Assembly (NCBI RefSeq): GCF_904846615.1 | Contig: NZ_CAJHBK010000001.1 | Span: 3,100,001 to 3,164,000, forward strand | DNA from: Psychrobacter sp. JCM 18902 | GTDB taxonomy: Bacteria; Pseudomonadota; Gammaproteobacteria; Pseudomonadales; Moraxellaceae | Reading direction: 5' to 3' | Length of the DNA stretch: 64,000 nt | In this document: piece after piece, positions 1-64,000 of the stretch | Numbering within the stretch: the first letter of the stretch is position 1 | Layout of the letters: each line of letters starts with the position of its first letter | Made by a program: the position numbers and the translations under genes | The notes under the pieces: model-generated | The model's database searches: none | What the model was told of the DNA's origin: nothing | What the model saw: the letters and a program-made list of their open reading frames with translations, nothing else

Positions 1-114
1 CAGAGTATGATTTGCGGTGTCAAACTTGTTTCGTCTACAATGCGTAGTACGGACACTCGTTTTCTCAGCTATTCTCATTTTTGTGAAAGGTATTAGATCG
101 TTTGGATTTAGATT

Positions 115-1257
115 ATGATGATCCGTTATGCTTCTTATTTTATCGCGGCACTGCTACCGCTACTGCTGTTTCGTTGGTTTGCACCAGCATCCATTGGTGA
201 GATTGACTTTTGGTTACTCTGGCTATTGGCTATGGTATTGGTATCCTTGCCCGTTGTTTATGCGGAAATTGCCTTAGCCTACCGTAGTGTTGATGCGCCA
301 TTAGCAGGGATGCAAAAGCTTACTCGCGAAGCAGATGCCAGCCCAATATGGCGTAGTTTTGGGTGGCTTGCTGCGCTGGTCTCCATTCTGATTGCGGCGT
401 TAGTGATCTCAGGCGCGAGCACGGGTATTTTGGCGGCATTGACGGAGCTTAATAGCGCTCCTGCTATACCAGATTTTGCGATCGCTGCTGGCCTGATGGT
501 CATTGCTGTTTTACTCAGTTTATTAGGTGTTGCACCGTTACCGATTGGCCTGGGATTAATGGTGATAGGCTTGTTGCTGGGCGTGGCAAATGGCCTACCC
601 AATATTGACTTTGCGATGACTGATATCAGCTTAAATGAATGGGCACGTGCAGTCGCGTTAGCGTTGGTTAGTGTGGGTGCAGGCACAGGCTTATACTGGT
701 TTGGTCAAAACTTGGTAACCAACCAAGTGGCAACAGCGGTAGACACGGACAATATCAATGCACAAAAACCTGCTCGCAGCCGTGCGATGAGTGAGTATCG
801 GGCAACCAAATTGGTGCTCCCGATTTGGATATTGCAATTGATCGTTGGGGTTGTGGCGTTATCTATTAGTGGCATGGCGCTGCCACCGATTGGACAGCTA
901 TCATATTGGATAGGGGTATTATTTGTCGCCAGCTATTTGCTGCATTATAGTACCCAGCAATTAGCACACAAGTTTGGACTACTGGTCAGTTTGGTATTAA
1001 CCTTTGTCTTGGCGCTTTTGTTAGTCGTTATCATACCAACTGTTTGGCTGGTCGGACTTTTAGTGATTATTAGCAGCATAGCGGTATTATTGCTGTCTAT
1101 CTTTGCGGGTTGGCAGATGAAAATTAGTCATCTGCGTAAGTCATTAAATTTTGGCAATGAAGCGTTTTATAACTTATGGCGAATAGCGATTCGTTTGATT
1201 GTGCCACTAGCACTGTTATTGGCATTGATAGGTTGGGTGATGCAGTGGTTGAGTTAA
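115..1257 (+). CDS. Divergent SNF/NSS-transporter-like inner-membrane protein
   Basis: A 380-residue, very hydrophobic protein with about ten predicted membrane segments and no signal peptide. The stretch from about residue 30 to 110 recalls the second and third helices of sodium:neurotransmitter symporters: a run of Leu/Val, then LPVVYAEIAL, a basic loop, and WRSFGWLAALVS. The N-terminal sodium-site signature typical of that family is not evident, so transport activity and substrate are unknown. A longer hydrophilic loop (about residues 205-230) separates two halves. The start ATG-ATG lies in a weak ribosome-binding context. Its 3' end runs into the upstream extension of the rnfH reading frame, so the two are probably cotranscribed. 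It sits where many gammaproteobacteria have ratA (pasT) next to rnfH. Family assignment is tentative; the membrane location is secure. Confidence 0.6.
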   Translation: MMIRYASYFIAALLPLLLFRWFAPASIGEIDFWLLWLLAMVLVSLPVVYAEIALAYRSVDAPLAGMQKLTREADASPIWRSFGWLAALVSILIAALVISGASTGILAALTELNSAPAIPDFAIAAGLMVIAVLLSLLGVAPLPIGLGLMVIGLLLGVANGLPNIDFAMTDISLNEWARAVALALVSVGAGTGLYWFGQNLVTNQVATAVDTDNINAQKPARSRAMSEYRATKLVLPIWILQLIVGVVALSISGMALPPIGQLSYWIGVLFVASYLLHYSTQQLAHKFGLLVSLVLTFVLALLLVVIIPTVWLVGLLVIISSIAVLLLSIFAGWQMKISHLRKSLNFGNEAFYNLWRIAIRLIVPLALLLALIGWVMQWLS

Positions 1258-1310
1258 CCGCTAATGGCATTCAATCTGATAACAATTGTGCGCCGTCATC
1301 TGAGCAGACC

Positions 1311-1625
1311 ATGCTAATGACTGTTTATTTGGCATACGCTGAAGATGCAAAATGTCAGCATTATTTAACCTTACAGGTTAATAATGAAACAAGTTTGTAT
1401 GAGGCATTGAGGCAGGCAGGATGGTTGGTGAAATTTCCAGCGTTAGCACGTTGGTGTGAGCAAGTGGCAGATATTACCACGCCAACGGCAAAGCGTTGGC
1501 ATGTGGGTATCTATGCACAAAAACAGCCGCTCAGCTATCGCTTGCAGCCTTTTGATCGTATCGAAGTATATCGCAGCTTAAGCGCTGATCCCATGTCTCA
1601 GCGCAAAAATAAATCTCGAGTTTAA
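1311..1625 (+). CDS. rnfH: RnfH family ubiquitin-like protein
   Basis: A small protein of the RnfH/PasI family, which has a beta-grasp (ubiquitin-like) fold and unclear function. Recognisable features are an N-terminal TVYLAYA strand, the KRWHVGIYAQ segment, and the C-terminal FDRIEVYRSLSADPMSQR block with a basic tail, which is the family hallmark. The open frame extends upstream to 1176 inside the preceding gene. The ATG at 1311 gives 104 residues, close to the usual 95-105, and begins the conserved domain. A GTG at 1245 is an alternative start giving 126 residues. It lies just after the membrane protein gene and converges on bamE, matching the common rnfH-bamE-fur neighbourhood. The usual partner ratA is not present here. 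Confidence 0.85.
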   Translation: MLMTVYLAYAEDAKCQHYLTLQVNNETSLYEALRQAGWLVKFPALARWCEQVADITTPTAKRWHVGIYAQKQPLSYRLQPFDRIEVYRSLSADPMSQRKNKSRV

Positions 1626-1669
1626 GCGATGTTGCGCCATCTATCATCAAAGCCAGTTGCCGTTCTTGA

Positions 1670-2089
1670 TTATGAGGCAGGTAGGCTTTCGATACCTTCA
1701 ATACGATTGACCAAACCATTATTATCAAAGTAGATAATTAAGTGCTGACTGGCATTTTTGACATCAGCAATACCCTTGCGGCTACCTTCTGTCCCTGCTT
1801 TGTAGTCGTAAATATAATCCCAACGCTTAGGTTCTAAGGTGTCTCTAATAGCTGGGCTACCAAGGATATAAAGAACTTGGTTTTGATTCATACCCACTTG
1901 CAACTTTTGCGCTTGTGCTTGAGTGATGGCAGTGCCTTGTGGCAAATCAATCTTATAAACACTCAATAATGAGCAGCCAGACATAGCGACAGTAGCGCTA
2001 AGCATACTGGTTATGACAATCTTGCGTAATACGCTTGTAGGGCTTAACGGACGAAAAGTTAATGTCTTTATCATGGTAAGATGACTCAT
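1670..2089 (-). CDS. bamE: Outer membrane assembly lipoprotein BamE (SmpA/OmlA)
   Basis: BamE is a small outer-membrane lipoprotein of the beta-barrel assembly (BAM) complex. The 139-residue product has a basic N-terminus, a hydrophobic signal segment and a lipobox ending at the Cys of SGCSLL (about residue 39). The mature part carries the SmpA/OmlA features: QAQKLQVGMNQNQVLYILGS (helix pair leading to G(S/T)P) and WDYIYDY, followed by a strand with YFDNNGLVNRIEG. The N-terminus before the signal is somewhat long, and an internal ATG at codon 6 is a plausible start. It is divergent from fur and convergent with rnfH, an arrangement conserved in many gammaproteobacteria. Confidence 0.93.
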   Translation of the reverse strand: MSHLTMIKTLTFRPLSPTSVLRKIVITSMLSATVAMSGCSLLSVYKIDLPQGTAITQAQAQKLQVGMNQNQVLYILGSPAIRDTLEPKRWDYIYDYKAGTEGSRKGIADVKNASQHLIIYFDNNGLVNRIEGIESLPAS

Positions 2090-2417
2090 AAGAAATGAAT
2101 TAGGCGCAGCCAGAGGTTGTTAATGCTAGTCTGGCTGACAATCTTGGACAAATGATACGTCATTTACTTGCAATTTCCTACCACTTACGACATTATTTAC
2201 CAAATGCTACCTGAGTCATTTTATTATTTATATTTTAAATTCATAGACTTGCGTTAGGATTATTATAGAAAATAACAGGCTTGGACATGAGGTCAAATCA
2301 GCCAGTCTGCTGTTATTAAAATGTTTCATATACTATAAAAAAATAATCATTAACGATTATTTATCTCATATTTTTGGTTCTTTATTTGCTAAGACTGTCA
2401 CAGTCAGAAGGGATATT
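2090..2417. other. bamE-fur divergent intergenic region
   Basis: An AT-rich 328-bp region holding the divergent promoters of bamE and fur. No small open frame with a ribosome-binding site was seen. The only strong element is the Fur-box-like palindrome at 2342-2361, annotated separately. Confidence 0.6.
2342..2361. promoter_or_regulatory. Candidate Fur box upstream of fur
   Basis: The 20-bp sequence AATAATCATTAACGATTATT is a near-perfect inverted repeat, with 7-bp arms AATAATC/GATTATT around ATTAAC. It resembles the classical 19-bp Fur box (GATAATGATAATCATTATC) in base composition and hexamer layout. It lies 56 bp before the fur start, so autoregulation is the natural reading. The match is by eye and was not scored. 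Confidence 0.55.
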
Positions 2418-2852
2418 ATGGCTTCTTTTACCAATCAAGATTTACGTAAAGCGGGATTAAAAGTCACGTTACCTCGCATCAAGATTTTAGAGCTACTGGA
2501 GAGTGCAGAGTTGCATCATATGAGTGCTGAGGAGGTTTATAAAGCACTGATAGAGCAAGGTGAGGATGTGGGTTTAGCGACTGTCTACCGAGTGCTGACG
2601 CAATTTGAGCAAGCTGGTATCGTCGAGCGTCATAACTTCGAAAATAATTTATCGGTGTTTGAGATTACCCAAGAAGGCCATCATGACCATTTAGTTTGTG
2701 ACGTTTGTGGCAAGATTATAGAATTTCATAACGAAGTCATCGAAGAAGAGCAGCTTAAAGTCGCAGAAAAGCACGGATTTAAGTTATCAGGTCATTCATT
2801 GGTGCTATACGGTATTTGTAATGACCAAGAGTGTCGGGATAGCATCAAGTAA
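2418..2852 (+). CDS. fur: Ferric uptake regulator Fur
   Basis: Fur is the Fe(II)-sensing dimeric transcriptional repressor of iron acquisition. The 144-residue protein has the N-terminal winged helix (residues 1-83) with LRKAGLKVTLPR and the recognition region VGLATVYRVL. The metal-binding region is HHDHLVCDVCGKI (His88, His89, His91, Cys94, Cys97), and a second Cys pair lies at 134 and 139. These are the residues expected for regulatory and structural metal sites. Length matches the family (about 145). A good GGGAT-type ribosome-binding site precedes the ATG. A Fur-box-like palindrome upstream suggests autoregulation, and a strong bidirectional hairpin follows. Confidence 0.97.
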   Translation: MASFTNQDLRKAGLKVTLPRIKILELLESAELHHMSAEEVYKALIEQGEDVGLATVYRVLTQFEQAGIVERHNFENNLSVFEITQEGHHDHLVCDVCGKIIEFHNEVIEEEQLKVAEKHGFKLSGHSLVLYGICNDQECRDSIK

Positions 2853-2919
2853 TTTTTTAATTGGTGAGCATGATCTACCTTTGATATCGTTTTTAGTGCG
2901 TTATCACCATGTATAAAAT

Positions 2920-2953
2920 AAGAAAGCCCTCATAATAATATGAGGGCTTTCTT
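2920..2953. terminator. Bidirectional terminator between fur and pilU
   Basis: A perfect 14-bp inverted repeat (AAGAAAGCCCTCAT, loop AATAAT, ATGAGGGCTTTCTT) with A-rich and T-rich flanks on both sides. It sits between the convergent ends of fur and pilU and would serve both. Confidence 0.88.
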
Positions 2954-2999
2954 ATAAGTTTTTATGACAAAAACGAATAACAATGCTCAAAAGCCATGC

Positions 3000-4121
3000 T
3001 TAACTGATATCTAATGATAAGTTATCCGCACCTTCATCCAGATTGGCGGTGCCATTTTTACTGCTGAGTTTGATTTTTAGGCGCAAATCATTAGGAGAGT
3101 CAGCATGAAGAATCGCTTCTTTATAGGTGATTTCTCCTTGCTCATATAAGTCAAAAAGAGCCTGATCAAAGGTTTGCATGCCGCTATCCCGCGATCGTGT
3201 CATGACATCTTTGATTTCATGAACCTCGCCTTTACGGATATAGTCACTAATCAGCTGTGAGTTCAATAAAATCTCAATAGCCGCACGGCGTCCTTTACCA
3301 TCAGGAGTTGGGATGAGCTGCTGCGCAATAATGGCTTGCAAGTTAAGCGACAAATCCATAAATAACTGATTGTGGCGACTGGTTTCAAAAAAGTGAATGA
3401 TACGGTCAATCGCTTGGTTGGCGTTGTTGGCGTGCAAGGTTGCAAACACCAAATGCCCTGTCTCAGCGTACTGGATCGCGTAGCTCATGACTTCACGGTT
3501 ACGAATTTCACCAATCAAAATAACATCAGGTGCTTGGCGCAACGTGTTTTTTAGCCCTGCCTCAAATGAATGGGTATCGATACCAACTTCACGCTGGGTA
3601 ATAATACAACCACGATGTTTGTGGACAAACTCGATAGGATCTTCGATGGTAATGATGTGACCATGCGAGTTTTGATTACGGTGTCCGATCATAGAAGCAA
3701 GGGTCGTTGATTTACCTGTACCTGTCGCACCCACTAGCAGAATGATACCGCGTTTTTTCATTGCCAGCTCTTTTAACGCGGGCGGTAAACGTAGCTCTTC
3801 GACAGTCGGAATTTTATTCTCAATTTTCCGTAAAATCATCCCTGCCATATCACGCTGTATAAAGGCACTGACCCGAAAACGTGCTTGCTGTGCTTCATCA
3901 GCAATGGCAAATTGGCACTCGTTGGTCTCTTCAAACTCTTTTTGCTGGTTTGGTGTCATGACGCCTTTGACCAATCGCATGGTTTGCTCAGCGGTTAAAG
4001 GCGTTTTACCAACAGGCAAAATTTTGCCATTCACTTTCATGGAAGGCGCTACATCAGCGGTAATAAAAAGGTCCGAGCCATTTTTATTGATCATTAACTG
4101 CAATAGTTTATCAATGTCCAT
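3000..4121 (-). CDS. pilU: Type IV pilus twitching motility ATPase PilU
   Basis: PilU is a cytoplasmic hexameric ATPase of the secretion-ATPase (GspE/PilT) superfamily that assists PilT in pilus retraction. In 373 residues it shows the N-terminal PAS-like domain, Walker A GATGTGKST (131-139), Asp box TIEDPIEF (158-165), Walker B DVILIGEIR (199-207) and His box ETGHLVFATLH (220-230). The C-terminus differs from PilT: the AIRNLIRE motif is absent and there is an acidic tail. These are the known PilU distinctions. It follows pilT by 168 bp on the same strand, so a common transcript is likely, ending at the hairpin at 2920-2953. Confidence 0.95.
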   Translation of the reverse strand: MDIDKLLQLMINKNGSDLFITADVAPSMKVNGKILPVGKTPLTAEQTMRLVKGVMTPNQQKEFEETNECQFAIADEAQQARFRVSAFIQRDMAGMILRKIENKIPTVEELRLPPALKELAMKKRGIILLVGATGTGKSTTLASMIGHRNQNSHGHIITIEDPIEFVHKHRGCIITQREVGIDTHSFEAGLKNTLRQAPDVILIGEIRNREVMSYAIQYAETGHLVFATLHANNANQAIDRIIHFFETSRHNQLFMDLSLNLQAIIAQQLIPTPDGKGRRAAIEILLNSQLISDYIRKGEVHEIKDVMTRSRDSGMQTFDQALFDLYEQGEITYKEAILHADSPNDLRLKIKLSSKNGTANLDEGADNLSLDIS

Positions 4122-4289
4122 ATCGTACCTGCATTCGATGTAAATCGATTAAAAAAGTATTTAAAATTATGTTGTAAAAATCGCCAGTAGCAATAGAATT
4201 AAGGCATATCATGGCTTATGAATGCTTGTATTATTGACTCACATATCAATCGTCGATCATTATAAGCCAGTAACGCACGATTAATAATA

Positions 4290-5345
4290 TTACAAGAATG
4301 CCTCAGGCTGTTTGGCATAAGGACGGGCTACGTCTTTACTAATGGTGCCTTTCGCTACTAGATTTTTGAGCGTTTGATCCAGCGTAATCATACCTTCACC
4401 TGCACCTGTTTGGATAGCAGAGTACATTTGAGCGATTTTATTCTCACGTATTAAGTTACGGATAGCAGGTGTGCCGAGCATGATTTCATGTGCTGCTACA
4501 CGTCCGCCTGCTTGACGACGCAAAAGCGTTTGTGAGATAACGGCTTGTAGTGACTCTGATAGCATCGCCCGAATCATGTCTTTTTCTGCTGCGGGGAATA
4601 CATCAATGACACGGTCAATGGTCTTAGCGGCTGAACTGGTGTGTAGAGTGCCGAATACTAAGTGACCAGTCTCTGCTGCTGTCAATGCCAAGCGGATAGT
4701 CTCAAGGTCACGTAGCTCACCAACCAAAATTACATCGGGATCCTCACGTAGGGCCGAGCGCAATGCAGGCTCGAAACCTAAGGTATCGCGGTGCACCTCA
4801 CGCTGATTAATCAAGCTCTTTTTAGAATCGTGGACAAATTCGATCGGATCTTCAATGGTTAAAATATGCTCTTTACGGCTCTCGTTGATATAGTCAATCA
4901 TGGCAGCCAGCGTTGTGGACTTACCAGAACCTGTCGGACCCGTGACCAATACCACGCCACGTTTAAAGTCTGACACGCGCTTGAATACATCACCCATACC
5001 GAGGTCTTCCATCGTTAAGACTTTGGACGGAATGGTACGAAAGACAGCGCCCGCCCCACGGTTTTGATTAAAGGCATTTACTCGAAAACGTGCTAGATTA
5101 GGAATCTCAAAAGAGAAATCCGTCTCATAAAATTCTTCAAAGTCAGCGCGCTGCTTATCGTTCATGATGTCATAAATAAGCTGATGCACAACCTGATGAG
5201 TCATCTCTGGCATATTAATACGGGTCATTTCACCATCAACACGTATCATTGCTGGCATACCGGCTGAAATATGTAAATCTGATGCTTTATGCTTAACCGT
5301 AAAGCGCAGCAAGTCTTCGATACTTAAATTGTTTTTTTCAGCCAT
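4290..5345 (-). CDS. pilT: Type IV pilus retraction ATPase PilT
   Basis: PilT powers disassembly of the type IV pilus for twitching motility and DNA uptake. The 351-residue sequence has Walker A GPTGSGKST (136-144), Asp box TIEDPIEF (163-170), Walker B DVILVGELRD (204-213), His box ETGHLVFGTLH (225-235) and the retraction-specific C-terminal motif AIRNLIRE (294-301). All catalytic motifs appear intact. It is first in the pilTU pair and divergent from yggS, a gene order shared with Pseudomonas and Acinetobacter. Presence of both motors implies a functional type IV pilus encoded elsewhere. Confidence 0.97.
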   Translation of the reverse strand: MAEKNNLSIEDLLRFTVKHKASDLHISAGMPAMIRVDGEMTRINMPEMTHQVVHQLIYDIMNDKQRADFEEFYETDFSFEIPNLARFRVNAFNQNRGAGAVFRTIPSKVLTMEDLGMGDVFKRVSDFKRGVVLVTGPTGSGKSTTLAAMIDYINESRKEHILTIEDPIEFVHDSKKSLINQREVHRDTLGFEPALRSALREDPDVILVGELRDLETIRLALTAAETGHLVFGTLHTSSAAKTIDRVIDVFPAAEKDMIRAMLSESLQAVISQTLLRRQAGGRVAAHEIMLGTPAIRNLIRENKIAQMYSAIQTGAGEGMITLDQTLKNLVAKGTISKDVARPYAKQPEAFL

Positions 5346-5743
5346 AATCGGATATTCCTATCAATCAATAAGGGTAGGACAAAAGAGCAAAAAAGGGGAG
5401 TGATTATCAATCGATAAACGATCTGATTAAAGTCGGTCACGTTAATAAAGGAGTAGCGATGGTCTTTACCATTACTATTATATTCAGTAGCATATGTTAA
5501 ACCATGTAACAATATAATAACAAGACTACCAACAATTAACCATCTACTACACTAATAAAATGTAAAATTAGTCATTATGAGTGTCGATTTATAGATTGAT
5601 CCTTGTTGAGTTTTTTATATTAAAAGACATTTATAAAAAGTTTAACCCTAATTAATAAAAGTTCATTATAGAAGTCATTAAAAATAGAAGTCATTAAAAG
5701 TGACTGATTAAAAAATGGATTAAATTATTCTCGTGAGTAATAT
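5346..5743. other. pilT-yggS divergent intergenic region with direct repeat
   Basis: A 398-bp AT-rich region carrying the divergent promoters of pilT and yggS. The only recognisable structure is a 15-bp exact direct repeat (TAGAAGTCATTAAAA at 5669-5683 and 5685-5699, 16-bp period) about 50 bp upstream of yggS. No convincing open frame was seen. Confidence 0.5.
5669..5699. repeat. 15-bp tandem direct repeat upstream of yggS
   Basis: Two copies of TAGAAGTCATTAAAA separated by one base, with a third partial, degenerate copy (GTGACTGATTAAAA) just downstream. This may be slippage or a regulator site. Confidence 0.6.
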
Positions 5744-6460
5744 ATGAAAGAAATAGAAAATAACATTGATAGCCAAAATCTTATTGCGAGCTGGCAGCAA
5801 GTGAGTAAGCAAATGACTCAAGCGTGTGAGCATGCGGCACGACAAGCAGATAGTGTGACGTTGCTGGCAGTTTCCAAGACCAAACCAGCTGATATGATTG
5901 CTACTTTGGCTCAGCAAGGACAGCAGCACTTTGGTGAAAATTATCTGCAAGAAGCCATCGAAAAAATCGATACGCTAAAACGACAGCCAGAAACTAAAGG
6001 CATTATTTGGCATTATATTGGTAGTATCCAGCGCAATAAGACCCGTGATATTGCTGAGCATTTCGATTGGGTACAAACGGTTGAGCGTGACATTATTGCT
6101 CAGCGTCTAAACGACCAGCGCCCAGCTGAGCTGCCACGACTAAATGTATTGATTCAGTTGAATATCGATAACGAAGAAAGCAAATCAGGCTGCCTGCCAG
6201 CACAGCTACCTGATTTGATAACTGCTATCAAGGGGTATGACGGGTTACAGCTGCGTGGTTTGATGATTATTCCTGCTAAGGGAGGTACGGACGCTTTTAC
6301 CCGTACCAAGCAGTTATTTGATGAAATTAAAGAGACTCATGCAGAGCTAGATGCTTGGGATACACTGAGCATGGGCATGAGCGGTGATATGACAGAGGCA
6401 ATAGCCAGTGGTTCGACAATGGTGCGCGTTGGTAGCGCCATATTTGGCGCACGAGCTTAA
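5744..6460 (+). CDS. yggS: PLP homeostasis protein YggS (PROSC/PLPBP family)
   Basis: YggS is a cytoplasmic alanine-racemase-fold protein that binds pyridoxal 5'-phosphate and controls vitamin B6 and amino-acid homeostasis; no enzymatic activity is established for the family. The 238-residue product has the PLP-lysine motif LLAVSKTKPAD (Lys45), FGENYLQE, WHYIGSIQRNK, and the C-terminal LSMGMSGDMTEAIASGSTMVRVGSAIFG, of which SMGMSxD and R(I/V)GxxIFG contact the cofactor phosphate. Length matches the family. The gene is divergent from pilT, a conserved pairing; proC, its usual downstream neighbour, is not here. The start is fixed by the ATG before KEIEN, with a weak ribosome-binding site. Confidence 0.93.
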   Translation: MKEIENNIDSQNLIASWQQVSKQMTQACEHAARQADSVTLLAVSKTKPADMIATLAQQGQQHFGENYLQEAIEKIDTLKRQPETKGIIWHYIGSIQRNKTRDIAEHFDWVQTVERDIIAQRLNDQRPAELPRLNVLIQLNIDNEESKSGCLPAQLPDLITAIKGYDGLQLRGLMIIPAKGGTDAFTRTKQLFDEIKETHAELDAWDTLSMGMSGDMTEAIASGSTMVRVGSAIFGARA

Positions 6461-6471
6461 ATTTTTATTTA

Positions 6472-7746
6472 TCAGACAGTCTCATCCATTCTGGTCACCA
6501 GCATCTGAGTGATTTTGAGATTGTCCGTTGCGATAATTTCAAATCGATAATTGGCATATTCGATAGTATCGGTTTTCTTTGGAATCTTGCGTAGCATGTA
6601 CATCATAAAGCCACTAATGGTTTCATAGTTCTGACTGCGTGGCAGATCAACGATATCTAAAGCGCGTACGACGTCTTCAATAGGGGTCATGCCATCGATT
6701 AGCCACGAGTTGTCAGTACGTTGAACAATGGGCTGCTCCTCCAAGGTGACAAGCTCCCCCATGACGATACTCATCACATCTTTAAGAGTAATGACACCCA
6801 CTACCAATCCATATTCATTCACAATGACGGCAAAGTCAGCGCCTGTAGATTTAAACATCTCTAATACTTCAAACAAGGACAAGGTATCAGGAACGAAGAG
6901 TGCAGGTTTTAATAGCGCTTTGTCAGTTAAGCTGACCTCCTGCTGGTTAAGAACCAATGCCAAAAAGCTGCGCGACTCTACATAACCAATAATATGCTCT
7001 AGGTCATCTTCCTGACAGACCAAAAACTTGTTATGTGGTTGTTCAATCATCACTTCAACGACTTTTTCAGTGCTCGTTTTGGTATCAAAATAAACAATGT
7101 TTTCACGTGGATTCATCACCGACGTTACGGTGCGCTCTTGCATGTCAAAGATATTTTCTATCAGATGATGTTCTTGTTTTTTGAGCACACCAGCTTCAGC
7201 ACCAGCATCCATGACAGCATAAATATCTTCTGGCGTCATATCGTCTTGTCGTATGGTTGAAATACCCAGTAATTCAAAGATGACATTTGCTGCACCATCA
7301 AATATCCAAATCACGGGTTTGAATATAAAAATCAATAGCATCATTGGTCGTACGAGACGTACAGCGATAGCTTCAGTGTTTGACATCGCCAATCGTCTGG
7401 GCATTAAATCAGCGAGTAGAGAAAATAAACTAGTGATCAGCACAAATGATATGACGGATGACACTGCTTCATTCTTCACCAAAAGCTCTAGATAAGGGCT
7501 AATAGCTGACTCACCGACCGCACCAGCTGAGATAGCGACGGCATTCAAAACCACTTGTACGACAGTAATAAAACTGCCAGGGTGCTCTTGCATTTTAAGG
7601 ACGTCAAATGCGCGGACATCCCCTTCTTTTGCCATGATTTGTAGCTTAATTTTGCGACCAGCAGCGATGGCAATTTCGGCAGCAGATACAAAGGCACTTA
7701 GGGCAAGCAATAAAAGAAGAAAGATACTAGCGGTTAGCAAACTCAT
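6472..7746 (-). CDS. paeA: CorC/HlyC-family polyamine exporter PaeA (YtfL-like)
   Basis: An inner-membrane protein of the CNNM/CorB (DUF21-CBS-CorC) family, closest in memory to E. coli YtfL/PaeA, a cadaverine/putrescine exporter. Residues 1-190 form the DUF21 membrane domain; the AAEIAIAAGRKIKLQ and PGSFITVVQ segments parallel PaeA closely. Next come two CBS domains (about 205-325; MNPRENIVYFD, FAVIVNEYGLVVGVITLKDV) and a C-terminal CorC/HlyC domain (about 340-424) with SWLIDGMTPIEDV and NYETISGFMM. Length (424) is near that of E. coli PaeA (447). It converges on yggS with only 11 bp between the stops. Substrate is inferred from the resemblance to PaeA. Confidence 0.8.
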   Translation of the reverse strand: MSLLTASIFLLLLLALSAFVSAAEIAIAAGRKIKLQIMAKEGDVRAFDVLKMQEHPGSFITVVQVVLNAVAISAGAVGESAISPYLELLVKNEAVSSVISFVLITSLFSLLADLMPRRLAMSNTEAIAVRLVRPMMLLIFIFKPVIWIFDGAANVIFELLGISTIRQDDMTPEDIYAVMDAGAEAGVLKKQEHHLIENIFDMQERTVTSVMNPRENIVYFDTKTSTEKVVEVMIEQPHNKFLVCQEDDLEHIIGYVESRSFLALVLNQQEVSLTDKALLKPALFVPDTLSLFEVLEMFKSTGADFAVIVNEYGLVVGVITLKDVMSIVMGELVTLEEQPIVQRTDNSWLIDGMTPIEDVVRALDIVDLPRSQNYETISGFMMYMLRKIPKKTDTIEYANYRFEIIATDNLKITQMLVTRMDETV

Positions 7747-7875
7747 GACATACTCGGTAAAAAAATATAGGGATTAAAATAATTGAAGTTAAAGAATGAA
7801 TGGATTAGAAGTACAAAAAAGAAAGTGTTGTTTATAACAGCTTGGCATTAAAAATCGGTTGATAGAAACTAAAAA

Positions 7876-7895
7876 AGCTGGGTAAGCACCCAGCT
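7876..7895 (-). terminator. Terminator of nadE
   Basis: Inverted repeat AGCTGGGT-loop-ACCCAGCT; reading the minus strand it is followed by a T run. It lies about 100 bp past the nadE stop and before paeA, so it should stop nadE transcription from entering paeA. Confidence 0.82.
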
Positions 7896-7994
7896 AATTA
7901 TAATAAACTTGATTTTTTATAAAAGTATTAAATTAGCCATGTTGCTCGCGTTCTACATAATAAAAGTAGGGCAAGCAACAATGGTTAATCTAAT

Positions 7995-9686
7995 TTAGCC
8001 TTTTACTGACCATTTATTCACTAATGGATAACGACGTTCACGTCCAAAGGCTTTATGGCTAATTTTGGTACCGATTGGCGCTTGTAAACGCTTATATTCG
8101 CTATTGTCTACCATCTGGATGACTTTTGCGACCAGTTCAGCCTCAAACCCTTTATTAATAATGTCTTGATAGCCCATATCTTCATCGATGTATGACATTA
8201 AGATGCCATCTAATACATCATAGTCAGGCAAGCTGTCTTGGTCTTTTTGGTCTGGGCGTAACTCAGCAGATGGCGGGCGAGTGATGACACGCTCAGGGAT
8301 GACTGGGGTGTCTTCCAAGCGGTTGCGATAACTGGCCAATTTATAAACCTGTGACTTATAAACGTCTTTTAGCACATCAAAGCCGCCTGCCATATCACCA
8401 TATAATGTTGAATAGCCGACTGCCAACTCTGACTTATTACCAGTGGTGATGACCAAGTGCCCAAATTTATTGGACAGCGCCATCAGTACCACACCGCGCG
8501 CCCGCGCTTGGATATTTTCTTCAGTGGTGTCTGCTGGCGATTTGTTAAATAGTGGCGCTAAGGTATGACGGATGCCTTCAACCGCATCAAAAATAGGACA
8601 AACCGTATAAGAAACATTTAAGCGGCGAGCCTGTGCTTGTGCATCTTCTAGACTAATCTGAGAAGTATATTCATAAGGCATCATCACTGCATATACCTTG
8701 TCAGCACCCAAAGCATCAACAGCGATACATAGCGTTAAGGCAGAATCAATACCACCTGATAGCCCAAGGATAATACCAGTGAATCCTGAATGGTTGACAT
8801 AATCACGCAGGCCAACGACCAGTGCTTGATACATCTCTGACTCACGGCTCAGTGTTAATGGCGCTTTAGTTTGACTATTAAACTTGGCAGTTTTGACGTC
8901 TAAAGTGGCAAGAAGTAACTGATTCATAAAACGTGGTGCTTCGTGGGCAACGCTACCATCAGCTTGCACCGCCATAGAACCACCGTCAAATACCAAGTCG
9001 TCTTGACCGCCAACGGCGTTGACATAGACGATAGGCAAATTATTCTCACGGCTACGCTTGGCCAGCATCGTTTTACGATTGTCTTGTTTTTCGATCTCAA
9101 AAGGTGAGGCGTTCAAGCTAATAATCAGATCAGCACCTTGCTTTTTAAGCTCGGCAATAGGGCCTTTTTCCCACAAATCCTCACAGATAAGCAGACCGAT
9201 TGTGATGCCTTTATAGTCAAATAAAACTTGGTTACGACCTTTATCAAAATAACGACGCTCATCAAATACGCCATAATTTGGCAAGATTTGCTTATGATAA
9301 AAACCTTTTTGATGACCATTATGCAAGATAGCAGCAGAGTTGAAAGTACCATGATGGTCGACATGTGGATAACCGACAATCATCACGATGTCATCGATAT
9401 CACTTAAAGTAGACAAGGCGCTTTTGATGCGACCAGATAAGCTTGGGCGTAGTAATAAATCTTGCGGTGGGTAACCTAATAAAGCAAGTTCTGGGAAAAT
9501 AATGACATCCGCACCTTGCTCGCGAGCTTGCAATGCGAGTGCACGCATTTTTTCAGCATTGGCAGTGATATCACCAACCAAAAAATGCGACTGAGCCAAT
9601 GCAAAAGTAACGGTTTCTTGGGTTTTATTGGTCTTACTGGCCTCATTTGAGGGAGTTATATTGGGATTATCATTGTCTTTTGACAT
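7995..9686 (-). CDS. nadE: Glutamine-dependent NAD+ synthetase
   Basis: NadE catalyses the last step of NAD synthesis, amidating deamido-NAD with ammonia released from glutamine. Residues 25-265 form a nitrilase-type glutaminase domain with the expected Glu66 (FPEL), Lys132 (HKQILPNYGVFDE) and Cys168 (LLICEDLW) triad. Residues 285-563 form the synthetase domain with the PP-loop GLSGGIDSAL (308-317), TTGNKSELAVGYSTLYGDMAGG, and the C-terminal KISHKAFGRERRYP. At 563 residues it is the short bacterial two-domain form. The first 24 residues are Asn/Thr-rich and outside the domain. It appears monocistronic, with its own terminator. Confidence 0.97.
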   Translation of the reverse strand: MSKDNDNPNITPSNEASKTNKTQETVTFALAQSHFLVGDITANAEKMRALALQAREQGADVIIFPELALLGYPPQDLLLRPSLSGRIKSALSTLSDIDDIVMIVGYPHVDHHGTFNSAAILHNGHQKGFYHKQILPNYGVFDERRYFDKGRNQVLFDYKGITIGLLICEDLWEKGPIAELKKQGADLIISLNASPFEIEKQDNRKTMLAKRSRENNLPIVYVNAVGGQDDLVFDGGSMAVQADGSVAHEAPRFMNQLLLATLDVKTAKFNSQTKAPLTLSRESEMYQALVVGLRDYVNHSGFTGIILGLSGGIDSALTLCIAVDALGADKVYAVMMPYEYTSQISLEDAQAQARRLNVSYTVCPIFDAVEGIRHTLAPLFNKSPADTTEENIQARARGVVLMALSNKFGHLVITTGNKSELAVGYSTLYGDMAGGFDVLKDVYKSQVYKLASYRNRLEDTPVIPERVITRPPSAELRPDQKDQDSLPDYDVLDGILMSYIDEDMGYQDIINKGFEAELVAKVIQMVDNSEYKRLQAPIGTKISHKAFGRERRYPLVNKWSVKG

Positions 9687-10493
9687 TGTTATTGTTCCTA
9701 TCGATATATGGTTTAAAATTTGTTGGGTCGTTGTTGATTTAAAATAAAATCAAAGTAAGTCCGAAATTCACTCAAAATAGCACTCTGTCATATCGAATTC
9801 TAATAGTGAACGGATATGATGAGCTTGCTTACGCACAGTATCCAACGTTGTAACACCCCTCTACAGGTTTGATCTTATGATAGTCTATAAAAGGACGATA
9901 AAAGAGGGATGTAGCGCATCGTCTGAAAAATGTTATATATATAGAATGATCCAAATAAATAAGAACAAACGAATTTAATGCTATTAAAAAGCTTAAAATA
10001 ATTGCTTTAGTATAGCATCAATTATCGTTGCAAATAGAACGCGCCAGTGAATTACCTTTCAATGAGTCAGTTTACAGTATGAATGTAAAATATTCTTTTA
10101 GTGCCTTGTTTTTACATGTTAAATCTATGTGTCAACTTCTATCTATTAATGTCATCATCTAGTAAGCTTGCACAGAGAAAGTTGTAAGTAAAGATTACAA
10201 CATATCGTTATATCATTGTCGTATTTTGCGGCATAATAAGCCGTGATAATCGCTTGATATTTATCTTGCGTTAGTCAAAACTATCGTCCGTAAGTATGTT
10301 ACGGTATGCTACGATTTGATGCTCTCAAAGCAGGTTTACTGGTACGGATTGTTTACACCCCTCGCTAATGGATACCGCTAATGGACAGGGTCTTTTTATG
10401 GGCACCGTCTGTGAGTTGATATTCATCACACATTTATAAACTTGCCAGCAAGGTCGCGATAGATCTTCGCTGTCTGCTCTTGGTTTATACGCT
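9687..10493. other. Long intergenic region, nadE to AI-2E-family gene
   Basis: An 807-bp AT-rich gap between divergently oriented genes. I see no open frame above 60 codons with a ribosome-binding site, no tRNA and no perfect long hairpin. A 10-bp direct repeat (CGCTAATGGA, at about 10363 and 10376) lies near the downstream gene. The size leaves room for long 5' leaders or a small RNA, but nothing specific supports either. Confidence 0.4.
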
Positions 10494-11621
10494 ATGATTG
10501 AAAATTGGACAAAAGAATTTATTATTCAGCGCTTATTGGCTATTACTCTGTTGGTGGTGCTGTTCGTACTGTGTTTTCAAGTGGTACAGTTTTTTATTGT
10601 ACCCGCATTATGGGCGGCGATTTTAGCGTATGTAACCTTTCCTATTTATAACTTTTTTTATGAAAAAGTAAAGCTGAGTCCTAATTTTAGTGCTGCTATT
10701 ATGACGGTGAGTATCTCCTTAATGATAGGTGTGCCACTGGTTATCGGTGTTTTTATTCTACAGCAAGAAGCCTTGAGCCTAATCAGCAACTTGATTTATC
10801 GTATAAAAGTGGGCTATTTAGATGTGCCTGATTCTATCAAAGATATGCCTATCATCGGTCAGCAAGTGAAAGATGTGCTGTGGAGAATCAATAAAAACCC
10901 AGAAGGGACGTTAGAGGCGTTTCGTATTTGGGTACAGTCACATTTATATTATGGCAAAGTAGCATTTGATGTGGTGTTTAGCGGTCTTGCCAAGTTAGGT
11001 ATGGCGCTGATGACGTTGTTTTTCTTTTATCGTGATGGTACCAGTTTGGTGCGCCAAATTCGTCAAGCACTGCGTAATATCATTGGCAATCGCATTGATG
11101 GTTATATTGATTCTGTGGGTACGACCACGCGTGCGGTGGTTTATGGTATTGGTCTGACGGCATTGGCACAAGCACTGCTCGCAGGTGTAGGTTACTACTT
11201 CGCTGGTGCACCAAGTCCTATCTTACTCACTATCGTAACTTTTATTATTGCCCTGATTCCGTTTGGCACGCCATTTGTCTGGGGCGGTGTATCCATTTGG
11301 TTGTTAAGCCAAGGTCATACTGTAGAAGGGATTGGCTTGGCACTATGGGGAACTTTGGTTATCAGCTGGGTTGACAATCTCATCCGTCCTATTGTGATTA
11401 GTGGCGCGACCAAAATCCCTTTTATTATTATTTTTATTGGTGTATTAGGTGGTCTAACGGCTTTTGGCTTTGTTGGTTTGTTTATCGGTCCTGTAGTGCT
11501 AGCCATCGGATTAGCGGTATGGCGAGAATGGATATCGCAGCATAAAAATGAGATATTTGCCCCGCAGGATTTGGTATTGTCTGACAACCAAACGTTGCCA
11601 CCAGTCAATGAATCAGAGTAG
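10494..11621 (+). CDS. AI-2E family transporter (UPF0118/PerM type)
   Basis: A 375-residue polytopic inner-membrane protein of the AI-2E/UPF0118 family, whose members include exporters of varied substrates such as autoinducer-2 and Na+/H+ antiporters; the substrate here is unknown. The N-terminal helices (about 15-90), a soluble stretch (about 100-155) and the C-terminal helices (about 165-345) match the family plan. The signature region RAVVYGIGLTALAQALLAGVGYYFAG leads to ALIPFGTPFVWGG and the loop DNLIRPIVISGATKIPF, which carries the conserved DNxxRP. The tail after 345 is hydrophilic. It is followed after 6 bp by pdxB and probably heads an operon. Confidence 0.9.
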   Translation: MIENWTKEFIIQRLLAITLLVVLFVLCFQVVQFFIVPALWAAILAYVTFPIYNFFYEKVKLSPNFSAAIMTVSISLMIGVPLVIGVFILQQEALSLISNLIYRIKVGYLDVPDSIKDMPIIGQQVKDVLWRINKNPEGTLEAFRIWVQSHLYYGKVAFDVVFSGLAKLGMALMTLFFFYRDGTSLVRQIRQALRNIIGNRIDGYIDSVGTTTRAVVYGIGLTALAQALLAGVGYYFAGAPSPILLTIVTFIIALIPFGTPFVWGGVSIWLLSQGHTVEGIGLALWGTLVISWVDNLIRPIVISGATKIPFIIIFIGVLGGLTAFGFVGLFIGPVVLAIGLAVWREWISQHKNEIFAPQDLVLSDNQTLPPVNESE

Positions 11622-11627
11622 GGGCAC

Positions 11628-12791
11628 ATGGTCATGTTAAATAAGAATACTGCAAACGTTATGCAAAATAGAGCGAACTCTATTGACAGCATTACTATCG
11701 TGGCCGATAGCAATATCGCAAGCTTGGATGCGTTTTTTAATGCTTCGATGCTTGGGCAGGCGTCTGAGCAGACGGTCAATATAATCACCGTCGCCGGACG
11801 CGATATCAATGCGCAATTACTGGCAGACGTTGAGCCTGATGTGCTGTTGATACGCTCGGTGACGCCAGTAGGCGAGGCACTGCTAGCCAATAATAACAGC
11901 GTAAAATTTGTCGGTTCGGCGACTATCGGTACCGATCATGTCGATCAAGACTATTTAGCGGCGCGAAATATCACTTTCGCCAATGCGGCTGGATGTAGTA
12001 AACATTCTGTTGCGCAGTATGTCTTGACGGCGATTTTGACGTTGCGTCCGCACTATTGGCAGCAATCCACGAAGCCATTAATATTGGGCATCATCGGACT
12101 TGGTAATATTGGTAGTACGCTCGCTCAGTATGCCAATGATTTAGGCTGGCAAGTACTAGGCTATGATCCACTACTGCCTACCTCGAATACGAATAATGCC
12201 AGCCTTGAGCAAGTGCTTAGCCAAAGCGATGTAGTGAGCTTACATGTGCCTTTAACCGATAAAGATACTACAAACCCTAGTGGCAGTGATTATCCAACAA
12301 AGCATCTGATTGACGCAAATGCGCTGGCAATGATGCCTGCGCATACCTTGCTGATTAATAGTGCGCGCGGACCAGTCATTAATGCGCGTGATTTAGAAGC
12401 AGATATTGAACGCACAGATCGCCAAGTAGTGCTCGATGTGTTTGAGTTTGAACCAGAGATTTCTGAGTGCTTATTGTCCAAATTGGCTATCGCCACTCCT
12501 CATATCGCAGGCTATACGGTCGAAGGTAAGTTGCGTGGTACGCAAATCATCTATGACGCTTTATGTGAAAAGTTAGCAGTCTTGCCTGTATTGTCGATGC
12601 ATCAGTTGCTACCGCTCAATACTTATCTCTGGTCTGAGCTAAAAGCACATCCAGACAGATTACAGAAGTTTTACGACATCATGCACGATGATGCTGCACT
12701 AAGAAGCAAGCTGGCTAACGGTCAAATAAAGGGTGCTGACTTTGATCAGTTGCGCCGAGATTATCACTTACGCCGCGAATGGCAGTGGTAA
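11628..12791 (+). CDS. pdxB: Erythronate-4-phosphate dehydrogenase
   Basis: PdxB oxidises 4-phosphoerythronate to 2-oxo-3-hydroxy-4-phosphobutanoate, the second step of DXP-dependent pyridoxal phosphate synthesis. It is a D-2-hydroxyacid dehydrogenase with Rossmann motif GLGNIG (157-162). Catalytic residues are Arg247 (NSARGPVI), Glu275 (VFEFEPE) and His292 (TPHIAGYT). The N-terminal substrate motif ATIGTDHVD and CSKHSVAQYV are also PdxB-like. A C-terminal dimerisation region follows residue 300. The first 20 residues are extra relative to the family, and a GGGGC ribosome-binding site supports the start at 11628. It lies 6 bp after the AI-2E-family gene; another PLP-related gene, yggS, lies at 5.7 kb. 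Confidence 0.93.
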   Translation: MVMLNKNTANVMQNRANSIDSITIVADSNIASLDAFFNASMLGQASEQTVNIITVAGRDINAQLLADVEPDVLLIRSVTPVGEALLANNNSVKFVGSATIGTDHVDQDYLAARNITFANAAGCSKHSVAQYVLTAILTLRPHYWQQSTKPLILGIIGLGNIGSTLAQYANDLGWQVLGYDPLLPTSNTNNASLEQVLSQSDVVSLHVPLTDKDTTNPSGSDYPTKHLIDANALAMMPAHTLLINSARGPVINARDLEADIERTDRQVVLDVFEFEPEISECLLSKLAIATPHIAGYTVEGKLRGTQIIYDALCEKLAVLPVLSMHQLLPLNTYLWSELKAHPDRLQKFYDIMHDDAALRSKLANGQIKGADFDQLRRDYHLRREWQW

Positions 12792-12863
12792 AAGTTAGGC
12801 AGCCTTCAACCCTAAAGTAGCATCTGAGAACTTATTCTTATCCTTTAATTGCAGTAAATAATA

Positions 12864-13889
12864 ATGACCCAAGCAAATAACTCTTCTTCAAAACCCAGCT
12901 ATGCGCCGACCATGACATTGGCAATGGCTCAGCAGCGTGCGCAATTGATGAGCACCATTCGTCAGTTTTTCGCCACGCATCAAGTGCTTGAAGTGCAAAC
13001 ACCGCTACTATCGCAGGCTGGCAATACCGATACTTTCTTACAATCAGTTGCCGCGCAAGTGACGTATCAAGATAAACCTTGTACTTATTATCTGCATACT
13101 TCACCTGAGTTTGCCATGAAGCGTTTACTTGCCAGCTGGCAAGTGCCTATATATCAAATTTGCTCCGTATTTCGAGATAACGAAATAGGCGTACGCCATA
13201 ATATCGAATTTACCATGCTTGAGTGGTATCAGCCGAATTATAGTTTGGATGATATGGCGGCTGAGCTGAGTGAGTTATTAGCGGCGCTTTATGGGCATTC
13301 GGTGGTGATGAGTCATTACCGCTATGTTGATGCGTTTATGGATTTTGTCGGCATACATCCGCTGACAGCTAGCCTTGATGCCCTGCAAGCAGTAGCAGAA
13401 GATAAGGGTTTGACAGGTTTTGATTTCAATAGTGATTTGGATAACATAGAAGATGGCGAAGCAGCTATTCGTCAAAGCTGGCTGGATTTGCTGTTTAGTC
13501 ATGCGGTCGAGCCAAACTTGGGTCACGACTTACCGACCTTGATTATAGAATATCCACCTGCCACGGCGGCACTGGCAAAAACAGCGGTTGATAAAGAGGG
13601 CAATACAGTCGCTAAACGTTTCGAGCTGTATATCAATGGCATTGAGATTGCCAACGCTTATGATGAGCTAGCAGATGGACAAGCGTTAAGAGAACGGTTT
13701 GAGCGAGACAATCAACTGCGTAAGCGTCATAACCTGCCAAAAATGCCAATCGATGAGCATTTATTAGCAGCATCTGATTCTTTAATTCCCTGTAGCGGTA
13801 TCGCCGTTGGTATCGATAGATTACTTATGGTGATCACAGGAGCGAATAGCTTAGAGGATGTGATTTCGTTTCCAAGCGGTTTGGCTTAG
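12864..13889 (+). CDS. epmA: Elongation factor P--(R)-beta-lysine ligase EpmA (PoxA/GenX)
   Basis: EpmA is a truncated class II lysyl-tRNA synthetase homologue that attaches beta-lysine to EF-P, easing polyproline translation. The 341-residue protein is the catalytic domain only, without an anticodon-binding domain. Class II motif 1 is near FATHQVLEVQTPLLSQ, motif 2 is CSVFRDNEIGVRHNIEFTMLEWY, and motif 3 is GIAVGIDRLLMVITG (about 312-326). FELYINGIEIANAYDEL fits the substrate pocket. Length fits EpmA (about 325). The upstream pdxB stop is 72 bp away, so cotranscription is plausible. A strong hairpin terminates it at 13954-13990. EpmB and EF-P are not in this window. Confidence 0.93.
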   Translation: MTQANNSSSKPSYAPTMTLAMAQQRAQLMSTIRQFFATHQVLEVQTPLLSQAGNTDTFLQSVAAQVTYQDKPCTYYLHTSPEFAMKRLLASWQVPIYQICSVFRDNEIGVRHNIEFTMLEWYQPNYSLDDMAAELSELLAALYGHSVVMSHYRYVDAFMDFVGIHPLTASLDALQAVAEDKGLTGFDFNSDLDNIEDGEAAIRQSWLDLLFSHAVEPNLGHDLPTLIIEYPPATAALAKTAVDKEGNTVAKRFELYINGIEIANAYDELADGQALRERFERDNQLRKRHNLPKMPIDEHLLAASDSLIPCSGIAVGIDRLLMVITGANSLEDVISFPSGLA

Positions 13890-13953
13890 TGTTTTGGAAA
13901 GTCTGAACAGAATCGTTTATTTGGCAACCCCTTATAAAACTAAGCTCATCATC

Positions 13954-13990
13954 AAAAATCGAGTAAGCCTATAAGACTTACTCGATTTTT
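13954..13990. terminator. Terminator of epmA (bidirectional)
   Basis: A 14-bp inverted repeat AAAAATCGAGTAAG / CTTACTCGATTTTT around a 9-base loop, ending in a T run. It lies between epmA and the convergent reductase gene and could serve both. Confidence 0.87.
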
Positions 13991-14026
13991 TGTTGGTCTA
14001 AGTGCTATAAATTATCGTTTTATTTA

Positions 14027-14665
14027 TTATAACTGTGCAATCGCTTCATCAATCGCAGTCTCACCGTTATGCATACTAAACACTTTCTTGATGGTATTAT
14101 CGGCATTTAGGACGGCTGCCAGAGTAGTCGCCACATCGGCAATTGAATTTTCTCCAGCATTATCATCGTTGACAGTGATTTTACCAGTTGCTTCGCGCTC
14201 TTTTAGTGCCCCTGCTTGAACGATGGTATAGTCAAGGTTACTGTTATTAATTAACCACTGATCCGCATAGTGTTTGCAGATATAGTATTCTTTTAGGTCA
14301 GCAATACCAGCATTGTCCCATTTTCTGGTGTCTAACGAAAAGACGGTGCTAAGCATAATATAGCGCTTAATGCCTTTGTCCTCTGCGGCTTGCATGGTCT
14401 TGACCGCCCCATGTAAATCCACTTCTAAGACGTCTTTGCCGCCAGACCCTGCAACGAAATATATAGCGTCAATATCTCGATCAATTTGCTTTTGTATAGC
14501 CTCTTTTTCGGCAGTGATATCTAAATCGAGTTGGCTATAATTGTCATCGGTAAACAGTTTTTCTTCTTGGCGTGTCGTGCCAATAACTTGATGGTTATCC
14601 GCTAATAGCTGCTTGGCCAAATCCGTTCCCACTCGACCACTTGCCCCAATTACTAAAATTTTCAT
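14027..14665 (-). CDS. NAD(P)-binding SDR-like reductase
   Basis: A 212-residue atypical short-chain dehydrogenase/NmrA-like protein. It opens with KILVIGASGRVG, the GxxGxxG dinucleotide motif of this subgroup, followed by an Arg-containing second strand (GTTRQ) that suggests NADP. The segment YIMLSTVFSL, followed by EYYICKHYADQWL, supplies a possible Tyr-x-x-x-Lys-like site, and DYTIVQAGAL matches YwnB/YhfK-type proteins. Substrate unknown. The start at 14665 is chosen because AGGAA sits 5 bases upstream; the ATG two codons earlier overlaps that site. The gene stands alone on the minus strand after the terminator of the YaiI gene. Confidence 0.8.
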   Translation of the reverse strand: MKILVIGASGRVGTDLAKQLLADNHQVIGTTRQEEKLFTDDNYSQLDLDITAEKEAIQKQIDRDIDAIYFVAGSGGKDVLEVDLHGAVKTMQAAEDKGIKRYIMLSTVFSLDTRKWDNAGIADLKEYYICKHYADQWLINNSNLDYTIVQAGALKEREATGKITVNDDNAGENSIADVATTLAAVLNADNTIKKVFSMHNGETAIDEAIAQL

Positions 14666-14732
14666 TGTCATTCCTATTCTTATATACGTTATCGTTGTTG
14701 TAAAAACTGACTATAGCGTATCAAGAAAAAAA

Positions 14733-14757
14733 GGCACACTTCGTTATGAAGCGTGCC
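14733..14757 (-). terminator. Terminator of the yaiI-like gene
   Basis: Inverted repeat GGCAC(A)CTTC-loop-GAAG(C)GTGCC with one wobble, followed on the minus strand by a run of seven T. It lies about 80 bp past the DUF188 stop and ends the purK-yaiI unit. Confidence 0.8.
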
Positions 14758-14839
14758 GATTGCATAGTGTTTGGTTATGGCGTGTATACGGTTTGCAAAG
14801 TGGATAAGATCAAAAAATCAAAGACAAAGCGGGTGAAAA

Positions 14840-15289
14840 CTAGCGTACCAACTTGTTTAATTCATCAGCAAAAGCTTTTTTATCACGATCGCCATAAGGT
14901 TTTTGACCACTCATTTCTTGTAGCTCGAGCACGCCAGTACCGCGCATGGTATCCATAAAATCACGCATATTGAGCTTTTGCTTGATATTATTTTTGTCAT
15001 AGACCATTCCGCGAGAGGTCAAGACCATACCACCTTTGTCCAAAATGTCATTAGCCAAAGGAATGTCGCTAGTAATAGCCAGATCGCCTGGCTGTATTTT
15101 CTCAACGATATAATCATCGGCTTTATCAAACCCTGATGGCACCACTGTCATGACAAGCAGTGGTGACTTACGCAGTTTGATCGGCTGATTGGCGACGAAT
15201 ATTGCCATGGTTTGTGTGCGTTCAGCGGTTTTGATAATCAAATCTTTGGCAATCAATGGCACCGAATCGGCATCTACCCAAATCTGCAT
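14840..15289 (-). CDS. YaiI/YqxD family protein (DUF188)
   Basis: A 149-residue UPF0178/DUF188 protein with a PIN-like fold and no settled function. Visible family features are the N-terminal MQIWVDADSVPLIAKDLI (Asp-x-Asp), the central GFDKADDYIVEKIQPGDLAITSDIPLA with conserved acidic residues, and VLTSRGMVYDKNNI. The start codon overlaps the purK stop in a TAATG arrangement, indicating translational coupling. The acidic cluster resembles nuclease active sites, but activity is unproven. Confidence 0.9.
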   Translation of the reverse strand: MQIWVDADSVPLIAKDLIIKTAERTQTMAIFVANQPIKLRKSPLLVMTVVPSGFDKADDYIVEKIQPGDLAITSDIPLANDILDKGGMVLTSRGMVYDKNNIKQKLNMRDFMDTMRGTGVLELQEMSGQKPYGDRDKKAFADELNKLVR

Positions 15290-16647
15290 TATTTCTTAAC
15301 CTTTTCTGTTTTTGCCTTACCGTCGATAGCCTGAGTTGTTTGGCTGTCATCGATATGGACTTCTATACTCTCTAAAATATTGTCATTGTTATTGTCAGTA
15401 GTGATTAGACCATCTGCCGCTTTTGGCTGGCTATCAATCGCAGATGGTTTTTTCTCAAGTCCCATTTTATTGGGTAGCGTAGCGACGAGCTTGGCTAAAG
15501 CAGGTTCTAAGTCGGCAACATCATTGGGCATCAAGGTAATATGCGCAATTTTGCGGTCATCGCGTTCTGCTTTATGGTAGCTATGATAGTGTGCGCCATC
15601 GATATTTAGTACGGCGCTGATATCTGGATATTGCCCCAAGACATTGAGCATAATCGCTGGATGCACGTTGTCGGTATCACCTAATGGCAGATTGACGACG
15701 GCGCGAATGTGGTTTTCAAATTGGCTGGTGACAGCGCCTTCAATACTCCAATGTCCTGAATTATGTACGCGCGGCGCAATTTCATTAGCGAGTAGCGTGT
15801 CATGACCACGCGCATCTTTGGTCACAAAGAGCTCAAGTGCCATCACACCAACATAGTCTAAGTGGTTCATGATCTTGGTGATGGCATCGGTTGCTTGTTT
15901 GAATAAATGACTGGTGCCAACGGCAGGCGCTTGGGTCTTGGCTAAAATACCATTATGATGATGGTTTTCGACCAAATCGTAGCAACGAACCTGACCATTT
16001 TGTGCGCGTGCGGCGATAATAGAAAGCTCGCGGCTAAAGTTAATAAAACCTTCTGCAATCAAAGGGGCGGGCGTTGGCGTTAGCGAGCCCTTACCCGTAA
16101 CTGCATCTTTAAGATCTTGCCATGCCGCCTTGATATCACTGTCTTGTCTAATCACAAACTGACCTTTGCCATCATAACCGCCACGGCTGGTTTTTAGGAC
16201 GATAGGCAGTCCTAATTCATGACAGGCTTGCTGCAAATCCGCTTCAGAATTGACAGCCATAAAGGGCACGGTAGCAATATCAAGTGAATTGAACATTTGC
16301 TTTTCTTTCAAGCGGTCTTGAGCGATATCAAGCGCAATCAATGGCGGAAACATACCTTGTTTGCTACCTGATTTTGACAGATCAGTCAGCTGTTCAACTG
16401 TCGCCGTCGGTGTGTTTTCAAACTCTAAGGTGAAAACATCTGCTGCTGCGATGAAGTCTTCCAATTGATCGCTATGAAAGACGCGACCGTATAGGCTAGC
16501 AGGGCAGTCAGCGCTGTCTTCTAAAAACACACATTGGTAGCCCAGTGGCATCGCTGCTTCGGCAAGCATCATACCAAGCTGACCACCGCCTAAAATACCG
16601 ATGGTACGAATGGTTTGGGTAACAGGGTAAGCGTTCGCTGTAGTCAT
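15289..16647 (-). CDS. purK: N5-carboxyaminoimidazole ribonucleotide synthase
   Basis: PurK uses ATP and bicarbonate to carboxylate AIR to N5-CAIR in de novo purine synthesis, feeding PurE. The ATP-grasp protein begins GILGGGQLGMML (about 17-28). It contains VLKTSRGGYDGKGQ (ATP loop), EGFINFSRELSIIAAR, and LLANEIAPRVHNSGHWSIEGAVTSQFENH with catalytic/metal residues. At 452 residues it is about 80-100 longer than E. coli PurK. The excess includes a Thr/Asn/Asp-rich, low-complexity tail after about residue 395, which is probably disordered. The downstream yaiI gene overlaps its stop. Upstream, purE is separated by 190 bp containing a hairpin. Confidence 0.95.
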   Translation of the reverse strand: MTTANAYPVTQTIRTIGILGGGQLGMMLAEAAMPLGYQCVFLEDSADCPASLYGRVFHSDQLEDFIAAADVFTLEFENTPTATVEQLTDLSKSGSKQGMFPPLIALDIAQDRLKEKQMFNSLDIATVPFMAVNSEADLQQACHELGLPIVLKTSRGGYDGKGQFVIRQDSDIKAAWQDLKDAVTGKGSLTPTPAPLIAEGFINFSRELSIIAARAQNGQVRCYDLVENHHHNGILAKTQAPAVGTSHLFKQATDAITKIMNHLDYVGVMALELFVTKDARGHDTLLANEIAPRVHNSGHWSIEGAVTSQFENHIRAVVNLPLGDTDNVHPAIMLNVLGQYPDISAVLNIDGAHYHSYHKAERDDRKIAHITLMPNDVADLEPALAKLVATLPNKMGLEKKPSAIDSQPKAADGLITTDNNNDNILESIEVHIDDSQTTQAIDGKAKTEKVKK

Positions 16648-16723
16648 GGCAGGCTCTTTGAGTTAAAAATGAATAATATTTTGGGTGTAATAAAAGGTAA
16701 AAAGTCATCTATTAAAATAGGAA

Positions 16724-16744
16724 AAGGTGCATTACATGCACCTT
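16724..16744 (-). terminator. Hairpin between purE and purK
   Basis: Perfect 8-bp inverted repeat AAGGTGCA-TTACA-TGCACCTT. On the minus strand it is followed by TTCCTATTTTAATAG, a weak T tract. It could partly terminate after purE or set the purE:purK ratio. Confidence 0.5.
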
Positions 16745-16837
16745 GTATTAAGTAAAACCCATCTAAAAATAAATATCAAGTAAATAGCAGCTATGTCTCA
16801 ATAATGGGATTCAAGAACCGCTATCAAAGACAGGTAA

Positions 16838-17398
16838 TTAGGTATTGATAATGCCGGGCGTTGGGCTAGCAAGGATAGTATCAGTTTGCGTTTGGCGCAG
16901 ATTGTCCAGCTTAGCCGCAATGGTCTCATCATGCAGCGCTAACACTTGAATCGCAAGCAGGGCAGCATTGTAAGCGCCTGCTGAGCCAATCGCTAATGTG
17001 CCAACTGCGACGCCTTTAGGCATCTGTACGATAGACAAGAGACTATCCCAACCGCTGAGCATAGAAGATTTTACAGGAACACCAAACACAGGTAACGGCG
17101 TTTGACTGGCACACATGCCAGGCAGATGAGCAGCACCACCAGCACCAGCGATGATAACTTGTAGACCGTTATCTTTTGCACTTTTTGCATAGTCAAACAA
17201 TCTATCAGGGGTGCGGTGTGCTGAAACCACTTCACAATCAAAAGCGATATCAAAGTCTGCGAGCAATTGCGCTGCCGCACTCATGGTTGCCCAATCAGAT
17301 TGTGATCCCATAATAATGCCAACTTTCGGTTGACCAGCAGGGGAGGCGATAGGGCTGTTTTGATCCATCGTGTTAACAGTAGCTGTTGTGGTGCTCAT
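16838..17398 (-). CDS. purE: N5-CAIR mutase
   Basis: PurE class I converts N5-CAIR to CAIR in purine synthesis. The 186-residue protein has [15 protein letters not shown] (substrate phosphate/ribose loop), [13 protein letters not shown] with the catalytic His, and [26 protein letters not shown]. These are the conserved PurE blocks. About 20 Thr/Ser/Gln-rich residues precede the domain; an ATG at codon 11 is an alternative start. It precedes purK on the same strand. Confidence 0.96.
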
Positions 17399-17497
17399 GC
17401 TTTGATATCCTCAAAAAGACCATCATACAAAAGTTTTGTTGCTCTCGTAAAGCCAAGTTTGATTTTTAATAAAAAAGCGGGGGCAATAGTACCAATT

Positions 17498-18463
17498 TTA
17501 TGGATTGGGGTTTACCGTTTTATCATGGCGATATTGGACAAAGTTACTGGCTCTTAGTGGCAGTGCTTGCTCAGTATCGAGCTGATAACAAGTCAGATAT
17601 CCGCTGTCTACCGCCGCTGAATAATCAGTACAGGCAACTTGTGAACTCAGTGGTTCAGGCGTGCCAGTTAGCCAATAATGACCGACAAATACCGCTTTAT
17701 TCGTTTTCAGAGCGAAATCAATATTTTCAGCCAACACCTCTTTTGGAATCTGAGCCAATGCTGATGCAGGCGCACGCGCCACCTCATAAAGACGGCGTTT
17801 ATTCAGCCCGTCAAGCCACCAGCATACTCGCACGCGCTTGCGCTCAGTGCCTTCTTTATCGACCATGACCATGCCGTCGGGTAATGCTGTTTCTACACCT
17901 TTTAATACCCGCTCTAGCGCGTCAAATGGCGCCGTGTTTTCTTTGGCAGTGGCGACTAGCCCGTGCGGCGTTAAACAGTTATCGTCAGTCAATAGTGGCT
18001 GCAATACCGCCATACTATCGACATCCCAGCAGGCATGAACAAAACAAGCGTCGTCTGTTTCAATCCATAAAGGCAGCTCATATAACCGATTAAGCCAATA
18101 TTGATGACGCTCTGAGCCAAAAGCTATTTCGGCTAAAAATGCGGCATGTTGGCGCGTATGTATGTCATTGTGCGAGCGCAGATATTGGCTGGAGTTATCA
18201 GGGTCAAGTGTGGCAAAGGCGAGGGCATTATATTCATGATTGCCCATTATCGCATCTGCCACGTTAGCATCTAACATGGCAAAAACAACCTCTAAGGTAG
18301 CCAATTGCTGTGGTCCTCGGTCAATCAAGTCGCCGATAAATAACGCCCGATGCCCTACTGGCGGTACAAAGTACGTACCATTATGAACGTAACCTAGCTG
18401 CTCTAATAAGCCAATTAATTTGTCTGCGTAGCCGTGAATATCACCGATAACATCTATCATCAT
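17498..18463 (-). CDS. ApaH/PrpA-like metallophosphoesterase
   Basis: A 321-residue phosphoesterase of the PPP/ApaH superfamily. The metal-binding signatures are in order: DVIGDIHGYADKL (GDxHG), LFIGDLIDRGPQQ (GDxxDRG) and IMGNHEYNALAF (GNHE). A later HACW and VGHYW supply further His ligands. The substrate is unclear: it is longer than ApaH (about 280), and the middle region lacks the ApaH-specific pattern as far as I recall. The frame is open 16 codons further upstream, but the domain starts at the MMIDVIGD pair. It precedes purE by about 100 bp on the same strand. Confidence 0.82.
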   Translation of the reverse strand: MMIDVIGDIHGYADKLIGLLEQLGYVHNGTYFVPPVGHRALFIGDLIDRGPQQLATLEVVFAMLDANVADAIMGNHEYNALAFATLDPDNSSQYLRSHNDIHTRQHAAFLAEIAFGSERHQYWLNRLYELPLWIETDDACFVHACWDVDSMAVLQPLLTDDNCLTPHGLVATAKENTAPFDALERVLKGVETALPDGMVMVDKEGTERKRVRVCWWLDGLNKRRLYEVARAPASALAQIPKEVLAENIDFALKTNKAVFVGHYWLTGTPEPLSSQVACTDYSAAVDSGYLTCYQLDTEQALPLRASNFVQYRHDKTVNPNP

Positions 18464-18577
18464 AATAATTATCAAATTCTTAAATAGTTTGTTGAGTGTA
18501 AGTTTGTGCAAAACATAACGCGACGTTAATCATCGCTTAGTGACTTAAACTGCCATCATAACTCAAGTGCTCATTTC

Positions 18578-18658
18578 ACTTTTTATCACTGAGTTTTATT
18601 TCAATTTTTACCACTGAGCTTCATTACTGAATTTTATTACTAAGCTTTATTACTAAAC
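18578..18658. repeat. Degenerate 13-14-bp AT-rich tandem repeat
   Basis: About six imperfect copies of a TTTTATTACTGAG/CTTTATTACTAAA-like unit end directly at the rhomboid gene stop codon. The unit drifts between copies; the last two are closest. No T-run hairpin for rhomboid termination is visible apart from this. Confidence 0.6.
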
Positions 18659-19324
18659 TTAGAGCCCAGGTGATAATAGCGCATTGATAAAATGCGGTAG
18701 GACTTGCGGTTCTAAAATAATCGTGGCAATAACCCCAAACGCGCCGCCCCACATATGCGCCATATGATTGATATTAGAGCCGCCCCGTTTGTCTGCATAG
18801 ATACTATAAGCGATATAAGCAACGGCGAATAATATCGCAGGTATAGGAACAATCGCGAATAGGTAGATTTTCTCCCACGGTGCCAGCAAAATAAAAGCAA
18901 ACAATACGGCTGATACACCGCCTGACGCGCCAAGGCTCAAATAGCTCGCATTGTTTTTATTCTTAAGGTAGCTTGGAATCATCGCAATGATAATGGCCAA
19001 TACGTAAAAGACCACAAAACCATAGCCAAATAAGAACGGCTGATACAGCCCTTCAATAGCACGACCGAAAAAGTATAAAGTAAACATATTAAAGAGCAGG
19101 TGCATGCTATCGGCATGAATAAAGCCATGCGTGACAAAACGGTCCCACTGCCCATTATTTACCGCTGGCGGATAAAAAATAAGTCGATTAAATACTGTCT
19201 TGTTTTGCCATGCCACTAAGCTGACAATAACCGTGATAATAATAATAAGGGTCGTATGATTGAACAAAGGAAAATCCTTAGGCTGCGCCTGATATGTGAC
19301 AAGGTGACGAATAACAATGTTCAA
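18659..19324 (-). CDS. Rhomboid family intramembrane serine protease
   Basis: A six-helix inner-membrane protease that cleaves substrates within the membrane. The 221-residue sequence shows FIHADSMHLLFNMFTLYFFG in helix 2 (His70, His75, Asn79; the HxxxxHxxxN pattern), the catalytic GASGG (Ser134) in helix 4, and NHMAHMWGGAFG in helix 6 with catalytic His190. No cytosolic domain is present, so it is a minimal rhomboid. An odd charged N-terminus of about 20 residues precedes the first helix. Substrate unknown. It sits on the minus strand 195 bp before the phosphoesterase, with a degenerate repeat between. Confidence 0.93.
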   Translation of the reverse strand: MNIVIRHLVTYQAQPKDFPLFNHTTLIIIITVIVSLVAWQNKTVFNRLIFYPPAVNNGQWDRFVTHGFIHADSMHLLFNMFTLYFFGRAIEGLYQPFLFGYGFVVFYVLAIIIAMIPSYLKNKNNASYLSLGASGGVSAVLFAFILLAPWEKIYLFAIVPIPAILFAVAYIAYSIYADKRGGSNINHMAHMWGGAFGVIATIILEPQVLPHFINALLSPGL

Positions 19325-19641
19325 AGCCTACGCATTATGGCTGAGTGCAAACTAAATAGGACTGACAAGCAATTATTAAGCATGAGCTATTTATAATAAA
19401 GTAATACTAACAGTAGTTATGACAATGCAAAAACTTATTATGTGACAAAATAGTGCATTTATATGCTTTTATAGTGAATAATATAGCAGGCTGTCAGGCA
19501 AATTGAGTAATGCTTCGTATCTTGACGGTAATGGTGGGTTAAATGAGAGCGGTATCCAAGCATACAGACGCTAACGACAAGTAAAATAAACGTTTCATGC
19601 GTTGGTAAATTTAAAATAAAGGCCGAAAGAGGCAGTAATCT
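19325..19641. other. Intergenic region between divergent rhomboid and membrane-protein genes
   Basis: 317 bp, AT-rich, holding divergent promoters. No open frame or hairpin of note was seen. Confidence 0.4.
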
Positions 19642-21258
19642 ATGAGTATTATCGACCAATTAGAAAAGACCGTAACGCCAGCTGTCATAGGTGAGCGCAA
19701 TAGTCATGACAGTGTGGCTTACATCAGCTTATTGGAGCAGTTTTATGCCATCTTGGCATCACGTCTCGCCTTGCCGCAAGTGTATTCACAATTTATCCGC
19801 ACCGAGCAAGGGATGGTTGATAGAGCCACAGAAAGTCCACTGTTCGAACAACTGTGGCAAGATAAAAGCATACAGCAGTTTATGATCCGAGAGCTGTCTG
19901 CTACCCATCATATTGATGAGTCTACTACGTCACAGCTGCTCATCAATGCCGCGCCACTGGCTTATCGTGAGCTGACAGTATTGGCAAACGGCCAGTTTTT
20001 GCCAGCGTTTTTGCAGGGAGAGCAGGCGGCACTGCGTCAGTATTTACCGATGTGGTCAGCACCTATTATTACTGCTCCTCAAAACGTCAATAGCGCATCA
20101 GAAGCACACCCACACATCGCCGCAGATATTGATAGCGTACCAGTGCGTGACATCTCTTTGGATGGTCGGCAAAATTCTCATATAGACACCAGTACGATCA
20201 CCGCAGCGCCAGCCGCTTATAAGCAAAATGCTGATACAGCAGATAAAAAAGATATTGGAAATACTGATGTAGAAAGTATGAGGATAGGTGATACCGATGG
20301 TCATTTTAGCGCTCATACTGGCGCCATTCATGCCAATCCATCCACGCATCATTTGGCAGAAAATAGCAGTATGAAGCAAGAAAAAGTGCGTACTCGCAAT
20401 CAACGTAATGATTTAGTGGTACGGGTGGGTTTGTTAATAGTAGCCATTGCCGCGATAGGGCTTGCTGCTTGGGCAATATTAATCAGACCGAACAACGCGC
20501 CGCCTGTAGAAGCCGCTGCGACAGTGCCTGTTGTGGCAGTACCAACGCCTGCACCAGTAGCGCAGGTAATGACTCCCATTGAGCTCATCGTTGGCGTAGA
20601 TAACAGCGGTAGTCTTTATACCTGTAGTGCTACCATTGGCGATGCAGCGCTACAAAGCACCTTGCAACAAGCGCTCAATACCAGCTTTGGTGAGCAAGCG
20701 AGTATTTGTGAATTGACAGTACAGGCTGGAGTTGCCAGTAGTATTGCCAATTTACCAGAGGAAGTACTGCCCAATGTCTTGACGATGATTAGGTCTACGC
20801 CATTTGCACGCCTACATTTGCAGAATGATCGTCTTATGTTAGAAGCGCCAGATAGTATGCTATTGCAACGACTGGTTACGGATATGCGTACTTTGATACC
20901 TGCCATGGTCATCGATAGTACTGCATCATTACCATTGCCTGAAAGTAACGATGCTGATGCAATGAATAATACGAATAACCAGTTTGAGAATGAGGGAGCT
21001 GCCAATAATCAGTATGCTAATGACTATAACAACAGTGGGTCTGGAGAGTTCCAAGCAGCAGATGATGATACAGGCGATCGTATCGTACCCAATCCTGCAC
21101 CCAACAATTATAGTAACAATGCCAACAATATTCCCAGCAACATTCCTAACAATGCACCGATGAATAACAGACCCTCAGGTTCTATTTCAGAATCGGAGGT
21201 AGATGATATGGCAAGCACACTCATCATCGCTGAACCTGCGCAAGTAAGGAATAAATGA
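19642..21258 (+). CDS. Inner-membrane protein, paralogue of the OmpA-family neighbour but lacking the OmpA domain
   Basis: A 538-residue protein of unrecognised function. Residues 1-140 form an acidic cytoplasmic domain (LLEQFYAILASRLA, APLAYRELTVLANGQ...PAFL) that aligns with residues 1-130 of the next gene. A variable linker follows (145-255), then one membrane helix (about 258-281) and a Pro/Ala stalk. A periplasmic BON-like region (about 312-432) has two Cys (328, 356) spaced exactly as in the paralogue (28 residues). Where the paralogue has an OmpA domain, this protein ends in an Asn-rich, low-complexity tail (about 435-515). N-in topology fits the basic KVRTRNQRND just before the helix. 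A clean terminator follows. Confidence 0.8.
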   Translation: MSIIDQLEKTVTPAVIGERNSHDSVAYISLLEQFYAILASRLALPQVYSQFIRTEQGMVDRATESPLFEQLWQDKSIQQFMIRELSATHHIDESTTSQLLINAAPLAYRELTVLANGQFLPAFLQGEQAALRQYLPMWSAPIITAPQNVNSASEAHPHIAADIDSVPVRDISLDGRQNSHIDTSTITAAPAAYKQNADTADKKDIGNTDVESMRIGDTDGHFSAHTGAIHANPSTHHLAENSSMKQEKVRTRNQRNDLVVRVGLLIVAIAAIGLAAWAILIRPNNAPPVEAAATVPVVAVPTPAPVAQVMTPIELIVGVDNSGSLYTCSATIGDAALQSTLQQALNTSFGEQASICELTVQAGVASSIANLPEEVLPNVLTMIRSTPFARLHLQNDRLMLEAPDSMLLQRLVTDMRTLIPAMVIDSTASLPLPESNDADAMNNTNNQFENEGAANNQYANDYNNSGSGEFQAADDDTGDRIVPNPAPNNYSNNANNIPSNIPNNAPMNNRPSGSISESEVDDMASTLIIAEPAQVRNK

Positions 21259-21325
21259 TTGGATAATAGAGGTGTTTAACGATTGTTTGATCAATTTATC
21301 CATTGAAACAAGTTATCAAGTAAGG

Positions 21326-21354
21326 ATGGCGGTATAAGTTGCTTATACCGCCAT
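21326..21354 (+). terminator. Terminator between the two paralogous membrane-protein genes
   Basis: Perfect 13-bp inverted repeat ATGGCGGTATAAG-TTG-CTTATACCGCCAT followed by TTTTTTC. It separates the two paralogues into independent transcription units. Confidence 0.9.
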
Positions 21355-21723
21355 TTTTTCTGTAGATACCCAGTTAGAAGTATCTAAAAAACCATAAAGT
21401 ATCTGAAAAAAGGATGTATTTTCTCCATTTATACATAAGTTTTACTGATTCTTTTATGGCGTCTCACTGGGTTAATGATTGGTTATTTGCCATGTTTTTG
21501 GTTACGTGTGACACTTGAAATATTACCTAACGTATCATTTGTACAACAACCTGTTGATTGTTAACACTGACTTAATACTTTTATAATGATGAAAATTGAA
21601 CAGGGTCAAGATGGTTTTAGCTGTCATGGTTCTTATTTCAAATCATTATTTTATCTGGTATTTTTTGAATATTTTAATTATATAAATCGATACTAATATA
21701 GGCATTAATAGGAGAATTTTATT
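21355..21723. other. Promoter region of the OmpA-family gene
   Basis: About 370 bp of AT-rich DNA with no convincing open frame. A GGAG ribosome-binding site (ATAGGAGAATTTT) sits just before the ATG at 21724, stronger than that of the upstream paralogue. Confidence 0.45.
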
Positions 21724-23319
21724 ATGGATATTATCAGTCATTTGACGCGTACCGTTAGCCCAGCCGTGCTGGAAGATGATCATAGTCCCGCTAAAAAGGG
21801 GCTACTGGAGCAGTTCTACGCTATTTTTGCGGCTCGTTTAGCGGATAACGATACTTATAATCGTTTTGCAAATGAGAATATCACTCGTGACGACCAAGGG
21901 TTTTATGACCGTGTATGGAGCGATGATTCGCAACGTGATCAAATCGCTCGTGAGCTGGCAGGCAAGCATAATGTTGATGCAGCGTCTTCGCGCGGACTGA
22001 TAGCGATGGCAGCGCCACTGGCTTTTCACGAAATCAAAAGCTTGGCAGGTACCACACCAGTGCCGCAGTTCTTAAATGACAATCTCGACAGTTACCAGCG
22101 TTATATCCCTGCCTGGGCAAGCGCCGTTCTGCCAGTCGGTGTGTTGGCAGCGACGCCTGCTGCTGGTGCGCGTATCTCTGATACAGTTAGCACCGCTCCA
22201 TTGCAACGCGAAGAAGAGCAGCAAGGCAGCTTTATGAAAGCATTGCTCCCCATTATTGGTTTGATTATTTTAGGCGCATTGGCTTGGGCTTTACTTCGTG
22301 GTTGCCAAGAGAATCCTGAGCCTGTCGCTACACCGGTGGCTACTGCCCAACAAGCAGCGCAGGGAGAGGGTCAGTTGGCAGTGGCAGGTGATATCGAGCC
22401 TGCATCATTGCGCATTGCGACTGGTGAAAATAGTGAGCTGTATGCTTGCCGTATGAATGTGGGCGACGAAACCTTGCAGACCAATGTAATGAATGCGTTA
22501 ACCAGTGCATTTGGTGAAGAAGCCAATAAATGCCGTGCTGATGTCGATGATAATTTTGCAGTAGATATGCCAGCGGCGGCTCAGCTAGCTACTATCTTAC
22601 CTATCGTCAAAAATGTACCAAATGCGAGCATGATCATCAAAGGCGATGTTATCACTGTCAATGCGCCTGATGCAGCGGCATTAGATAAGCTAGTGGCTGA
22701 CTTAAAAGCGGCTGTTCCTGCGATGACCATCCAAGCCGAAGGGCCGTTAGATTTGCAGGGTGAGATTGATAATAGTTTGGCAGCTGCGGATGTTGCTATG
22801 ACCAATCTTGGTAAAAACCCAGATCCACGTGATGTGGCTCGTGCATTGAGTATTCAGGTGATCAACTTTGAAGTGGATGAAGCGGTCATTCCTGATGTCA
22901 ATAAAGAGCTGCTTGACCGCGCTGCTAAGATCATCAACGAAGTACCGAATATGAAGCTGACGGTTATCGGTCATACTGACAGTCAGGCATCCGATTCTTA
23001 CAATGTAGAATTGTCTCGTGATCGCGCTGAGGCAGTGAAAGAGTATTTGGTATCTCAAGGTGTTGATGCCAGTAAATTGATGACGAAAGGCATGGGTGAA
23101 TCAGAACCTATCGCTGATAACTCAACTGAGCAGGGGCGCTTCCGTAATCGCCGTATTGAATTTATAGTCAATGACGAGATGGCCAGTGCGAACGATGGTA
23201 TGATTATTAGTAATAACGCGCTTGACCCAGACTTAAACCCTTTGGATAGCAATAACGATGACTTATTGCCTGATGGTGATGATGCCACTCAAGGTACGGC
23301 AGTAGATCCAACCAATTAA
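21724..23319 (+). CDS. OmpA-family peptidoglycan-binding inner-membrane protein with BON-like domain
   Basis: A 531-residue protein: acidic N-terminal domain (1-130; LLEQFYAIFAARLA), one membrane helix (about 172-192), a stalk, a BON-like periplasmic region (about 228-340; Cys242 and Cys270) and a C-terminal OmpA domain (about 376-482). The OmpA domain carries the peptidoglycan motif GHTDSQASDSYNVELSRDRA and GRFRNRRIEFIV. An Asp/Asn-rich tail follows. The BON-plus-OmpA order recalls mycobacterial ArfA/OmpATb. Here the soluble N-terminal domain should lie in the cytoplasm, so the protein would link inner membrane to cell wall. It is adjacent to its OmpA-less paralogue and convergent with nagZ, a cell-wall recycling gene. 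Function is inferred only from domains. Confidence 0.88.
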   Translation: MDIISHLTRTVSPAVLEDDHSPAKKGLLEQFYAIFAARLADNDTYNRFANENITRDDQGFYDRVWSDDSQRDQIARELAGKHNVDAASSRGLIAMAAPLAFHEIKSLAGTTPVPQFLNDNLDSYQRYIPAWASAVLPVGVLAATPAAGARISDTVSTAPLQREEEQQGSFMKALLPIIGLIILGALAWALLRGCQENPEPVATPVATAQQAAQGEGQLAVAGDIEPASLRIATGENSELYACRMNVGDETLQTNVMNALTSAFGEEANKCRADVDDNFAVDMPAAAQLATILPIVKNVPNASMIIKGDVITVNAPDAAALDKLVADLKAAVPAMTIQAEGPLDLQGEIDNSLAAADVAMTNLGKNPDPRDVARALSIQVINFEVDEAVIPDVNKELLDRAAKIINEVPNMKLTVIGHTDSQASDSYNVELSRDRAEAVKEYLVSQGVDASKLMTKGMGESEPIADNSTEQGRFRNRRIEFIVNDEMASANDGMIISNNALDPDLNPLDSNNDDLLPDGDDATQGTAVDPTN

Positions 23320-23348
23320 TGCACAGAAGATTGAGAAGTTATTCATTC

Positions 23349-23384
23349 AAAAAAACCGCATCTTATAAAAGGTGCGGTTTTTTT
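23349..23384. terminator. Bidirectional terminator, OmpA-family gene and nagZ
   Basis: Inverted repeat AAAAAAACCGCATC...GGTGCGGTTTTTTT with one G-T wobble and T runs on both strands, between convergent stops. Confidence 0.88.
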
Positions 23385-23396
23385 ATTTTGTTAAGG

Positions 23397-24485
23397 CTAT
23401 TGTTTATAAGCGGTCGGATCTTTTAATTCAATAGCGCTGTGAGTCGCTTGTGCCTCAGATTGAGGATTAAAAAAGGTTTGAGTCACGTTTTTCTTTGCCT
23501 GTTGCCAATAATCAAATTGTTGACAAGTTGATTCCAGATCACCTTGCCATGTTGGTATCTGTCCGCACATTGTTTTAATACGGTTTTGATTGGGATAAGG
23601 CAGCTCTTGTGCGGTCTCTGCGGCTTCATGGGCGGCGACGCGATCATTACAAACCAGCGCAATATCACAACCCGCTTCAATCGCGGCTTTCACACGTGCA
23701 CTGACATCGCCTGCGGCTTGAGCACCTGCCATACATAGATCATCAGAGAATAAGACCCCATCAAACTTTAGCTGATCCCGTATGATGTCCTTGAGCCAAA
23801 TTTTAGAAAAACCTGCTGGCTTATCATCGACTTGCGAAAAAATAACATGGGCAGGCATTAAGGCATCAAGCCACGGTAGGGTTTGGGCAAAAGGCTGCAT
23901 ATCGCTATGCATAATCTCATCCAAGCTACGCGTATCGATGGCCTCAGCCACATGCGAATCAGGGGCAATCGCACCATGACCGGGGAAATGCTTGCCCGTG
24001 GTTGCCATGCCAGCGGCTTTCATACCGCGCATAAACTGAGTCGCCAGTGCAATGATCGCTTGCGGCTCTTGATGAAAGCTACGATCCCCAATGACTTGAC
24101 TGATGCCATCTCTGTCAAGTACTGGGGCAAAACTGAGATCAATGCCCACGGCCAACACTTCTGTTGCCATTAGATAGCCACAATCGTAAGCACAGCTTAG
24201 CGCATGGCTAGGGTCTTGATTGAATAATTCCCCAAGCCTGCCCATGGCGGGTAGTGGGGTAAAGCCATTGCGCAGGCGTGCGACTCGTCCACCTTCTTGG
24301 TCGACGCCGATTAATATATCTGGGTTGTGATAACGTATGTCGTCACACAACGCCCGTACTTGTGCCGCATCTGCAACGTTTCGGGCAAATAGAATCACCC
24401 CGCCCACCTGTGCCTGTTTGATTAAGCTGACATCTTCTGCTGTCAGTGCGGTACTATCGATATCAATCATTAAAACGCCGTACAT
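23397..24485 (-). CDS. nagZ: Beta-N-acetylhexosaminidase NagZ
   Basis: NagZ is a cytoplasmic GH3 glycosidase that removes GlcNAc from anhydro-muropeptides during peptidoglycan recycling. The 362-residue protein has VGGVILFARN, IGVDQEGGRVARL, SFAPVLDRD, and KHFPGHGAIAPDSHV (165-179, with the general acid/base His in the mobile loop). The nucleophile region is LFSDDLCMAGA (about 245-255). These are all NagZ blocks and look intact. Length is slightly above E. coli NagZ (341) because of a C-terminal extension of about 20 residues. Confidence 0.95.
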   Translation of the reverse strand: MYGVLMIDIDSTALTAEDVSLIKQAQVGGVILFARNVADAAQVRALCDDIRYHNPDILIGVDQEGGRVARLRNGFTPLPAMGRLGELFNQDPSHALSCAYDCGYLMATEVLAVGIDLSFAPVLDRDGISQVIGDRSFHQEPQAIIALATQFMRGMKAAGMATTGKHFPGHGAIAPDSHVAEAIDTRSLDEIMHSDMQPFAQTLPWLDALMPAHVIFSQVDDKPAGFSKIWLKDIIRDQLKFDGVLFSDDLCMAGAQAAGDVSARVKAAIEAGCDIALVCNDRVAAHEAAETAQELPYPNQNRIKTMCGQIPTWQGDLESTCQQFDYWQQAKKNVTQTFFNPQSEAQATHSAIELKDPTAYKQ

Positions 24486-25038
24486 TGCGTAATCCTTATG
24501 GTGTTATATATTGTTATATGATCGGTTCAGCTTCAAATAAATAAATGATGATAATTGGCAGTGTGCCACTATTATCAAAACTGCTTTATTATGACAGTTA
24601 TTAGCAAATGAGCATAATGTGGCAGATGAATAGACTCAAATCAATTCGCCAGTAGGCATTGAATCGTCAATAAATGACCCAAATAATGATGAACAATAAA
24701 TGTCATAGAAAGTTTGGTATGTGCAGGCGTAGCGTGTAAGATTGCTTATACAGTTTGAGACAGTTGGATATCTATGTGCATGATAATATTGAGTGATTTT
24801 TAACAATATATTAGCAAACAGCAATGGCATTTAGTGACCATAATTATTCAGAAAATAGCATATATTAGAAAATATCGTTTTAGATTTTAGAAAGTATCAT
24901 TGAATACATATTCGATTGATAATGGTAGATAAGTATTTCGTGACTTAAAGATAAAGCATTTATAGGCGGCGATTGATTCAGTCACTTTTGATTTTTATAA
25001 AACAAATAATATTATTAACGTAAAATAACTAGGTATAT
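24486..25038. other. nagZ-prc divergent intergenic region
   Basis: A 553-bp strongly AT-rich gap between divergent genes. A 64-codon open frame exists on the minus strand but lacks a ribosome-binding site and has implausible composition. No hairpin terminator or known RNA was recognised. Confidence 0.4.
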
Positions 25039-27252
25039 ATGATGAAAAAACAACCAGCACAGTGGTTACTCAGTGCAGCGTCAGTGGGCATCGCCGGTAT
25101 TATTCTCACCCAGAGCTATGGCACGGCAATGGCCGACACCAATACTGAAGGCTTTGTACAAACCCCTGAACAAAAGGTCACCACTCGCCAAGTAGCCGCA
25201 TTGCTGGATCGTAGCCACTATTTGAATCAGCCGCTAGATAGCAAAACGGGCAGCGAAATCTTGTCTATGTATATCGATAGCCTTGACCCAAACCATACGT
25301 TGTTTTTGCAGTCTGATGTGGATGAGTTTAAGAAAAAATACGCCGATGAATTCGGTGCTCGCCTCAAGCGTGGCGACTTATCTGCAGGAGTAGAGGTCTT
25401 TGAACGCTATCGCAAACGCTCAAATGAGTACTTTGCGATGGCGAGCAAGATGCTAAAAACGGATATTGATTTGACGAGTGATGATACAATCGTGCTTGAT
25501 CGTGAAAAACTCAATCATTTTAAAACCAAAAAAGAGCAGCGTGATTATTGGACGCGTCAGCTGAAATTTCAGCTGATGAGTATTACCTTGGGTCAAGAAG
25601 ATGAAAAAGCCAAAGAAAAAGTATTCCTGAGCAATCCAGATATTACTCGTGGACAAGACTTGGTGCGCAACGACCAACGTACACCAAGCGAGATTTTACA
25701 AAATCGTTTATCGCGACAGCAAGAGCAGTTTAAGCGTCTCACAAACGATGAAATCATGGAAACCATCTTAAATACGGCGATGCTGACTTACGATCCGCAC
25801 AGTAATTATTATGCACCGATTCAAGCCAACGAATTACAAATCCAATCTAGCTTGCAATTAGAAGGCATTGGCGTCTCTATTCGTCCTGATCGTAAAAACC
25901 CAGATTATACCCGCATCGTGACCTTGGTCGATGGTGGTCCAGCAGCCAAATCTGGTCAGATTAAACCCAACGATTTGATTATCGGTATTGCCAAAGATGG
26001 CGAGAACATGACAGATGTGGTTGGCTGGTCAACGCGTGAGATTGTGAGCTTGATTCGTGGTAAACGTGGCACATCAGTGACCATTAAAGTGCGTCAGCCA
26101 AATACCCCTGATGCCAGTGCCCGTAACGTGACGGTGGTTCGTGACATTATTCAACAAGAAGAGTCAGGGGTTACCCAGCGCGTGGTAGAAGTACAGCGCC
26201 CTAATATTGATAAAACGCCAAAACGCATCGGCGTCCTTGAGATACCAAGCTTTTATCTGAATTATCAGGCACGCCGTAACGGTGAGGATTATCGCAGCGT
26301 CAGTATCGATACCGAAAAAGCATTGAAAGCGTTGAATAAAGAAAATATTGATGGCCTCGTGGTTGATTTGCGCAATAATCCAGGTGGTTCATTGGATGAA
26401 GTAGCAAAAATGCTTGGCTTCTTTATCAAGAGCGGACCGATGGTGCAAATCCGTGACAATCGCGGCAACATTCAGGTCTACCGTGACGATGATGGCGGTG
26501 AGCAACTTTATGATGGCAAAGTGGTCGTTATTACCAACCTAGCGTCTGCCTCAGCCAGTGAGATATTTGCCGCGGCTATCCAAGATTATGGTCGTGGGCT
26601 AGTGGTTGGCAGTACGACAACGGGTAAAGGTTCAGCGCAGATTCAACTCGATAATTTGGCATTGGGTTCAGCCACTTTAACGCAGCGCAAATTCTATCGC
26701 ATCACTGGTGGTAGTACACAGAATAAAGGTGTGGTACCTGATGTAGAGTTGGTCAATATCTACGATGATGCCACTTTTGGCGAACGTGCGCAGAAAAAAG
26801 CGTTGCCTTGGGATACCATCAAAACGGCGCCTTACAAGCCTGAAGGTAAGTTCACTGATACGACGCTGGCGACACTTAACCAGCAGTCTAAAATTCGTCA
26901 AGAGCAAAACCCACAGTTTGTTTATCTATCAGCGCTAAACAACATTCGCGATATGGAAGATGAGAAAAAACCAATTCCACTTGATATCAATAGCCGCCGA
27001 GCTAAGATGCAATTGATTGAAAAGCGTTCATTAGAGGCTGAAAATAAACGTCTTATTGCAACGGGTGAGCGCCCTTATGCCAATTGGAACACCTATCAAG
27101 CAGCAATGGATGCAAAATTTGAAGAGCGCAGCCGCATGAAAGCCAAGGAGCGCCCAGAGCTACCTGAAGACGAAGCGTTCATCAATGAAGCGGCCTATAT
27201 TATGCTAAGCGCTGAACCCAAAGCATTGTTAAGCCCTGAAGAGAAGTTATAA
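25039..27252 (+). CDS. prc: Tail-specific (C-terminal processing) protease Prc
   Basis: Prc/Tsp is a periplasmic S41 serine protease that degrades proteins and trims peptidoglycan hydrolases from their C-termini. The 737-residue precursor has a signal peptide (about 1-32, ending TAMA-DT). An N-terminal helical domain (RQVAALLDRSHYLNQPLD...SLDPNHTLFL) is followed by a PDZ domain (about 270-352, LEGIGVSI...GPAAKSGQIKPNDLI). The catalytic domain has LVVDLRNNPGGSLDEV, Ser505 in LASASASEIF and Lys530 in TTTGKGSAQ. A C-terminal DUF3340-type region follows. All catalytic elements are present, and the length is near that of E. coli Prc (682). Confidence 0.96.
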   Translation: MMKKQPAQWLLSAASVGIAGIILTQSYGTAMADTNTEGFVQTPEQKVTTRQVAALLDRSHYLNQPLDSKTGSEILSMYIDSLDPNHTLFLQSDVDEFKKKYADEFGARLKRGDLSAGVEVFERYRKRSNEYFAMASKMLKTDIDLTSDDTIVLDREKLNHFKTKKEQRDYWTRQLKFQLMSITLGQEDEKAKEKVFLSNPDITRGQDLVRNDQRTPSEILQNRLSRQQEQFKRLTNDEIMETILNTAMLTYDPHSNYYAPIQANELQIQSSLQLEGIGVSIRPDRKNPDYTRIVTLVDGGPAAKSGQIKPNDLIIGIAKDGENMTDVVGWSTREIVSLIRGKRGTSVTIKVRQPNTPDASARNVTVVRDIIQQEESGVTQRVVEVQRPNIDKTPKRIGVLEIPSFYLNYQARRNGEDYRSVSIDTEKALKALNKENIDGLVVDLRNNPGGSLDEVAKMLGFFIKSGPMVQIRDNRGNIQVYRDDDGGEQLYDGKVVVITNLASASASEIFAAAIQDYGRGLVVGSTTTGKGSAQIQLDNLALGSATLTQRKFYRITGGSTQNKGVVPDVELVNIYDDATFGERAQKKALPWDTIKTAPYKPEGKFTDTTLATLNQQSKIRQEQNPQFVYLSALNNIRDMEDEKKPIPLDINSRRAKMQLIEKRSLEAENKRLIATGERPYANWNTYQAAMDAKFEERSRMKAKERPELPEDEAFINEAAYIMLSAEPKALLSPEEKL

Positions 27253-27535
27253 ACGATCAGTATTGTCAGCCAAAAAGGCTGTGATTAAAATCCACGTAAG
27301 CATATGCTTACATGGATTGACGTTTATACCTCTTACTAACCATGAGGCAATCTGCGATTATAACTGTACGGCACGATTGAACGAAAAGGTTCGTTGATAC
27401 TAGGGATTGGTATCTCAAAGGTCGCATCAGGGATAGGTGGTTTGCTGATTAAGGATGATAAGGCTGGATGCCTGTCAGTTATAGGATACTCCGGGATTAG
27501 GTATCATGTAACGATAACATGGATGGTTAGTGATA

Positions 27536-27568
27536 AAAGCCGCATAACGCTTGTCGTTATGCGGCTTT
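27536..27568 (+). terminator. Terminator-like hairpin downstream of prc
   Basis: Perfect 14-bp inverted repeat AAAGCCGCATAACG-CTTGT-CGTTATGCGGCTTT; the T tract is short (TTTGTT). It lies 280 bp after prc, so it may end a long 3' UTR or a small separate transcript. Confidence 0.65.
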
Positions 27569-27711
27569 GTTACGTCTGGACATTAGTAATTTTTATGGTA
27601 GATTTTTTAGAGAGATATTGCTCAAGTTTAATATCACTGTAGACGTAAATAGCGCTCAGCTTATAGATAAGTATATTTATATTAATATTGAACTTATCAT
27701 AGAATAAGCAT

Positions 27712-27747
27712 AAAAAAGGTCAGTAGACAAAGCCACTGACCTTTTTT
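27712..27747. terminator. Bidirectional terminator upstream of the slyD end
   Basis: 13-bp inverted repeat AAAAAAGGTCAGT / ACTGACCTTTTTT with six-base A and T flanks, serving slyD on the minus strand and anything reading through from prc. Confidence 0.87.
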
Positions 27748-27807
27748 GACCAAATGGCAGTCTTAATAAAGACTACCATTTAACATCTCACTATACTCTA
27801 GAAGAGA

Positions 27808-28293
27808 TTAGTGCTCAACGCCACCAGCGCCATGGACATGACCATGGTTTAGTTCGTCTTCAGTTGCTGCACGTACTTCTTGGATTTCAACATCAAACGT
27901 CAAACGCTTACCAGCCAATGGATGGTTTGCATCAACGGTCACTTCTTTGTCATTTACTTCAGTAACGGTAACTAGCATTACTTGTCCGCCAGCTTCTGAC
28001 TGAAACTGCATACCCGGCTGGATATCTTCAACGCCTTGGAAGTTATCACGTGGTACATGTTGTACCGCTTGCTCTTGATATTCGCCGTAGCCATCAGCAG
28101 GTTCAACAACAGCATTGACTTGTTCGCCAGCAGATTTACCTTCTAGCTGTTGCTCAAGGCCTGGAATGATGTTGCTGTGGCCATGCAAGTAGGCAAGTGG
28201 TTGACCTTCTGGTGATTGGTCAAGAATGTTGCCTTCGTCGTCTTTTAGTGTGTAATTGAATTTGACGGCAGTGTCTTTTGCAATAATAGTCAT
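27808..28293 (-). CDS. slyD: FKBP-type peptidyl-prolyl isomerase SlyD
   Basis: SlyD is a cytoplasmic prolyl isomerase and chaperone, also a nickel-binding factor in some species. The 161-residue protein has the split FKBP domain (VKFNYTLKDDEGNILDQS, PLAYLHGHSNIIPGLEQQLEGKSAGE) with the inserted IF chaperone flap (about 75-125), then DANHPLAGKRLTFDVEIQEV. The C-terminal tail is short with four His (HGHVHGAGGVEH), much shorter and less metal-rich than in E. coli. Strong metallochaperone activity is therefore less likely. Confidence 0.93.
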   Translation of the reverse strand: MTIIAKDTAVKFNYTLKDDEGNILDQSPEGQPLAYLHGHSNIIPGLEQQLEGKSAGEQVNAVVEPADGYGEYQEQAVQHVPRDNFQGVEDIQPGMQFQSEAGGQVMLVTVTEVNDKEVTVDANHPLAGKRLTFDVEIQEVRAATEDELNHGHVHGAGGVEH

Positions 28294-28626
28294 AAGTTAT
28301 CCTAAATATATCTATGTAAAAATTTAAATACGGTTGCAATAAACCTAAAAAATCCAATCAGCAAGCCAAATAGCCACGTCATTAGTCAATTATCATCAGT
28401 TTATTAAAGTAACTTTAGCAGTTAGCATCTTTAATTGAGATGGCTCATATAACTTTCAAGGTAAAAACAATAAAAAATGCTATTTTATACTGATAAATGG
28501 CATTTTTTATGAAAATAAACACAGTTTTTTGTGGTTTGAAGACCGTAAATGGATATTAGGGGTTTGCCAGTTGCGTTTTTGGACAATGGCTTTTACCATA
28601 ATGATATAAATAAGGATAAAAAGACA
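28294..28626. other. slyD-M61 peptidase divergent region with an orphan hairpin
   Basis: 333 bp holding two divergent promoters. It contains a terminator-like hairpin at 28472-28508, annotated separately, which follows no protein gene on either strand. Confidence 0.5.
28472..28508. terminator. Orphan terminator-like hairpin in a divergent promoter region
   Basis: AAAAAATGC...GCATTTTTT arms with an inner ATTTTA/TAAAT stem, A run before and T run after. It lies upstream of both neighbours, so it may end a small RNA or attenuate the M61 peptidase mRNA. Confidence 0.5.
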
Positions 28627-30627
28627 ATGACTTCATTTGCCAATAATTCAGGCAGTCAGCTATCAGATGCTAATACAATCAGCGATCACCATAAAGCTAA
28701 AGCTGATATCAATTATCGACTCAATTTCGAGCGTTTTTCTGAGCACTTGGTTGATGTGTCGCTCAATTTTACGGCAGTAAATGATGCGCCTCAACTTTGG
28801 TTGCCAGCGTGGATACCAGGCAGTTATCTGATGCGTGAGTTTGCGCGCAATATTACCGCGGTGCATTATCAGGTGTTAGACAGCCAGGTGCTAGATAGTA
28901 AAGCGTTAGACAGCCAAATTATGGATGACAATACTCACAAGACTTATCGCGCGCACAAAATAGATAAAAACACGTGGCAATTACCAAAAGCTAAGGCAGG
29001 GCAAGCCATCAGTGTCCACTATGAAGTGTACTGCTATGATTTATCGGTACGTACTGCCTATGTCGATCAGCAACGTTTGTATGGGAATTTCACCTCACTG
29101 GCATTGGCTGTAGAAGGGCAGGAGCATCGAGCTGTACAAGTCAGTTTAGCAGTGCCAGCAGCATTTTTAGCAGGTAAAGACGAGAGTCGGCTACTATTGG
29201 CATGTGGGTTAGAGTCTACTCATCTACGTCTTGATGGGCAGCATAGCTATGGACTACAAGCAGGCAGTTATCACGACCTTATTGATTACCCGTTTGAGAT
29301 TGCAGAGCAAGATAAGTTTGACTTTATTATTCAAGACAGTACGCATCAGACGCTACATCATCGTTTTTATCTCTCAGGTAAGCACAGTGCCAATATGGGC
29401 AGGCTACAGCAGGATGTCACTCAGATCTGTCAGTGCTATTTAGATTGGTTGGGTGATGCGCCATTTAATGATTATACGTTTATGACCTTTGCCAGTGGTC
29501 AGGATTATGGTGGGCTTGAGCATATCAATTCGACCAGTCTCATTACGCCGCGCCGAGACTTACCAACTCTTGATGAGCCAAAAATACCAAGCACCGATTA
29601 TCAGCGATTTTTGGGCTTATGCAGCCATGAGTATTTTCATTCGTGGTGGGTCAAAACGGTACGCCCAGATGTTATGTTGGATGTCGATTTGCGCCGCGAG
29701 GCATTTACACCACTGCTATGGGTATTTGAGGGATTTACTTCGTATGTCGATGACTTTATGTTACAAGCGTCGGGCGTGATTGATAAGCCAAGCTATCTCA
29801 AGCTACTGGCTGAGCAAATTAATCGTTACTATCAAACCGCGGGTCGCGCGTATCAAAGCGTTGCAGAATCGAGCTTTGATGCGTGGATTAAGCTATACCG
29901 TAACGATGAAAATACAGGCAATGCTGGTATCAGTTATTACAACAAAGGCGCACTGGTGGCGTTATGCTTGGATTTGACACTGCTCCAAAAGAGCAATGGT
30001 CGCTATCGTCTGTTTGATGTGGTCAAGGCTTTTTATACTCAAGCAAAGCAAAACGACAATAAACGCATTGGCATCAATAGTGCTGATATGGGTTCAGTCA
30101 TTGGGCAATTCATGCCGATAGAGGATTGGGAAGAATTTGAGTATCGTTATGTCAATGGTGTCGAAGAGTTGCCAATTGAAGCGCTGCTAGCAGCAAACGG
30201 TATTAGCATGCATAGTAATAGCAAAGAGACGGCTGACAATCATGTGCCTTGGGGCATGCGCTGTACTGAAACACCTGCTGGACTCAAGGTTAATCGCGTG
30301 ACACGTGCTAGTGTCGCTGCTAGAGCGGGTATTTCAGCGAACGATGTCATTGTGGCGCTTGACGGTATCAAAGCTGACAGTAAACAATTGGCGTTGCTAA
30401 GTAATGTGGAGCGCGACATTGAGTGTCACCTGTTTCGCCGTGATGAGTTGATGCGTGTTAATGTGCTGCCTAAAGCGGCTGATGAAGCCATCGACAAAGC
30501 ATCTCCGCATAAAGTGAGCTTGCACTTGGCAAAAGCAAATCAATCGTCAGGAGTCAGTGATAATTCTTCTCCAGTCGATGCAGGCTGGCAAGCATGGCTT
30601 AACGCTATAGAGCGTTATCGAAGTTAA
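28627..30627 (+). CDS. M61 family glycyl aminopeptidase-like metallopeptidase with PDZ domain
   Basis: A 666-residue zinc peptidase of family M61. The zinc site HEYFH (334-338 from the chosen start) lies in CSHEYFHSWWVKTVRP, with a downstream WVFEGFTSY providing the third ligand Glu (about 368). DYGGLEHINS upstream is the exopeptidase-type substrate motif. An N-terminal beta domain (LWLPAWIPGSYLMREFARNI) and a C-terminal PDZ domain (about 540-620, VTRASVAARAGISANDVIVAL) match family order. No signal peptide is evident, so a cytoplasmic location is likely. The start at 28627 has AAGGAT nine bases upstream; an in-frame ATG at 28549 lacks one. A short in-frame repeat (28870-28914) encodes LDSQ-like units. 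Confidence 0.9.
   Translation: MTSFANNSGSQLSDANTISDHHKAKADINYRLNFERFSEHLVDVSLNFTAVNDAPQLWLPAWIPGSYLMREFARNITAVHYQVLDSQVLDSKALDSQIMDDNTHKTYRAHKIDKNTWQLPKAKAGQAISVHYEVYCYDLSVRTAYVDQQRLYGNFTSLALAVEGQEHRAVQVSLAVPAAFLAGKDESRLLLACGLESTHLRLDGQHSYGLQAGSYHDLIDYPFEIAEQDKFDFIIQDSTHQTLHHRFYLSGKHSANMGRLQQDVTQICQCYLDWLGDAPFNDYTFMTFASGQDYGGLEHINSTSLITPRRDLPTLDEPKIPSTDYQRFLGLCSHEYFHSWWVKTVRPDVMLDVDLRREAFTPLLWVFEGFTSYVDDFMLQASGVIDKPSYLKLLAEQINRYYQTAGRAYQSVAESSFDAWIKLYRNDENTGNAGISYYNKGALVALCLDLTLLQKSNGRYRLFDVVKAFYTQAKQNDNKRIGINSADMGSVIGQFMPIEDWEEFEYRYVNGVEELPIEALLAANGISMHSNSKETADNHVPWGMRCTETPAGLKVNRVTRASVAARAGISANDVIVALDGIKADSKQLALLSNVERDIECHLFRRDELMRVNVLPKAADEAIDKASPHKVSLHLAKANQSSGVSDNSSPVDAGWQAWLNAIERYRS
28870..28914 (+). 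repeat. 15-bp in-frame tandem repeat in the M61 peptidase gene
   Basis: Three units (CAGGTGTTAGACAGC, CAGGTGCTAGATAGT, AAAGCGTTAGACAGC) and a partial fourth encode QVLDS-QVLDS-KALDS-QIMD in the N-terminal beta domain. Copy number could vary between strains without a frameshift. Confidence 0.8.
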
Positions 30628-30697
30628 ATACATTGCTAAATGTATTAATGTGAATGTACTTTTTCTCACTATTCTGTTCAATAATTGGTTAAAAGTA

Positions 30698-30735
30698 AAA
30701 GCCCCTGCCAAATAATATTATTTGGCAGGGGCTTT
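30698..30735. terminator. Bidirectional terminator, M61 peptidase and DUF305 genes
   Basis: Perfect 19-bp palindrome AAAGCCCCTGCCAAATAAT / ATTATTTGGCAGGGGCTTT lying between convergent genes. It is one of the strongest hairpins in the window. Confidence 0.88.
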
Positions 30736-30806
30736 ATGTAATGACTGGCAGTCTTTTAAGGTTTGTTAAAAATTAACAGCTAGGTCAGCGTTTAATAATT
30801 CAGCAC

Positions 30807-31628
30807 CTAAGAAGCAGGTTGTTCAGATTGCTGATGATTATCCGCTTCACTTGTGCCCTGTGTCTCTTTAGCCTTGTTATCGATATTAGCATCTGCAATC
30901 CATTGTTGCATATGCTCAATCTCAGTCTGCTGACCATCGATGATATCTTGTGCCAATTGACGCATCTCTTCGTCAGTGCCATATTTCAGCTGAATGTTTG
31001 CCATCTCTACCGCGCCAATGTGATGCGGCAGCATACCACGTGCAAATGCCATGTCAGGCACAGGATCGGCGATACCCAATACCATCTCGCCATTTAAGAC
31101 ATCCATGCTTCTGGCATACGCTTGCTGCATCGCTTCAGTATTGGGTTTAGGTTTGGCTGTATCAGGGTGGCTAGCAAGCCATTTATTCAAAATATCGATT
31201 TCAACTTGCTGAGCGGCGATAATCTCTTGTGCCAATTGACGCATCTCTTCGTCAGTACCATATTTCAGCTGAATTTTTGCCATTTCTACGGCACCGCGGT
31301 GGTGGCCAAGCATCGCTTTAGCAAAGGCTGTATCAGGGTCGTTATAACCCATACCGATCATCATCTCATCATGCATTCTAGTCATCGACCTTGTATAGTC
31401 TCTGAGTATGTCGGTCATTTGGCTCTCGTCCGCGCTGTTTTCCCCAGTTACTAGTTCGTTGTCAGCGTCAACGTCAACGTCATTTGGAGCATCGACGATA
31501 TCAGACACAGGTGGGGTCGCTGCATTAGAATCTGTGTCATCGTTGTCTTTTGTCGGCTGACAGGCGCTCAGTATAAGCGCCGTAGAGACGCTAGTAGCCA
31601 ACAAGATCCAACGACGAGAAGCAAACAT
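30807..31628 (-). CDS. Lipoprotein with two tandem DUF305 domains
   Basis: A 273-residue probable lipoprotein: signal peptide with lipobox ILSAC (Cys23), an acidic linker, and two DUF305 (ferritin-like four-helix) repeats at about 70-155 and 165-250. Each repeat has the conserved MLxHHxGAVEMAxIQLKYGTDEEMRQLAQ core; His-His and Met-rich positions suggest metal (often copper) binding. At DNA level the repeats share a 49-bp stretch with a single mismatch, at an offset of 279 bp, indicating recent duplication or gene conversion. The tail is Gln/Ser/Thr-rich. No copper-resistance neighbours are present. Function is unproven. Confidence 0.87.
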   Translation of the reverse strand: MFASRRWILLATSVSTALILSACQPTKDNDDTDSNAATPPVSDIVDAPNDVDVDADNELVTGENSADESQMTDILRDYTRSMTRMHDEMMIGMGYNDPDTAFAKAMLGHHRGAVEMAKIQLKYGTDEEMRQLAQEIIAAQQVEIDILNKWLASHPDTAKPKPNTEAMQQAYARSMDVLNGEMVLGIADPVPDMAFARGMLPHHIGAVEMANIQLKYGTDEEMRQLAQDIIDGQQTEIEHMQQWIADANIDNKAKETQGTSEADNHQQSEQPAS

Positions 31629-31886
31629 AACATATCCCTATAATAAAAAATCAAATGATAAGTGGATGAGACTTATGATACCTAAACAATGGTGTTCTGA
31701 AGCTTAGCAGATAAACCTTGCTCGTTCGAGACGCGATGTTTAGCAAGTCGTAATTGGTTTTAATTGCCACCAAAGCCAATGACTAAGACGTATTCTTATT
31801 TAAAAAAGCTGACAGAAATAAGGATATGCCCTAATAAGCAGATGCCAGTCACGAGCAATCAGATACCAGTAGATTGATAGTAACAA

Positions 31887-32513
31887 TTAATTAAGAATGC
31901 CTAATTGCTGACAGCGTTCGCTAGTGAGATGAATGCGCACAAACTCACCAACGGCTAAATCACCCAATTCAAACCCTGCTACTGACCAGCGTATCAAACG
32001 CAGACAAGGCAGTCCAACCTGCGCTGTCATGCGTCTGACTTGGCGATTCTTACCTTCATAAATTGTCAGCATGAGCCACGAAGTCGGTACATTCTTACGC
32101 TCACGAATAGGCGGCTCACGTTGCCATAAATCAATGGGTAAGTTTGCCTCTTCTACCATGAGAGCCGTCGCAGGTAGTGTCTTGCCATCTTTTAAATGTA
32201 CGCCAGAGGCAAGCTCATTCAACTGCGCTGGCGTTGCTGTGCCTTCAACTTGCACCAAGTAAGTTTTGCCCTGCTTATGACGGTTTTTTGCAAAATTAGC
32301 AGCAGAAGGTGGCTGGGTAATGGCTTTATTGACTCGACCATCACTCGTTAAAATCAGCAAGCCCTCTGAGGTGGCATCAAGCCTACCAGCAATCCGTAAA
32401 GACTTATCGGTAAAATACTGTGATAGGGTGGTGTGATCATTGTTGCTGTCATCACGAAACTGACTTTGCACCCCATAAGGTTTGTTGAATAAAATCAGAC
32501 TAGAGGTCGACAT
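31887..32513 (-). CDS. rluE: 23S rRNA pseudouridine synthase E
   Basis: RluE belongs to the RsuA family and isomerises U2457 of 23S rRNA in E. coli. The 208-residue protein has LILFNKPYGVQSQF, catalytic AGRLDATSEGLLILT (Asp46), KTYLVQVEGTATPAQL, REPPIRERKNVPTSWLMLTIYEGKNRQVRRMTA-type segments, and PCLRLIRWSV. It matches E. coli RluE block for block. It lacks an S4 domain, as RluE does. In E. coli rluE lies next to icd, and the same neighbourhood is kept here with icd divergent downstream of its start. Confidence 0.93.
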   Translation of the reverse strand: MSTSSLILFNKPYGVQSQFRDDSNNDHTTLSQYFTDKSLRIAGRLDATSEGLLILTSDGRVNKAITQPPSAANFAKNRHKQGKTYLVQVEGTATPAQLNELASGVHLKDGKTLPATALMVEEANLPIDLWQREPPIRERKNVPTSWLMLTIYEGKNRQVRRMTAQVGLPCLRLIRWSVAGFELGDLAVGEFVRIHLTSERCQQLGILN

Positions 32514-32958
32514 GGTTTGGGATTTCCTAAATTTTAATCATTATTTTGTGCGTATTTTGAGGTTAGGGCGTGTCCTCAATTTACGATTTTTAAAACGAGG
32601 ACACGCCCTAATAAAACGTTATTTTTTTAAATCAACGCTATAAGCTGCAAATTTGTTGATTTTATATAAAGTATCTTTGTTATTTTGCGCGTTATTATAA
32701 CAGTCTGTGTGGATGCTATTTTACTAAAGGGATTTTTACAGTATCGTTAAGTCAATAAATGATTATTCACTGTATCGCTATTTTACTTATTCATTTTTTA
32801 AACCGTTTATCAGCATATCGCAACTTACCTATTGCTCAAAGTTTTTAGTTTGGCTAACCCGCATTTAAAGCGGTATAAATAATCATAATAGAGTGGCTAG
32901 CATAACAGAGTGCTAAGGATGCTTGCGATATCTAACATACAACCAAGGAGTTTTATCC
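32514..32958. other. rluE-icd divergent intergenic region
   Basis: 445 bp containing a 49-bp palindromic element near rluE (32563-32611) and then about 350 bp of AT-rich promoter DNA for icd. An AAGGAG ribosome-binding site precedes the icd ATG. Confidence 0.55.
32563..32611. repeat. 49-bp palindromic element, possible MITE or IS-end remnant
   Basis: Perfect 15-bp inverted repeats TTAGGGCGTGTCCTC and GAGGACACGCCCTAA flank a 19-bp AT-rich spacer. The GGGCGTGTCC ends resemble terminal repeats of some IS5-group elements, and the outer TTA/TAA could be target bases. The GC-rich arms contrast with the AT-rich surroundings. There is no T run in the right place for a good terminator. Whether it is repeated in the genome cannot be seen here. 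Confidence 0.65.
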
Positions 32959-34218
32959 ATGTCTTATGAGAAGGTTATCGTCCCAAGAGACGGCGAAAAA
33001 ATTACCGTAAATGCTGATCTGTCGCTAAATGTACCCAATCATCCTATTATCCCGTTCGTTGAAGGCGATGGTATCGGGATCGATATCACGCCGGTCATGA
33101 TAAAAGTGGTCAATGCGGCCGTGGAGAAAGCTTATCATGGCAAACAGTCCATCATTTGGATGGAAGCTTATCTTGGCGAAAAAGCCGCTAAAATATACGA
33201 TGGTGACTATCTGCCAAGCGAGACGCTAGAGATTTTAAAAGACTATGTTATCAGTATCAAAGGCCCATTGACCACGCCAGTTGGCGGTGGCTTTCGCTCA
33301 TTGAATGTGGCGGTACGTCAAGAGCTTGACCTCTATGTCTGTCAGCGCCCAGTTCGTTGGTTTGAAGGTGTACCAAGTCCTGTGCAGCATCCTGAGCTGA
33401 CAGATATGGTCATTTTCCGTGAAAATTCAGAAGATATCTATGCAGGTATCGAATGGAAAGCGGGCAGTGAGGATGCTAAGAAAATCATTAAATTTTTAAA
33501 AGAAGAGATGGGTGTTACGAAGATCCGCTTCGATGATGATTGCGGTATCGGCATCAAGCCAGTATCCAAAGAAGGCTCGCAGCGTCTGGTGCGTAAAGCT
33601 ATTCAACATGCTATCGATAATGATTTGCCCAGTGTGACTTTAGTGCACAAAGGCAATATTATGAAGTATACCGAAGGCGCATTTAAGGAATGGGGCTATG
33701 AGCTGGCAGCAGAACGCTTCGATGCAGAATTATTAGATGGTGGTCCTTGGATGACAATGAAAAATCCAAAAACAGGCAATGATATTATTATCAAGGATGT
33801 TATTGCTGATGCCTTTCTGCAGCAAATCTTGATGCGTCCTGCGGATTATTCAGTCGTTGCGACGCTAAACTTAAACGGTGATTATATCTCAGATGCCCTA
33901 GCAGCCGAGGTGGGCGGTATTGGTATCGCACCGGGCGCTAACAAAGGCGGCGCAATTGCGGTTTATGAGGCAACTCATGGCACAGCACCTAAATATGCGG
34001 GTCAGAATAAAGTAAATCCTGGTTCATTGATTTTATCAGCTGAGATGATGTTACGAGACATGGGTTGGACAGAAGCCGCTGATCTCATTATCAGTGGTAT
34101 CCAAGGTGCTATCGCTAATAAAACAGTCACTTATGACTTTGAGCGCCTCATGCCAGATGCTATCTTGCTCAGTACTTCTGAGTTTGGTAAAGCGGTTATC
34201 AAGCACATGGATGTTTAA
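32959..34218 (+). CDS. icd: NADP-dependent isocitrate dehydrogenase (dimeric, type I)
   Basis: Icd oxidatively decarboxylates isocitrate to 2-oxoglutarate in the TCA cycle. The 419-residue protein follows E. coli Icd closely: [20 protein letters not shown] with the phosphorylatable Ser, the active-site stretch [37 protein letters not shown], and [17 protein letters not shown], whose Lys-Tyr pair marks NADP preference. The start is set by [12 protein letters not shown] and the AAGGAG site; the open frame extends 12 codons upstream from a TTG that lacks one. The adjacent convergent gene encodes the unrelated monomeric isozyme. Confidence 0.97.
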
Positions 34219-34312
34219 AAAGTATATAGAGCTGAGTCAGCAGTTATCAGAATTTTATAGTATTGATAGAAGTATCAATATTCACAAAAGTATCGCTGAA
34301 CTTATCAATGTC

Positions 34313-34347
34313 AAAAAGCCATCTACAGTTATGTAGGTGGCTTTTTT
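34313..34347 (+). terminator. Terminator of icd
   Basis: Stem AAAAAGCCATCTAC / GTAGGTGGCTTTTTT with one G-T wobble and a T run. Confidence 0.85.
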
Positions 34348-34423
34348 ATTGGCAGTTTTTTGCTGTTTATCAGTGATATTTTAAAAGTAACGTTTTAAAC
34401 GTACTGTCTTATGTTCAAGCATA

Positions 34424-34462
34424 AAAAACACCGCTTAAGTCTGAGACCTAAGCAGTGTTTTT
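34424..34462 (-). terminator. Terminator of the monomeric isocitrate dehydrogenase gene
   Basis: Imperfect stem AAAAACACCGCTTA... / ...TAAGCAGTGTTTTT with one mismatch; the minus-strand T run fits termination of the gene ending at 34544. Confidence 0.75.
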
Positions 34463-34543
34463 ATTTTACCTAACTGGGTCCAAAAGTCTTTATAAGTAAA
34501 GAAAATTAAGCCCAATTGTTTGCTGTATTAGCACATAACTCAA

Positions 34544-36763
34544 TTACAATGAGGCGATTGCTGCATTGAATAGCGTGCTTGGACGCATCGCTTGTTCTGC
34601 CAATGCTTCGTCTGCCAAGTAGTAACCTTTTAAGTCTACAGGCTTGCCTTGAGCTTCATTTAGCTCTTTGACGATAGCAGCTTCGTTGCTCTCAAGTTTT
34701 TCTGCCAGCGGTGCAAATTTTGCTTTAAGATCAGCATCTTTATCTTGTGCCGCAAGCTCTTGTGCCCAGTACATCGCCAGATAGAAATGACTACCACGGT
34801 TATCGATTTCACCTGTTTTACGTGAAGGGCCTTTGTTGTTTAACAACAGTTTCTCTGTCGCCGTATCTAGCGTATCCGCCAAGATTTGCGCTTTAGCATT
34901 GTTATCGTGACTGGCCAAATGCTCCAAAGACACGGTCAAGGCTAAGAACTCACCCAATGAATCCCAACGTAAATGGTTTTCCTCTAACAACTGTTGAACG
35001 TGCTTAGGTGCAGAACCACCAGCGCCCGTTTCAAACAAACCGCCACCTTTCATTAATGGTACGACTGACAACATTTTCGCACTTGTGCCAAGCTCTAGGA
35101 TTGGGAACAAGTCAGTCAAGTAATCACGTAAAATATTACCAGTTGCAGAGATAGTATCCAGACCACGGGCAACGCGCTCTAGCGTATAACGCATCGCACG
35201 AACCTGTGACATGATTTCAATATGCAGGCCTGTCGTATCATGATCTTTTAAGTAAGTTTGAACTTTTTTGATCAGCTCGTTTTCGTGCGGACGGTAAGGG
35301 TCTAGCCAAAAGATAACTGGTGTATCTGATTCACGGGCACGGCGTACCGCAAGTTTTACCCAATCTTGGATAGGCTCATCTTTAACCTGACACATGCGCC
35401 AAATGTCACCGTTTTCAACCTGCTGCTCAAGCAATACCTCATCAGTATCTTCATCGACAATACGAGCCAATCCTGAACCACTCGCCTCAAAAGTCTTGTC
35501 ATGCGAGCCATACTCTTCGGCTTTTTGCGCCATCAAACCAACGTTAGGAACCGTACCCATCGTTGTTGGATCAAAGTTACCATGCCATTTACAGAAGTTA
35601 ATCATTTCTTGATAGATGCGAGCAAAGGTAGATTCAGGCATGACTGCTTTACAGTCATACATTTTGCCATCAGCGCCCCACATTTTACCGCCTGAACGAA
35701 TCATCGCTGGCATAGACGCATCAACAATCACGTCACTTGGTGAATGGAAGTTGGTGATACCTTTTGATGAATCAACCATCGCTAGGCGTGGACGATGCAC
35801 TTGGCAAGCATGTAAATCGCGTTCGATTTCTTCACGTTTACTGGCTGGTAGCTCAGCGATTTTTTCGTACAAACTTGCCATGCCGTTATTGACGTTGATA
35901 CCTAGCTCGTCAAAGAAAGCGCCATGCTTATTAAAGGCATCTTTATAATAAGTTTTGACCGCATGACCAAACACGATAGGATGCGATACTTTCATCATCG
36001 TGGCTTTTACGTGCAGTGAAAACAAGATACCAGCTTCGCGGCAATCTTCCATTTCACGCTCATAAAACTCAAGTAATGATTTTTTGCTCATAAACATCAA
36101 GTCGATGACTTCTTTGTCCAGCAAGGCAATGCCTGTTTTGAAGACATGAATAGTGCCATCTTCAGCGACACGTTCCATACGTACAGTACGTGCTTTATCT
36201 AAAGTGATAGATTGCTCACCAGCATAGAAATCGCCACTGTGCATGTGCGATACGTGGGTCTGTGACCATTGCTTCCATTCACCCATAGAGTGTGGATGCT
36301 TGCGTGCATAGTTTTTAACCGCTTTTGGTGCACGGCGATCTGAGTTGCCTTCACGCAAGACTGGGTTGACAGAACTGCCCAAGCTTTTGCCATAACGCTT
36401 ACGGATCTCTTCTTCTTCTTCTGTCTTAGGATCATCTGGAAAGTCAGGAATAGCGTAGCCTTTGCTTTGCAATTCTTTGATACAAGCTTTTAGCTGTCCA
36501 ACAGAAGCACTGATATTAGGCAGTTTAATGATATTGGTATCTGGATCTTGAGTCAGACGACCCAGCTCAGCCAGATTATCAGGAACGCGCTGCTCTTCCG
36601 TTAAGTACTCTGGAAACTCAGCCAACACACGGGCAGCAACAGAGATATCGCTGGTTTCAACTTCGATGCCTGCTGTTTGAGTAAAAGCTTTTACAATTGG
36701 CAAAAATGATAAGGTTGCTAGCGCTGGTGCTTCGTCAGTTTTTGTATAAATAATTTTAGACAT
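34544..36763 (-). CDS. Monomeric NADP-dependent isocitrate dehydrogenase (type II)
   Basis: A 739-residue monomeric IDH, unrelated in overall sequence to the dimeric enzyme and best known from Vibrio, Azotobacter and the cold-labile isozyme II of Colwellia maris. Family blocks include [19 protein letters not shown] near the N-terminus, [20 protein letters not shown] (substrate region), [20 protein letters not shown], and [20 protein letters not shown] near the C-terminus. Length matches the family (about 740). Symbols icd2 or idh are used for such genes. Having both types lets the cell tune isocitrate flux against temperature or carbon source; regulation here is not visible. Confidence 0.96.
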
Positions 36764-37497
36764 TAGTTGGGCATTCCTTTTAGTTGTAATTAATAATAAG
36801 GCTCAAATATAAGTTAATAATTCCATGCAGCTCTGATGTAATAATGGATCATGCAACGATACTAAATAATGTGTCGCGAGTTTTTTGTAGCCAGTTTCTT
36901 GGAGACCATCGAGTCTGCTTAGAATTTTTCTTCGTTAAGCGGCAGTTTGACTGTCTTGTCTGAACGACCTGCTCATATGAATGACTTAAAAATAGAGTGC
37001 TGACGCTACATCATAGTTAACTGATTATAAATCTGATACGATGTCAATATCGCATAATGAACTACGTGTAGTGTTTTCGGTTGTTTCTAATATGTCTTAA
37101 TTACATTAAGCTGTTAAGAGCCTTATTCTACCAGTCATCGATAAAAATTTCATCCTTTCTATACAAACACTGCCTGCTAATATTCGTCATAAAACGATGA
37201 ATAATACAATCATTATTCAAAAAACTGCCAGTCATATCATAGATATGAGTCGTGACTAAGTGATTCTTACTCTTCTGTCAGACATGAGCTGACAAACCAA
37301 ATTATCTATGTTTTTAGAGATGATTTTACTGGGGTAGCTTTTATTATCGAGAGCGCATTGTTACCTATTTTATTCGTAATATCTGAAAATTATGAGAGCA
37401 TAATTGTGACAGAGTTTGAGTAGAATTTTGCTAGGCTAGTCATATACGAAACAAGGTATAAAAAACTACGCCCATATAAAAATAAATAGTGAGTATT
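36764..37497. other. Long intergenic region upstream of the FemAB-like gene
   Basis: 734 bp, AT-rich, between divergent genes. It holds a perfect 7-bp inverted repeat TCATATC-ATA-GATATGA (37232-37248), a possible operator. No coding frame with a ribosome-binding site, RNA gene or terminator was recognised. Confidence 0.4.
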
Positions 37498-38856
37498 ATG
37501 AGTTTACAATATGCATTACTCAATGACACCAGCTGGCAGAGTCAAACAGACTGGCAAACCCCCGATACCCCTTTTATGTCGTTTGCTTTTTGGCAAGCGT
37601 TAGCTGACACTGGCGCGATTGGTGAGCAGGCAGGCTGGTTGCCGATATTTGTGTTGGTACATCGGGTCGCAGATAGTCAAAGCGACAGCTCGATAGACTA
37701 TGCTGACCATAGCGAAAACTATTCTGCGATTAACGAAGCTGCGCAAACAGTCGCGCATCCTGTGGCGGTGTTGCCAATATTCCTCAAAGGTCATCATCGT
37801 GGCGAGTTTGTGTTTGATCATTCATGGGCAGAAGCCTATGCGCGTTATGGTGTGGATTATTATCCAAGGCTGGTTACCAGCGTGCCCTATACACCGATTA
37901 CGGGTCAGCGGCTTTGGTTGGCAAAAGGTGAGACGTTAACCACCGATATCATAAAGACAGCTATCGCAGGCGTCGATGATATTGCTCAGCAAGTAGGTGC
38001 CTCAAGCTGGCACGGATTATTCATTACGCCTGAATTGGCTACAATTGCCACGGCATCTATGCCTACTGATATTGATGTAGCGCATTTGCTAGCCGCTCAA
38101 GATAATGGTTTAGAATCAACCGCAATTGACATGCCCATACTGGAACGTCAAGGCTGCCAGTTCTTATGGCAAAATAAAGACTTGCTACAAGACTGCCAAC
38201 CGTTTGCTGATTTTGAAGCATTCTTAGCGACGCTAAAAGCCAAAAAACGCAAAACCATCCGTGCTGAGCGTCGTAAGGTCGCCGAGCAAGGCATCATCTG
38301 CCAACGTAAATGCGGTGCCGCTATTACTGACGAGGACTGGAAAGCCTTTTATCATTGTTATGTGATGACCTATGCAGTACGTGGACAACAGCCTTATTTG
38401 ACGATAGATTTTTTTATGGCACTGGCAGTGACTATATCTGAGCACTTAATGCTCGCACAAGCGTTAGATGCCTCTGGAGAAATTATCGCCAGTAGCTTGT
38501 TTTTATACGATGATCGCCATAGCGAAAATGCCACTCTTTATGGTCGCTATTGGGGAGCACTGGGTGAGTACGACAGCTTACACTTTGAGCTGTGTTATTA
38601 TCAAGGTATTGAGTTTGCCGTCAAGCAAGGGCTTAAGTATTTTGATCCGGGTACGCAAGGGGAGCATAAGCTGGTTCGTGGTTTTATTCCAACGACGACA
38701 CACTCTATCCACCGTATTTATGACTCACGTTTTGTGCCAGCTATCGCCAATTTTTGCGCCCAAGACCGTGCGCACATGGCGCAGTATCGTCAGCAAGCGT
38801 TTGAGGCATTGCCCTTTAATGCGGATAATATGCCAGCCTTTGATACCAATCAATAG
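37498..38856 (+). CDS. FemAB/GNAT-like acyltransferase family protein (DUF482)
   Basis: A 452-residue protein of the FemAB-like (DUF482, PF04339) group with a GNAT fold. It is often annotated as involved in peptidoglycan biosynthesis or recognition, but its substrate is unknown. Family segments are TPFMSFAFWQALADTGAIGEQ near the start, LPIFLKGHHRGEFVFDHSWAEAY, TPITGQRLW, FLATLKAKKRKTIRAERRKV, and the C-terminal FDPGTQGEHKLVRGFIP. The GTG at 37489 is an alternative start; neither has a strong ribosome-binding site. ubiC follows after 60 bp and may be cotranscribed. Confidence 0.85.
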   Translation: MSLQYALLNDTSWQSQTDWQTPDTPFMSFAFWQALADTGAIGEQAGWLPIFVLVHRVADSQSDSSIDYADHSENYSAINEAAQTVAHPVAVLPIFLKGHHRGEFVFDHSWAEAYARYGVDYYPRLVTSVPYTPITGQRLWLAKGETLTTDIIKTAIAGVDDIAQQVGASSWHGLFITPELATIATASMPTDIDVAHLLAAQDNGLESTAIDMPILERQGCQFLWQNKDLLQDCQPFADFEAFLATLKAKKRKTIRAERRKVAEQGIICQRKCGAAITDEDWKAFYHCYVMTYAVRGQQPYLTIDFFMALAVTISEHLMLAQALDASGEIIASSLFLYDDRHSENATLYGRYWGALGEYDSLHFELCYYQGIEFAVKQGLKYFDPGTQGEHKLVRGFIPTTTHSIHRIYDSRFVPAIANFCAQDRAHMAQYRQQAFEALPFNADNMPAFDTNQ

Positions 38857-38916
38857 GCTTTGCTTAATACGCCTAACGCTTTTTTTTTATTATTATGTCA
38901 CTATTAGCCGTTAACT

Positions 38917-39435
38917 ATGTCCAGTACTCCTTTTATTTGTCTTACCCATTTGTCTCCTCCTAGTGAGCTACTCTCGTGGCTCAATGTCGCAGGCTCTCTC
39001 ACGGCGGTGTTGGAAGTGAAAGCAGGGCAGCCCTTGCGCGTGGAGCGTAGCTTTGAGGGCTACCGATTGCTGTCATTGGCACAAAAAAAACAATTGAATG
39101 TCACAGGTGCCATGCTGAATCGTCCCATGCTAGCATGGGTGCGTGAAGCGCAACTATATGGTAATGACGCACGCCCGTGGGTGGCCGCGCAAAGTATCTT
39201 TCCGTTACCCAGTCTCAAAGGTCACGCCCGCCGTCTACAGCAGCTAAAAGGCACACCCATTGGTTATGTGTTATTTAAACGCAGCCGGACTTTGCCCAAT
39301 CAGCGTTTTATCCAACAGACTGCTGAAGGTTGGCAACGGCAAACACGTTATGATTGGTATGGTCGCCAGCTGCTGATCAGCGAAACTTTTTTGCCAGCAT
39401 TTGTCGCTACTGACAGTCAAATATCCGTTAAGTAG
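38917..39435 (+). CDS. ubiC: Chorismate lyase
   Basis: UbiC removes pyruvate from chorismate to give 4-hydroxybenzoate, the first committed step of ubiquinone synthesis. The 172-residue protein shows WVREAQLYGNDARPWVAAQS with the active-site Arg, then IGYVLFKRSRTLPN and GRQLLISETFLPAFV with the product-binding Glu. It matches E. coli UbiC (165) in spacing. ubiA, the frequent neighbour, is absent from this stretch. It probably shares a transcript with the preceding gene. Confidence 0.9.
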   Translation: MSSTPFICLTHLSPPSELLSWLNVAGSLTAVLEVKAGQPLRVERSFEGYRLLSLAQKKQLNVTGAMLNRPMLAWVREAQLYGNDARPWVAAQSIFPLPSLKGHARRLQQLKGTPIGYVLFKRSRTLPNQRFIQQTAEGWQRQTRYDWYGRQLLISETFLPAFVATDSQISVK

Positions 39436-39878
39436 CCAATCAATAGCTAAATGTCGCTACTAATCTGCTGACCAACAACAGGTTAGGAGCAATATGATAG
39501 CGGTAAACCATTTATTTTATTGGCTATTTATCTGCGTTATATCACCATTTAATTCACTCAGCTTACAGTGAGGTTTTTTTGCGCTCACCGCACAAATTTT
39601 CATGTTACACTTAATGTTTAGCGATGATTTTGATGCCAGCGCGTATCGAGTTTATTGCCGAATTGGACAAGTTAATGACAGGCCTATTGCCTCTGCTTAC
39701 TCCTACTTATCTTTGCTAATAGACTCAATTCACAATAATGGTCATACCATAAAACTGAGCGTAAAAGTACCGCTGGTACTTTGAGCGACGTTGACACAGT
39801 AATTGTTTTATTGTGGGCAGCCTATAAGCTTCTTTTCAACGACATTTTTCAATGACAGTCACTACCTAGGACATCACT
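39436..39878. other. ubiC-glyA intergenic region and glyA leader
   Basis: 443 bp. A weak hairpin plus T run (about 39556-39580) may terminate ubiC. A perfect 8-bp stem AAAGTACC-GCT-GGTACTTT lies at 39764-39782, 97 bp before glyA. I looked for glycine- or SAM-riboswitch-like cores and did not recognise one. A 60-codon open frame here has no ribosome-binding site. Confidence 0.45.
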
Positions 39879-41135
39879 ATGTTTAAAGATATTTCTATCA
39901 AAGATTTTGATCCAGTACTTGCTGAAGCGATGGCTGCAGAAAGCGTTCGTCAAGAAAACCATATCGAATTGATTGCGTCTGAAAACTACTGCTCGCAAGC
40001 AGTGATGGAAGCGCAAGGCACAGATCTAACCAACAAATACGCTGAAGGCTATCCTGGCAAGCGTTACTATGGTGGTTGTGAGCATGTAGACGTTGTAGAG
40101 CAATTGGCGATTGATCGTGCAAAAGAGTTGTTCGGTGCTGAGTACGTCAACGTCCAGCCACATTCTGGTAGCCAAGCAAACTCTGCCGTATTTTTAGCGT
40201 TACTTGAAGCAAATGACACCGTACTAGGCATGAGCTTAGACGCAGGTGGTCACTTGACTCACGGCGCACACATTAACTTTTCAGGTCTGAACTACAATGC
40301 CGTACAGTACGGCTTGGTCGAAGGCACTGGTCTTATCGATTATGACCAAGTTGAAAGTTTGGCAAAAGAGCATAAGCCTAAAATGATTATTGCTGGTTTT
40401 TCAGCGTATTCACAGGTAGTCGATTGGGCACGTTTCCGTGAAATTGCTGATGAAGTTGGCGCTTATTTGCTAGTAGATATGGCGCACGTTGCTGGTCTAG
40501 TTGCTGGTGGTGTTTATCCAAACCCAGTACCTTTCGCTGATGTGGTTACAACGACCACGCACAAAACCTTACGTGGCCCACGTTCAGGCATGATTTTGGC
40601 GCGTGATGAAGTACTTGCTAAAAAGCTTAATTCTGCCGTATTCCCAGGTAACCAAGGTGGTCCGTTGATGCATGTCATCGCGGCAAAAGCGGTTTGCTTT
40701 AAAGAAGCGTTAGAAGATAACTTTTCTACTTATCAGCAGCAAGTGGTTAAAAACGCTAAAGCGATGGCAAAAGTGGTTCAAGACCGCGGCTATGAAATTA
40801 TCTCTGGCGGTACTGAAAACCATCTCATGCTGATCAGCCTAGTTAAGCAAGAAATGACGGGTAAAGAAGCGGACAAATGGCTTGGCGATGCGCATATTAC
40901 TGTGAATAAAAACGCCGTACCAAATGATCCAAAATCTCCGTTCGTGACGTCTGGTATTCGTATCGGTACGCCAGCAATCACTACTCGCGGCTTCAACGAA
41001 GCGCAAGCGGGTGATTTGGCAGGTTGGATTTGTGATGTACTAGATAGCCGTGGTGATGAAGCCGTCGCTACAGAAGTACGCGGTAAAGTAGAAGCGATCT
41101 GCAAAGAGCTACCAGTTTACGAAAAAAATCAGTAA
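39879..41135 (+). CDS. glyA: Serine hydroxymethyltransferase
   Basis: GlyA interconverts serine and glycine using tetrahydrofolate and PLP and is the main source of one-carbon units. The 418-residue protein has [36 protein letters not shown], the PLP-binding lysine in [16 protein letters not shown] (Lys229), and [18 protein letters not shown] near the C-terminus. All conserved catalytic blocks are present. It appears monocistronic, with a good terminator after it. Confidence 0.98.
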
Positions 41136-41167
41136 GTCTTAACTGACTCTTTTTGAGAGCTGTATAA

Positions 41168-41202
41168 CAAAAACCGCTTAGCTTTTGCTAGGCGGTTTTT
41201 TT
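41168..41202 (+). terminator. Terminator of glyA
   Basis: AAAACCGCTTAGC-TTTT-GCTAGGCGGTTTT stem with one wobble and a T run. Confidence 0.87.
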
Positions 41203-41221
41203 GTGTCATAGAAAATAGTAG

Positions 41222-41470
41222 CTAATCCTTCTTCAGCGCATGACTGTCTTCTAATATACCCATAAACCTCTCATATAACCAAGGCTCAGCATCATCGATG
41301 GCTTGGTTATATATTTTAGAGCCAATCAAGTCCACTATAAAATCGAATAAGAACTTGGCAGGCAAATTACCGATATCCAAATCAAACTCTTCGCTCATAT
41401 AATCTCTCAAATTATCTAACAGCGCTTCTTCCTCTTCTTTCGATAACTTGATAAGTTTGTCTTTACTCAT
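41222..41470 (-). CDS. DUF2164 family protein
   Basis: An 82-residue acidic protein of the DUF2164 family, of unknown function. Characteristic features are the start IKLSKEEEEALLDNLRDYMS, then EEFDLDIGNLPAKFLFDFIVDLIGSKIYNQAIDDA, which carries the family's (D/E)IG...FLLDF...IG...YNQ..DA pattern. Small, soluble, no signal peptide. It lies alone between glyA and gltS. Confidence 0.87.
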   Translation of the reverse strand: MSKDKLIKLSKEEEEALLDNLRDYMSEEFDLDIGNLPAKFLFDFIVDLIGSKIYNQAIDDAEPWLYERFMGILEDSHALKKD

Positions 41471-41546
41471 ATCATTCTCTCAATACTAGGTAATGATCTA
41501 GCTTAGTTCAATCATATCTTTATAGGAAGGTTGAATAACCAATAAA

Positions 41547-41578
41547 AAGGCTGGGTTACGATAGCGTAGCCCAGCCTT
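41547..41578 (-). terminator. Terminator of gltS
   Basis: AAGGCTGGGTTACG-ATAG-CGTAGCCCAGCCTT; on the minus strand it is followed by TTTT, matching the gltS end at 41612. Confidence 0.85.
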
Positions 41579-41611
41579 ATTCAGGTTAATTCGACTTTAT
41601 TGCTTATCAAA

Positions 41612-42886
41612 TTACATAAACGGCAGTTTAGTAAATATCTGCAAGATCGTCGCGTTGACGATATCGACAAAGAATGCACCAACCATTGGCACAATCAAAA
41701 ACGCCTTAGGCGAAGGCAGATAGCGATCCGTGACCGCCTGCATATTGGCAATCGCCGTAGGCGTCGCACCCATACCGAAACCACAATGTCCAGCTGACAA
41801 GACCGCTGCATCATAGTCTTTACCCATCACCTTAAAGGTTATGAAATAGACATAAACAACCATAATGACCGTCTGTACCAGTAAGATAATCAACACAGGG
41901 CCTGCCAAATCAGTCAGCTGCCATAGCTTCAATGACAGCAGCGCCATGGCTAAGAACAGACTCAAAGAAGCGTTACCAAATACGTCGATAGAGCGATCAA
42001 ACATATCAAAATTAAAGATAGTGGTTAAGACATTACGAATAATCACACCACCTGCCAACGCCCAAACGAAGGTAGGTAGCTCAAACCACGTGCCTTGGGC
42101 AACAAGCGTCATGACATCGGCGAAGGCCAACGCTGCGGCAAACAATGCCAATGTCTCAATAGTAGAAGAGGCCGTGATAAAGCGCATGCTGTCAGGTCTT
42201 TCGAAAATTTCTTTATTGCTACTCGCTGAATCTTCATCATGTTTGGTGCTATAAAGCGACTGCGCACCAGCGACTTTTTCGATGTCACTAGGATTGGGAT
42301 TGGCGGGTGTTGGTTTTAACCCCAGCTTTTGAATCAGGCGACGGGCAACAGGACCACCAATGATACCGCCAGCGACTAAGCCATAAGTAGCAACGGCGAT
42401 ACCAAGCGTCGTTGCCCCGACCACACCGTAATCTTGCTCCAAGGTGATACCCCAAGCGCCTGCCGTACCGTGACCACCAGTCAGGGCGATAGAACCTGTC
42501 ACTAATCCAAGTAGTGGATCAAGTCCCAACGCGCTTGCCATGGCCACACCAACGACATCTTGCAAGACGATAAAAACGGACACAACGATGGTAAAAATCA
42601 ACAATGGCGTACCACCAGCTTTGAGTCTACTAAAATCAGCGCTCAAACCAATAGAGGCAAAAAACATCAGCATGGTCGCCGTCTGTAATCCTTGATGAAA
42701 GTTAAAACTATATCCCCAAATGATATTTAGAATATAGACCACTATTGCCGCGACCAAACCACCAGCAACAGGTTCTGGAATGTTAAAATCTTCTAAGAAT
42801 TTAATTTTCTTGACCAAAAAGCGCCCAAGCAGCAGCACTAGAGTGGCTAGTATCAGCGTGTAATAGCCGTTTAGGGTAATTTCCAT
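41612..42886 (-). CDS. gltS: Sodium/glutamate symporter
   Basis: GltS imports glutamate with Na+ across the inner membrane. The 424-residue protein has about ten membrane segments and two reentrant loops; TGSIALTGGHGTAGAWG and the related SAGHCGFGMGATPTAIANM are the paired pore-loop signatures of the ESS family. NIPEPVAGGLVAA near the N-terminus is also typical. It is slightly longer than E. coli GltS (401) because of a central cytoplasmic loop (about 195-235). It is one of several acidic-amino-acid uptake systems here. Confidence 0.96.
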   Translation of the reverse strand: MEITLNGYYTLILATLVLLLGRFLVKKIKFLEDFNIPEPVAGGLVAAIVVYILNIIWGYSFNFHQGLQTATMLMFFASIGLSADFSRLKAGGTPLLIFTIVVSVFIVLQDVVGVAMASALGLDPLLGLVTGSIALTGGHGTAGAWGITLEQDYGVVGATTLGIAVATYGLVAGGIIGGPVARRLIQKLGLKPTPANPNPSDIEKVAGAQSLYSTKHDEDSASSNKEIFERPDSMRFITASSTIETLALFAAALAFADVMTLVAQGTWFELPTFVWALAGGVIIRNVLTTIFNFDMFDRSIDVFGNASLSLFLAMALLSLKLWQLTDLAGPVLIILLVQTVIMVVYVYFITFKVMGKDYDAAVLSAGHCGFGMGATPTAIANMQAVTDRYLPSPKAFLIVPMVGAFFVDIVNATILQIFTKLPFM

Positions 42887-42914
42887 ATATTAATCCTTTC
42901 TATAAAAATAAATT

Positions 42915-42958
42915 AACCTGAATTCGGGATAAATATGGTTTTATCTCGAATTCAGGTT
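42915..42958. repeat. Long inverted repeat between gltS and the barstar gene
   Basis: AACCTGAATTCG(G)GATAAA...TTTATC(T)CGAATTCAGGTT: 19-bp arms with one G-T wobble around a short loop. It may end the barstar-RNase transcript, though its minus-strand T tract is broken by A residues. Confidence 0.7.
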
Positions 42959-42975
42959 TGTGTGGTGATTGGCGA

Positions 42976-43344
42976 CTAGGCATCATCCACGGACGGCATA
43001 ATAACCCATAATTGCGGCTTGCCAAAATCTCTGTAGGCATCTTCAATGATGCTTTTGAAAACATTAAAATCTTCAGTGTTTATTTTTTTCACCGCTGTTA
43101 GATCCAGCATCAGGTGAGTCACTTCGCTGTCCGTTAAACAGTCCCATGCGCTATCCCAGTTATGTGAAAAATAGCTGGGAAAATCACAGGCATTGGCTAA
43201 GTTTGTTAATAATGTGGTTTTATTAAGTATCTCGTCTACCGGTATGTTAACAGTCTGAGTGGGCATGCTAGCATTTAGTGCTGTAGTTTTTTGGTTAATA
43301 TCTTGGTCAAAACCCAGATTAATATAGTGGATGGCTTTACTCAT
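42976..43344 (-). CDS. Barstar family ribonuclease inhibitor
   Basis: A 122-residue barstar-like protein, predicted to block a barnase/RNase Sa-type ribonuclease by occupying its active site. The hallmark is FPSYFSHNWDSAWDCLTD: Asp64 and Asp68 correspond to the barstar residues (Asp35, Asp39) that bind barnase, with Trp67 and Cys69 also conserved. A flexible N-terminus of about 30 residues precedes the fold. No signal peptide, so it is cytoplasmic. Its ATG follows the stop of the RNase-domain gene after a single base, so the two are surely cotranscribed and translationally coupled. The cognate target is inferred to be that neighbour. Confidence 0.9.
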   Translation of the reverse strand: MSKAIHYINLGFDQDINQKTTALNASMPTQTVNIPVDEILNKTTLLTNLANACDFPSYFSHNWDSAWDCLTDSEVTHLMLDLTAVKKINTEDFNVFKSIIEDAYRDFGKPQLWVIMPSVDDA

Positions 43345-43345
43345 A

Positions 43346-44116
43346 TTATTTTACGTCCAGTCTGCGAAAGCTATCATAGTGATCAACGGTTAAGTAATAC
43401 ACGGTCGGCGGATGACCACCTGTGACGATACGCCGTGCACCGCGATGTGACACGCCAGAGGTCGGCACGGTATATTCACGGTAGTAGCCTTGCGACTGCG
43501 TGGGCAATCTGCCCTCACGATTATAAAATGTCGTGCCATCTTTATGAGGATAAGGAAAAGGCCCGCCTCGTTGAATAAGGGCAATGGTATTGTCTATCTG
43601 AGCATCGCCCGTGACGCCGCTTGTCTTTGCTGGCTGTGCCTCTGATGAGGTTTGTGATACCGTCGTTGGGTCAATACTATCGGTCAAAAACCCAGACGAC
43701 AAATCACCAAAAAAGTAAACAGCGACGGCAATAAGAGCAATCACACTAAATAGGGTAGAGCCTAAGCTTCTCTTGTTTTGGTTGCCACGATGATGATGAC
43801 GATTGTCACGGGTAGTGTGTCGCGGGTTTTTGTTATTATCAGTAGGGTTGTTTCGGCTGCCAGTATTTGAATAGTGATTGGTTATATTTGAGTCTGGAGT
43901 GGCTAAAATACTCAATTCGTTGGAAGTGACTTCAGTGGCTCGTAGTTGGTTTTTATCATTACGCTCGCTATTAAAATAGACGCTTTGACCAACGGTTATC
44001 GGCTGTGATAATCGCACTTTACTCACATGGAAAAACACGTCTTCACTTTGGTTGTCTACATCGATAAAGCCATAGCCTTTATCTGAATTCCAGTGCTTGA
44101 TTTTACCACTCTGCAT
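43346..44116 (-). CDS. Cold-shock domain / membrane anchor / guanyl-specific RNase fusion protein
   Basis: A 256-residue fusion. Residues 1-65 are a cold-shock domain (RNP1 KGYGFIDV 13-20, RNP2 VFFHVS 27-32). Residues 75-117 are a hydrophilic Asn/His/Arg-rich linker, and 119-137 a single membrane helix. Residues 171-256 are an RNase Sa/barnase-type (N1/T1/U2) domain: DNTIALIQRGGPFPYP, NREGRLPTQSQGYYREYTVP, HRGARRIVTGG and DHYDSFRRL. The catalytic set appears intact: Glu214, Arg229 and His246, matching Glu54, Arg69 and His85 of RNase Sa. Positive charge before the helix predicts cytoplasmic CSD and periplasmic RNase. The downstream barstar gene supplies a likely cytoplasmic inhibitor. Could be a toxin, a nutritional RNase or an RNA-surveillance enzyme. 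Confidence 0.88.
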   Translation of the reverse strand: MQSGKIKHWNSDKGYGFIDVDNQSEDVFFHVSKVRLSQPITVGQSVYFNSERNDKNQLRATEVTSNELSILATPDSNITNHYSNTGSRNNPTDNNKNPRHTTRDNRHHHRGNQNKRSLGSTLFSVIALIAVAVYFFGDLSSGFLTDSIDPTTVSQTSSEAQPAKTSGVTGDAQIDNTIALIQRGGPFPYPHKDGTTFYNREGRLPTQSQGYYREYTVPTSGVSHRGARRIVTGGHPPTVYYLTVDHYDSFRRLDVK

Positions 44117-44213
44117 AAGCCCACTTTCCTATCGCTTGTTTCATTATCGTGCCGCATGACTTCTACCATACATATGGTTTTAATACCGCATATATAACAT
44201 ATTTGACACTACT

Positions 44214-44246
44214 AAAAAACGCCAGCAATTGAGCTGGCGTTTTTTT
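44214..44246 (-). terminator. Terminator of proA
   Basis: Perfect stem AAAAAACGCCAGC-AATTGA-GCTGGCGTTTTTT. It lies after proA (minus strand) and before the RNase-fusion gene, isolating that module. Confidence 0.88.
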
Positions 44247-44297
44247 GTGGATTATACGTTAAATGAGAGAGTGGATGATAGGCTAAGCGATAAGACG

Positions 44298-45599
44298 TTA
44301 GGCGCGAGTCTCACCATGACCATACACGATCCATTTTTGTGAGGTGAGACCTTCAAGTCCTACTGGGCCACGAGCGTGGATTTTATCGGTCGAGATGCCA
44401 ATCTCGGCACCCAATCCATACTCAAAGCCATCGGCAAAACGGCTAGAGGCGTTAATCATGACGCTCGCTGAGTCGACTTCACGGATAAAACGTTGTGACT
44501 TGGTATAGTTGTCGGTAATGATAACGTCGGTATGATGGCTGCCATGAGTGTTGATATGTTCAATGGCTTCGTCAATACCTGACAAAACTTTTACCGCTAA
44601 GATAGGCGCTAAATATTCGGTATCCCAATCCTCAGCAGTGGCCGCAGACAGATGTCCAGCAAGCTTAGCATTGTCATTTAAGATGGCTTGCGACTTGTCA
44701 TCAAGGCGCAGTTGCATCGCATCATCAGCGGCGATGATGGCTTCGGCAATCTTTGGCAATAGCTCACCCGCGACTGATTCGTCGATCAATAGCGTCTCCA
44801 TGGTATTACACGTACCGTAGCGATGGGTTTTTGCATTGACGCTGACCTTGATGGCGATTTCGGCATCCGCATCACTATCGATAAAGGTGTGGCAGTTGCC
44901 ATCTAAATGCTTGATGACAGGAACGCGAGCATCGCGGCTGATACGCTCAATCAATCCTTTGCCACCGCGTGGGACAATGACATCAACATAATCTGTCATG
45001 GTGATCAGCTCGCCGACAGCAGCACGATCTGTCGTTTGTAATACTTGCACACTGTGCTCAGACAGCCCGACTTTCTGTAGTCCTTCCAAGATACACTTGG
45101 CAATCGCTTGGTTGGATTCAAACGCTTCAGAGCCGCCGCGCAAGATAATAGCGTTGCCTGATTTTAGTGCCAATGAAGCCGCTTCTAAGGTCACGTTAGG
45201 GCGCGACTCATAAATCATACCGACTACGCCGAGCGGCACCCGCATTTTACCCAAATGAATCCCTGATGGCTGATAGGTCATGTCAGTGACTTCGCCGATA
45301 GGGTCTGGTAATGAAGCGACGTCTTTTAACCCTTGGAGCATGCCGTCAAAGCGGGCATCATTTAGCGCTAAGCGATCCAGTAAGGCTGCCTCTAAATCGT
45401 TGCTTTGTCCATTATTCATATCGATTTTATTGGCGGCCAAAATATCTGATTTGGCCTCTTTTAACACATCATGAATCGCCATTAATGCTGAGTTTTTGTC
45501 ACCAGTGTTTGCCGCAGCCAGCACACGAGAAGCCGCTCTTGCTTGTTTGCCAACAGTTTGCATATAGGCAGTAACGTCTGTGGTATTCGATTGACTCAT
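44298..45599 (-). CDS. proA: Gamma-glutamyl phosphate reductase
   Basis: ProA reduces glutamyl 5-phosphate to the semialdehyde in proline synthesis. The 433-residue aldehyde-dehydrogenase-fold protein has [40 protein letters not shown], the catalytic Cys264 in [15 protein letters not shown], and the C-terminal [29 protein letters not shown] block followed by [10 protein letters not shown]. Complete and slightly longer than E. coli ProA (417). proB is not adjacent. Confidence 0.97.
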
Positions 45600-46048
45600 A
45601 AATTATTTTCCTTATGTTATAAATGTTTTAAGCAAATGAAAGCGCCCAAAAAGGCGAAAATGTGGCAAAAAGATGATTTTGATACCTGTGAGGTATTATG
45701 CTATTTAACATAGAGGAGATTGAGGCGATAGTAAAGATGATTTTGTGAACAGTGCCTGCTTTACATAGCGTTTATGAGCATTGTTGTCGCGTCATTTTAC
45801 TAACTTTATCATTACTGAGTCCTTGCCATTTCATGGTACAAATATCATTTTAGAGAAAGCAAAAACGCAAGTTTGCGGTTACGTGGTTTCAACAGAACTG
45901 CGTTGTAACTACTAAGGTAGCTAGCATTAATCATACGTATAGTAGAGCTTAACGGTGCATCAGAAAGCAATTAAAGGGCAGACATTCATGTACGAATGGC
46001 TGCTCGTCAAATACAATTCAATAAATGAAATAATGATGGAGAATAAAA
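45600..46048. other. Intergenic region between proA and the acidic lipoprotein gene
   Basis: 449 bp with divergent promoters; a GGAG ribosome-binding site (ATGGAGAATAAAA) lies before the lipoprotein ATG. No RNA gene or long hairpin was recognised. Confidence 0.4.
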
Positions 46049-46372
46049 ATGGCTATTAGAAATGACACTATCGACAACACCACGTGTAAAAGCTTGCTGA
46101 CAGTTGGTTTGGTTGCCGCGGCATTGACATTGGGCGCTTGCGGTAAGAAAGAAGAAGCGCCTATGGAAACTGCTCCAGCCGTTGATGCACAAACAGCGGT
46201 GGAGGATGAAGCTACTGGTGTTGCGACAGCAGGCGAAGGTGATGATATTGCAGTTGCTAGCGCCGATGATGGCATGGCAGTGGGTAATAATGATGATGTG
46301 GCGGTGGTAACAGCAGATGACGCCGAAGTGCTGGATGGTACTGAAAGCGAAGAACATGTCTCGACGTATTAA
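46049..46372 (+). CDS. Small, highly acidic putative lipoprotein
   Basis: A 107-residue protein not recognised as a known family. It has an N-terminal signal with lipobox TLGAC (Cys31). The mature part of about 77 residues contains 21 Asp/Glu and only two Lys, rich also in Ala, Val and Gly (repeated VASADD, VVTADD, VAVV phrases), and looks disordered. A good GGAG site supports translation on this strand; the long opposite-strand frames here are shadows. It precedes the amino-acid ABC genes but is separated from them by a hairpin. Confidence 0.72.
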   Translation: MAIRNDTIDNTTCKSLLTVGLVAAALTLGACGKKEEAPMETAPAVDAQTAVEDEATGVATAGEGDDIAVASADDGMAVGNNDDVAVVTADDAEVLDGTESEEHVSTY

Positions 46373-46777
46373 ATCGCTACTTTGATTAACTGGTTATCAT
46401 TAGTTGATGATATAAGCGAATAAAACTAGATAATCAGATAAAACTACGCCCAGTACACGAAAGTGATAAAATAAGGCTCAGCGCTGTAAATACAGTCTGG
46501 GCTTTTTTGTGTTAGCTATTTAGTGGCTTATTAATATTTATTTACCACTGATTGAGCATTGATTCAGCGTTGATTGAGCATCTGGTTCAATACAGGATTT
46601 GCCTTTTTGCTGTGTAATAAGAGACAATGTGACATTTTTTCTATTTGTGTCACGAATCATAGCTTTATCACAATGACGCTATGATTGATGCTGATACTAT
46701 TTATGCTACCTATGCCGCTATTTTTTATTTATTTTTATTCGTGTTTTCACTCATATTTATTGGAAGTCTGCTGAACC
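46373..46777. other. Intergenic region before the amino-acid ABC cluster
   Basis: 405 bp with a terminator-like hairpin at 46474-46508, then AT-rich promoter DNA (including TTTATTTATTTTTATT) before the ATPase gene. No open frame was supported. Confidence 0.45.
46474..46508 (+). terminator. Terminator of the acidic lipoprotein gene
   Basis: Imperfect stem GGCTCAGCGCTGTA / TACAGTCTGGGCT with wobble pairs and a TTTTTT tail. Confidence 0.65.
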
Positions 46778-47575
46778 ATGCTTGATATTGCAAAAGATCC
46801 GACTCGGCCTATCGCCTTAGATTTACAAGACGTCCATAAAAGCTATGGCTCATTGGCAGTGCTAAAAGGGGTGTCCCTTACCGCATATGACGGTGATGTC
46901 ATCTCTATTTTGGGCTCATCAGGCTCAGGTAAATCTACCTTGCTGCGCTGCATTAATTTGCTCGAAAAGCCCAATCAAGGTCGTATTATTATCGGTAATG
47001 ATGAGCTGATGCTCAAGCCTGCCAAGTCAGGTGAGCTGCAAGCGGTCGATATCAAGCAATTGGAAAACTTGCGTGCGCGCGTGGGTTTTGTCTTCCAAAA
47101 CTTTAACTTGTGGCCGCACAAAACGATTTTGCAAAACATCATCGAAGGGCCAACGCAGGTTTTAAAGATTAAAAAAGATCAAGCCATTAGCGATGCTGAA
47201 AAGCTGCTCGATAAAGTCGGTTTACTTGATAAGAAAGACGCCTATCCAGCGAATTTATCTGGCGGTCAGCGTCAGCGTGTCGCGATTGCCCGTGCCCTTG
47301 CTATGCAACCACAGGTGCTACTATTCGATGAGCCAACCTCAGCCTTAGATCCTGAGCTGGTCAATGAAGTGCTCGCTGTCATGCGTGAGTTGGCAGAAGA
47401 GGGACGTACTATGCTTATCGTCACCCATGAGATGCGTTTTGCGAGAGAAGTATCAAGCAAAGTGGTGTTCTTGCATCAAGGCGTGATTGAAGAGATTGGC
47501 ACGCCCGAGCAAGTTTTTGATAATCCTACCTCTGAGCGTGTCAAAGACTTTATGGCATCGCATCGTCAGAACTAG
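46778..47575 (+). CDS. Polar amino-acid ABC transporter ATP-binding protein (HisP/ArtP type)
   Basis: The cytoplasmic ATPase of a type I amino-acid importer. In 265 residues it has Walker [10 protein letters not shown] (46-54), Q-loop [11 protein letters not shown], signature LSGGQRQ (160-166), Walker [15 protein letters not shown] (about 180-193) and switch [15 protein letters not shown]. The insertion between residues 75 and 95 ([21 protein letters not shown]) is typical of the HisP/ArgT/ArtP branch, pointing to basic amino acids. It is followed by three binding-protein genes and, further on, two permease genes. A hairpin at 47610-47633 may reduce read-through. Confidence 0.92.
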
Positions 47576-47886
47576 CCTCGTATTTAGTATCCGTTTTATA
47601 TGCAAAAATGGGGTGGTAATATTCTTACCACCCTATCGTCATTTTATTTTAAGCGTAAAATTACTGCTTAGTAAGCAGCGTTGACCGTTTATTACTCGTT
47701 AATAACAGTCGGTATGTAAAACGTTTGTTTTTGATATTTTACTCAGGTATTATCAAAAGGTTTACAGGTGGTCGATAATGACGGCTGCTTGTGTATTCTG
47801 CTATCTATATTGCTTGTCTGGCAGGGACGTCAGAGAACAAAATATCAGAACCCTACATTAAAAACCCATCAGAATTTAAGGAATGT
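47576..47886. other. Region between the ATPase and first binding-protein gene
   Basis: 311 bp. A stem GGGGTGGTAA-TATTC-TTACCACCCT (47610-47633) with a weak T tract lies near the ATPase stop. The rest is AT-rich and may hold a promoter for the binding proteins. The open frame of the next gene extends back to 47791 but lacks coding character. Confidence 0.45.
47610..47633 (+). terminator. Hairpin after the ABC ATPase gene
   Basis: Stem of about 9 bp with only an interrupted T tract (ATCGTCATTTTATTTT). It may act as a partial terminator or 3'-end stabiliser within the cluster. Confidence 0.5.
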
Positions 47887-48687
47887 ATGATGTCGAATTC
47901 TCGCCTATTGTGGTCATCGATGACCGTTACCGCCGCATTGATGCTGAGCGCCTGTAGTCAACCGGCTAATGAAACTACTGATAGCAACACTGACGCCGCT
48001 GCAGCAGAAACGGCTGGCAAGACCATTCGTATCGCGACTGAAGGTGCTTACCCTCCTTTTAACTACACCAATGCTGATGGCAGCTTGGCAGGCTACGATA
48101 TTGATGTTGCCAATGCCTTGTGTAAACAGATGCAAGCCAAATGTGAAATCGTCGCTCAAGATTGGGATGGTATTATTCCGGGTCTTTTAGCACAAAAATA
48201 TGATGCAGTGATTGCGGGTATGTCTATTACACCTGAGCGTCAAGAAAAAGTCGACTTTACCGAGCCTTACTTTGCCAATACGATGGTTTGGCTGACCGAT
48301 ACCAAAGGCAGTTTTGATCCTATGGCGATCAAAAACTTGACACTTGGTGGTCAACGTTCAACCACGCCTGGCGCTTATTTACAAGATAACTATGAAGGCA
48401 AAGACGGCAATACTGTGCAGTTGTATGACAATTATGACAATGCTTATTTGGATCTAAAGTCTGGTCGTAGCGATGCAGTATTGGCGGAAAAAGTCTCTGC
48501 CAAATCATGGTTGGCAGACAACCCTGAAGGCTTTGGTATCGTTGGTGACGAAATTGACAATGACGACAATATTGCCATTGCTGTTCGTAAAGGTGACGCA
48601 CTCAGAGACGACTTTAATAAAGCACTCAGCGAAATCCGTAGTAACGGTGAGCTGGCACGTCTTGAGCAAGCGAACTTTGGTCAATAA
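47887..48687 (+). CDS. Amino-acid ABC transporter substrate-binding lipoprotein 1
   Basis: A 266-residue family-3 periplasmic binding protein anchored as a lipoprotein (lipobox MLSAC, Cys23). The ligand site is IRIATEGAYPPFNYTNADG, then GYDIDVANALC, QDWDGIIPGLLAQKYDAVIAGMSITPERQ, and VDFTEPYF. This arrangement (EGAYPPFN, D...F/YDID, T.ER) is that of arginine/lysine/histidine binders (ArtJ/HisJ type). The ATG-ATG start follows AAGGA; the longer frame lacks a site. It is the first of three tandem paralogues and closest to the third. Confidence 0.92.
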   Translation: MMSNSRLLWSSMTVTAALMLSACSQPANETTDSNTDAAAAETAGKTIRIATEGAYPPFNYTNADGSLAGYDIDVANALCKQMQAKCEIVAQDWDGIIPGLLAQKYDAVIAGMSITPERQEKVDFTEPYFANTMVWLTDTKGSFDPMAIKNLTLGGQRSTTPGAYLQDNYEGKDGNTVQLYDNYDNAYLDLKSGRSDAVLAEKVSAKSWLADNPEGFGIVGDEIDNDDNIAIAVRKGDALRDDFNKALSEIRSNGELARLEQANFGQ

Positions 48688-48719
48688 TCTTCTGATTGAA
48701 AAATGAAGGAATAGCAAAC

Positions 48720-49646
48720 ATGACAATATCAATGACATCATCATTAAAAACTAAGGCGCTTTGGCTTGCGCCATTAAGTGCCGCGATGCTTATGCTGGCT
48801 GGTTGTAATAATAGCGCCACGCCAGAAGATGGTGCGGCAGCTGACACCACAGCCGATGCACCTATGAACATAAAAATTGCCACCGAATCAAGCTATAAGC
48901 CGTTCAGTTATACCGATGCTGATGGCAAGTTAATTGGTTATGAGATTGAGCTGGTCGATGCTCTGTGTGCACAAATGAAGGCAAAATGTGAAGTCATCTC
49001 ACAAGATTGGGATGGTCTCATTCCTGGTCTAAATGCCCAAAAATTCGATGCAATTATCGCAGGTATGTCGATCACGCCTGAGCGTAAAGAAGTGGTTGAA
49101 TTCACTGACCCGTACTTTCACACTGGCATTATCTTAATTGGTAAAAAAGGTGATGACATTCGCGTCGATGCATTAAAAGGTCAGCCCATTGCCTCACAGC
49201 GTTCAACCGTCGCTTCACAGTACTTGCAGGATGAACATGCAGATGCTGATATCAAGCTTTATGATACCCAAGACAATGCGTATCTGGATCTGACTTCAGG
49301 TCGCGTACGGGCAATGATGTCCGATAAAGTCACTGGCATCGATTGGCTAAAAACGGATGCTGGCAAAGACTATGAAGTAAAAGGACAAGAAATCAGCACC
49401 GACGAAGATGCCATGGGTATCGCGCTTCGTAAAGGCGATCCATTGGTCGCTAAGTTCAATAAAGCGTTGGCTGAATTAAAAGAAAACGGTACTTATGACC
49501 AAATCACAGGCAGCTATTTTGGCACCAGCTCTACTGCTGCTGCGCAAAAAGCCGTGGCAACCACCGACGTAAAAGAAGTGATGGTGGTTGAAGGTGATGA
49601 TGCTGTTGAAGTGAAAGAAGAATCAGCTGAAGCGGCGACTAACTAA
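48720..49646 (+). CDS. Amino-acid ABC transporter substrate-binding lipoprotein 2
   Basis: A 308-residue paralogue of its neighbours with lipobox MLAGC (Cys29). It differs in the ligand pocket: ATESSYKPFSYTDADG in place of EGAY-PFNYT, and GYEIELVDALC in place of G-D-D-ANA-C, so its specificity probably differs. The domain ends near residue 270; an Ala/Val/Glu-rich acidic extension of about 35 residues follows, absent in the other two. It starts 32 bp after the first paralogue with AAGGA ten bases before the ATG. Confidence 0.9.
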   Translation: MTISMTSSLKTKALWLAPLSAAMLMLAGCNNSATPEDGAAADTTADAPMNIKIATESSYKPFSYTDADGKLIGYEIELVDALCAQMKAKCEVISQDWDGLIPGLNAQKFDAIIAGMSITPERKEVVEFTDPYFHTGIILIGKKGDDIRVDALKGQPIASQRSTVASQYLQDEHADADIKLYDTQDNAYLDLTSGRVRAMMSDKVTGIDWLKTDAGKDYEVKGQEISTDEDAMGIALRKGDPLVAKFNKALAELKENGTYDQITGSYFGTSSTAAAQKAVATTDVKEVMVVEGDDAVEVKEESAEAATN

Positions 49647-49748
49647 TATCATAGCTCATCTCTGTGCTCGGCTGATATGGCTGTCACGTATGGCGATATT
49701 CACTCATAGAGATGAGTGTTATTTTACTCACAAACCCCAAGGATGATC

Positions 49749-50660
49749 ATGAACAACCATTTTGACCAACACTGTGCAATCGCGAACGCGTCTGTTATCA
49801 ATGGCATCAAGGCGCGACGTTTTTCAGCGCCCTTGCTTGCGATGGCGGCGCTTTTAACCTTAGCAGGATGTAGCAATGGTCAAAATGATGCAAATGATGA
49901 TGTCAGCCCAGACGCCGCTGAGACCGCAGCGACGGGTGATGTGTTACGTATTGGTACCGAAGGCGCTTATGCTCCCTTTAATTATACCAATGCGGATGGC
50001 ACCCTTGGTGGTTTTGATGTTGATATTGCCAACGCTATCTGTGCCGATATGAAGGTAACATGTGAAATCACGGCGCAAGATTGGGACGGTATCATCCCCG
50101 GTCTAAAAGCGGGTAAGTACGATGCGATTGTGGCCGCCATGTCGGTGACGCCTGAGCGTGAGCAACAAGTCAGCTTTACAGAGCCGTACTTTAGCAATAC
50201 CTTGGTGTTTTTGGCCAAAAAAGACAGCAGCTTCGATCCTAGCAATAGCGATGATATCAATGCGCACTCTATTGCCGCTCAGCGCTCGACCATTTCTTCG
50301 CAGTGGTTAGAAAAGGTTTATCCAAATGCTGACATGAAGCTTTATGACACGCTAAGTAATGCGTTTTTGGATTTGGGTTCGAATCGTGTTGATGCGATGG
50401 TGTCTGATAAGCTGCCAGCGCTAGAATGGCTTGGCTCCACCTCAGGCAGTCAGTATGCGCTCAAAGGTCAAGAGATTGACATCAATGATAATTTTGCCAT
50501 CGCGGTGCGTCCAGGCGATGCATTGCAAGCAAAAATCAATAAGTCATTGGTCAATATTAAAGCGGATGGCACTTACGATAAAATCAATCAAAAATATTTT
50601 GCGATTCCAGCATCAAGCTCAACGGTCACTACTGAGCCGACAGAAAAACCTGCTGAATAA
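49749..50660 (+). CDS. Amino-acid ABC transporter substrate-binding lipoprotein 3
   Basis: A 303-residue third paralogue, with a long N-terminus before the lipobox TLAGC (Cys41). The pocket motifs IGTEGAYAPFNYTNADG, GFDVDIANAIC, AQDWDGIIPGLKAGKYDAI and VSFTEPYF match the first paralogue more than the second. The start is the ATG at 49749, six bases after AAGG; the frame is open to 49716. A strong hairpin with T run follows, separating it from the permease genes. Confidence 0.9.
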   Translation: MNNHFDQHCAIANASVINGIKARRFSAPLLAMAALLTLAGCSNGQNDANDDVSPDAAETAATGDVLRIGTEGAYAPFNYTNADGTLGGFDVDIANAICADMKVTCEITAQDWDGIIPGLKAGKYDAIVAAMSVTPEREQQVSFTEPYFSNTLVFLAKKDSSFDPSNSDDINAHSIAAQRSTISSQWLEKVYPNADMKLYDTLSNAFLDLGSNRVDAMVSDKLPALEWLGSTSGSQYALKGQEIDINDNFAIAVRPGDALQAKINKSLVNIKADGTYDKINQKYFAIPASSSTVTTEPTEKPAE

Positions 50661-51118
50661 GTCTTAAAATATGTTTAGTACTGTTGCATCGTAACCGTGA
50701 GAATGGTGATTTTTAATAGGTTAATTTGAATTCCATTTCATAGGAAGGGTATTGCTTCAATAGCGATATCCTTTTTTTGTTTTTTATAAAAAATAGTTCG
50801 GTCTTGTGATATTGACTGTTCGGTTTGTAAAAATATGACTAATCTAATGCATTTTTAAGAAGATAAGCGTCTATTTAAGCACTGCTTTTACGTGTGAGTA
50901 TTAACATAGCTGGCAGCGAATATGATAAAATCAGCGCTCATTTCTACTGTGTCAATTTCCGCCGCAATAATCGTATTGATTTGACGTCCATCTATGACGC
51001 AAAGCACCAAGGTCTATTTGGTATAAAATACGCTTATGAGCAGCGCTCAGCGATTGATGCTGATTCTTTTAACTCATATTTTGCAAATTGCTAATATAAA
51101 GAGACTGAGTGGATAATT
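50661..51118. other. Region between binding-protein and permease genes
   Basis: 458 bp. It begins with the terminator at 50745-50772 and continues as AT-rich DNA that probably holds a promoter for the permeases. A 66-codon open frame at 50894-51094 has no ribosome-binding site or family resemblance. Confidence 0.45.
50745..50772 (+). terminator. Terminator after the third binding-protein gene
   Basis: 12-bp stem AAGGGTATTGCT-TCAA(T)-AGCGATATCCTT, complete with G-T wobbles, then TTTTT. Confidence 0.82.
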
Positions 51119-51853
51119 GTGTTTGATTTACAAGGATTTGGCGCGCTACTACTGAGCGGCGCTACCGTCACCATCAAGCTTGCCATGACCAGTTTAGTCA
51201 TCGGCATGGCTTTAGGGCTGCTCGGTGCCACAGCTAAGCTGTCCAATGTCTGGCTGCTGCGTAAAATTGCGACTGTATATACGGCGACAATGCGCGGTAT
51301 TCCAGAGTTGCTATTGGTATTGTTTATCTATTACGGTGGCTCTATGCTGCTGATGACGATTCTCAAAAAATTCGGCTATAATGAATATGTTGAGATCAGT
51401 GCCTTTTGGGGCGGCGTGATGGCGTTATCTATCGCGTTTGGCGCTTATGCGACTGAAATTTTTCGCATGTCGATCCAAGAGATTCCGATAGGGCAAAAGG
51501 AGGCGGCGCAAGCGATTGGTATGCGTCCTTTTCAGACGTTTTATCGCATTACCTTGCCACAAGTTTGGCAGATTGCGTTGCCAGGATTGGGCAATTTGTT
51601 TTTGGTGTTGCTCAAAGATACTGCATTGGTATCGGTCGTGGGTCTCAAAGATATTATGTATCAGGCATCACGTGCCGCCCAATCAACGCAGCAGCCATTT
51701 ACTTTTTATATGGCAGCGGCGATTATTTATCTGGGTTTAACCATGTTGATTACTGGTTTTATGATGTGGCTCGAATGGCGCGCCAATCCAGCGGCACGCT
51801 ACGCTAAAAAGCTGAGCCGTCAGTCAACCCACCGTCAATCGACCATAGGATAG
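51119..51853 (+). CDS. Amino-acid ABC transporter permease 1 (HisQ/ArtQ type)
   Basis: A 244-residue inner-membrane permease with about five helices. It carries the N-terminal LLSGATVTIKLAMTSLVIGM and the EAA loop EIFRMSIQEIPIGQKEAAQAIGM, which docks on the ATPase. RGIPELLLVLFIYYGG is typical of HisQ/ArtQ. The predicted start is a GTG; no in-frame ATG occurs nearby before the conserved region. It pairs with the next gene 12 bp downstream. Confidence 0.9.
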   Translation: MFDLQGFGALLLSGATVTIKLAMTSLVIGMALGLLGATAKLSNVWLLRKIATVYTATMRGIPELLLVLFIYYGGSMLLMTILKKFGYNEYVEISAFWGGVMALSIAFGAYATEIFRMSIQEIPIGQKEAAQAIGMRPFQTFYRITLPQVWQIALPGLGNLFLVLLKDTALVSVVGLKDIMYQASRAAQSTQQPFTFYMAAAIIYLGLTMLITGFMMWLEWRANPAARYAKKLSRQSTHRQSTIG

Positions 51854-51865
51854 AGGAGAGATACT

Positions 51866-52591
51866 ATGGATTGGAATTGGCAGGTTATTTTTGATAGCAT
51901 TCCTGATTTATTAAACGGGGCAGTATTGACCGTACAGCTGGTGGTTATCTCAGGTATTATCGGTCTATTTTTTGGTTTGGTTTTAGCCCAGTTGCGCTTG
52001 TCAAAAAACTGGCTGGTGCAGATACTACCATTTTCTTATATCTTCTTCTTCCGTGGCACGCCGCTGCTGGTACAGATATTTTTGATTTATTATGGTCTAG
52101 GACAGTTTGAGGCTATACGGAATTCGTTCTTATGGGAACCTGTGCTCAGTCAAGCGTATTGGTGTGCCATCATTGCCTTTACCATGAATACCAGTGCTTA
52201 TTTGGCAGAGATCATTCGCGGTGCGATTCAGACCATTCCTGTTGGTGAGCTCGAAGCAGCTGACGCTATCGGTATGTCGAAATGGCAGAAGCTTACGCGT
52301 ATTACCTTACCCCGTGCCTTTGGTATTGTCATTCCAGCCTACAGCAATGAAGTGATCTTTATGCTAAAAGGCAGTGCGCTTGCGTCAACCATCGCTTTGA
52401 TGGATATCACGGGTGTCGCTCGAACCATTAGTGCGCGAACTTATACCTTGATGGAGCTGTTCTTTGCTGCTGGTATTATTTACCTTCTATTATCATGGGT
52501 GATTCTGTTTAGCTTTAGGTTGTTTGAAAAAAGAATGAACCGCCACACAAGCTATGTACCGCCTGATGTAATGACCAACACCATACCTTAA
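51866..52591 (+). CDS. Amino-acid ABC transporter permease 2 (HisM/ArtM type)
   Basis: A 241-residue partner permease. Features: LLNGAVLTVQLVVISGIIGL at the N-terminus, FFRGTPLLVQIFLIYYGL, and the EAA loop EIIRGAIQTIPVGELEAADAIGM. A GGAG site lies before the ATG. Together with permease 1 it forms the heterodimeric channel for the cluster's ATPase. A perfect palindromic terminator ends the unit. Confidence 0.92.
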   Translation: MDWNWQVIFDSIPDLLNGAVLTVQLVVISGIIGLFFGLVLAQLRLSKNWLVQILPFSYIFFFRGTPLLVQIFLIYYGLGQFEAIRNSFLWEPVLSQAYWCAIIAFTMNTSAYLAEIIRGAIQTIPVGELEAADAIGMSKWQKLTRITLPRAFGIVIPAYSNEVIFMLKGSALASTIALMDITGVARTISARTYTLMELFFAAGIIYLLLSWVILFSFRLFEKRMNRHTSYVPPDVMTNTIP

Positions 52592-52626
52592 TGGTTTGGC
52601 TCAAAATAATGCTAAAAAATCAATGA

Positions 52627-52662
52627 AATAGCGGGTTAATATCTTAATATTAACCCGCTATT
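52627..52662 (+). terminator. Terminator of the amino-acid ABC permeases
   Basis: Perfect 16-bp inverted repeat AATAGCGGGTTAATAT / ATATTAACCCGCTATT followed by ATTTTGTTT. Confidence 0.85.
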
Positions 52663-52791
52663 ATTTTGTTTAACTGCCATTTATCTCATTTTTATGGCTA
52701 TTTTTAAAATGAAGATAAGCCCTAGAAAAATAGCGACAGATAGTGCAGTATGTATGACCAACCTATCAATAATCTGCTGTGAGTGCCTAGT

Positions 52792-53508
52792 ATGAGCCAA
52801 TCACCCCATATGTCTTTAATCAATGCGATTGCTACCAGTGTCAATGATGACGCGAGCATTGCAACGGTTAACGATAGCGTACGTGCATCCATCGGCAAGG
52901 TGGTCTGTGTCGGTCGTAACTATGCGGAACACGCCCGCGAGCTTGGCAATGAGATACCAAAATCACCCATCTTATTTATGAAACCAGCATCGTCAGTGGT
53001 CAGTGTGCGTCATGATATCGTCCGTCCCAATCCAGCGATATATGGTGATACTCATTATGAAGCTGAGCTGTGTGTGCAATTAGCAGCAGACTTATCGGCA
53101 GCCACGCTTGAACAAGCACAGCAAGCGATAGGTGGCGTGACTTTGGGGCTGGATTTGACCTTACGTGACTTGCAAAGTAAGCTCAAAGAAAAAGGTCATC
53201 CATGGGAGCGTGCTAAGTGTTTTGATGGTGCCTGTGTACTTGCTGATTGGATTGATCCGCAAGCATTTGGTGATTTTAGTCATGTCGAATATCAGCTTTA
53301 TATCAATGATGAGCTGAAGCAAGATGGTGACAGTGCCTTGATGCTATTTCCAGTTTATGAATTACTGGCAGAGATTAGCCATGCCTTTAGCTTACAAGCA
53401 GGTGACGTGATTATGACTGGAACGCCAAGCGGCGTTGGCATATTACAAGCAGGCGATGCGTTAAAATTGAAGCTCGGTGCCCATGAATGGCAGGCGCAGG
53501 TTCAATAA
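52792..53508 (+). CDS. Fumarylacetoacetate hydrolase family protein
   Basis: A 238-residue FAH-superfamily enzyme. The domain begins at about residue 38 with GKVVCVGRNYAEHARELGNE, followed by LFMKPASSV, the metal-binding YEAELCVQLAADLS, GLDLTLRDLQSKLKEKGHPWERAKCFDGAC and GDVIMTGTPSGVGILQAGD. These match the YcgM/FAHD1 type (acylpyruvase or oxaloacetate decarboxylase); the substrate is not certain. The start at 52792 is preferred over the GTG three codons upstream. A clear terminator follows. Confidence 0.9.
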   Translation: MSQSPHMSLINAIATSVNDDASIATVNDSVRASIGKVVCVGRNYAEHARELGNEIPKSPILFMKPASSVVSVRHDIVRPNPAIYGDTHYEAELCVQLAADLSAATLEQAQQAIGGVTLGLDLTLRDLQSKLKEKGHPWERAKCFDGACVLADWIDPQAFGDFSHVEYQLYINDELKQDGDSALMLFPVYELLAEISHAFSLQAGDVIMTGTPSGVGILQAGDALKLKLGAHEWQAQVQ

Positions 53509-53560
53509 GTTTTTATAGCAGCACTATTTTATCAGTCGTCAAATGCAGCGACGCCATCAT

Positions 53561-53587
53561 AAAATCCCAAGTTAACGCTTGGGATTT
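53561..53587 (+). terminator. Terminator of the FAH-family gene
   Basis: Perfect 11-bp arms AAAATCCCAAG-TTAACG-CTTGGGATTTT followed by TT. The arms are identical to those of the phoX terminator 2.4 kb downstream. Confidence 0.87.
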
Positions 53588-53615
53588 TTTCGTTTTATGA
53601 GGTGCTCACAAAGTG

Positions 53616-53655
53616 CTGTCATGAGACTGTCATCTATGTTTCAACGTTCTGTCAT
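53616..53655 (+). promoter_or_regulatory. Pho box (PhoB-binding site) upstream of phoX
   Basis: CTGTCAT occurs at 53616-53622, 53627-53633 and 53649-53655. The starts are 11 and 22 bp apart, one and two helical turns. The consensus Pho box is two CTGTCAT direct repeats with 11-bp periodicity, so the first two form an exact pair and the third is in phase. It lies about 100-140 bp before phoX, a classic phosphate-starvation gene. Confidence 0.85.
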
Positions 53656-53757
53656 AAACTCTCGGTAGACTTAGGCGTAATTCGTATTTTTGTGGTGATA
53701 ATTGTAAAGCCGCGATCAACTCTCCGCCAATCCAGCCTAATAGCAAGGTGACTGATA

Positions 53758-55959
53758 ATGACATTATTGAATAATAAACAACCACTTGCCCATGAAGTCG
53801 TTGAAGACTCTAATCCGACTGACAATATCGATTTTCAAACCATTATTAGTCGTCGTTTAAATCGTCGTAGTATCCTAAAAGGTGGCACAGGATTGACGGC
53901 GGCGGCTTTTTTTGGGGCGCTACCTTTGGTTGGCTGTAGCGATGATGATGACAGCAGTCCTATCAAGAATACTGATAATAACGCGGCTATCCCTGCACAG
54001 GGCGATCTCAAACGTCCCGAAACTTTGAAGTTTACGGCAGTGGCGCATTCAACTGCCGAAACGATGAGTGTGGCAGCAGGCTATAAAGCCGAGATGATAT
54101 TACCACTTGGTACGCCGCTGATATCGGGTATCGATGATTGGAAAGACAACCGAGAGCAGTCGGCAGAGTCATTCGAGTGGCGCATGGGTGATAACCATGA
54201 TGGCATGTGGTTCTTTGGTAAAAAGGGCGGCGCTTATGATGCCAAAGCGGCAGAGAATGGGCTGCTAGTGATGAATCATGAATACGTGAATAGTAACGAA
54301 TTGAGTCCGTTTGGCTACTATGTGACCCAAGATGATAATGCTGCTCCCATCTTTAAAAATCGTCGCCTCGCGAGTGACGTGCGCCGAGAAGTCAATTGCC
54401 ATGGGGTAGCAGTGGTCGAGATGAAACGCCGCGCTGATGGCATGGGCTATGAGATGGTGGCTGATTCGAAATATAATCGCCGTCTCACGAGTAGTAGTAC
54501 GGCGCAGTTGACAGGGCCCGTTGCCGGCTCTGATTTGGTCAAGACTAAGTTTGATCCGACAGGCTTTCAGACGCGCGGCATCAATAATAATTGCGGTGCA
54601 GGTTTGTCACCTTGGGGCACCTATCTGACCACCGAAGAGAACTTTTTAGGGGTATTCGCCCGTGGGCAAGATGCTAGCCAATTAAGTGATGGGCAAAACT
54701 ATGGTCGCGAGCGCTACGGTGCAACAGAGGATTTCCCAGGCTGGGAGTATCTGTGGCACACACCTGAAGCCAAAGATGCCAAGATAGCCGATGAGTTTTC
54801 GCGCTGGGATATGACCGCCGTCGGTACCAGTGCTGCTGACGATTATCGTAATGGCTTTAATACCTTTGGCTATATCACCGAAATTGACCCTTTTGACCAA
54901 AATTCTATGCCGCAAAAACGTACGGCACTGGGACGTTTTGCCCATGAAAACTGTGCTTATGCCCCCGTTGAACAAGGCAAACCGGTGGTCTTTTATATGG
55001 GCGATGATGCTCGCGGCGAATATATTTATAAGTTTGTCTCCAAAGCCACATGGTCAAATAGTGATATCGGCGGCGGCTTAAAAGCGGGCGATAAGTATTT
55101 GAATGACGGCACGCTCTATGTTGCTCTCTTTAATGAAGATGGCAGCGGTGAATGGAAAGCACTCGTCCATAGTCAAAACGGACTGGATGCCTCCAATACG
55201 GTATTGCCTTTTAATGGGCAAGATGAGGTGTTAGTTTTTGCTCGTGCCGCAGCAGATGTGGTCGGCGCCACCAAAATGGATCGACCAGAGTGGGTATCGG
55301 TTAGCCCTATGACGGGTGAGGTATACGTCACATTGACCAATAATAAATACCGCGGCGTACGCGAAGACCAACCTGTGTCAGCCTCTAATCCGCGTAGCTA
55401 TCAGGCAGGTGAAAAAGCGGCAGGTAATGACAACGGTCATATTATTCGCTGGGCAGAAGCAGGTGGCGATCATACAGCCACGAGTTTTGAGTGGGACATT
55501 TATTTGTTTGCCACGCCTTATGATCTGGCCGCAGAAAATTTGTCACAGCTAAATGACAACAACGATTTTTCTTCCCCAGATGGTTTGTACTTCGATCCGC
55601 GTGGCGTATTGTGGATTCAGACCGATGACGGCGCTTATACCGATACCAGCAGCTGTATGTTACTGGCGGCGCTGCCGGGTAAAGTCAGTGATGGGACAGC
55701 CATAACGACCTCAGCAGGACAACAAACACGAGTCGGCATGCCTGCTAGTAATGACAATATCAAACGTTTTTTTGTCGGTCCTGAAGGCTGTGAAGTCACA
55801 GGTATTACCATGGCTCCTGACTTTAAAACCTTATTTATCAATATTCAGCATCCGGGTAATACTTGGGGTGCTATTGCTGGAGGCAGTACGCCGCGCTCAG
55901 CGACCGTAATGATTACGCGTGAAGATGGCGACGTCATACTGGCAGAGTCGTTTGTCTAG
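53758..55959 (+). CDS. phoX: Alkaline phosphatase PhoX (Tat-exported)
   Basis: PhoX is a Ca2+/Fe3+-dependent periplasmic phosphatase (DUF839 family) that releases phosphate from organic esters. The 733-residue precursor has a long N-region and a twin-arginine motif NRRSILKG (Arg36-Arg37), then a hydrophobic stretch ending PLVGC (Cys60), which could also be lipidated. Family segments are ENGLLVMNHEYVN, NCHGVAVVEM, GAGLSPWGTYLTTEENF, AHENCAYAP, GDDARGEYIYKFVS, and SSPDGLYFDPRGVLWIQTD, which hold the metal-binding acidic and Cys residues. A three-repeat Pho box upstream indicates PhoB control. Confidence 0.95.
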   Translation: MTLLNNKQPLAHEVVEDSNPTDNIDFQTIISRRLNRRSILKGGTGLTAAAFFGALPLVGCSDDDDSSPIKNTDNNAAIPAQGDLKRPETLKFTAVAHSTAETMSVAAGYKAEMILPLGTPLISGIDDWKDNREQSAESFEWRMGDNHDGMWFFGKKGGAYDAKAAENGLLVMNHEYVNSNELSPFGYYVTQDDNAAPIFKNRRLASDVRREVNCHGVAVVEMKRRADGMGYEMVADSKYNRRLTSSSTAQLTGPVAGSDLVKTKFDPTGFQTRGINNNCGAGLSPWGTYLTTEENFLGVFARGQDASQLSDGQNYGRERYGATEDFPGWEYLWHTPEAKDAKIADEFSRWDMTAVGTSAADDYRNGFNTFGYITEIDPFDQNSMPQKRTALGRFAHENCAYAPVEQGKPVVFYMGDDARGEYIYKFVSKATWSNSDIGGGLKAGDKYLNDGTLYVALFNEDGSGEWKALVHSQNGLDASNTVLPFNGQDEVLVFARAAADVVGATKMDRPEWVSVSPMTGEVYVTLTNNKYRGVREDQPVSASNPRSYQAGEKAAGNDNGHIIRWAEAGGDHTATSFEWDIYLFATPYDLAAENLSQLNDNNDFSSPDGLYFDPRGVLWIQTDDGAYTDTSSCMLLAALPGKVSDGTAITTSAGQQTRVGMPASNDNIKRFFVGPEGCEVTGITMAPDFKTLFINIQHPGNTWGAIAGGSTPRSATVMITREDGDVILAESFV

Positions 55960-56000
55960 TTAGACATTTGCATGAGTAATGATGTGTTTTTCTCAACAAA

Positions 56001-56028
56001 AAAATCCCAAGTCATGGCTTGGGATTTT
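56001..56028 (+). terminator. Terminator of phoX
   Basis: AAAATCCCAAG-TCATGG-CTTGGGATTTT followed by GTATTTT. Its arms are identical to those of the terminator just upstream of phoX. Confidence 0.85.
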
Positions 56029-56187
56029 GTATTTTGGAGGATAGTTATTAATATGCAAGCATTGGTATTAAAGGATAGCGCCTTTCTTTGACAATAAAAA
56101 TACTTGATAGTTAAATCATTCTCTTCTGTTTATGACAATTACAGGATAGTATGGAAAATTCCTTCAACTGCTTGATATGTTAACACT

Positions 56188-57657
56188 ATGCCCAGTCCAA
56201 AACCTTTAGAAACCATTCATGATTTATTTGCCACCACTCGGCGTCCAACTGCTGTTGAGTCGGATGCCGGTGAAGGTTTTCAGGGCGATGTCTATGAAGA
56301 GTTGGCGAAACTCGAATATATCTATGTCGATGAGCTGAGCGCCGAGACGGTGGACAACAGCTATAGCAAACCGCATCAGCCTATTACGTTGGTTGATTTT
56401 TTTGAAGGCTTGGCTCAGTTGGCAACGATGGGCGTGGTGGAAGTCACTGATATTGTAGAGGCTATCCATCGTGAGATTCTGCTGCGTCCTTTAGGACGGT
56501 TTAATAAAGGCAATATTGAGCACTGGCAGCGCGGCATCACGGGGCGGATTTATGGCACGGTGCGTTATACGATGCAATTGGTGGGCAATAATCTTGCCTC
56601 AGGGCTGCGTCTTTATAACACGGTTTCTAAACCCAAAAAAATACAACCTTTACCCAAAAACTTACGTCGCTTGGTCAATATTCTAAATGGCGTCATGGGC
56701 GATCATCTTATCACTCATCACAATCCATTGGCAGTATCGATGGTGCTATACGATGAATACAATCGTGTACAAAGTGGTGCGCTGTCAGGGCGTGTTATTA
56801 TTTTATGCCATGGGCTTTGTATGAGTCACTTGAGCTGGCAGGTATCTGGAGAAGGCAATTTGGGTGAAGCGTTGGTCAAGCACTTGCCAAAAGCGACGGT
56901 TCTGTATTTAAACTATAATACGGGTCGGCGTATTTCTAGCAACGGACGTAGCTTTGCAAAAGTCTTGCAAGATTTGGTTGAGAGTAATCCCGACGTCACT
57001 CAAATAGATTTAATCGGTCATAGTATGGGTGGATTATTGAGCCGTAGTGCGCTGTTTTACGGTAAAGAGCAAGGCTTTAGCTGGGTCAAACGCGTGGGCA
57101 ATCTTGTCACCTTAGGCTCACCGCATCATGGCGCAAGCTTGGAGCAGATTGGTCATTTTGTTCAAGATAAAATCGCTAAGCTGCCTTTTGCAGGATCATT
57201 GGCTAAATTGGGCGACTTGCGTAGCGCTGGTATTATAGATTTACGTTACGGCAGTATTCGCGATGCTGATTGGAAGTCTACCGAAGGGCGCAGCGTGCTG
57301 CCAGCAGAGTTTCGTCATCCCACGCGTTTGCCCCTGCATGTGAATACCTATTTAGTGGCGGCAGCTTTGATTGAAACTCATTATGACTCTAAGACCACAA
57401 GTTTGCTTGGGGATGGGTTGGTCTCAGTAGAGTCAGCGCTCGGCGAATATACCGAAGAGCATACGCTAGCAGTACCAGAGGGACATAAGGCGATTTTTTA
57501 TGGGGTCAATCACATGAATTTAATCTACAGCGATAGAGTACATGAGCAAGTTATTGCTTGGCTGTTGGATAATAGGCTAGGCGATGCCCATGATGCAAAG
57601 TATGGGCTTGATAGTCGTATCTATTCTTATCCAGAAGTGGATGAATTGGCCAATTAA
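56188..57657 (+). CDS. PGAP1-like alpha/beta-hydrolase (putative lipase/esterase)
   Basis: A 489-residue alpha/beta-hydrolase. The core begins at about residue 200 with VIILCHGLCMSHLSWQ (oxyanion HG), then the nucleophile elbow LIGHSMGGLLSRSAL (Ser279) and TLGSPHHGAS, a lipase-like loop also seen in PGAP1-type hydrolases. Probable catalytic Asp and His lie in LLGDGLVSVES and YGVNHMNLIYSD. The N-terminal 190 residues have no recognised domain and no signal peptide. The true substrate is unknown. It lies between phoX and hslO, which converges on it. Confidence 0.82.
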   Translation: MPSPKPLETIHDLFATTRRPTAVESDAGEGFQGDVYEELAKLEYIYVDELSAETVDNSYSKPHQPITLVDFFEGLAQLATMGVVEVTDIVEAIHREILLRPLGRFNKGNIEHWQRGITGRIYGTVRYTMQLVGNNLASGLRLYNTVSKPKKIQPLPKNLRRLVNILNGVMGDHLITHHNPLAVSMVLYDEYNRVQSGALSGRVIILCHGLCMSHLSWQVSGEGNLGEALVKHLPKATVLYLNYNTGRRISSNGRSFAKVLQDLVESNPDVTQIDLIGHSMGGLLSRSALFYGKEQGFSWVKRVGNLVTLGSPHHGASLEQIGHFVQDKIAKLPFAGSLAKLGDLRSAGIIDLRYGSIRDADWKSTEGRSVLPAEFRHPTRLPLHVNTYLVAAALIETHYDSKTTSLLGDGLVSVESALGEYTEEHTLAVPEGHKAIFYGVNHMNLIYSDRVHEQVIAWLLDNRLGDAHDAKYGLDSRIYSYPEVDELAN

Positions 57658-57710
57658 GCGTGCTCGAAACCAGTTATATCGTCAGTCATAAATTTCAAGC
57701 CATGACGTTA

Positions 57711-57742
57711 AAAACCCCCAAGCGTCACACTTGAGGGTTTTT
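57711..57742. terminator. Bidirectional terminator, lipase and hslO genes
   Basis: AAAACCCCCAAG-CGTCACA-CTTGAGGGTTTT, one mismatch, flanked by A and T runs between convergent genes. It resembles the two terminators flanking phoX. Confidence 0.82.
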
Positions 57743-57773
57743 CTATTACTAAGCGAGCTTCACTAAATCCTAA

Positions 57774-58754
57774 TTACTCAGAAAATATCGTGGTCACATC
57801 GTCTTTATTAAATCTATACATCTCGCCACAAAAGCCGCAATCCATCTCAAAGTTACCGCCTTGCTCATCAATGATATCTAAGGCTTCTGCTTCACCTATT
57901 TGCTCAATGGCCATCTCACATTTCTCACGTGAGCAGGTGCAACCAAATGATAATGCAACAGGGTCGGGCGCGACGACATTTTCTTCATGATACAAGCGAT
58001 AAAGGATTTCGTTGGCATCAAGCGTGGTCAACTCTTCAGCTTTCACTGTCCGTGTCAAAACGCTCAGACGCATCCATAAGTCATCGTCGATACCCGCATC
58101 TTGGTTTTGCTCGACTTCATAGGTTTCTTCAGCAGTACGAGGAAGCATTTGTACCAACATTCCACCCGCTTGCAGACCATCAGACGCTAAATTAATCAAG
58201 GTTGGAATCTGCGCCGATTGCTTTTGGTAGTGCGCTAAGCAGTCTGCCAAATTGTCATGGCTGCGCTCGACGATGCCTTGATAGGCTTCGCCGCCTTCAG
58301 GCTGAATGTTAATAAACAACACGCCTTGACCCATCGCACCCAATTCAGCAAATGCCTCTTTGGCATGAGTCATATTTTCCCACGCCTGTACTTGCTCATC
58401 AGTTTCACCCTTCCAGCTAGCAAGGGCACGGATGATACCGTCTTGATTGCATTCTGCCATTGCCCAGTTTAGCAAGCTATCGCTGTCTGATGATTGCAAT
58501 TGAATGGACAGATGACCATTGATTTTGACCGTGCCGATAAGCAAACTCGCTGCTGTTAGCATCTCACCCAATAAGCGCTTGATCGCTTCAGGATAAGGCT
58601 TTTGGGCTATCGTACTGGCATAGCTGCGTGATAGGCGCACCACATCACCGCGCACTGGCGAATCTTCAATAAAGAAACGTTGACGTACGTCATTGTCACT
58701 ATGGTTGCCAGCGTTCTGGCTGTCCGTATTAGGGACTTGAGTATCTTGTGTCAT
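57774..58754 (-). CDS. hslO: Hsp33 redox-regulated chaperone
   Basis: Hsp33 is a cytoplasmic holdase activated by oxidative unfolding. The 326-residue protein has the N-terminal FFIEDSPVRGDVVRLSRSY block and the C-terminal zinc switch Cys272-x-Cys274 ... Cys306-x-x-Cys309, the family CxC/CxxC pattern, with 31 residues between the pairs. An additional Cys279 lies between. The first 25 residues are Asn/Asp/Gln-rich and extra. Complete and probably functional. Confidence 0.96.
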   Translation of the reverse strand: MTQDTQVPNTDSQNAGNHSDNDVRQRFFIEDSPVRGDVVRLSRSYASTIAQKPYPEAIKRLLGEMLTAASLLIGTVKINGHLSIQLQSSDSDSLLNWAMAECNQDGIIRALASWKGETDEQVQAWENMTHAKEAFAELGAMGQGVLFINIQPEGGEAYQGIVERSHDNLADCLAHYQKQSAQIPTLINLASDGLQAGGMLVQMLPRTAEETYEVEQNQDAGIDDDLWMRLSVLTRTVKAEELTTLDANEILYRLYHEENVVAPDPVALSFGCTCSREKCEMAIEQIGEAEALDIIDEQGGNFEMDCGFCGEMYRFNKDDVTTIFSE

Positions 58755-59078
58755 AGGTCATTTATAGTATTAAGAAGTTGTTAGCTTTATGGGGATTCAT
58801 CGTGATTTATCAATTGCTCGTTAGATATTGTTTAACAGATTAAAGGCGTTTATTGGATAGTTATGGTGATACTAAACCCGATATCCTTGAAAAATAAGCC
58901 TCATTAAAAAAATTTTACCCACACTCGCTAATTTGTTGTACAGTAACATTAAGTTGCATTGTGATAAATAACAGCAACAACCACCGCATGGATGCATGGC
59001 AATAAGGTCAATGAATAAGACCTGTGTCGTCCAAGCACTCATTCAATCTTGTGATAATGTGATAAAAGGATGTATCTC
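58755..59078. other. hslO-gltI-like divergent intergenic region
   Basis: 324 bp, AT-rich, holding divergent promoters. No open frame, RNA or strong hairpin was recognised. AAAGGA precedes the chosen start at 59079. Confidence 0.4.
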
Positions 59079-60065
59079 ATGAGCTATCTATCTTCTAGGT
59101 CTTTCTCTAAACCTTTAACTCTCGCTGCTTTTATGGCGCTAGGTCTTGCAGGGTGTAATAACAGTAGCCAAACCAGCACTGATGCGCCAGCAGATGATGC
59201 AACAGCGACAGAAACCACTACCAACGGTACTCTACAAAAAATCAAAGACTCGGGTACTATCGTGGTCGGTCACCGTGACTCTTCTATTCCATTTTCTTAT
59301 ATCGCTGACGACCCAAATCAGCCGATTGGTTATGCGCACGATTTAGAGATGAAAGTCGTCGAAGCGGTTAAGCAAAAGCTAAACATGCCAGACCTCAACG
59401 TCCGTTATAACCTTATCACCTCACAAACCCGTATTCCCTTGGTACAAAACGGCACGGTCGACTTTGAATGTGGTTCGACCACCAACAACGAAGAGCGTCA
59501 AAAACAAGTGGCATTCTCCAACGGTTTCTTTGAAATCGGTACGCGTCTATTGACCAAAAAAGACTCAGGTATTCAAGATTTTGAAGACCTAAAAGGTAAG
59601 ACCTTAGTCACCACCGCAGGCACAACTTCAGAGCGTTATATTCGTCAGTATAATGATGACAACAAAATGGACATGAATATCATCTCAGCAAAAGACCACG
59701 GCGAAGGCTTCCTTATGCTAGAAAATGGTCGCGCGGATGCCTTTATGATGGATGATGTACTACTTGCTGGCGAAAAAGCCAAAGCAAAAAATCCTGATGA
59801 ATGGGTCATCGTCGGCACGCCGCAATCGTTTGAAATTTATGGTTGTATGATGCGTAAGGATGATTCTGAGTTCAAAGCAGTGGTCGATGAAGCGTTAGCG
59901 AATGTCTTTAAATCAGGGGAAATCAACAGCATTTATGACAAGTGGTTCTTAAACCCAATCCCACCAAAGAACGTCAATCTAAACTTTGAGATGTCTGACA
60001 ACTTAAAAGCCTTGATTGCCAGTCCGCATGACAGCGCTCAGCCGAAAGTTGCGACGGCACAGTAA
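59079..60065 (+). CDS. gltI: Glutamate/aspartate ABC transporter substrate-binding lipoprotein (GltI-like)
   Basis: A 328-residue family-3 binding protein of the GltI branch. A lipobox GLAGC (Cys26) makes it a lipoprotein, unlike the soluble E. coli GltI. Family motifs: LQKIKDSGTIVVGHRDSSIPFSY, ITSQTRIPLVQNGTVDFECGSTTNNEERQ-type region, LKGKTLVTTAGTTSERYIRQ, MDDVLLAGEKAKAKNPDEW, and EIYGCMMRKDD. These features point to acidic amino acids. The start is placed at 59079 because AAAGGA overlaps the earlier in-frame ATG. The permeases and ATPase follow on the same strand. Confidence 0.92.
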   Translation: MSYLSSRSFSKPLTLAAFMALGLAGCNNSSQTSTDAPADDATATETTTNGTLQKIKDSGTIVVGHRDSSIPFSYIADDPNQPIGYAHDLEMKVVEAVKQKLNMPDLNVRYNLITSQTRIPLVQNGTVDFECGSTTNNEERQKQVAFSNGFFEIGTRLLTKKDSGIQDFEDLKGKTLVTTAGTTSERYIRQYNDDNKMDMNIISAKDHGEGFLMLENGRADAFMMDDVLLAGEKAKAKNPDEWVIVGTPQSFEIYGCMMRKDDSEFKAVVDEALANVFKSGEINSIYDKWFLNPIPPKNVNLNFEMSDNLKALIASPHDSAQPKVATAQ

Positions 60066-60161
60066 TTATTGTCCTGCAACATAGCTTGCTTACGTGTTCA
60101 GACTGATGTTGATATCAATCTGAACACGTAGGATTTTCAGTCGCTGCTCGGAGAGACAACC

Positions 60162-60908
60162 ATGAATTATAGCTGGAACTGGGGTGTGCTCTTTGAGCAG
60201 ACTGGTATCGGTAATGAGCTTTATATCCATTGGATGATTACTGGTCTTGGCTGGCTACTATTGATTGGTAGTATCGCATGGGCCATTGCTATGGTCGTAG
60301 GTACTATCTTTGGCATCATGCGTACTTTGCCTAATAAGACCGCTCGTGCCATTGGCACCGCTTATGTGACATTTTTTCGTAATATTCCACTGCTTGTCCA
60401 GTTGTTCTTTTGGTTTTATATTGCACCTGGCTGGCTCACGCCCACGATACAAGAGTGGTGGTATAAGGATTTATCGCCCAACACGTCAGCCATGCTTTCA
60501 GCAAGTATCGGTCTTGGATTATTTACCGCCGCTCGTATCGTTGAACAGGTGCGTACAGGTATTGAGTCGTTGCCCGAAGGTCAAATCAATGCTGCTTATG
60601 CACTAGGCTTTAGTATTCCGCAAGTCTACAAAGAAGTGCTGCTACCGCAGGCCTTTCGTATTATTTTACCACCGCTCAGCTCCGAGCTGACCAACTGCTT
60701 CAAAAACGCCTCCGTCGCCTCATTAGTGGGGGTAATGGAGCTGATCAGTCAAACCAAAACTATTAGCGAATACACCCAAAACAGCATCGAGATTTATACC
60801 TACGCGACGATTATTTATTTAGTATTTAACTTATCGTTGATTGCTATTATGGGGTTAATTGAGCGCAAACTGCGTGTACCTGGGCTCATTGCAGGAGGTC
60901 AGAAATGA
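60162..60908 (+). CDS. gltJ: Glutamate/aspartate ABC transporter permease GltJ
   Basis: A 248-residue permease with about five to six helices. It shows NYSWNWGVLF at the N-terminus (as in GltJ), TFFRNIPLLVQLFFWFY, and the EAA loop EQVRTGIESLPEGQINAAYALGF. LSSELTNCFKNASVASLVGVMEL is also GltJ-like. It overlaps gltK by four bases (ATGA). Confidence 0.94.
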   Translation: MNYSWNWGVLFEQTGIGNELYIHWMITGLGWLLLIGSIAWAIAMVVGTIFGIMRTLPNKTARAIGTAYVTFFRNIPLLVQLFFWFYIAPGWLTPTIQEWWYKDLSPNTSAMLSASIGLGLFTAARIVEQVRTGIESLPEGQINAAYALGFSIPQVYKEVLLPQAFRIILPPLSSELTNCFKNASVASLVGVMELISQTKTISEYTQNSIEIYTYATIIYLVFNLSLIAIMGLIERKLRVPGLIAGGQK

Positions 60909-61576
60909 ACATGATGACCGAATTGGCAACAGCCTATCCTGGTTTGATGGGCGGCATGATTACCACCTTAAAGGTGCTGTTTTTGGCGATTATTGGTGGT
61001 ATTAGCTTAGGAACGGTATTGGCGTTGATGCGCTTGTCTGGTATCAAAGCGCTTGAGATTCCAGCAAAGCTATACGTCAATTACTTCCGTTCTGTACCGC
61101 TACTACTGGTGCTACTGTGGTTTTACTTTGCCGTACCGATGATTTATTTTTGGATAGCGGGTAAGTACTTACAACTTGATGCTGCTTTTGCCTCTTGTGT
61201 GGTTGCCTTTATGATGTTTGAAGCCGCTTACTTTTCAGAGGTGGTGCGTGCTGGTATTCAATCGATTGGTAGTGGGCAGGTCAATGCCGCCAAAGCGTTA
61301 GGCATGACTTATGGGCAGACCATGCGTCTGGTTATTTTGCCACAAGCCTTTCGCAAAATGCTGCCGCTAATCTTGCAACAGTGTATTATTTTATTCCAAG
61401 ATACGACGTTGGTTTTTGCTATTGGTTTGACAGATTTTTTCCGCGCCGCCTATGTACGCGGTGAGCTGATGGGTTTGCTGACGCCTTACATTTTGGGTGC
61501 TGGTGCGGTGTATTTCATCATCAGTGTCAGTGCCTCCGTGGGCGTCCAACAATTGCAAAAGCGTTTGCGATTTTGA
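60905..61576 (+). CDS. gltK: Glutamate/aspartate ABC transporter permease GltK
   Basis: A 223-residue partner permease of GltJ with VNYFRSVPLLLVLLWFYFAV and EAA loop EVVRAGIQSIGSGQVNAAKALGM, followed by RLVILPQAFRKMLPLILQQ. Its start overlaps the gltJ stop, indicating translational coupling. Length equals E. coli GltK (about 224). Confidence 0.94.
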   Translation: MNMMTELATAYPGLMGGMITTLKVLFLAIIGGISLGTVLALMRLSGIKALEIPAKLYVNYFRSVPLLLVLLWFYFAVPMIYFWIAGKYLQLDAAFASCVVAFMMFEAAYFSEVVRAGIQSIGSGQVNAAKALGMTYGQTMRLVILPQAFRKMLPLILQQCIILFQDTTLVFAIGLTDFFRAAYVRGELMGLLTPYILGAGAVYFIISVSASVGVQQLQKRLRF

Positions 61577-61683
61577 TAGATATTTATCTTGGCTTGCGCT
61601 TTTTGAGTGTTGAGGCTTTGGTTGAGTAGTTGATCTAACTTTTCTTAAATGACGATTATTAAAAACAATGTGGTTAGGAGCCA

Positions 61684-62490
61684 GTGATGAGCAAAGCTGA
61701 TACATACTTAAATGCCTTTGGCGGACTGGTCACCAACAATGGTCATGCTAGTGATGAGATGGTCATTCAAATGTCCGATGTCAGCAAATGGTATGGGGAT
61801 TTTCAAGTATTGAGTGATTGTACGGCGCATGTACATAAAGGTGATGTCGTCGTCGTGTGCGGGCCATCAGGTAGTGGTAAATCAACCTTGATTAAAACGG
61901 TCAATGGACTAGAGCCTTTTCAAGAAGGTGGGATCATGGTAAATGGTATCTCAGTTGGTGCGGCAAAAACCAATCTGCCGAAATTACGCAGCCGTGTCGG
62001 CATGGTCTTTCAGCATTTTGAGCTGTTTCCACATTTGACTATCATTGATAATTTGACGGTCGCTCAAATTAAAGTATTGGGTCGCAAAGAGAGCGAGGCC
62101 AAACAAAAAGCCATGGCGTATTTAGATCGCGTTGGACTAACGGTACAGGCCGCGAAATATCCAGCCGAGCTCTCTGGTGGTCAGCAGCAGCGTGTTGCGA
62201 TTGCACGAGCGCTGGCAATGGATCCTGTAGCGATGCTCTTTGATGAGCCGACCTCTGCTCTTGACCCTGAGATGATTCAAGAAGTACTTGATGTTATGGT
62301 CGAGTTGACTCGCGATGGCATGACCATGATGTGTGTGACCCATGAAATGGGCTTTGCCAGTCAGGTAGCCAATCGTATTATCTTTATGGACGAAGGTCAT
62401 ATTGTCGAGAACTGTAGTAAAGATGAGTTTTTTGAAGGGGCAAAAAGTGATCGCGCGCAACTTTTCTTATCGAAAATCCTCAATCACTAA
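61684..62490 (+). CDS. gltL: Glutamate/aspartate ABC transporter ATP-binding protein GltL
   Basis: The 268-residue ATPase of the importer: Walker A GPSGSGKST (59-67), Q-loop MVFQHFELFPHLT, signature LSGGQQQ, Walker [15 protein letters not shown] and switch VTHEMGFASQVANRI. It has about 25 extra N-terminal residues relative to E. coli GltL; the ATG with GGAG upstream supports this longer start. A 107-bp gap separates it from gltK, longer than usual but without a terminator. Confidence 0.94.
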   Translation: MMSKADTYLNAFGGLVTNNGHASDEMVIQMSDVSKWYGDFQVLSDCTAHVHKGDVVVVCGPSGSGKSTLIKTVNGLEPFQEGGIMVNGISVGAAKTNLPKLRSRVGMVFQHFELFPHLTIIDNLTVAQIKVLGRKESEAKQKAMAYLDRVGLTVQAAKYPAELSGGQQQRVAIARALAMDPVAMLFDEPTSALDPEMIQEVLDVMVELTRDGMTMMCVTHEMGFASQVANRIIFMDEGHIVENCSKDEFFEGAKSDRAQLFLSKILNH

Positions 62491-62518
62491 ATACTCTATT
62501 CCACTTTCTCATACTTTC

Positions 62519-62545
62519 AAGCGTCTATTTATCAATAGGCGCTTT
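62519..62545 (+). terminator. Terminator of the glt operon
   Basis: AAGCGTCTATT-TATC-AATAGGCGCTT with one wobble, followed by TTTT. Confidence 0.82.
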
Positions 62546-62691
62546 TTTGTGCGTGATAGCTTGATGTATTTAACAGTGATGTTGATATGATTGGTCTATA
62601 AGTGAGTAGATGAGTGCATGGCTGTTTACTGATACAATAGCGGTCAATATGCTAACAACTAAAATAATTGCTTATCTATATTGGAGCTAAT

Positions 62692-63912
62692 ATGAGCGCT
62701 GAAAACTCAGAAGTATCAAACAACGGTATCGTCATTATTGGTGCAGGTTTGGCAGGCTGGCATGTGATTGATGCCATTCGTGCAAAAGACAAAGACATTC
62801 CGATTACTTTAGTTACTGCCGATAGCGGCGATCGTTATCACAAGCCAATGCTGACGATGGCGATTAGCCAAAAGAAAAGTGCGGCAGATTTGGTCAGAGC
62901 GACTGGCGTTGATGCCGCAGAAGCTGCAAATGTTAAGCTACTTGCCAACACGCAAGTGACGGATGTTGATACGACCACTCAACAGTTGCAGCTTATCTCT
63001 GCGCTGCGCTCAGATCCCGTCTATACCAATTACGCTACGATCGGCTATGACAAGCTGGTACTAGCGATGGGTGCACACCCTATCTTCCCAAAAAGCTTGC
63101 CAGAGGATTTAGTATGGCATGTCAATCATATTGAGCGCTTTGGACAGTTGCAAGAAAAGCTAGCCACTGGCAGTCAGCACGTCGCTATCGTTGGTGCTGG
63201 TATGGTCGGGACGGAGATTGCAGAGGACTTATTAAAAGCAGGTCATCAAGTGACGCTCATTGATTTAAACGATGCACCACTATCACAAATGCTACCGCCA
63301 AAAGCAACTTCTCGTATCGCCCAAGCGGTCAATTCGCAAGGGATTAACTTTTTAGGAGGGTATCAGGTATCTGCTATTACTCGTATCAGTGATGGAAAAC
63401 TGCAGGTCAGTTATGAGGCGCTAGCATCAGCAACAGACAGCAGTACTGCTGAGCCAATTGAACCGCTCATCGTAGATCATGTGATTGCCAGTACAGGTTT
63501 GACGGTCGATGATAAGCTGCCTGCCGCAGCTGGTGTAGAGTTCGACCGTCGCACTGGTATCGTGGTGGATGCGCCGACCTTGCGTACCAGTACAGCCAAT
63601 ATTTATGCGATTGGCGACTGTATGTCTATCGATGGTATACCGTGTCGTTACGTCGCGCCATTACGTGCGCAGGCTGCTACCATTGCTGATGATGTATTGG
63701 GTCTAGATCATAATGGCTATGAGCATAAGCCGCCCATGATTCGCCTAAAAAATAAAGCCATCTTCGTCATGGTGACAGGTGTGCCAAAAGCGACTGGCAA
63801 CTGGCAGGTCAAGACAGAAAGTGATGAGGAATTGGTGATGAACTTGCTAAATGATAGTGATGAAGTCAGCGCTACGTTGACCATCAAGTTGCCGCCAATC
63901 GTTAAAGCTTAA
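62692..63912 (+). CDS. rubB: FAD-dependent NAD(P)H:rubredoxin reductase-like protein
   Basis: A 406-residue pyridine-nucleotide-disulfide-type flavoprotein. It has the FAD motif IVIIGAGLAGWHVI (GxGxxG 17-22), a second dinucleotide motif VAIVGAGMVGTEIAEDLLKAGHQV, and the FAD ribityl motif TSTANIYAIGDC. Closest in memory to Acinetobacter RubB and Pseudomonas AlkT, which pass electrons from NADH to rubredoxin for alkane hydroxylases. RYHKPMLTMAISQ and the short C-terminal domain fit that group. A GGAG site precedes the ATG at 62692. No rubredoxin gene is present in the window; one may lie beyond its end. Assignment to the reductase family is firm, the partner less so. Confidence 0.82.
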   Translation: MSAENSEVSNNGIVIIGAGLAGWHVIDAIRAKDKDIPITLVTADSGDRYHKPMLTMAISQKKSAADLVRATGVDAAEAANVKLLANTQVTDVDTTTQQLQLISALRSDPVYTNYATIGYDKLVLAMGAHPIFPKSLPEDLVWHVNHIERFGQLQEKLATGSQHVAIVGAGMVGTEIAEDLLKAGHQVTLIDLNDAPLSQMLPPKATSRIAQAVNSQGINFLGGYQVSAITRISDGKLQVSYEALASATDSSTAEPIEPLIVDHVIASTGLTVDDKLPAAAGVEFDRRTGIVVDAPTLRTSTANIYAIGDCMSIDGIPCRYVAPLRAQAATIADDVLGLDHNGYEHKPPMIRLKNKAIFVMVTGVPKATGNWQVKTESDEELVMNLLNDSDEVSATLTIKLPPIVKA

Positions 63913-63941
63913 CGCCTGTTAAAACTAAATGGGCGTAACGT

Positions 63942-63966
63942 TGAGTTTATTCTAAACACTCAGTTT
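63942..63966 (+). terminator. Possible terminator of the rubredoxin reductase gene
   Basis: Imperfect hairpin TGAGTTTATTCTAAACACTCA followed by GTTTT, 30 bp past the stop and close to the window end. Confidence 0.45.
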
Positions 63967-64000
63967 TAAATCAAATGTTAATAGCAATGTTAAAAACTAA

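Follow-up and report, generated by a model that had tools for sequence, protein, structure and literature searches.

A 64,000-nucleotide stretch of DNA from Psychrobacter sp. JCM 18902 (the window) contains one open reading frame that joins a cold-shock domain (CSD), a hydrophobic helix and an RNase Sa-like domain, followed by a gene for a barstar-like inhibitor. If the helix spans the inner membrane, what would a nucleic-acid-binding domain do on one side of it and an RNase on the other, and why should an inhibitor be encoded next to both? The reading that we regard as rather likely is that of a periplasmic RNase tethered to the inner membrane, with the barstar as a cytoplasmic safety inhibitor and the CSD at the inner face. 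The RNase/barstar pair as such is known, and its combination with a membrane-spanning CSD seems to be little described. The interest of the locus therefore lies in the role of the CSD and in the group of membrane-linked CSDs to which it points, not in the enzyme/inhibitor pair.

Architecture of the gene pair

Table 1. Positions in the window of the fusion gene, its parts, the inhibitor gene and the two hairpins.
Feature	Position	Strand	Remarks
CSD-linker-TM-RNase Sa fusion gene	43346..44116	-	256 aa, ATG start
Cold-shock domain, residues 1-66	43919..44116	-	PF00313, conserved columns, pLDDT; presumed RNP1 KGYGFI and RNP2 DVFFH retained
Asn/His/Arg-rich variable linker, residues 67-116	43769..43918	-	dN/dS 0.457, disordered in AlphaFold model
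Single hydrophobic helix, residues 118-136	43709..43765	-	mean KD 2.25; 25-residue flanks with 7 K/R before and none after
RNase Sa-like domain, residues 167-256	43349..43618	-	Glu214, Arg229, His246 present
Barstar-like inhibitor gene	42976..43344	-	122 aa, ATG start; Asp64, Asp68 present
19-bp inverted repeat 3' of the barstar gene	42915..42958	-	RNA hairpin -22.4 kcal/mol, z -9.24
Hairpin and T-run between proA and the fusion	44211..44248	-	z -6.42

Pfam places residues 3-64 of the fusion in the CSD family (PF00313, 48.9 bits against a cut-off of 27), residues 169-253 in the Ribonuclease family (PF00545, 75 bits against 24), and the 122-residue protein in the Barstar family (PF01337, 49 bits against 23.4); no NCBIfam family matched the latter. 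An earlier note, made from the letters of this DNA, had named the same CSD, linker, single helix, RNase Sa-type domain and barstar, and with Pfam scores above the cut-offs and correct coordinates these assignments stand. Among solved structures the RNase part is nearest to RNase Sa3 (1mgr, E 1.3e-22) and RNase Sa, and the barstar-like protein has weak matches only (best E 0.035). The entry 1ay7, which contains RNase Sa and barstar chains, was matched by both genes (E 9.5e-19 and 0.036). By homology, the RNase domain is predicted to cleave RNA in a guanyl-specific manner, the CSD to bind single-stranded nucleic acids, and the barstar to bind and inhibit the neighbouring RNase, 1ay7 having chains of both families.

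The residues described as intact in the window are intact throughout. Glu214, Arg229 and His246, which we take to be the catalytic residues from their role in RNase Sa, are invariant in all 40 aligned fusions with identities down to 38%, and the two inhibitor residues Asp64 and Asp68 are kept in every one of 30 barstars, seven of which come from outside Psychrobacter. The motif positions that we take to be RNP1 and RNP2 are mostly invariant or nearly so in the 40 fusions. An AlphaFold model of the fusion, which the earlier note had proposed as a check, was built on the same number of sequences. In blocks of ten residues the CSD has pLDDT values of 90-96 (78 at its end) and the RNase domain fairly confident values of 77-92; the linker is disordered and the helix is of low confidence (residues 126-135, pLDDT about 50). 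With an overall pTM of 0.41 the relative placement of the domains is undefined.

The stop codon of the fusion and the start codon of the barstar gene are separated by a single base, and both genes are on the minus strand. The hairpin on the upstream side is likely the terminator of proA and the one behind the barstar gene likely the end of the transcription unit; flanked in this way, the pair probably forms a transcription unit of its own in which both genes would be co-transcribed. Neither hairpin was called in the terminator consensus scan, which returned two terminator-like sites (1.2 expected); eight promoter-like sites were found (3.8 expected) and no clear promoter resulted from the scan. 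In Rfam no match within the window reached the gathering score, which gives no indication of a regulatory RNA. The inverted repeat behind the barstar gene is near-perfect, contains GAATTC in each arm and folds far better than shuffled sequence.

Conservation, locus and relatives

The fusion was found in 82 of 105 Psychrobacter genomes (E up to 1e-15) and is whole and in a single frame in 76 of these, which rules out an assembly artefact at the junction of CSD and RNase, the case that the earlier note had named as fatal to its reading. The six other genomes are of different kinds. One represents Psychrobacter celer, whose CSD is deleted in frame (G020). In two genomes that are at least 99% complete the CSD is parted from the RNase by a stop codon in the linker (G304) or by a frameshift in the CSD (G346). 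In G344 the RNase frame starts at a contig end, and two genomes of 85-86% completeness (G327, G339) have several breaks. The counterpart of G327 by position, locus L070 of sp. WY6, has the barstar gene and gltS broken as well, so that poor sequence is likely for G327. A barstar match is present in all 82 fusion genomes, the one in G327 being broken like other genes there, and in 84 genomes of the genus overall, the two additional matches being weak (G319, G351).

Whether a barstar gene always follows had been posed as a question, and it does so in all 59 named Psychrobacter loci. The distance between the RNase stop and the barstar start is one base in 42 of the 59; in the others the genes adjoin directly (1), have apparent gaps of 16 to 76 (13), overlap by 32 (2) or are broken (L070). 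The larger apparent gaps may be due to a true barstar start further upstream. Of these 59 loci, 57 have proA on the upstream side and 52 have gltS on the downstream side. The named locus nearest to the fusion of the window is that of Psychrobacter glacincola, with 98% identity over the fusion, in a scan that may omit records very close to the genome of the window. Elsewhere in the window, genes named by eye include an amino-acid ABC transporter cluster with three tandem substrate-binding proteins (46778-52591) and two adjoining isocitrate dehydrogenases of 431 and 739 aa on opposite strands (32923-36763).

Twenty-two of the 23 Psychrobacter genomes without the fusion were examined at proA, with a view of 1.5 kb beyond this gene, and 21 are informative because one locus ends just past proA (L176). 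Barstar-matching remnants are left in three of them (L155, best E 8e-12; L159, 1e-6; L161, 1.4e-6), and L155 also retains a 20-residue piece of the RNase end (E 0.008); no further RNase match at E below 0.05 was found within this distance in the 21 genomes. Together with the absence of any fusion genome without barstar, these three cases, few and weak, hint at what would be expected if the inhibitor is needed alongside the enzyme. At four loci (L162, L163, L164, L172) a different frame for a hydrophobic protein is found downstream of proA and the pair is absent, and thus the site next to proA hosts different genes.

The 15 named relatives from outside the genus (Saccharopolyspora, Rubrivivax, Propionivibrio, Accumulibacter, and a Rhodocyclaceae) all carry the RNase behind a hydrophobic export-type segment, as does L032, a genome of the same family, and a Pfam barstar was found in all 16 downstream frames scanned at these loci and at L032. 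The enzyme/inhibitor pair itself is therefore ordinary. A CSD pattern (KG[FY]GF) occurs in frame in none of the 15. Because these relatives consist of an RNase with export signal and a barstar but have no CSD, a known pair seems to have gained an N-terminal CSD. A search of the class recovered PF00545 in 15 of 369 genomes, the genome of the window included, and a CSD together with it in one other locus, L146, which belongs to another family. There, a CSD-helix-RNase protein is followed by a Pfam barstar (44.8 bits), so that the architecture for which the earlier note had suggested a search exists in a second family, with the inhibitor gene behind it. With L146 as query, at least several more proteins that combine CSD and RNase are among the matches listed, one of them named Cardiobacteriaceae bacterium TAE3-ERU3; the family name Cardiobacteriaceae is taken from this one record (P0122). 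As the homologue lists comprise the best 120 of 2526, 7933 and 7956 matches, the distribution outside Psychrobacter is at least as wide as described here.

Two further kinds of RNase proteins were seen in these searches. Seven proteins (P0126, P0131, P0137, P0144, P0152, P0170, P0181; one named as actinobacterial) have two RNase Sa domains in tandem, the second of which, inspected by eye, has no general-base Glu and thus looks like a dead partner domain. PF00545 also matches very long frames of the kind known from polymorphic toxins, in G081 (2144 aa; same family) and G325 (1469 aa; same genus). The latter is one of the 22 fusion-less genomes examined at proA and has this match elsewhere in the genome.

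Membrane topology and the cold-shock domain

Topology was assessed for 67 fusions (66 distinct, P0155 being a duplicate of L116), comprising the window, 55 named Psychrobacter loci and 11 database proteins. Their best 19-residue window has a mean hydropathy of 1.64 to 2.65 (mean 2.24), and in all 67 the flank before the helix carries a more positive net charge than the flank behind it. On average 5.8 Lys and Arg residues precede the helix and 0.6 follow it, with P0121 (3/3) and P0133 (4/3) as nearly equal exceptions. The positively charged flank of a membrane helix stays inside (the positive-inside rule). The arrangement that had been proposed from the window, CSD inside and RNase outside, is therefore borne out as a prediction in every fusion of the set, with the RNase on the periplasmic side.

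Whether the RNase would stay attached depends on cleavage behind the helix. A strict AxA past the helix is found in none of the 67 fusions but in five of the 15 outside relatives. By a looser rule, an AxA-like triplet in the 15 residues that follow the hydrophobic core, nine of the 67 fusions qualify compared to 14 of the 15 relatives. This contrast favours a membrane anchor in the fusions and a cleaved signal in the outside relatives. However, a strict AxA is present within the helix of 51 of the 67 fusions, so that cleavage and release of the RNase may occur. The earlier proposal that nucleic-acid binding by the CSD is coupled to RNase release finds no support here, given the missing strict AxA past the helix and given that the CSD can be absent while RNase and barstar are kept. 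In Psychrobacter celer (L019/L119) the first five residues are retained and lead straight to the helix, followed by the RNase and the barstar, and this CSD-less form with helix and RNase is also that of two clusters of proteins, with 100 and 7 members, among the matches listed. The CSD is thus separable from the RNase and the barstar.

The genome of the window has five CSD matches, namely three short frames of 72-93 aa, the fusion, and a CSD-DUF1294 protein. Models of stand-alone cold-shock proteins (Csp) score the fusion CSD below their cut-offs (cspD 43.8 bits against 115.4; others likewise). A tree of 29 CSDs has a branch with support 98/100 that separates seven stand-alone Csp proteins from the CSDs of the fusion, DUF1294 and Excalibur proteins. 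The tree is built on 70 columns and 16 of its 26 inner branches are weak, leaving the order within the fusion/DUF1294/Excalibur side mostly unsettled. The long DUF1294 and Excalibur branches may be joined falsely according to a warning of the tool, and the fusion CSDs form one group in 44% of the bootstrap trees, which does not support a single clade. The Excalibur protein (L187, in G391), one of 25 Excalibur loci examined, combines a CSD, a Lys-rich linker, one helix and an Excalibur domain in a single frame, and its Excalibur part is probably exported. Judged by its kinship, the fusion CSD looks like a membrane-linked kind with varied partner domains rather than a Csp fused by chance. Since other membrane proteins carry CSDs of its group, the fusion CSD need not be specific for the RNase. 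This eases the puzzle of two nucleic-acid domains on opposite sides of a membrane, which the earlier note had found hard to explain, but does not solve it.

Selection was compared across domains on 56 Psychrobacter sequences (the topology set without the database proteins; L070, L117, L118 and L119 are left out), of which five have no usable proA. From the remaining 51, 223 of 1275 pairs were picked by a proA dS of 0.1 to 1.0. The dN/dS values are 0.073 for the CSD and 0.066 for the RNase, with 0.040 for proA as control. In the rest of the fusion the helix region has a value of 0.126 and the two linkers have 0.457 and 0.441; for the barstar, the core gives 0.108 and the N-terminal extension 0.391. 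The CSD and the RNase are under equally strong purifying selection and the linkers drift. This bears on the possibility that the protein is a plain periplasmic scavenger RNase whose CSD is a passive spacer or a relic, as the species without CSD and the stop codon and the frameshift between CSD and RNase in two nearly complete genomes might suggest. A passive domain would not be expected to evolve as slowly as the enzyme, to keep several RNP positions unchanged across 40 proteins with identities as low as 38%, or to occur in such fusions in two families, and we consider this explanation unlikely. The conservation would mean that the CSD matters in most species, yet Psychrobacter celer does without it and offers a natural CSD-less comparison.

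Function of the pair and comparison with known systems

In the reading that we favour, a Sec-type helix would direct the export of the RNase Sa domain to the periplasm and then remain as inner-membrane anchor. On the periplasmic side the enzyme would cut RNA, either for salvage or for the clearance of RNA reaching the envelope. The barstar would remain cytoplasmic and block enzyme that folds ahead of export, a guarding function that had been suggested for the window and agrees with the known logic of the barnase/barstar family. At the cytoplasmic face the CSD would bind single-stranded RNA or DNA, and would most likely help messages, its own mRNA among them, to be translated or targeted at the membrane, rather than steer the catalytic domain. 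Export, anchoring and the cytoplasmic barstar lock follow the barnase/barstar scheme as given in PMC8625414, where the N-terminal signal peptide of barnase is removed and the enzyme leaves the cell.

The earlier note had also offered a contact or competition toxin, in which the RNase would be delivered into neighbours and the barstar would protect siblings. The gene order of toxin followed by immunity would fit, and PMC3482391 lists barstar, for polymorphic toxins, as the partner that confers immunity to Tox-Barnase. However, the same paper separates the simple barnase-barstar pairs, which are widely distributed 'without notable polymorphism'. The RNase domains of the 51 Psychrobacter sequences share a mean pairwise identity of 0.871 (minimum 0.778) at the low dN/dS given above, the 256 residues contain no delivery domain, the locus next to proA is a conserved chromosomal one, and no secretion or delivery genes were recognised by eye among the ORFs of at least 150 aa at 28000-58000. 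This idea did not hold up and appears quite improbable.

A cytoplasmic toxin-antitoxin or abortive infection system, in which all or an unexported part of the protein would remain in the cytoplasm, the CSD would guide the RNase to RNA and the barstar would serve as antitoxin, has similarly poor prospects. Both domains belong to nucleic-acid families, the inhibitor gene is close behind the toxin gene, and in PADLOC a CSD model hits the CSD by itself (E 1.4e-9). However, PADLOC gives no barstar match, the charges around the helix are those of an N-in/C-out protein in all 67 fusions, a hydrophobic segment precedes the RNase in every one of the 15 named outside relatives, and the toxin gene comes first at a conserved chromosomal locus. 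In type II toxin-antitoxin systems both partners are cytoplasmic and the antitoxin gene is usually first. With its toxin-first order and predicted export helix the pair does not fit that class.

There is a slim chance that the protein is a transmembrane nucleic-acid device, in which the RNase trims RNA outside and the CSD receives or senses single-stranded nucleic acid inside, so that both sides are linked in uptake or in the sensing of envelope RNA. If this were true, membrane CSDs with exchangeable RNase, Excalibur or DUF1294 parts would be a general and little-studied class. Under the favoured reading of a tethered RNase with a cytoplasmic inhibitor, the data suggest that in Psychrobacter and at least one other family a secreted RNase/barstar pair became membrane-tethered with a nucleic-acid-binding domain on the opposite side, and they point to a group of membrane-linked CSDs with differing partner domains. 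In the open-licence PMC literature we found no paper on membrane-linked CSDs with DUF1294 or Excalibur partners, none joining barstar, cold shock domain and ribonuclease, and none on a Psychrobacter barstar; the first 300,000 of the 357,715 characters of PMC3482391 contain neither 'cold shock' nor 'CSD'.

Compared with known systems, the fusion pair resembles in its enzyme and inhibitor the secreted barnase or RNase Sa with cytoplasmic barstar, with which it shares an RNase N1/T1/Sa domain behind an export signal, the same catalytic and inhibitor residues, and, in the relatives examined, an inhibitor gene beside the RNase. It differs in that barnase loses its N-terminal signal peptide and leaves the cell, whereas in the fusion of the window 117 residues including the CSD precede the helix and no strict AxA is found past its end. 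With the polymorphic toxin systems (Tox-Barnase/Imm-Barstar) it has the toxin and immunity folds and the gene order in common, but those systems are characterised by a large delivery part, repeats and C-terminal polymorphism, and the short fusion has neither a long delivery part nor repeats and is conserved at its C-terminus. The CSD-DUF1294 membrane proteins (L139, a frame of 229 residues in the genome of the window) resemble it in an N-terminal CSD from the same side of the tree and in a membrane part, and have the DUF1294 part where the fusion has anchor and RNase. A similar overall plan is that of the CSD-TM-Excalibur protein, in which CSD, linker, one helix and a predicted exported C-terminal domain follow each other in the same way; this domain is an Excalibur domain there and an RNase in the fusion.
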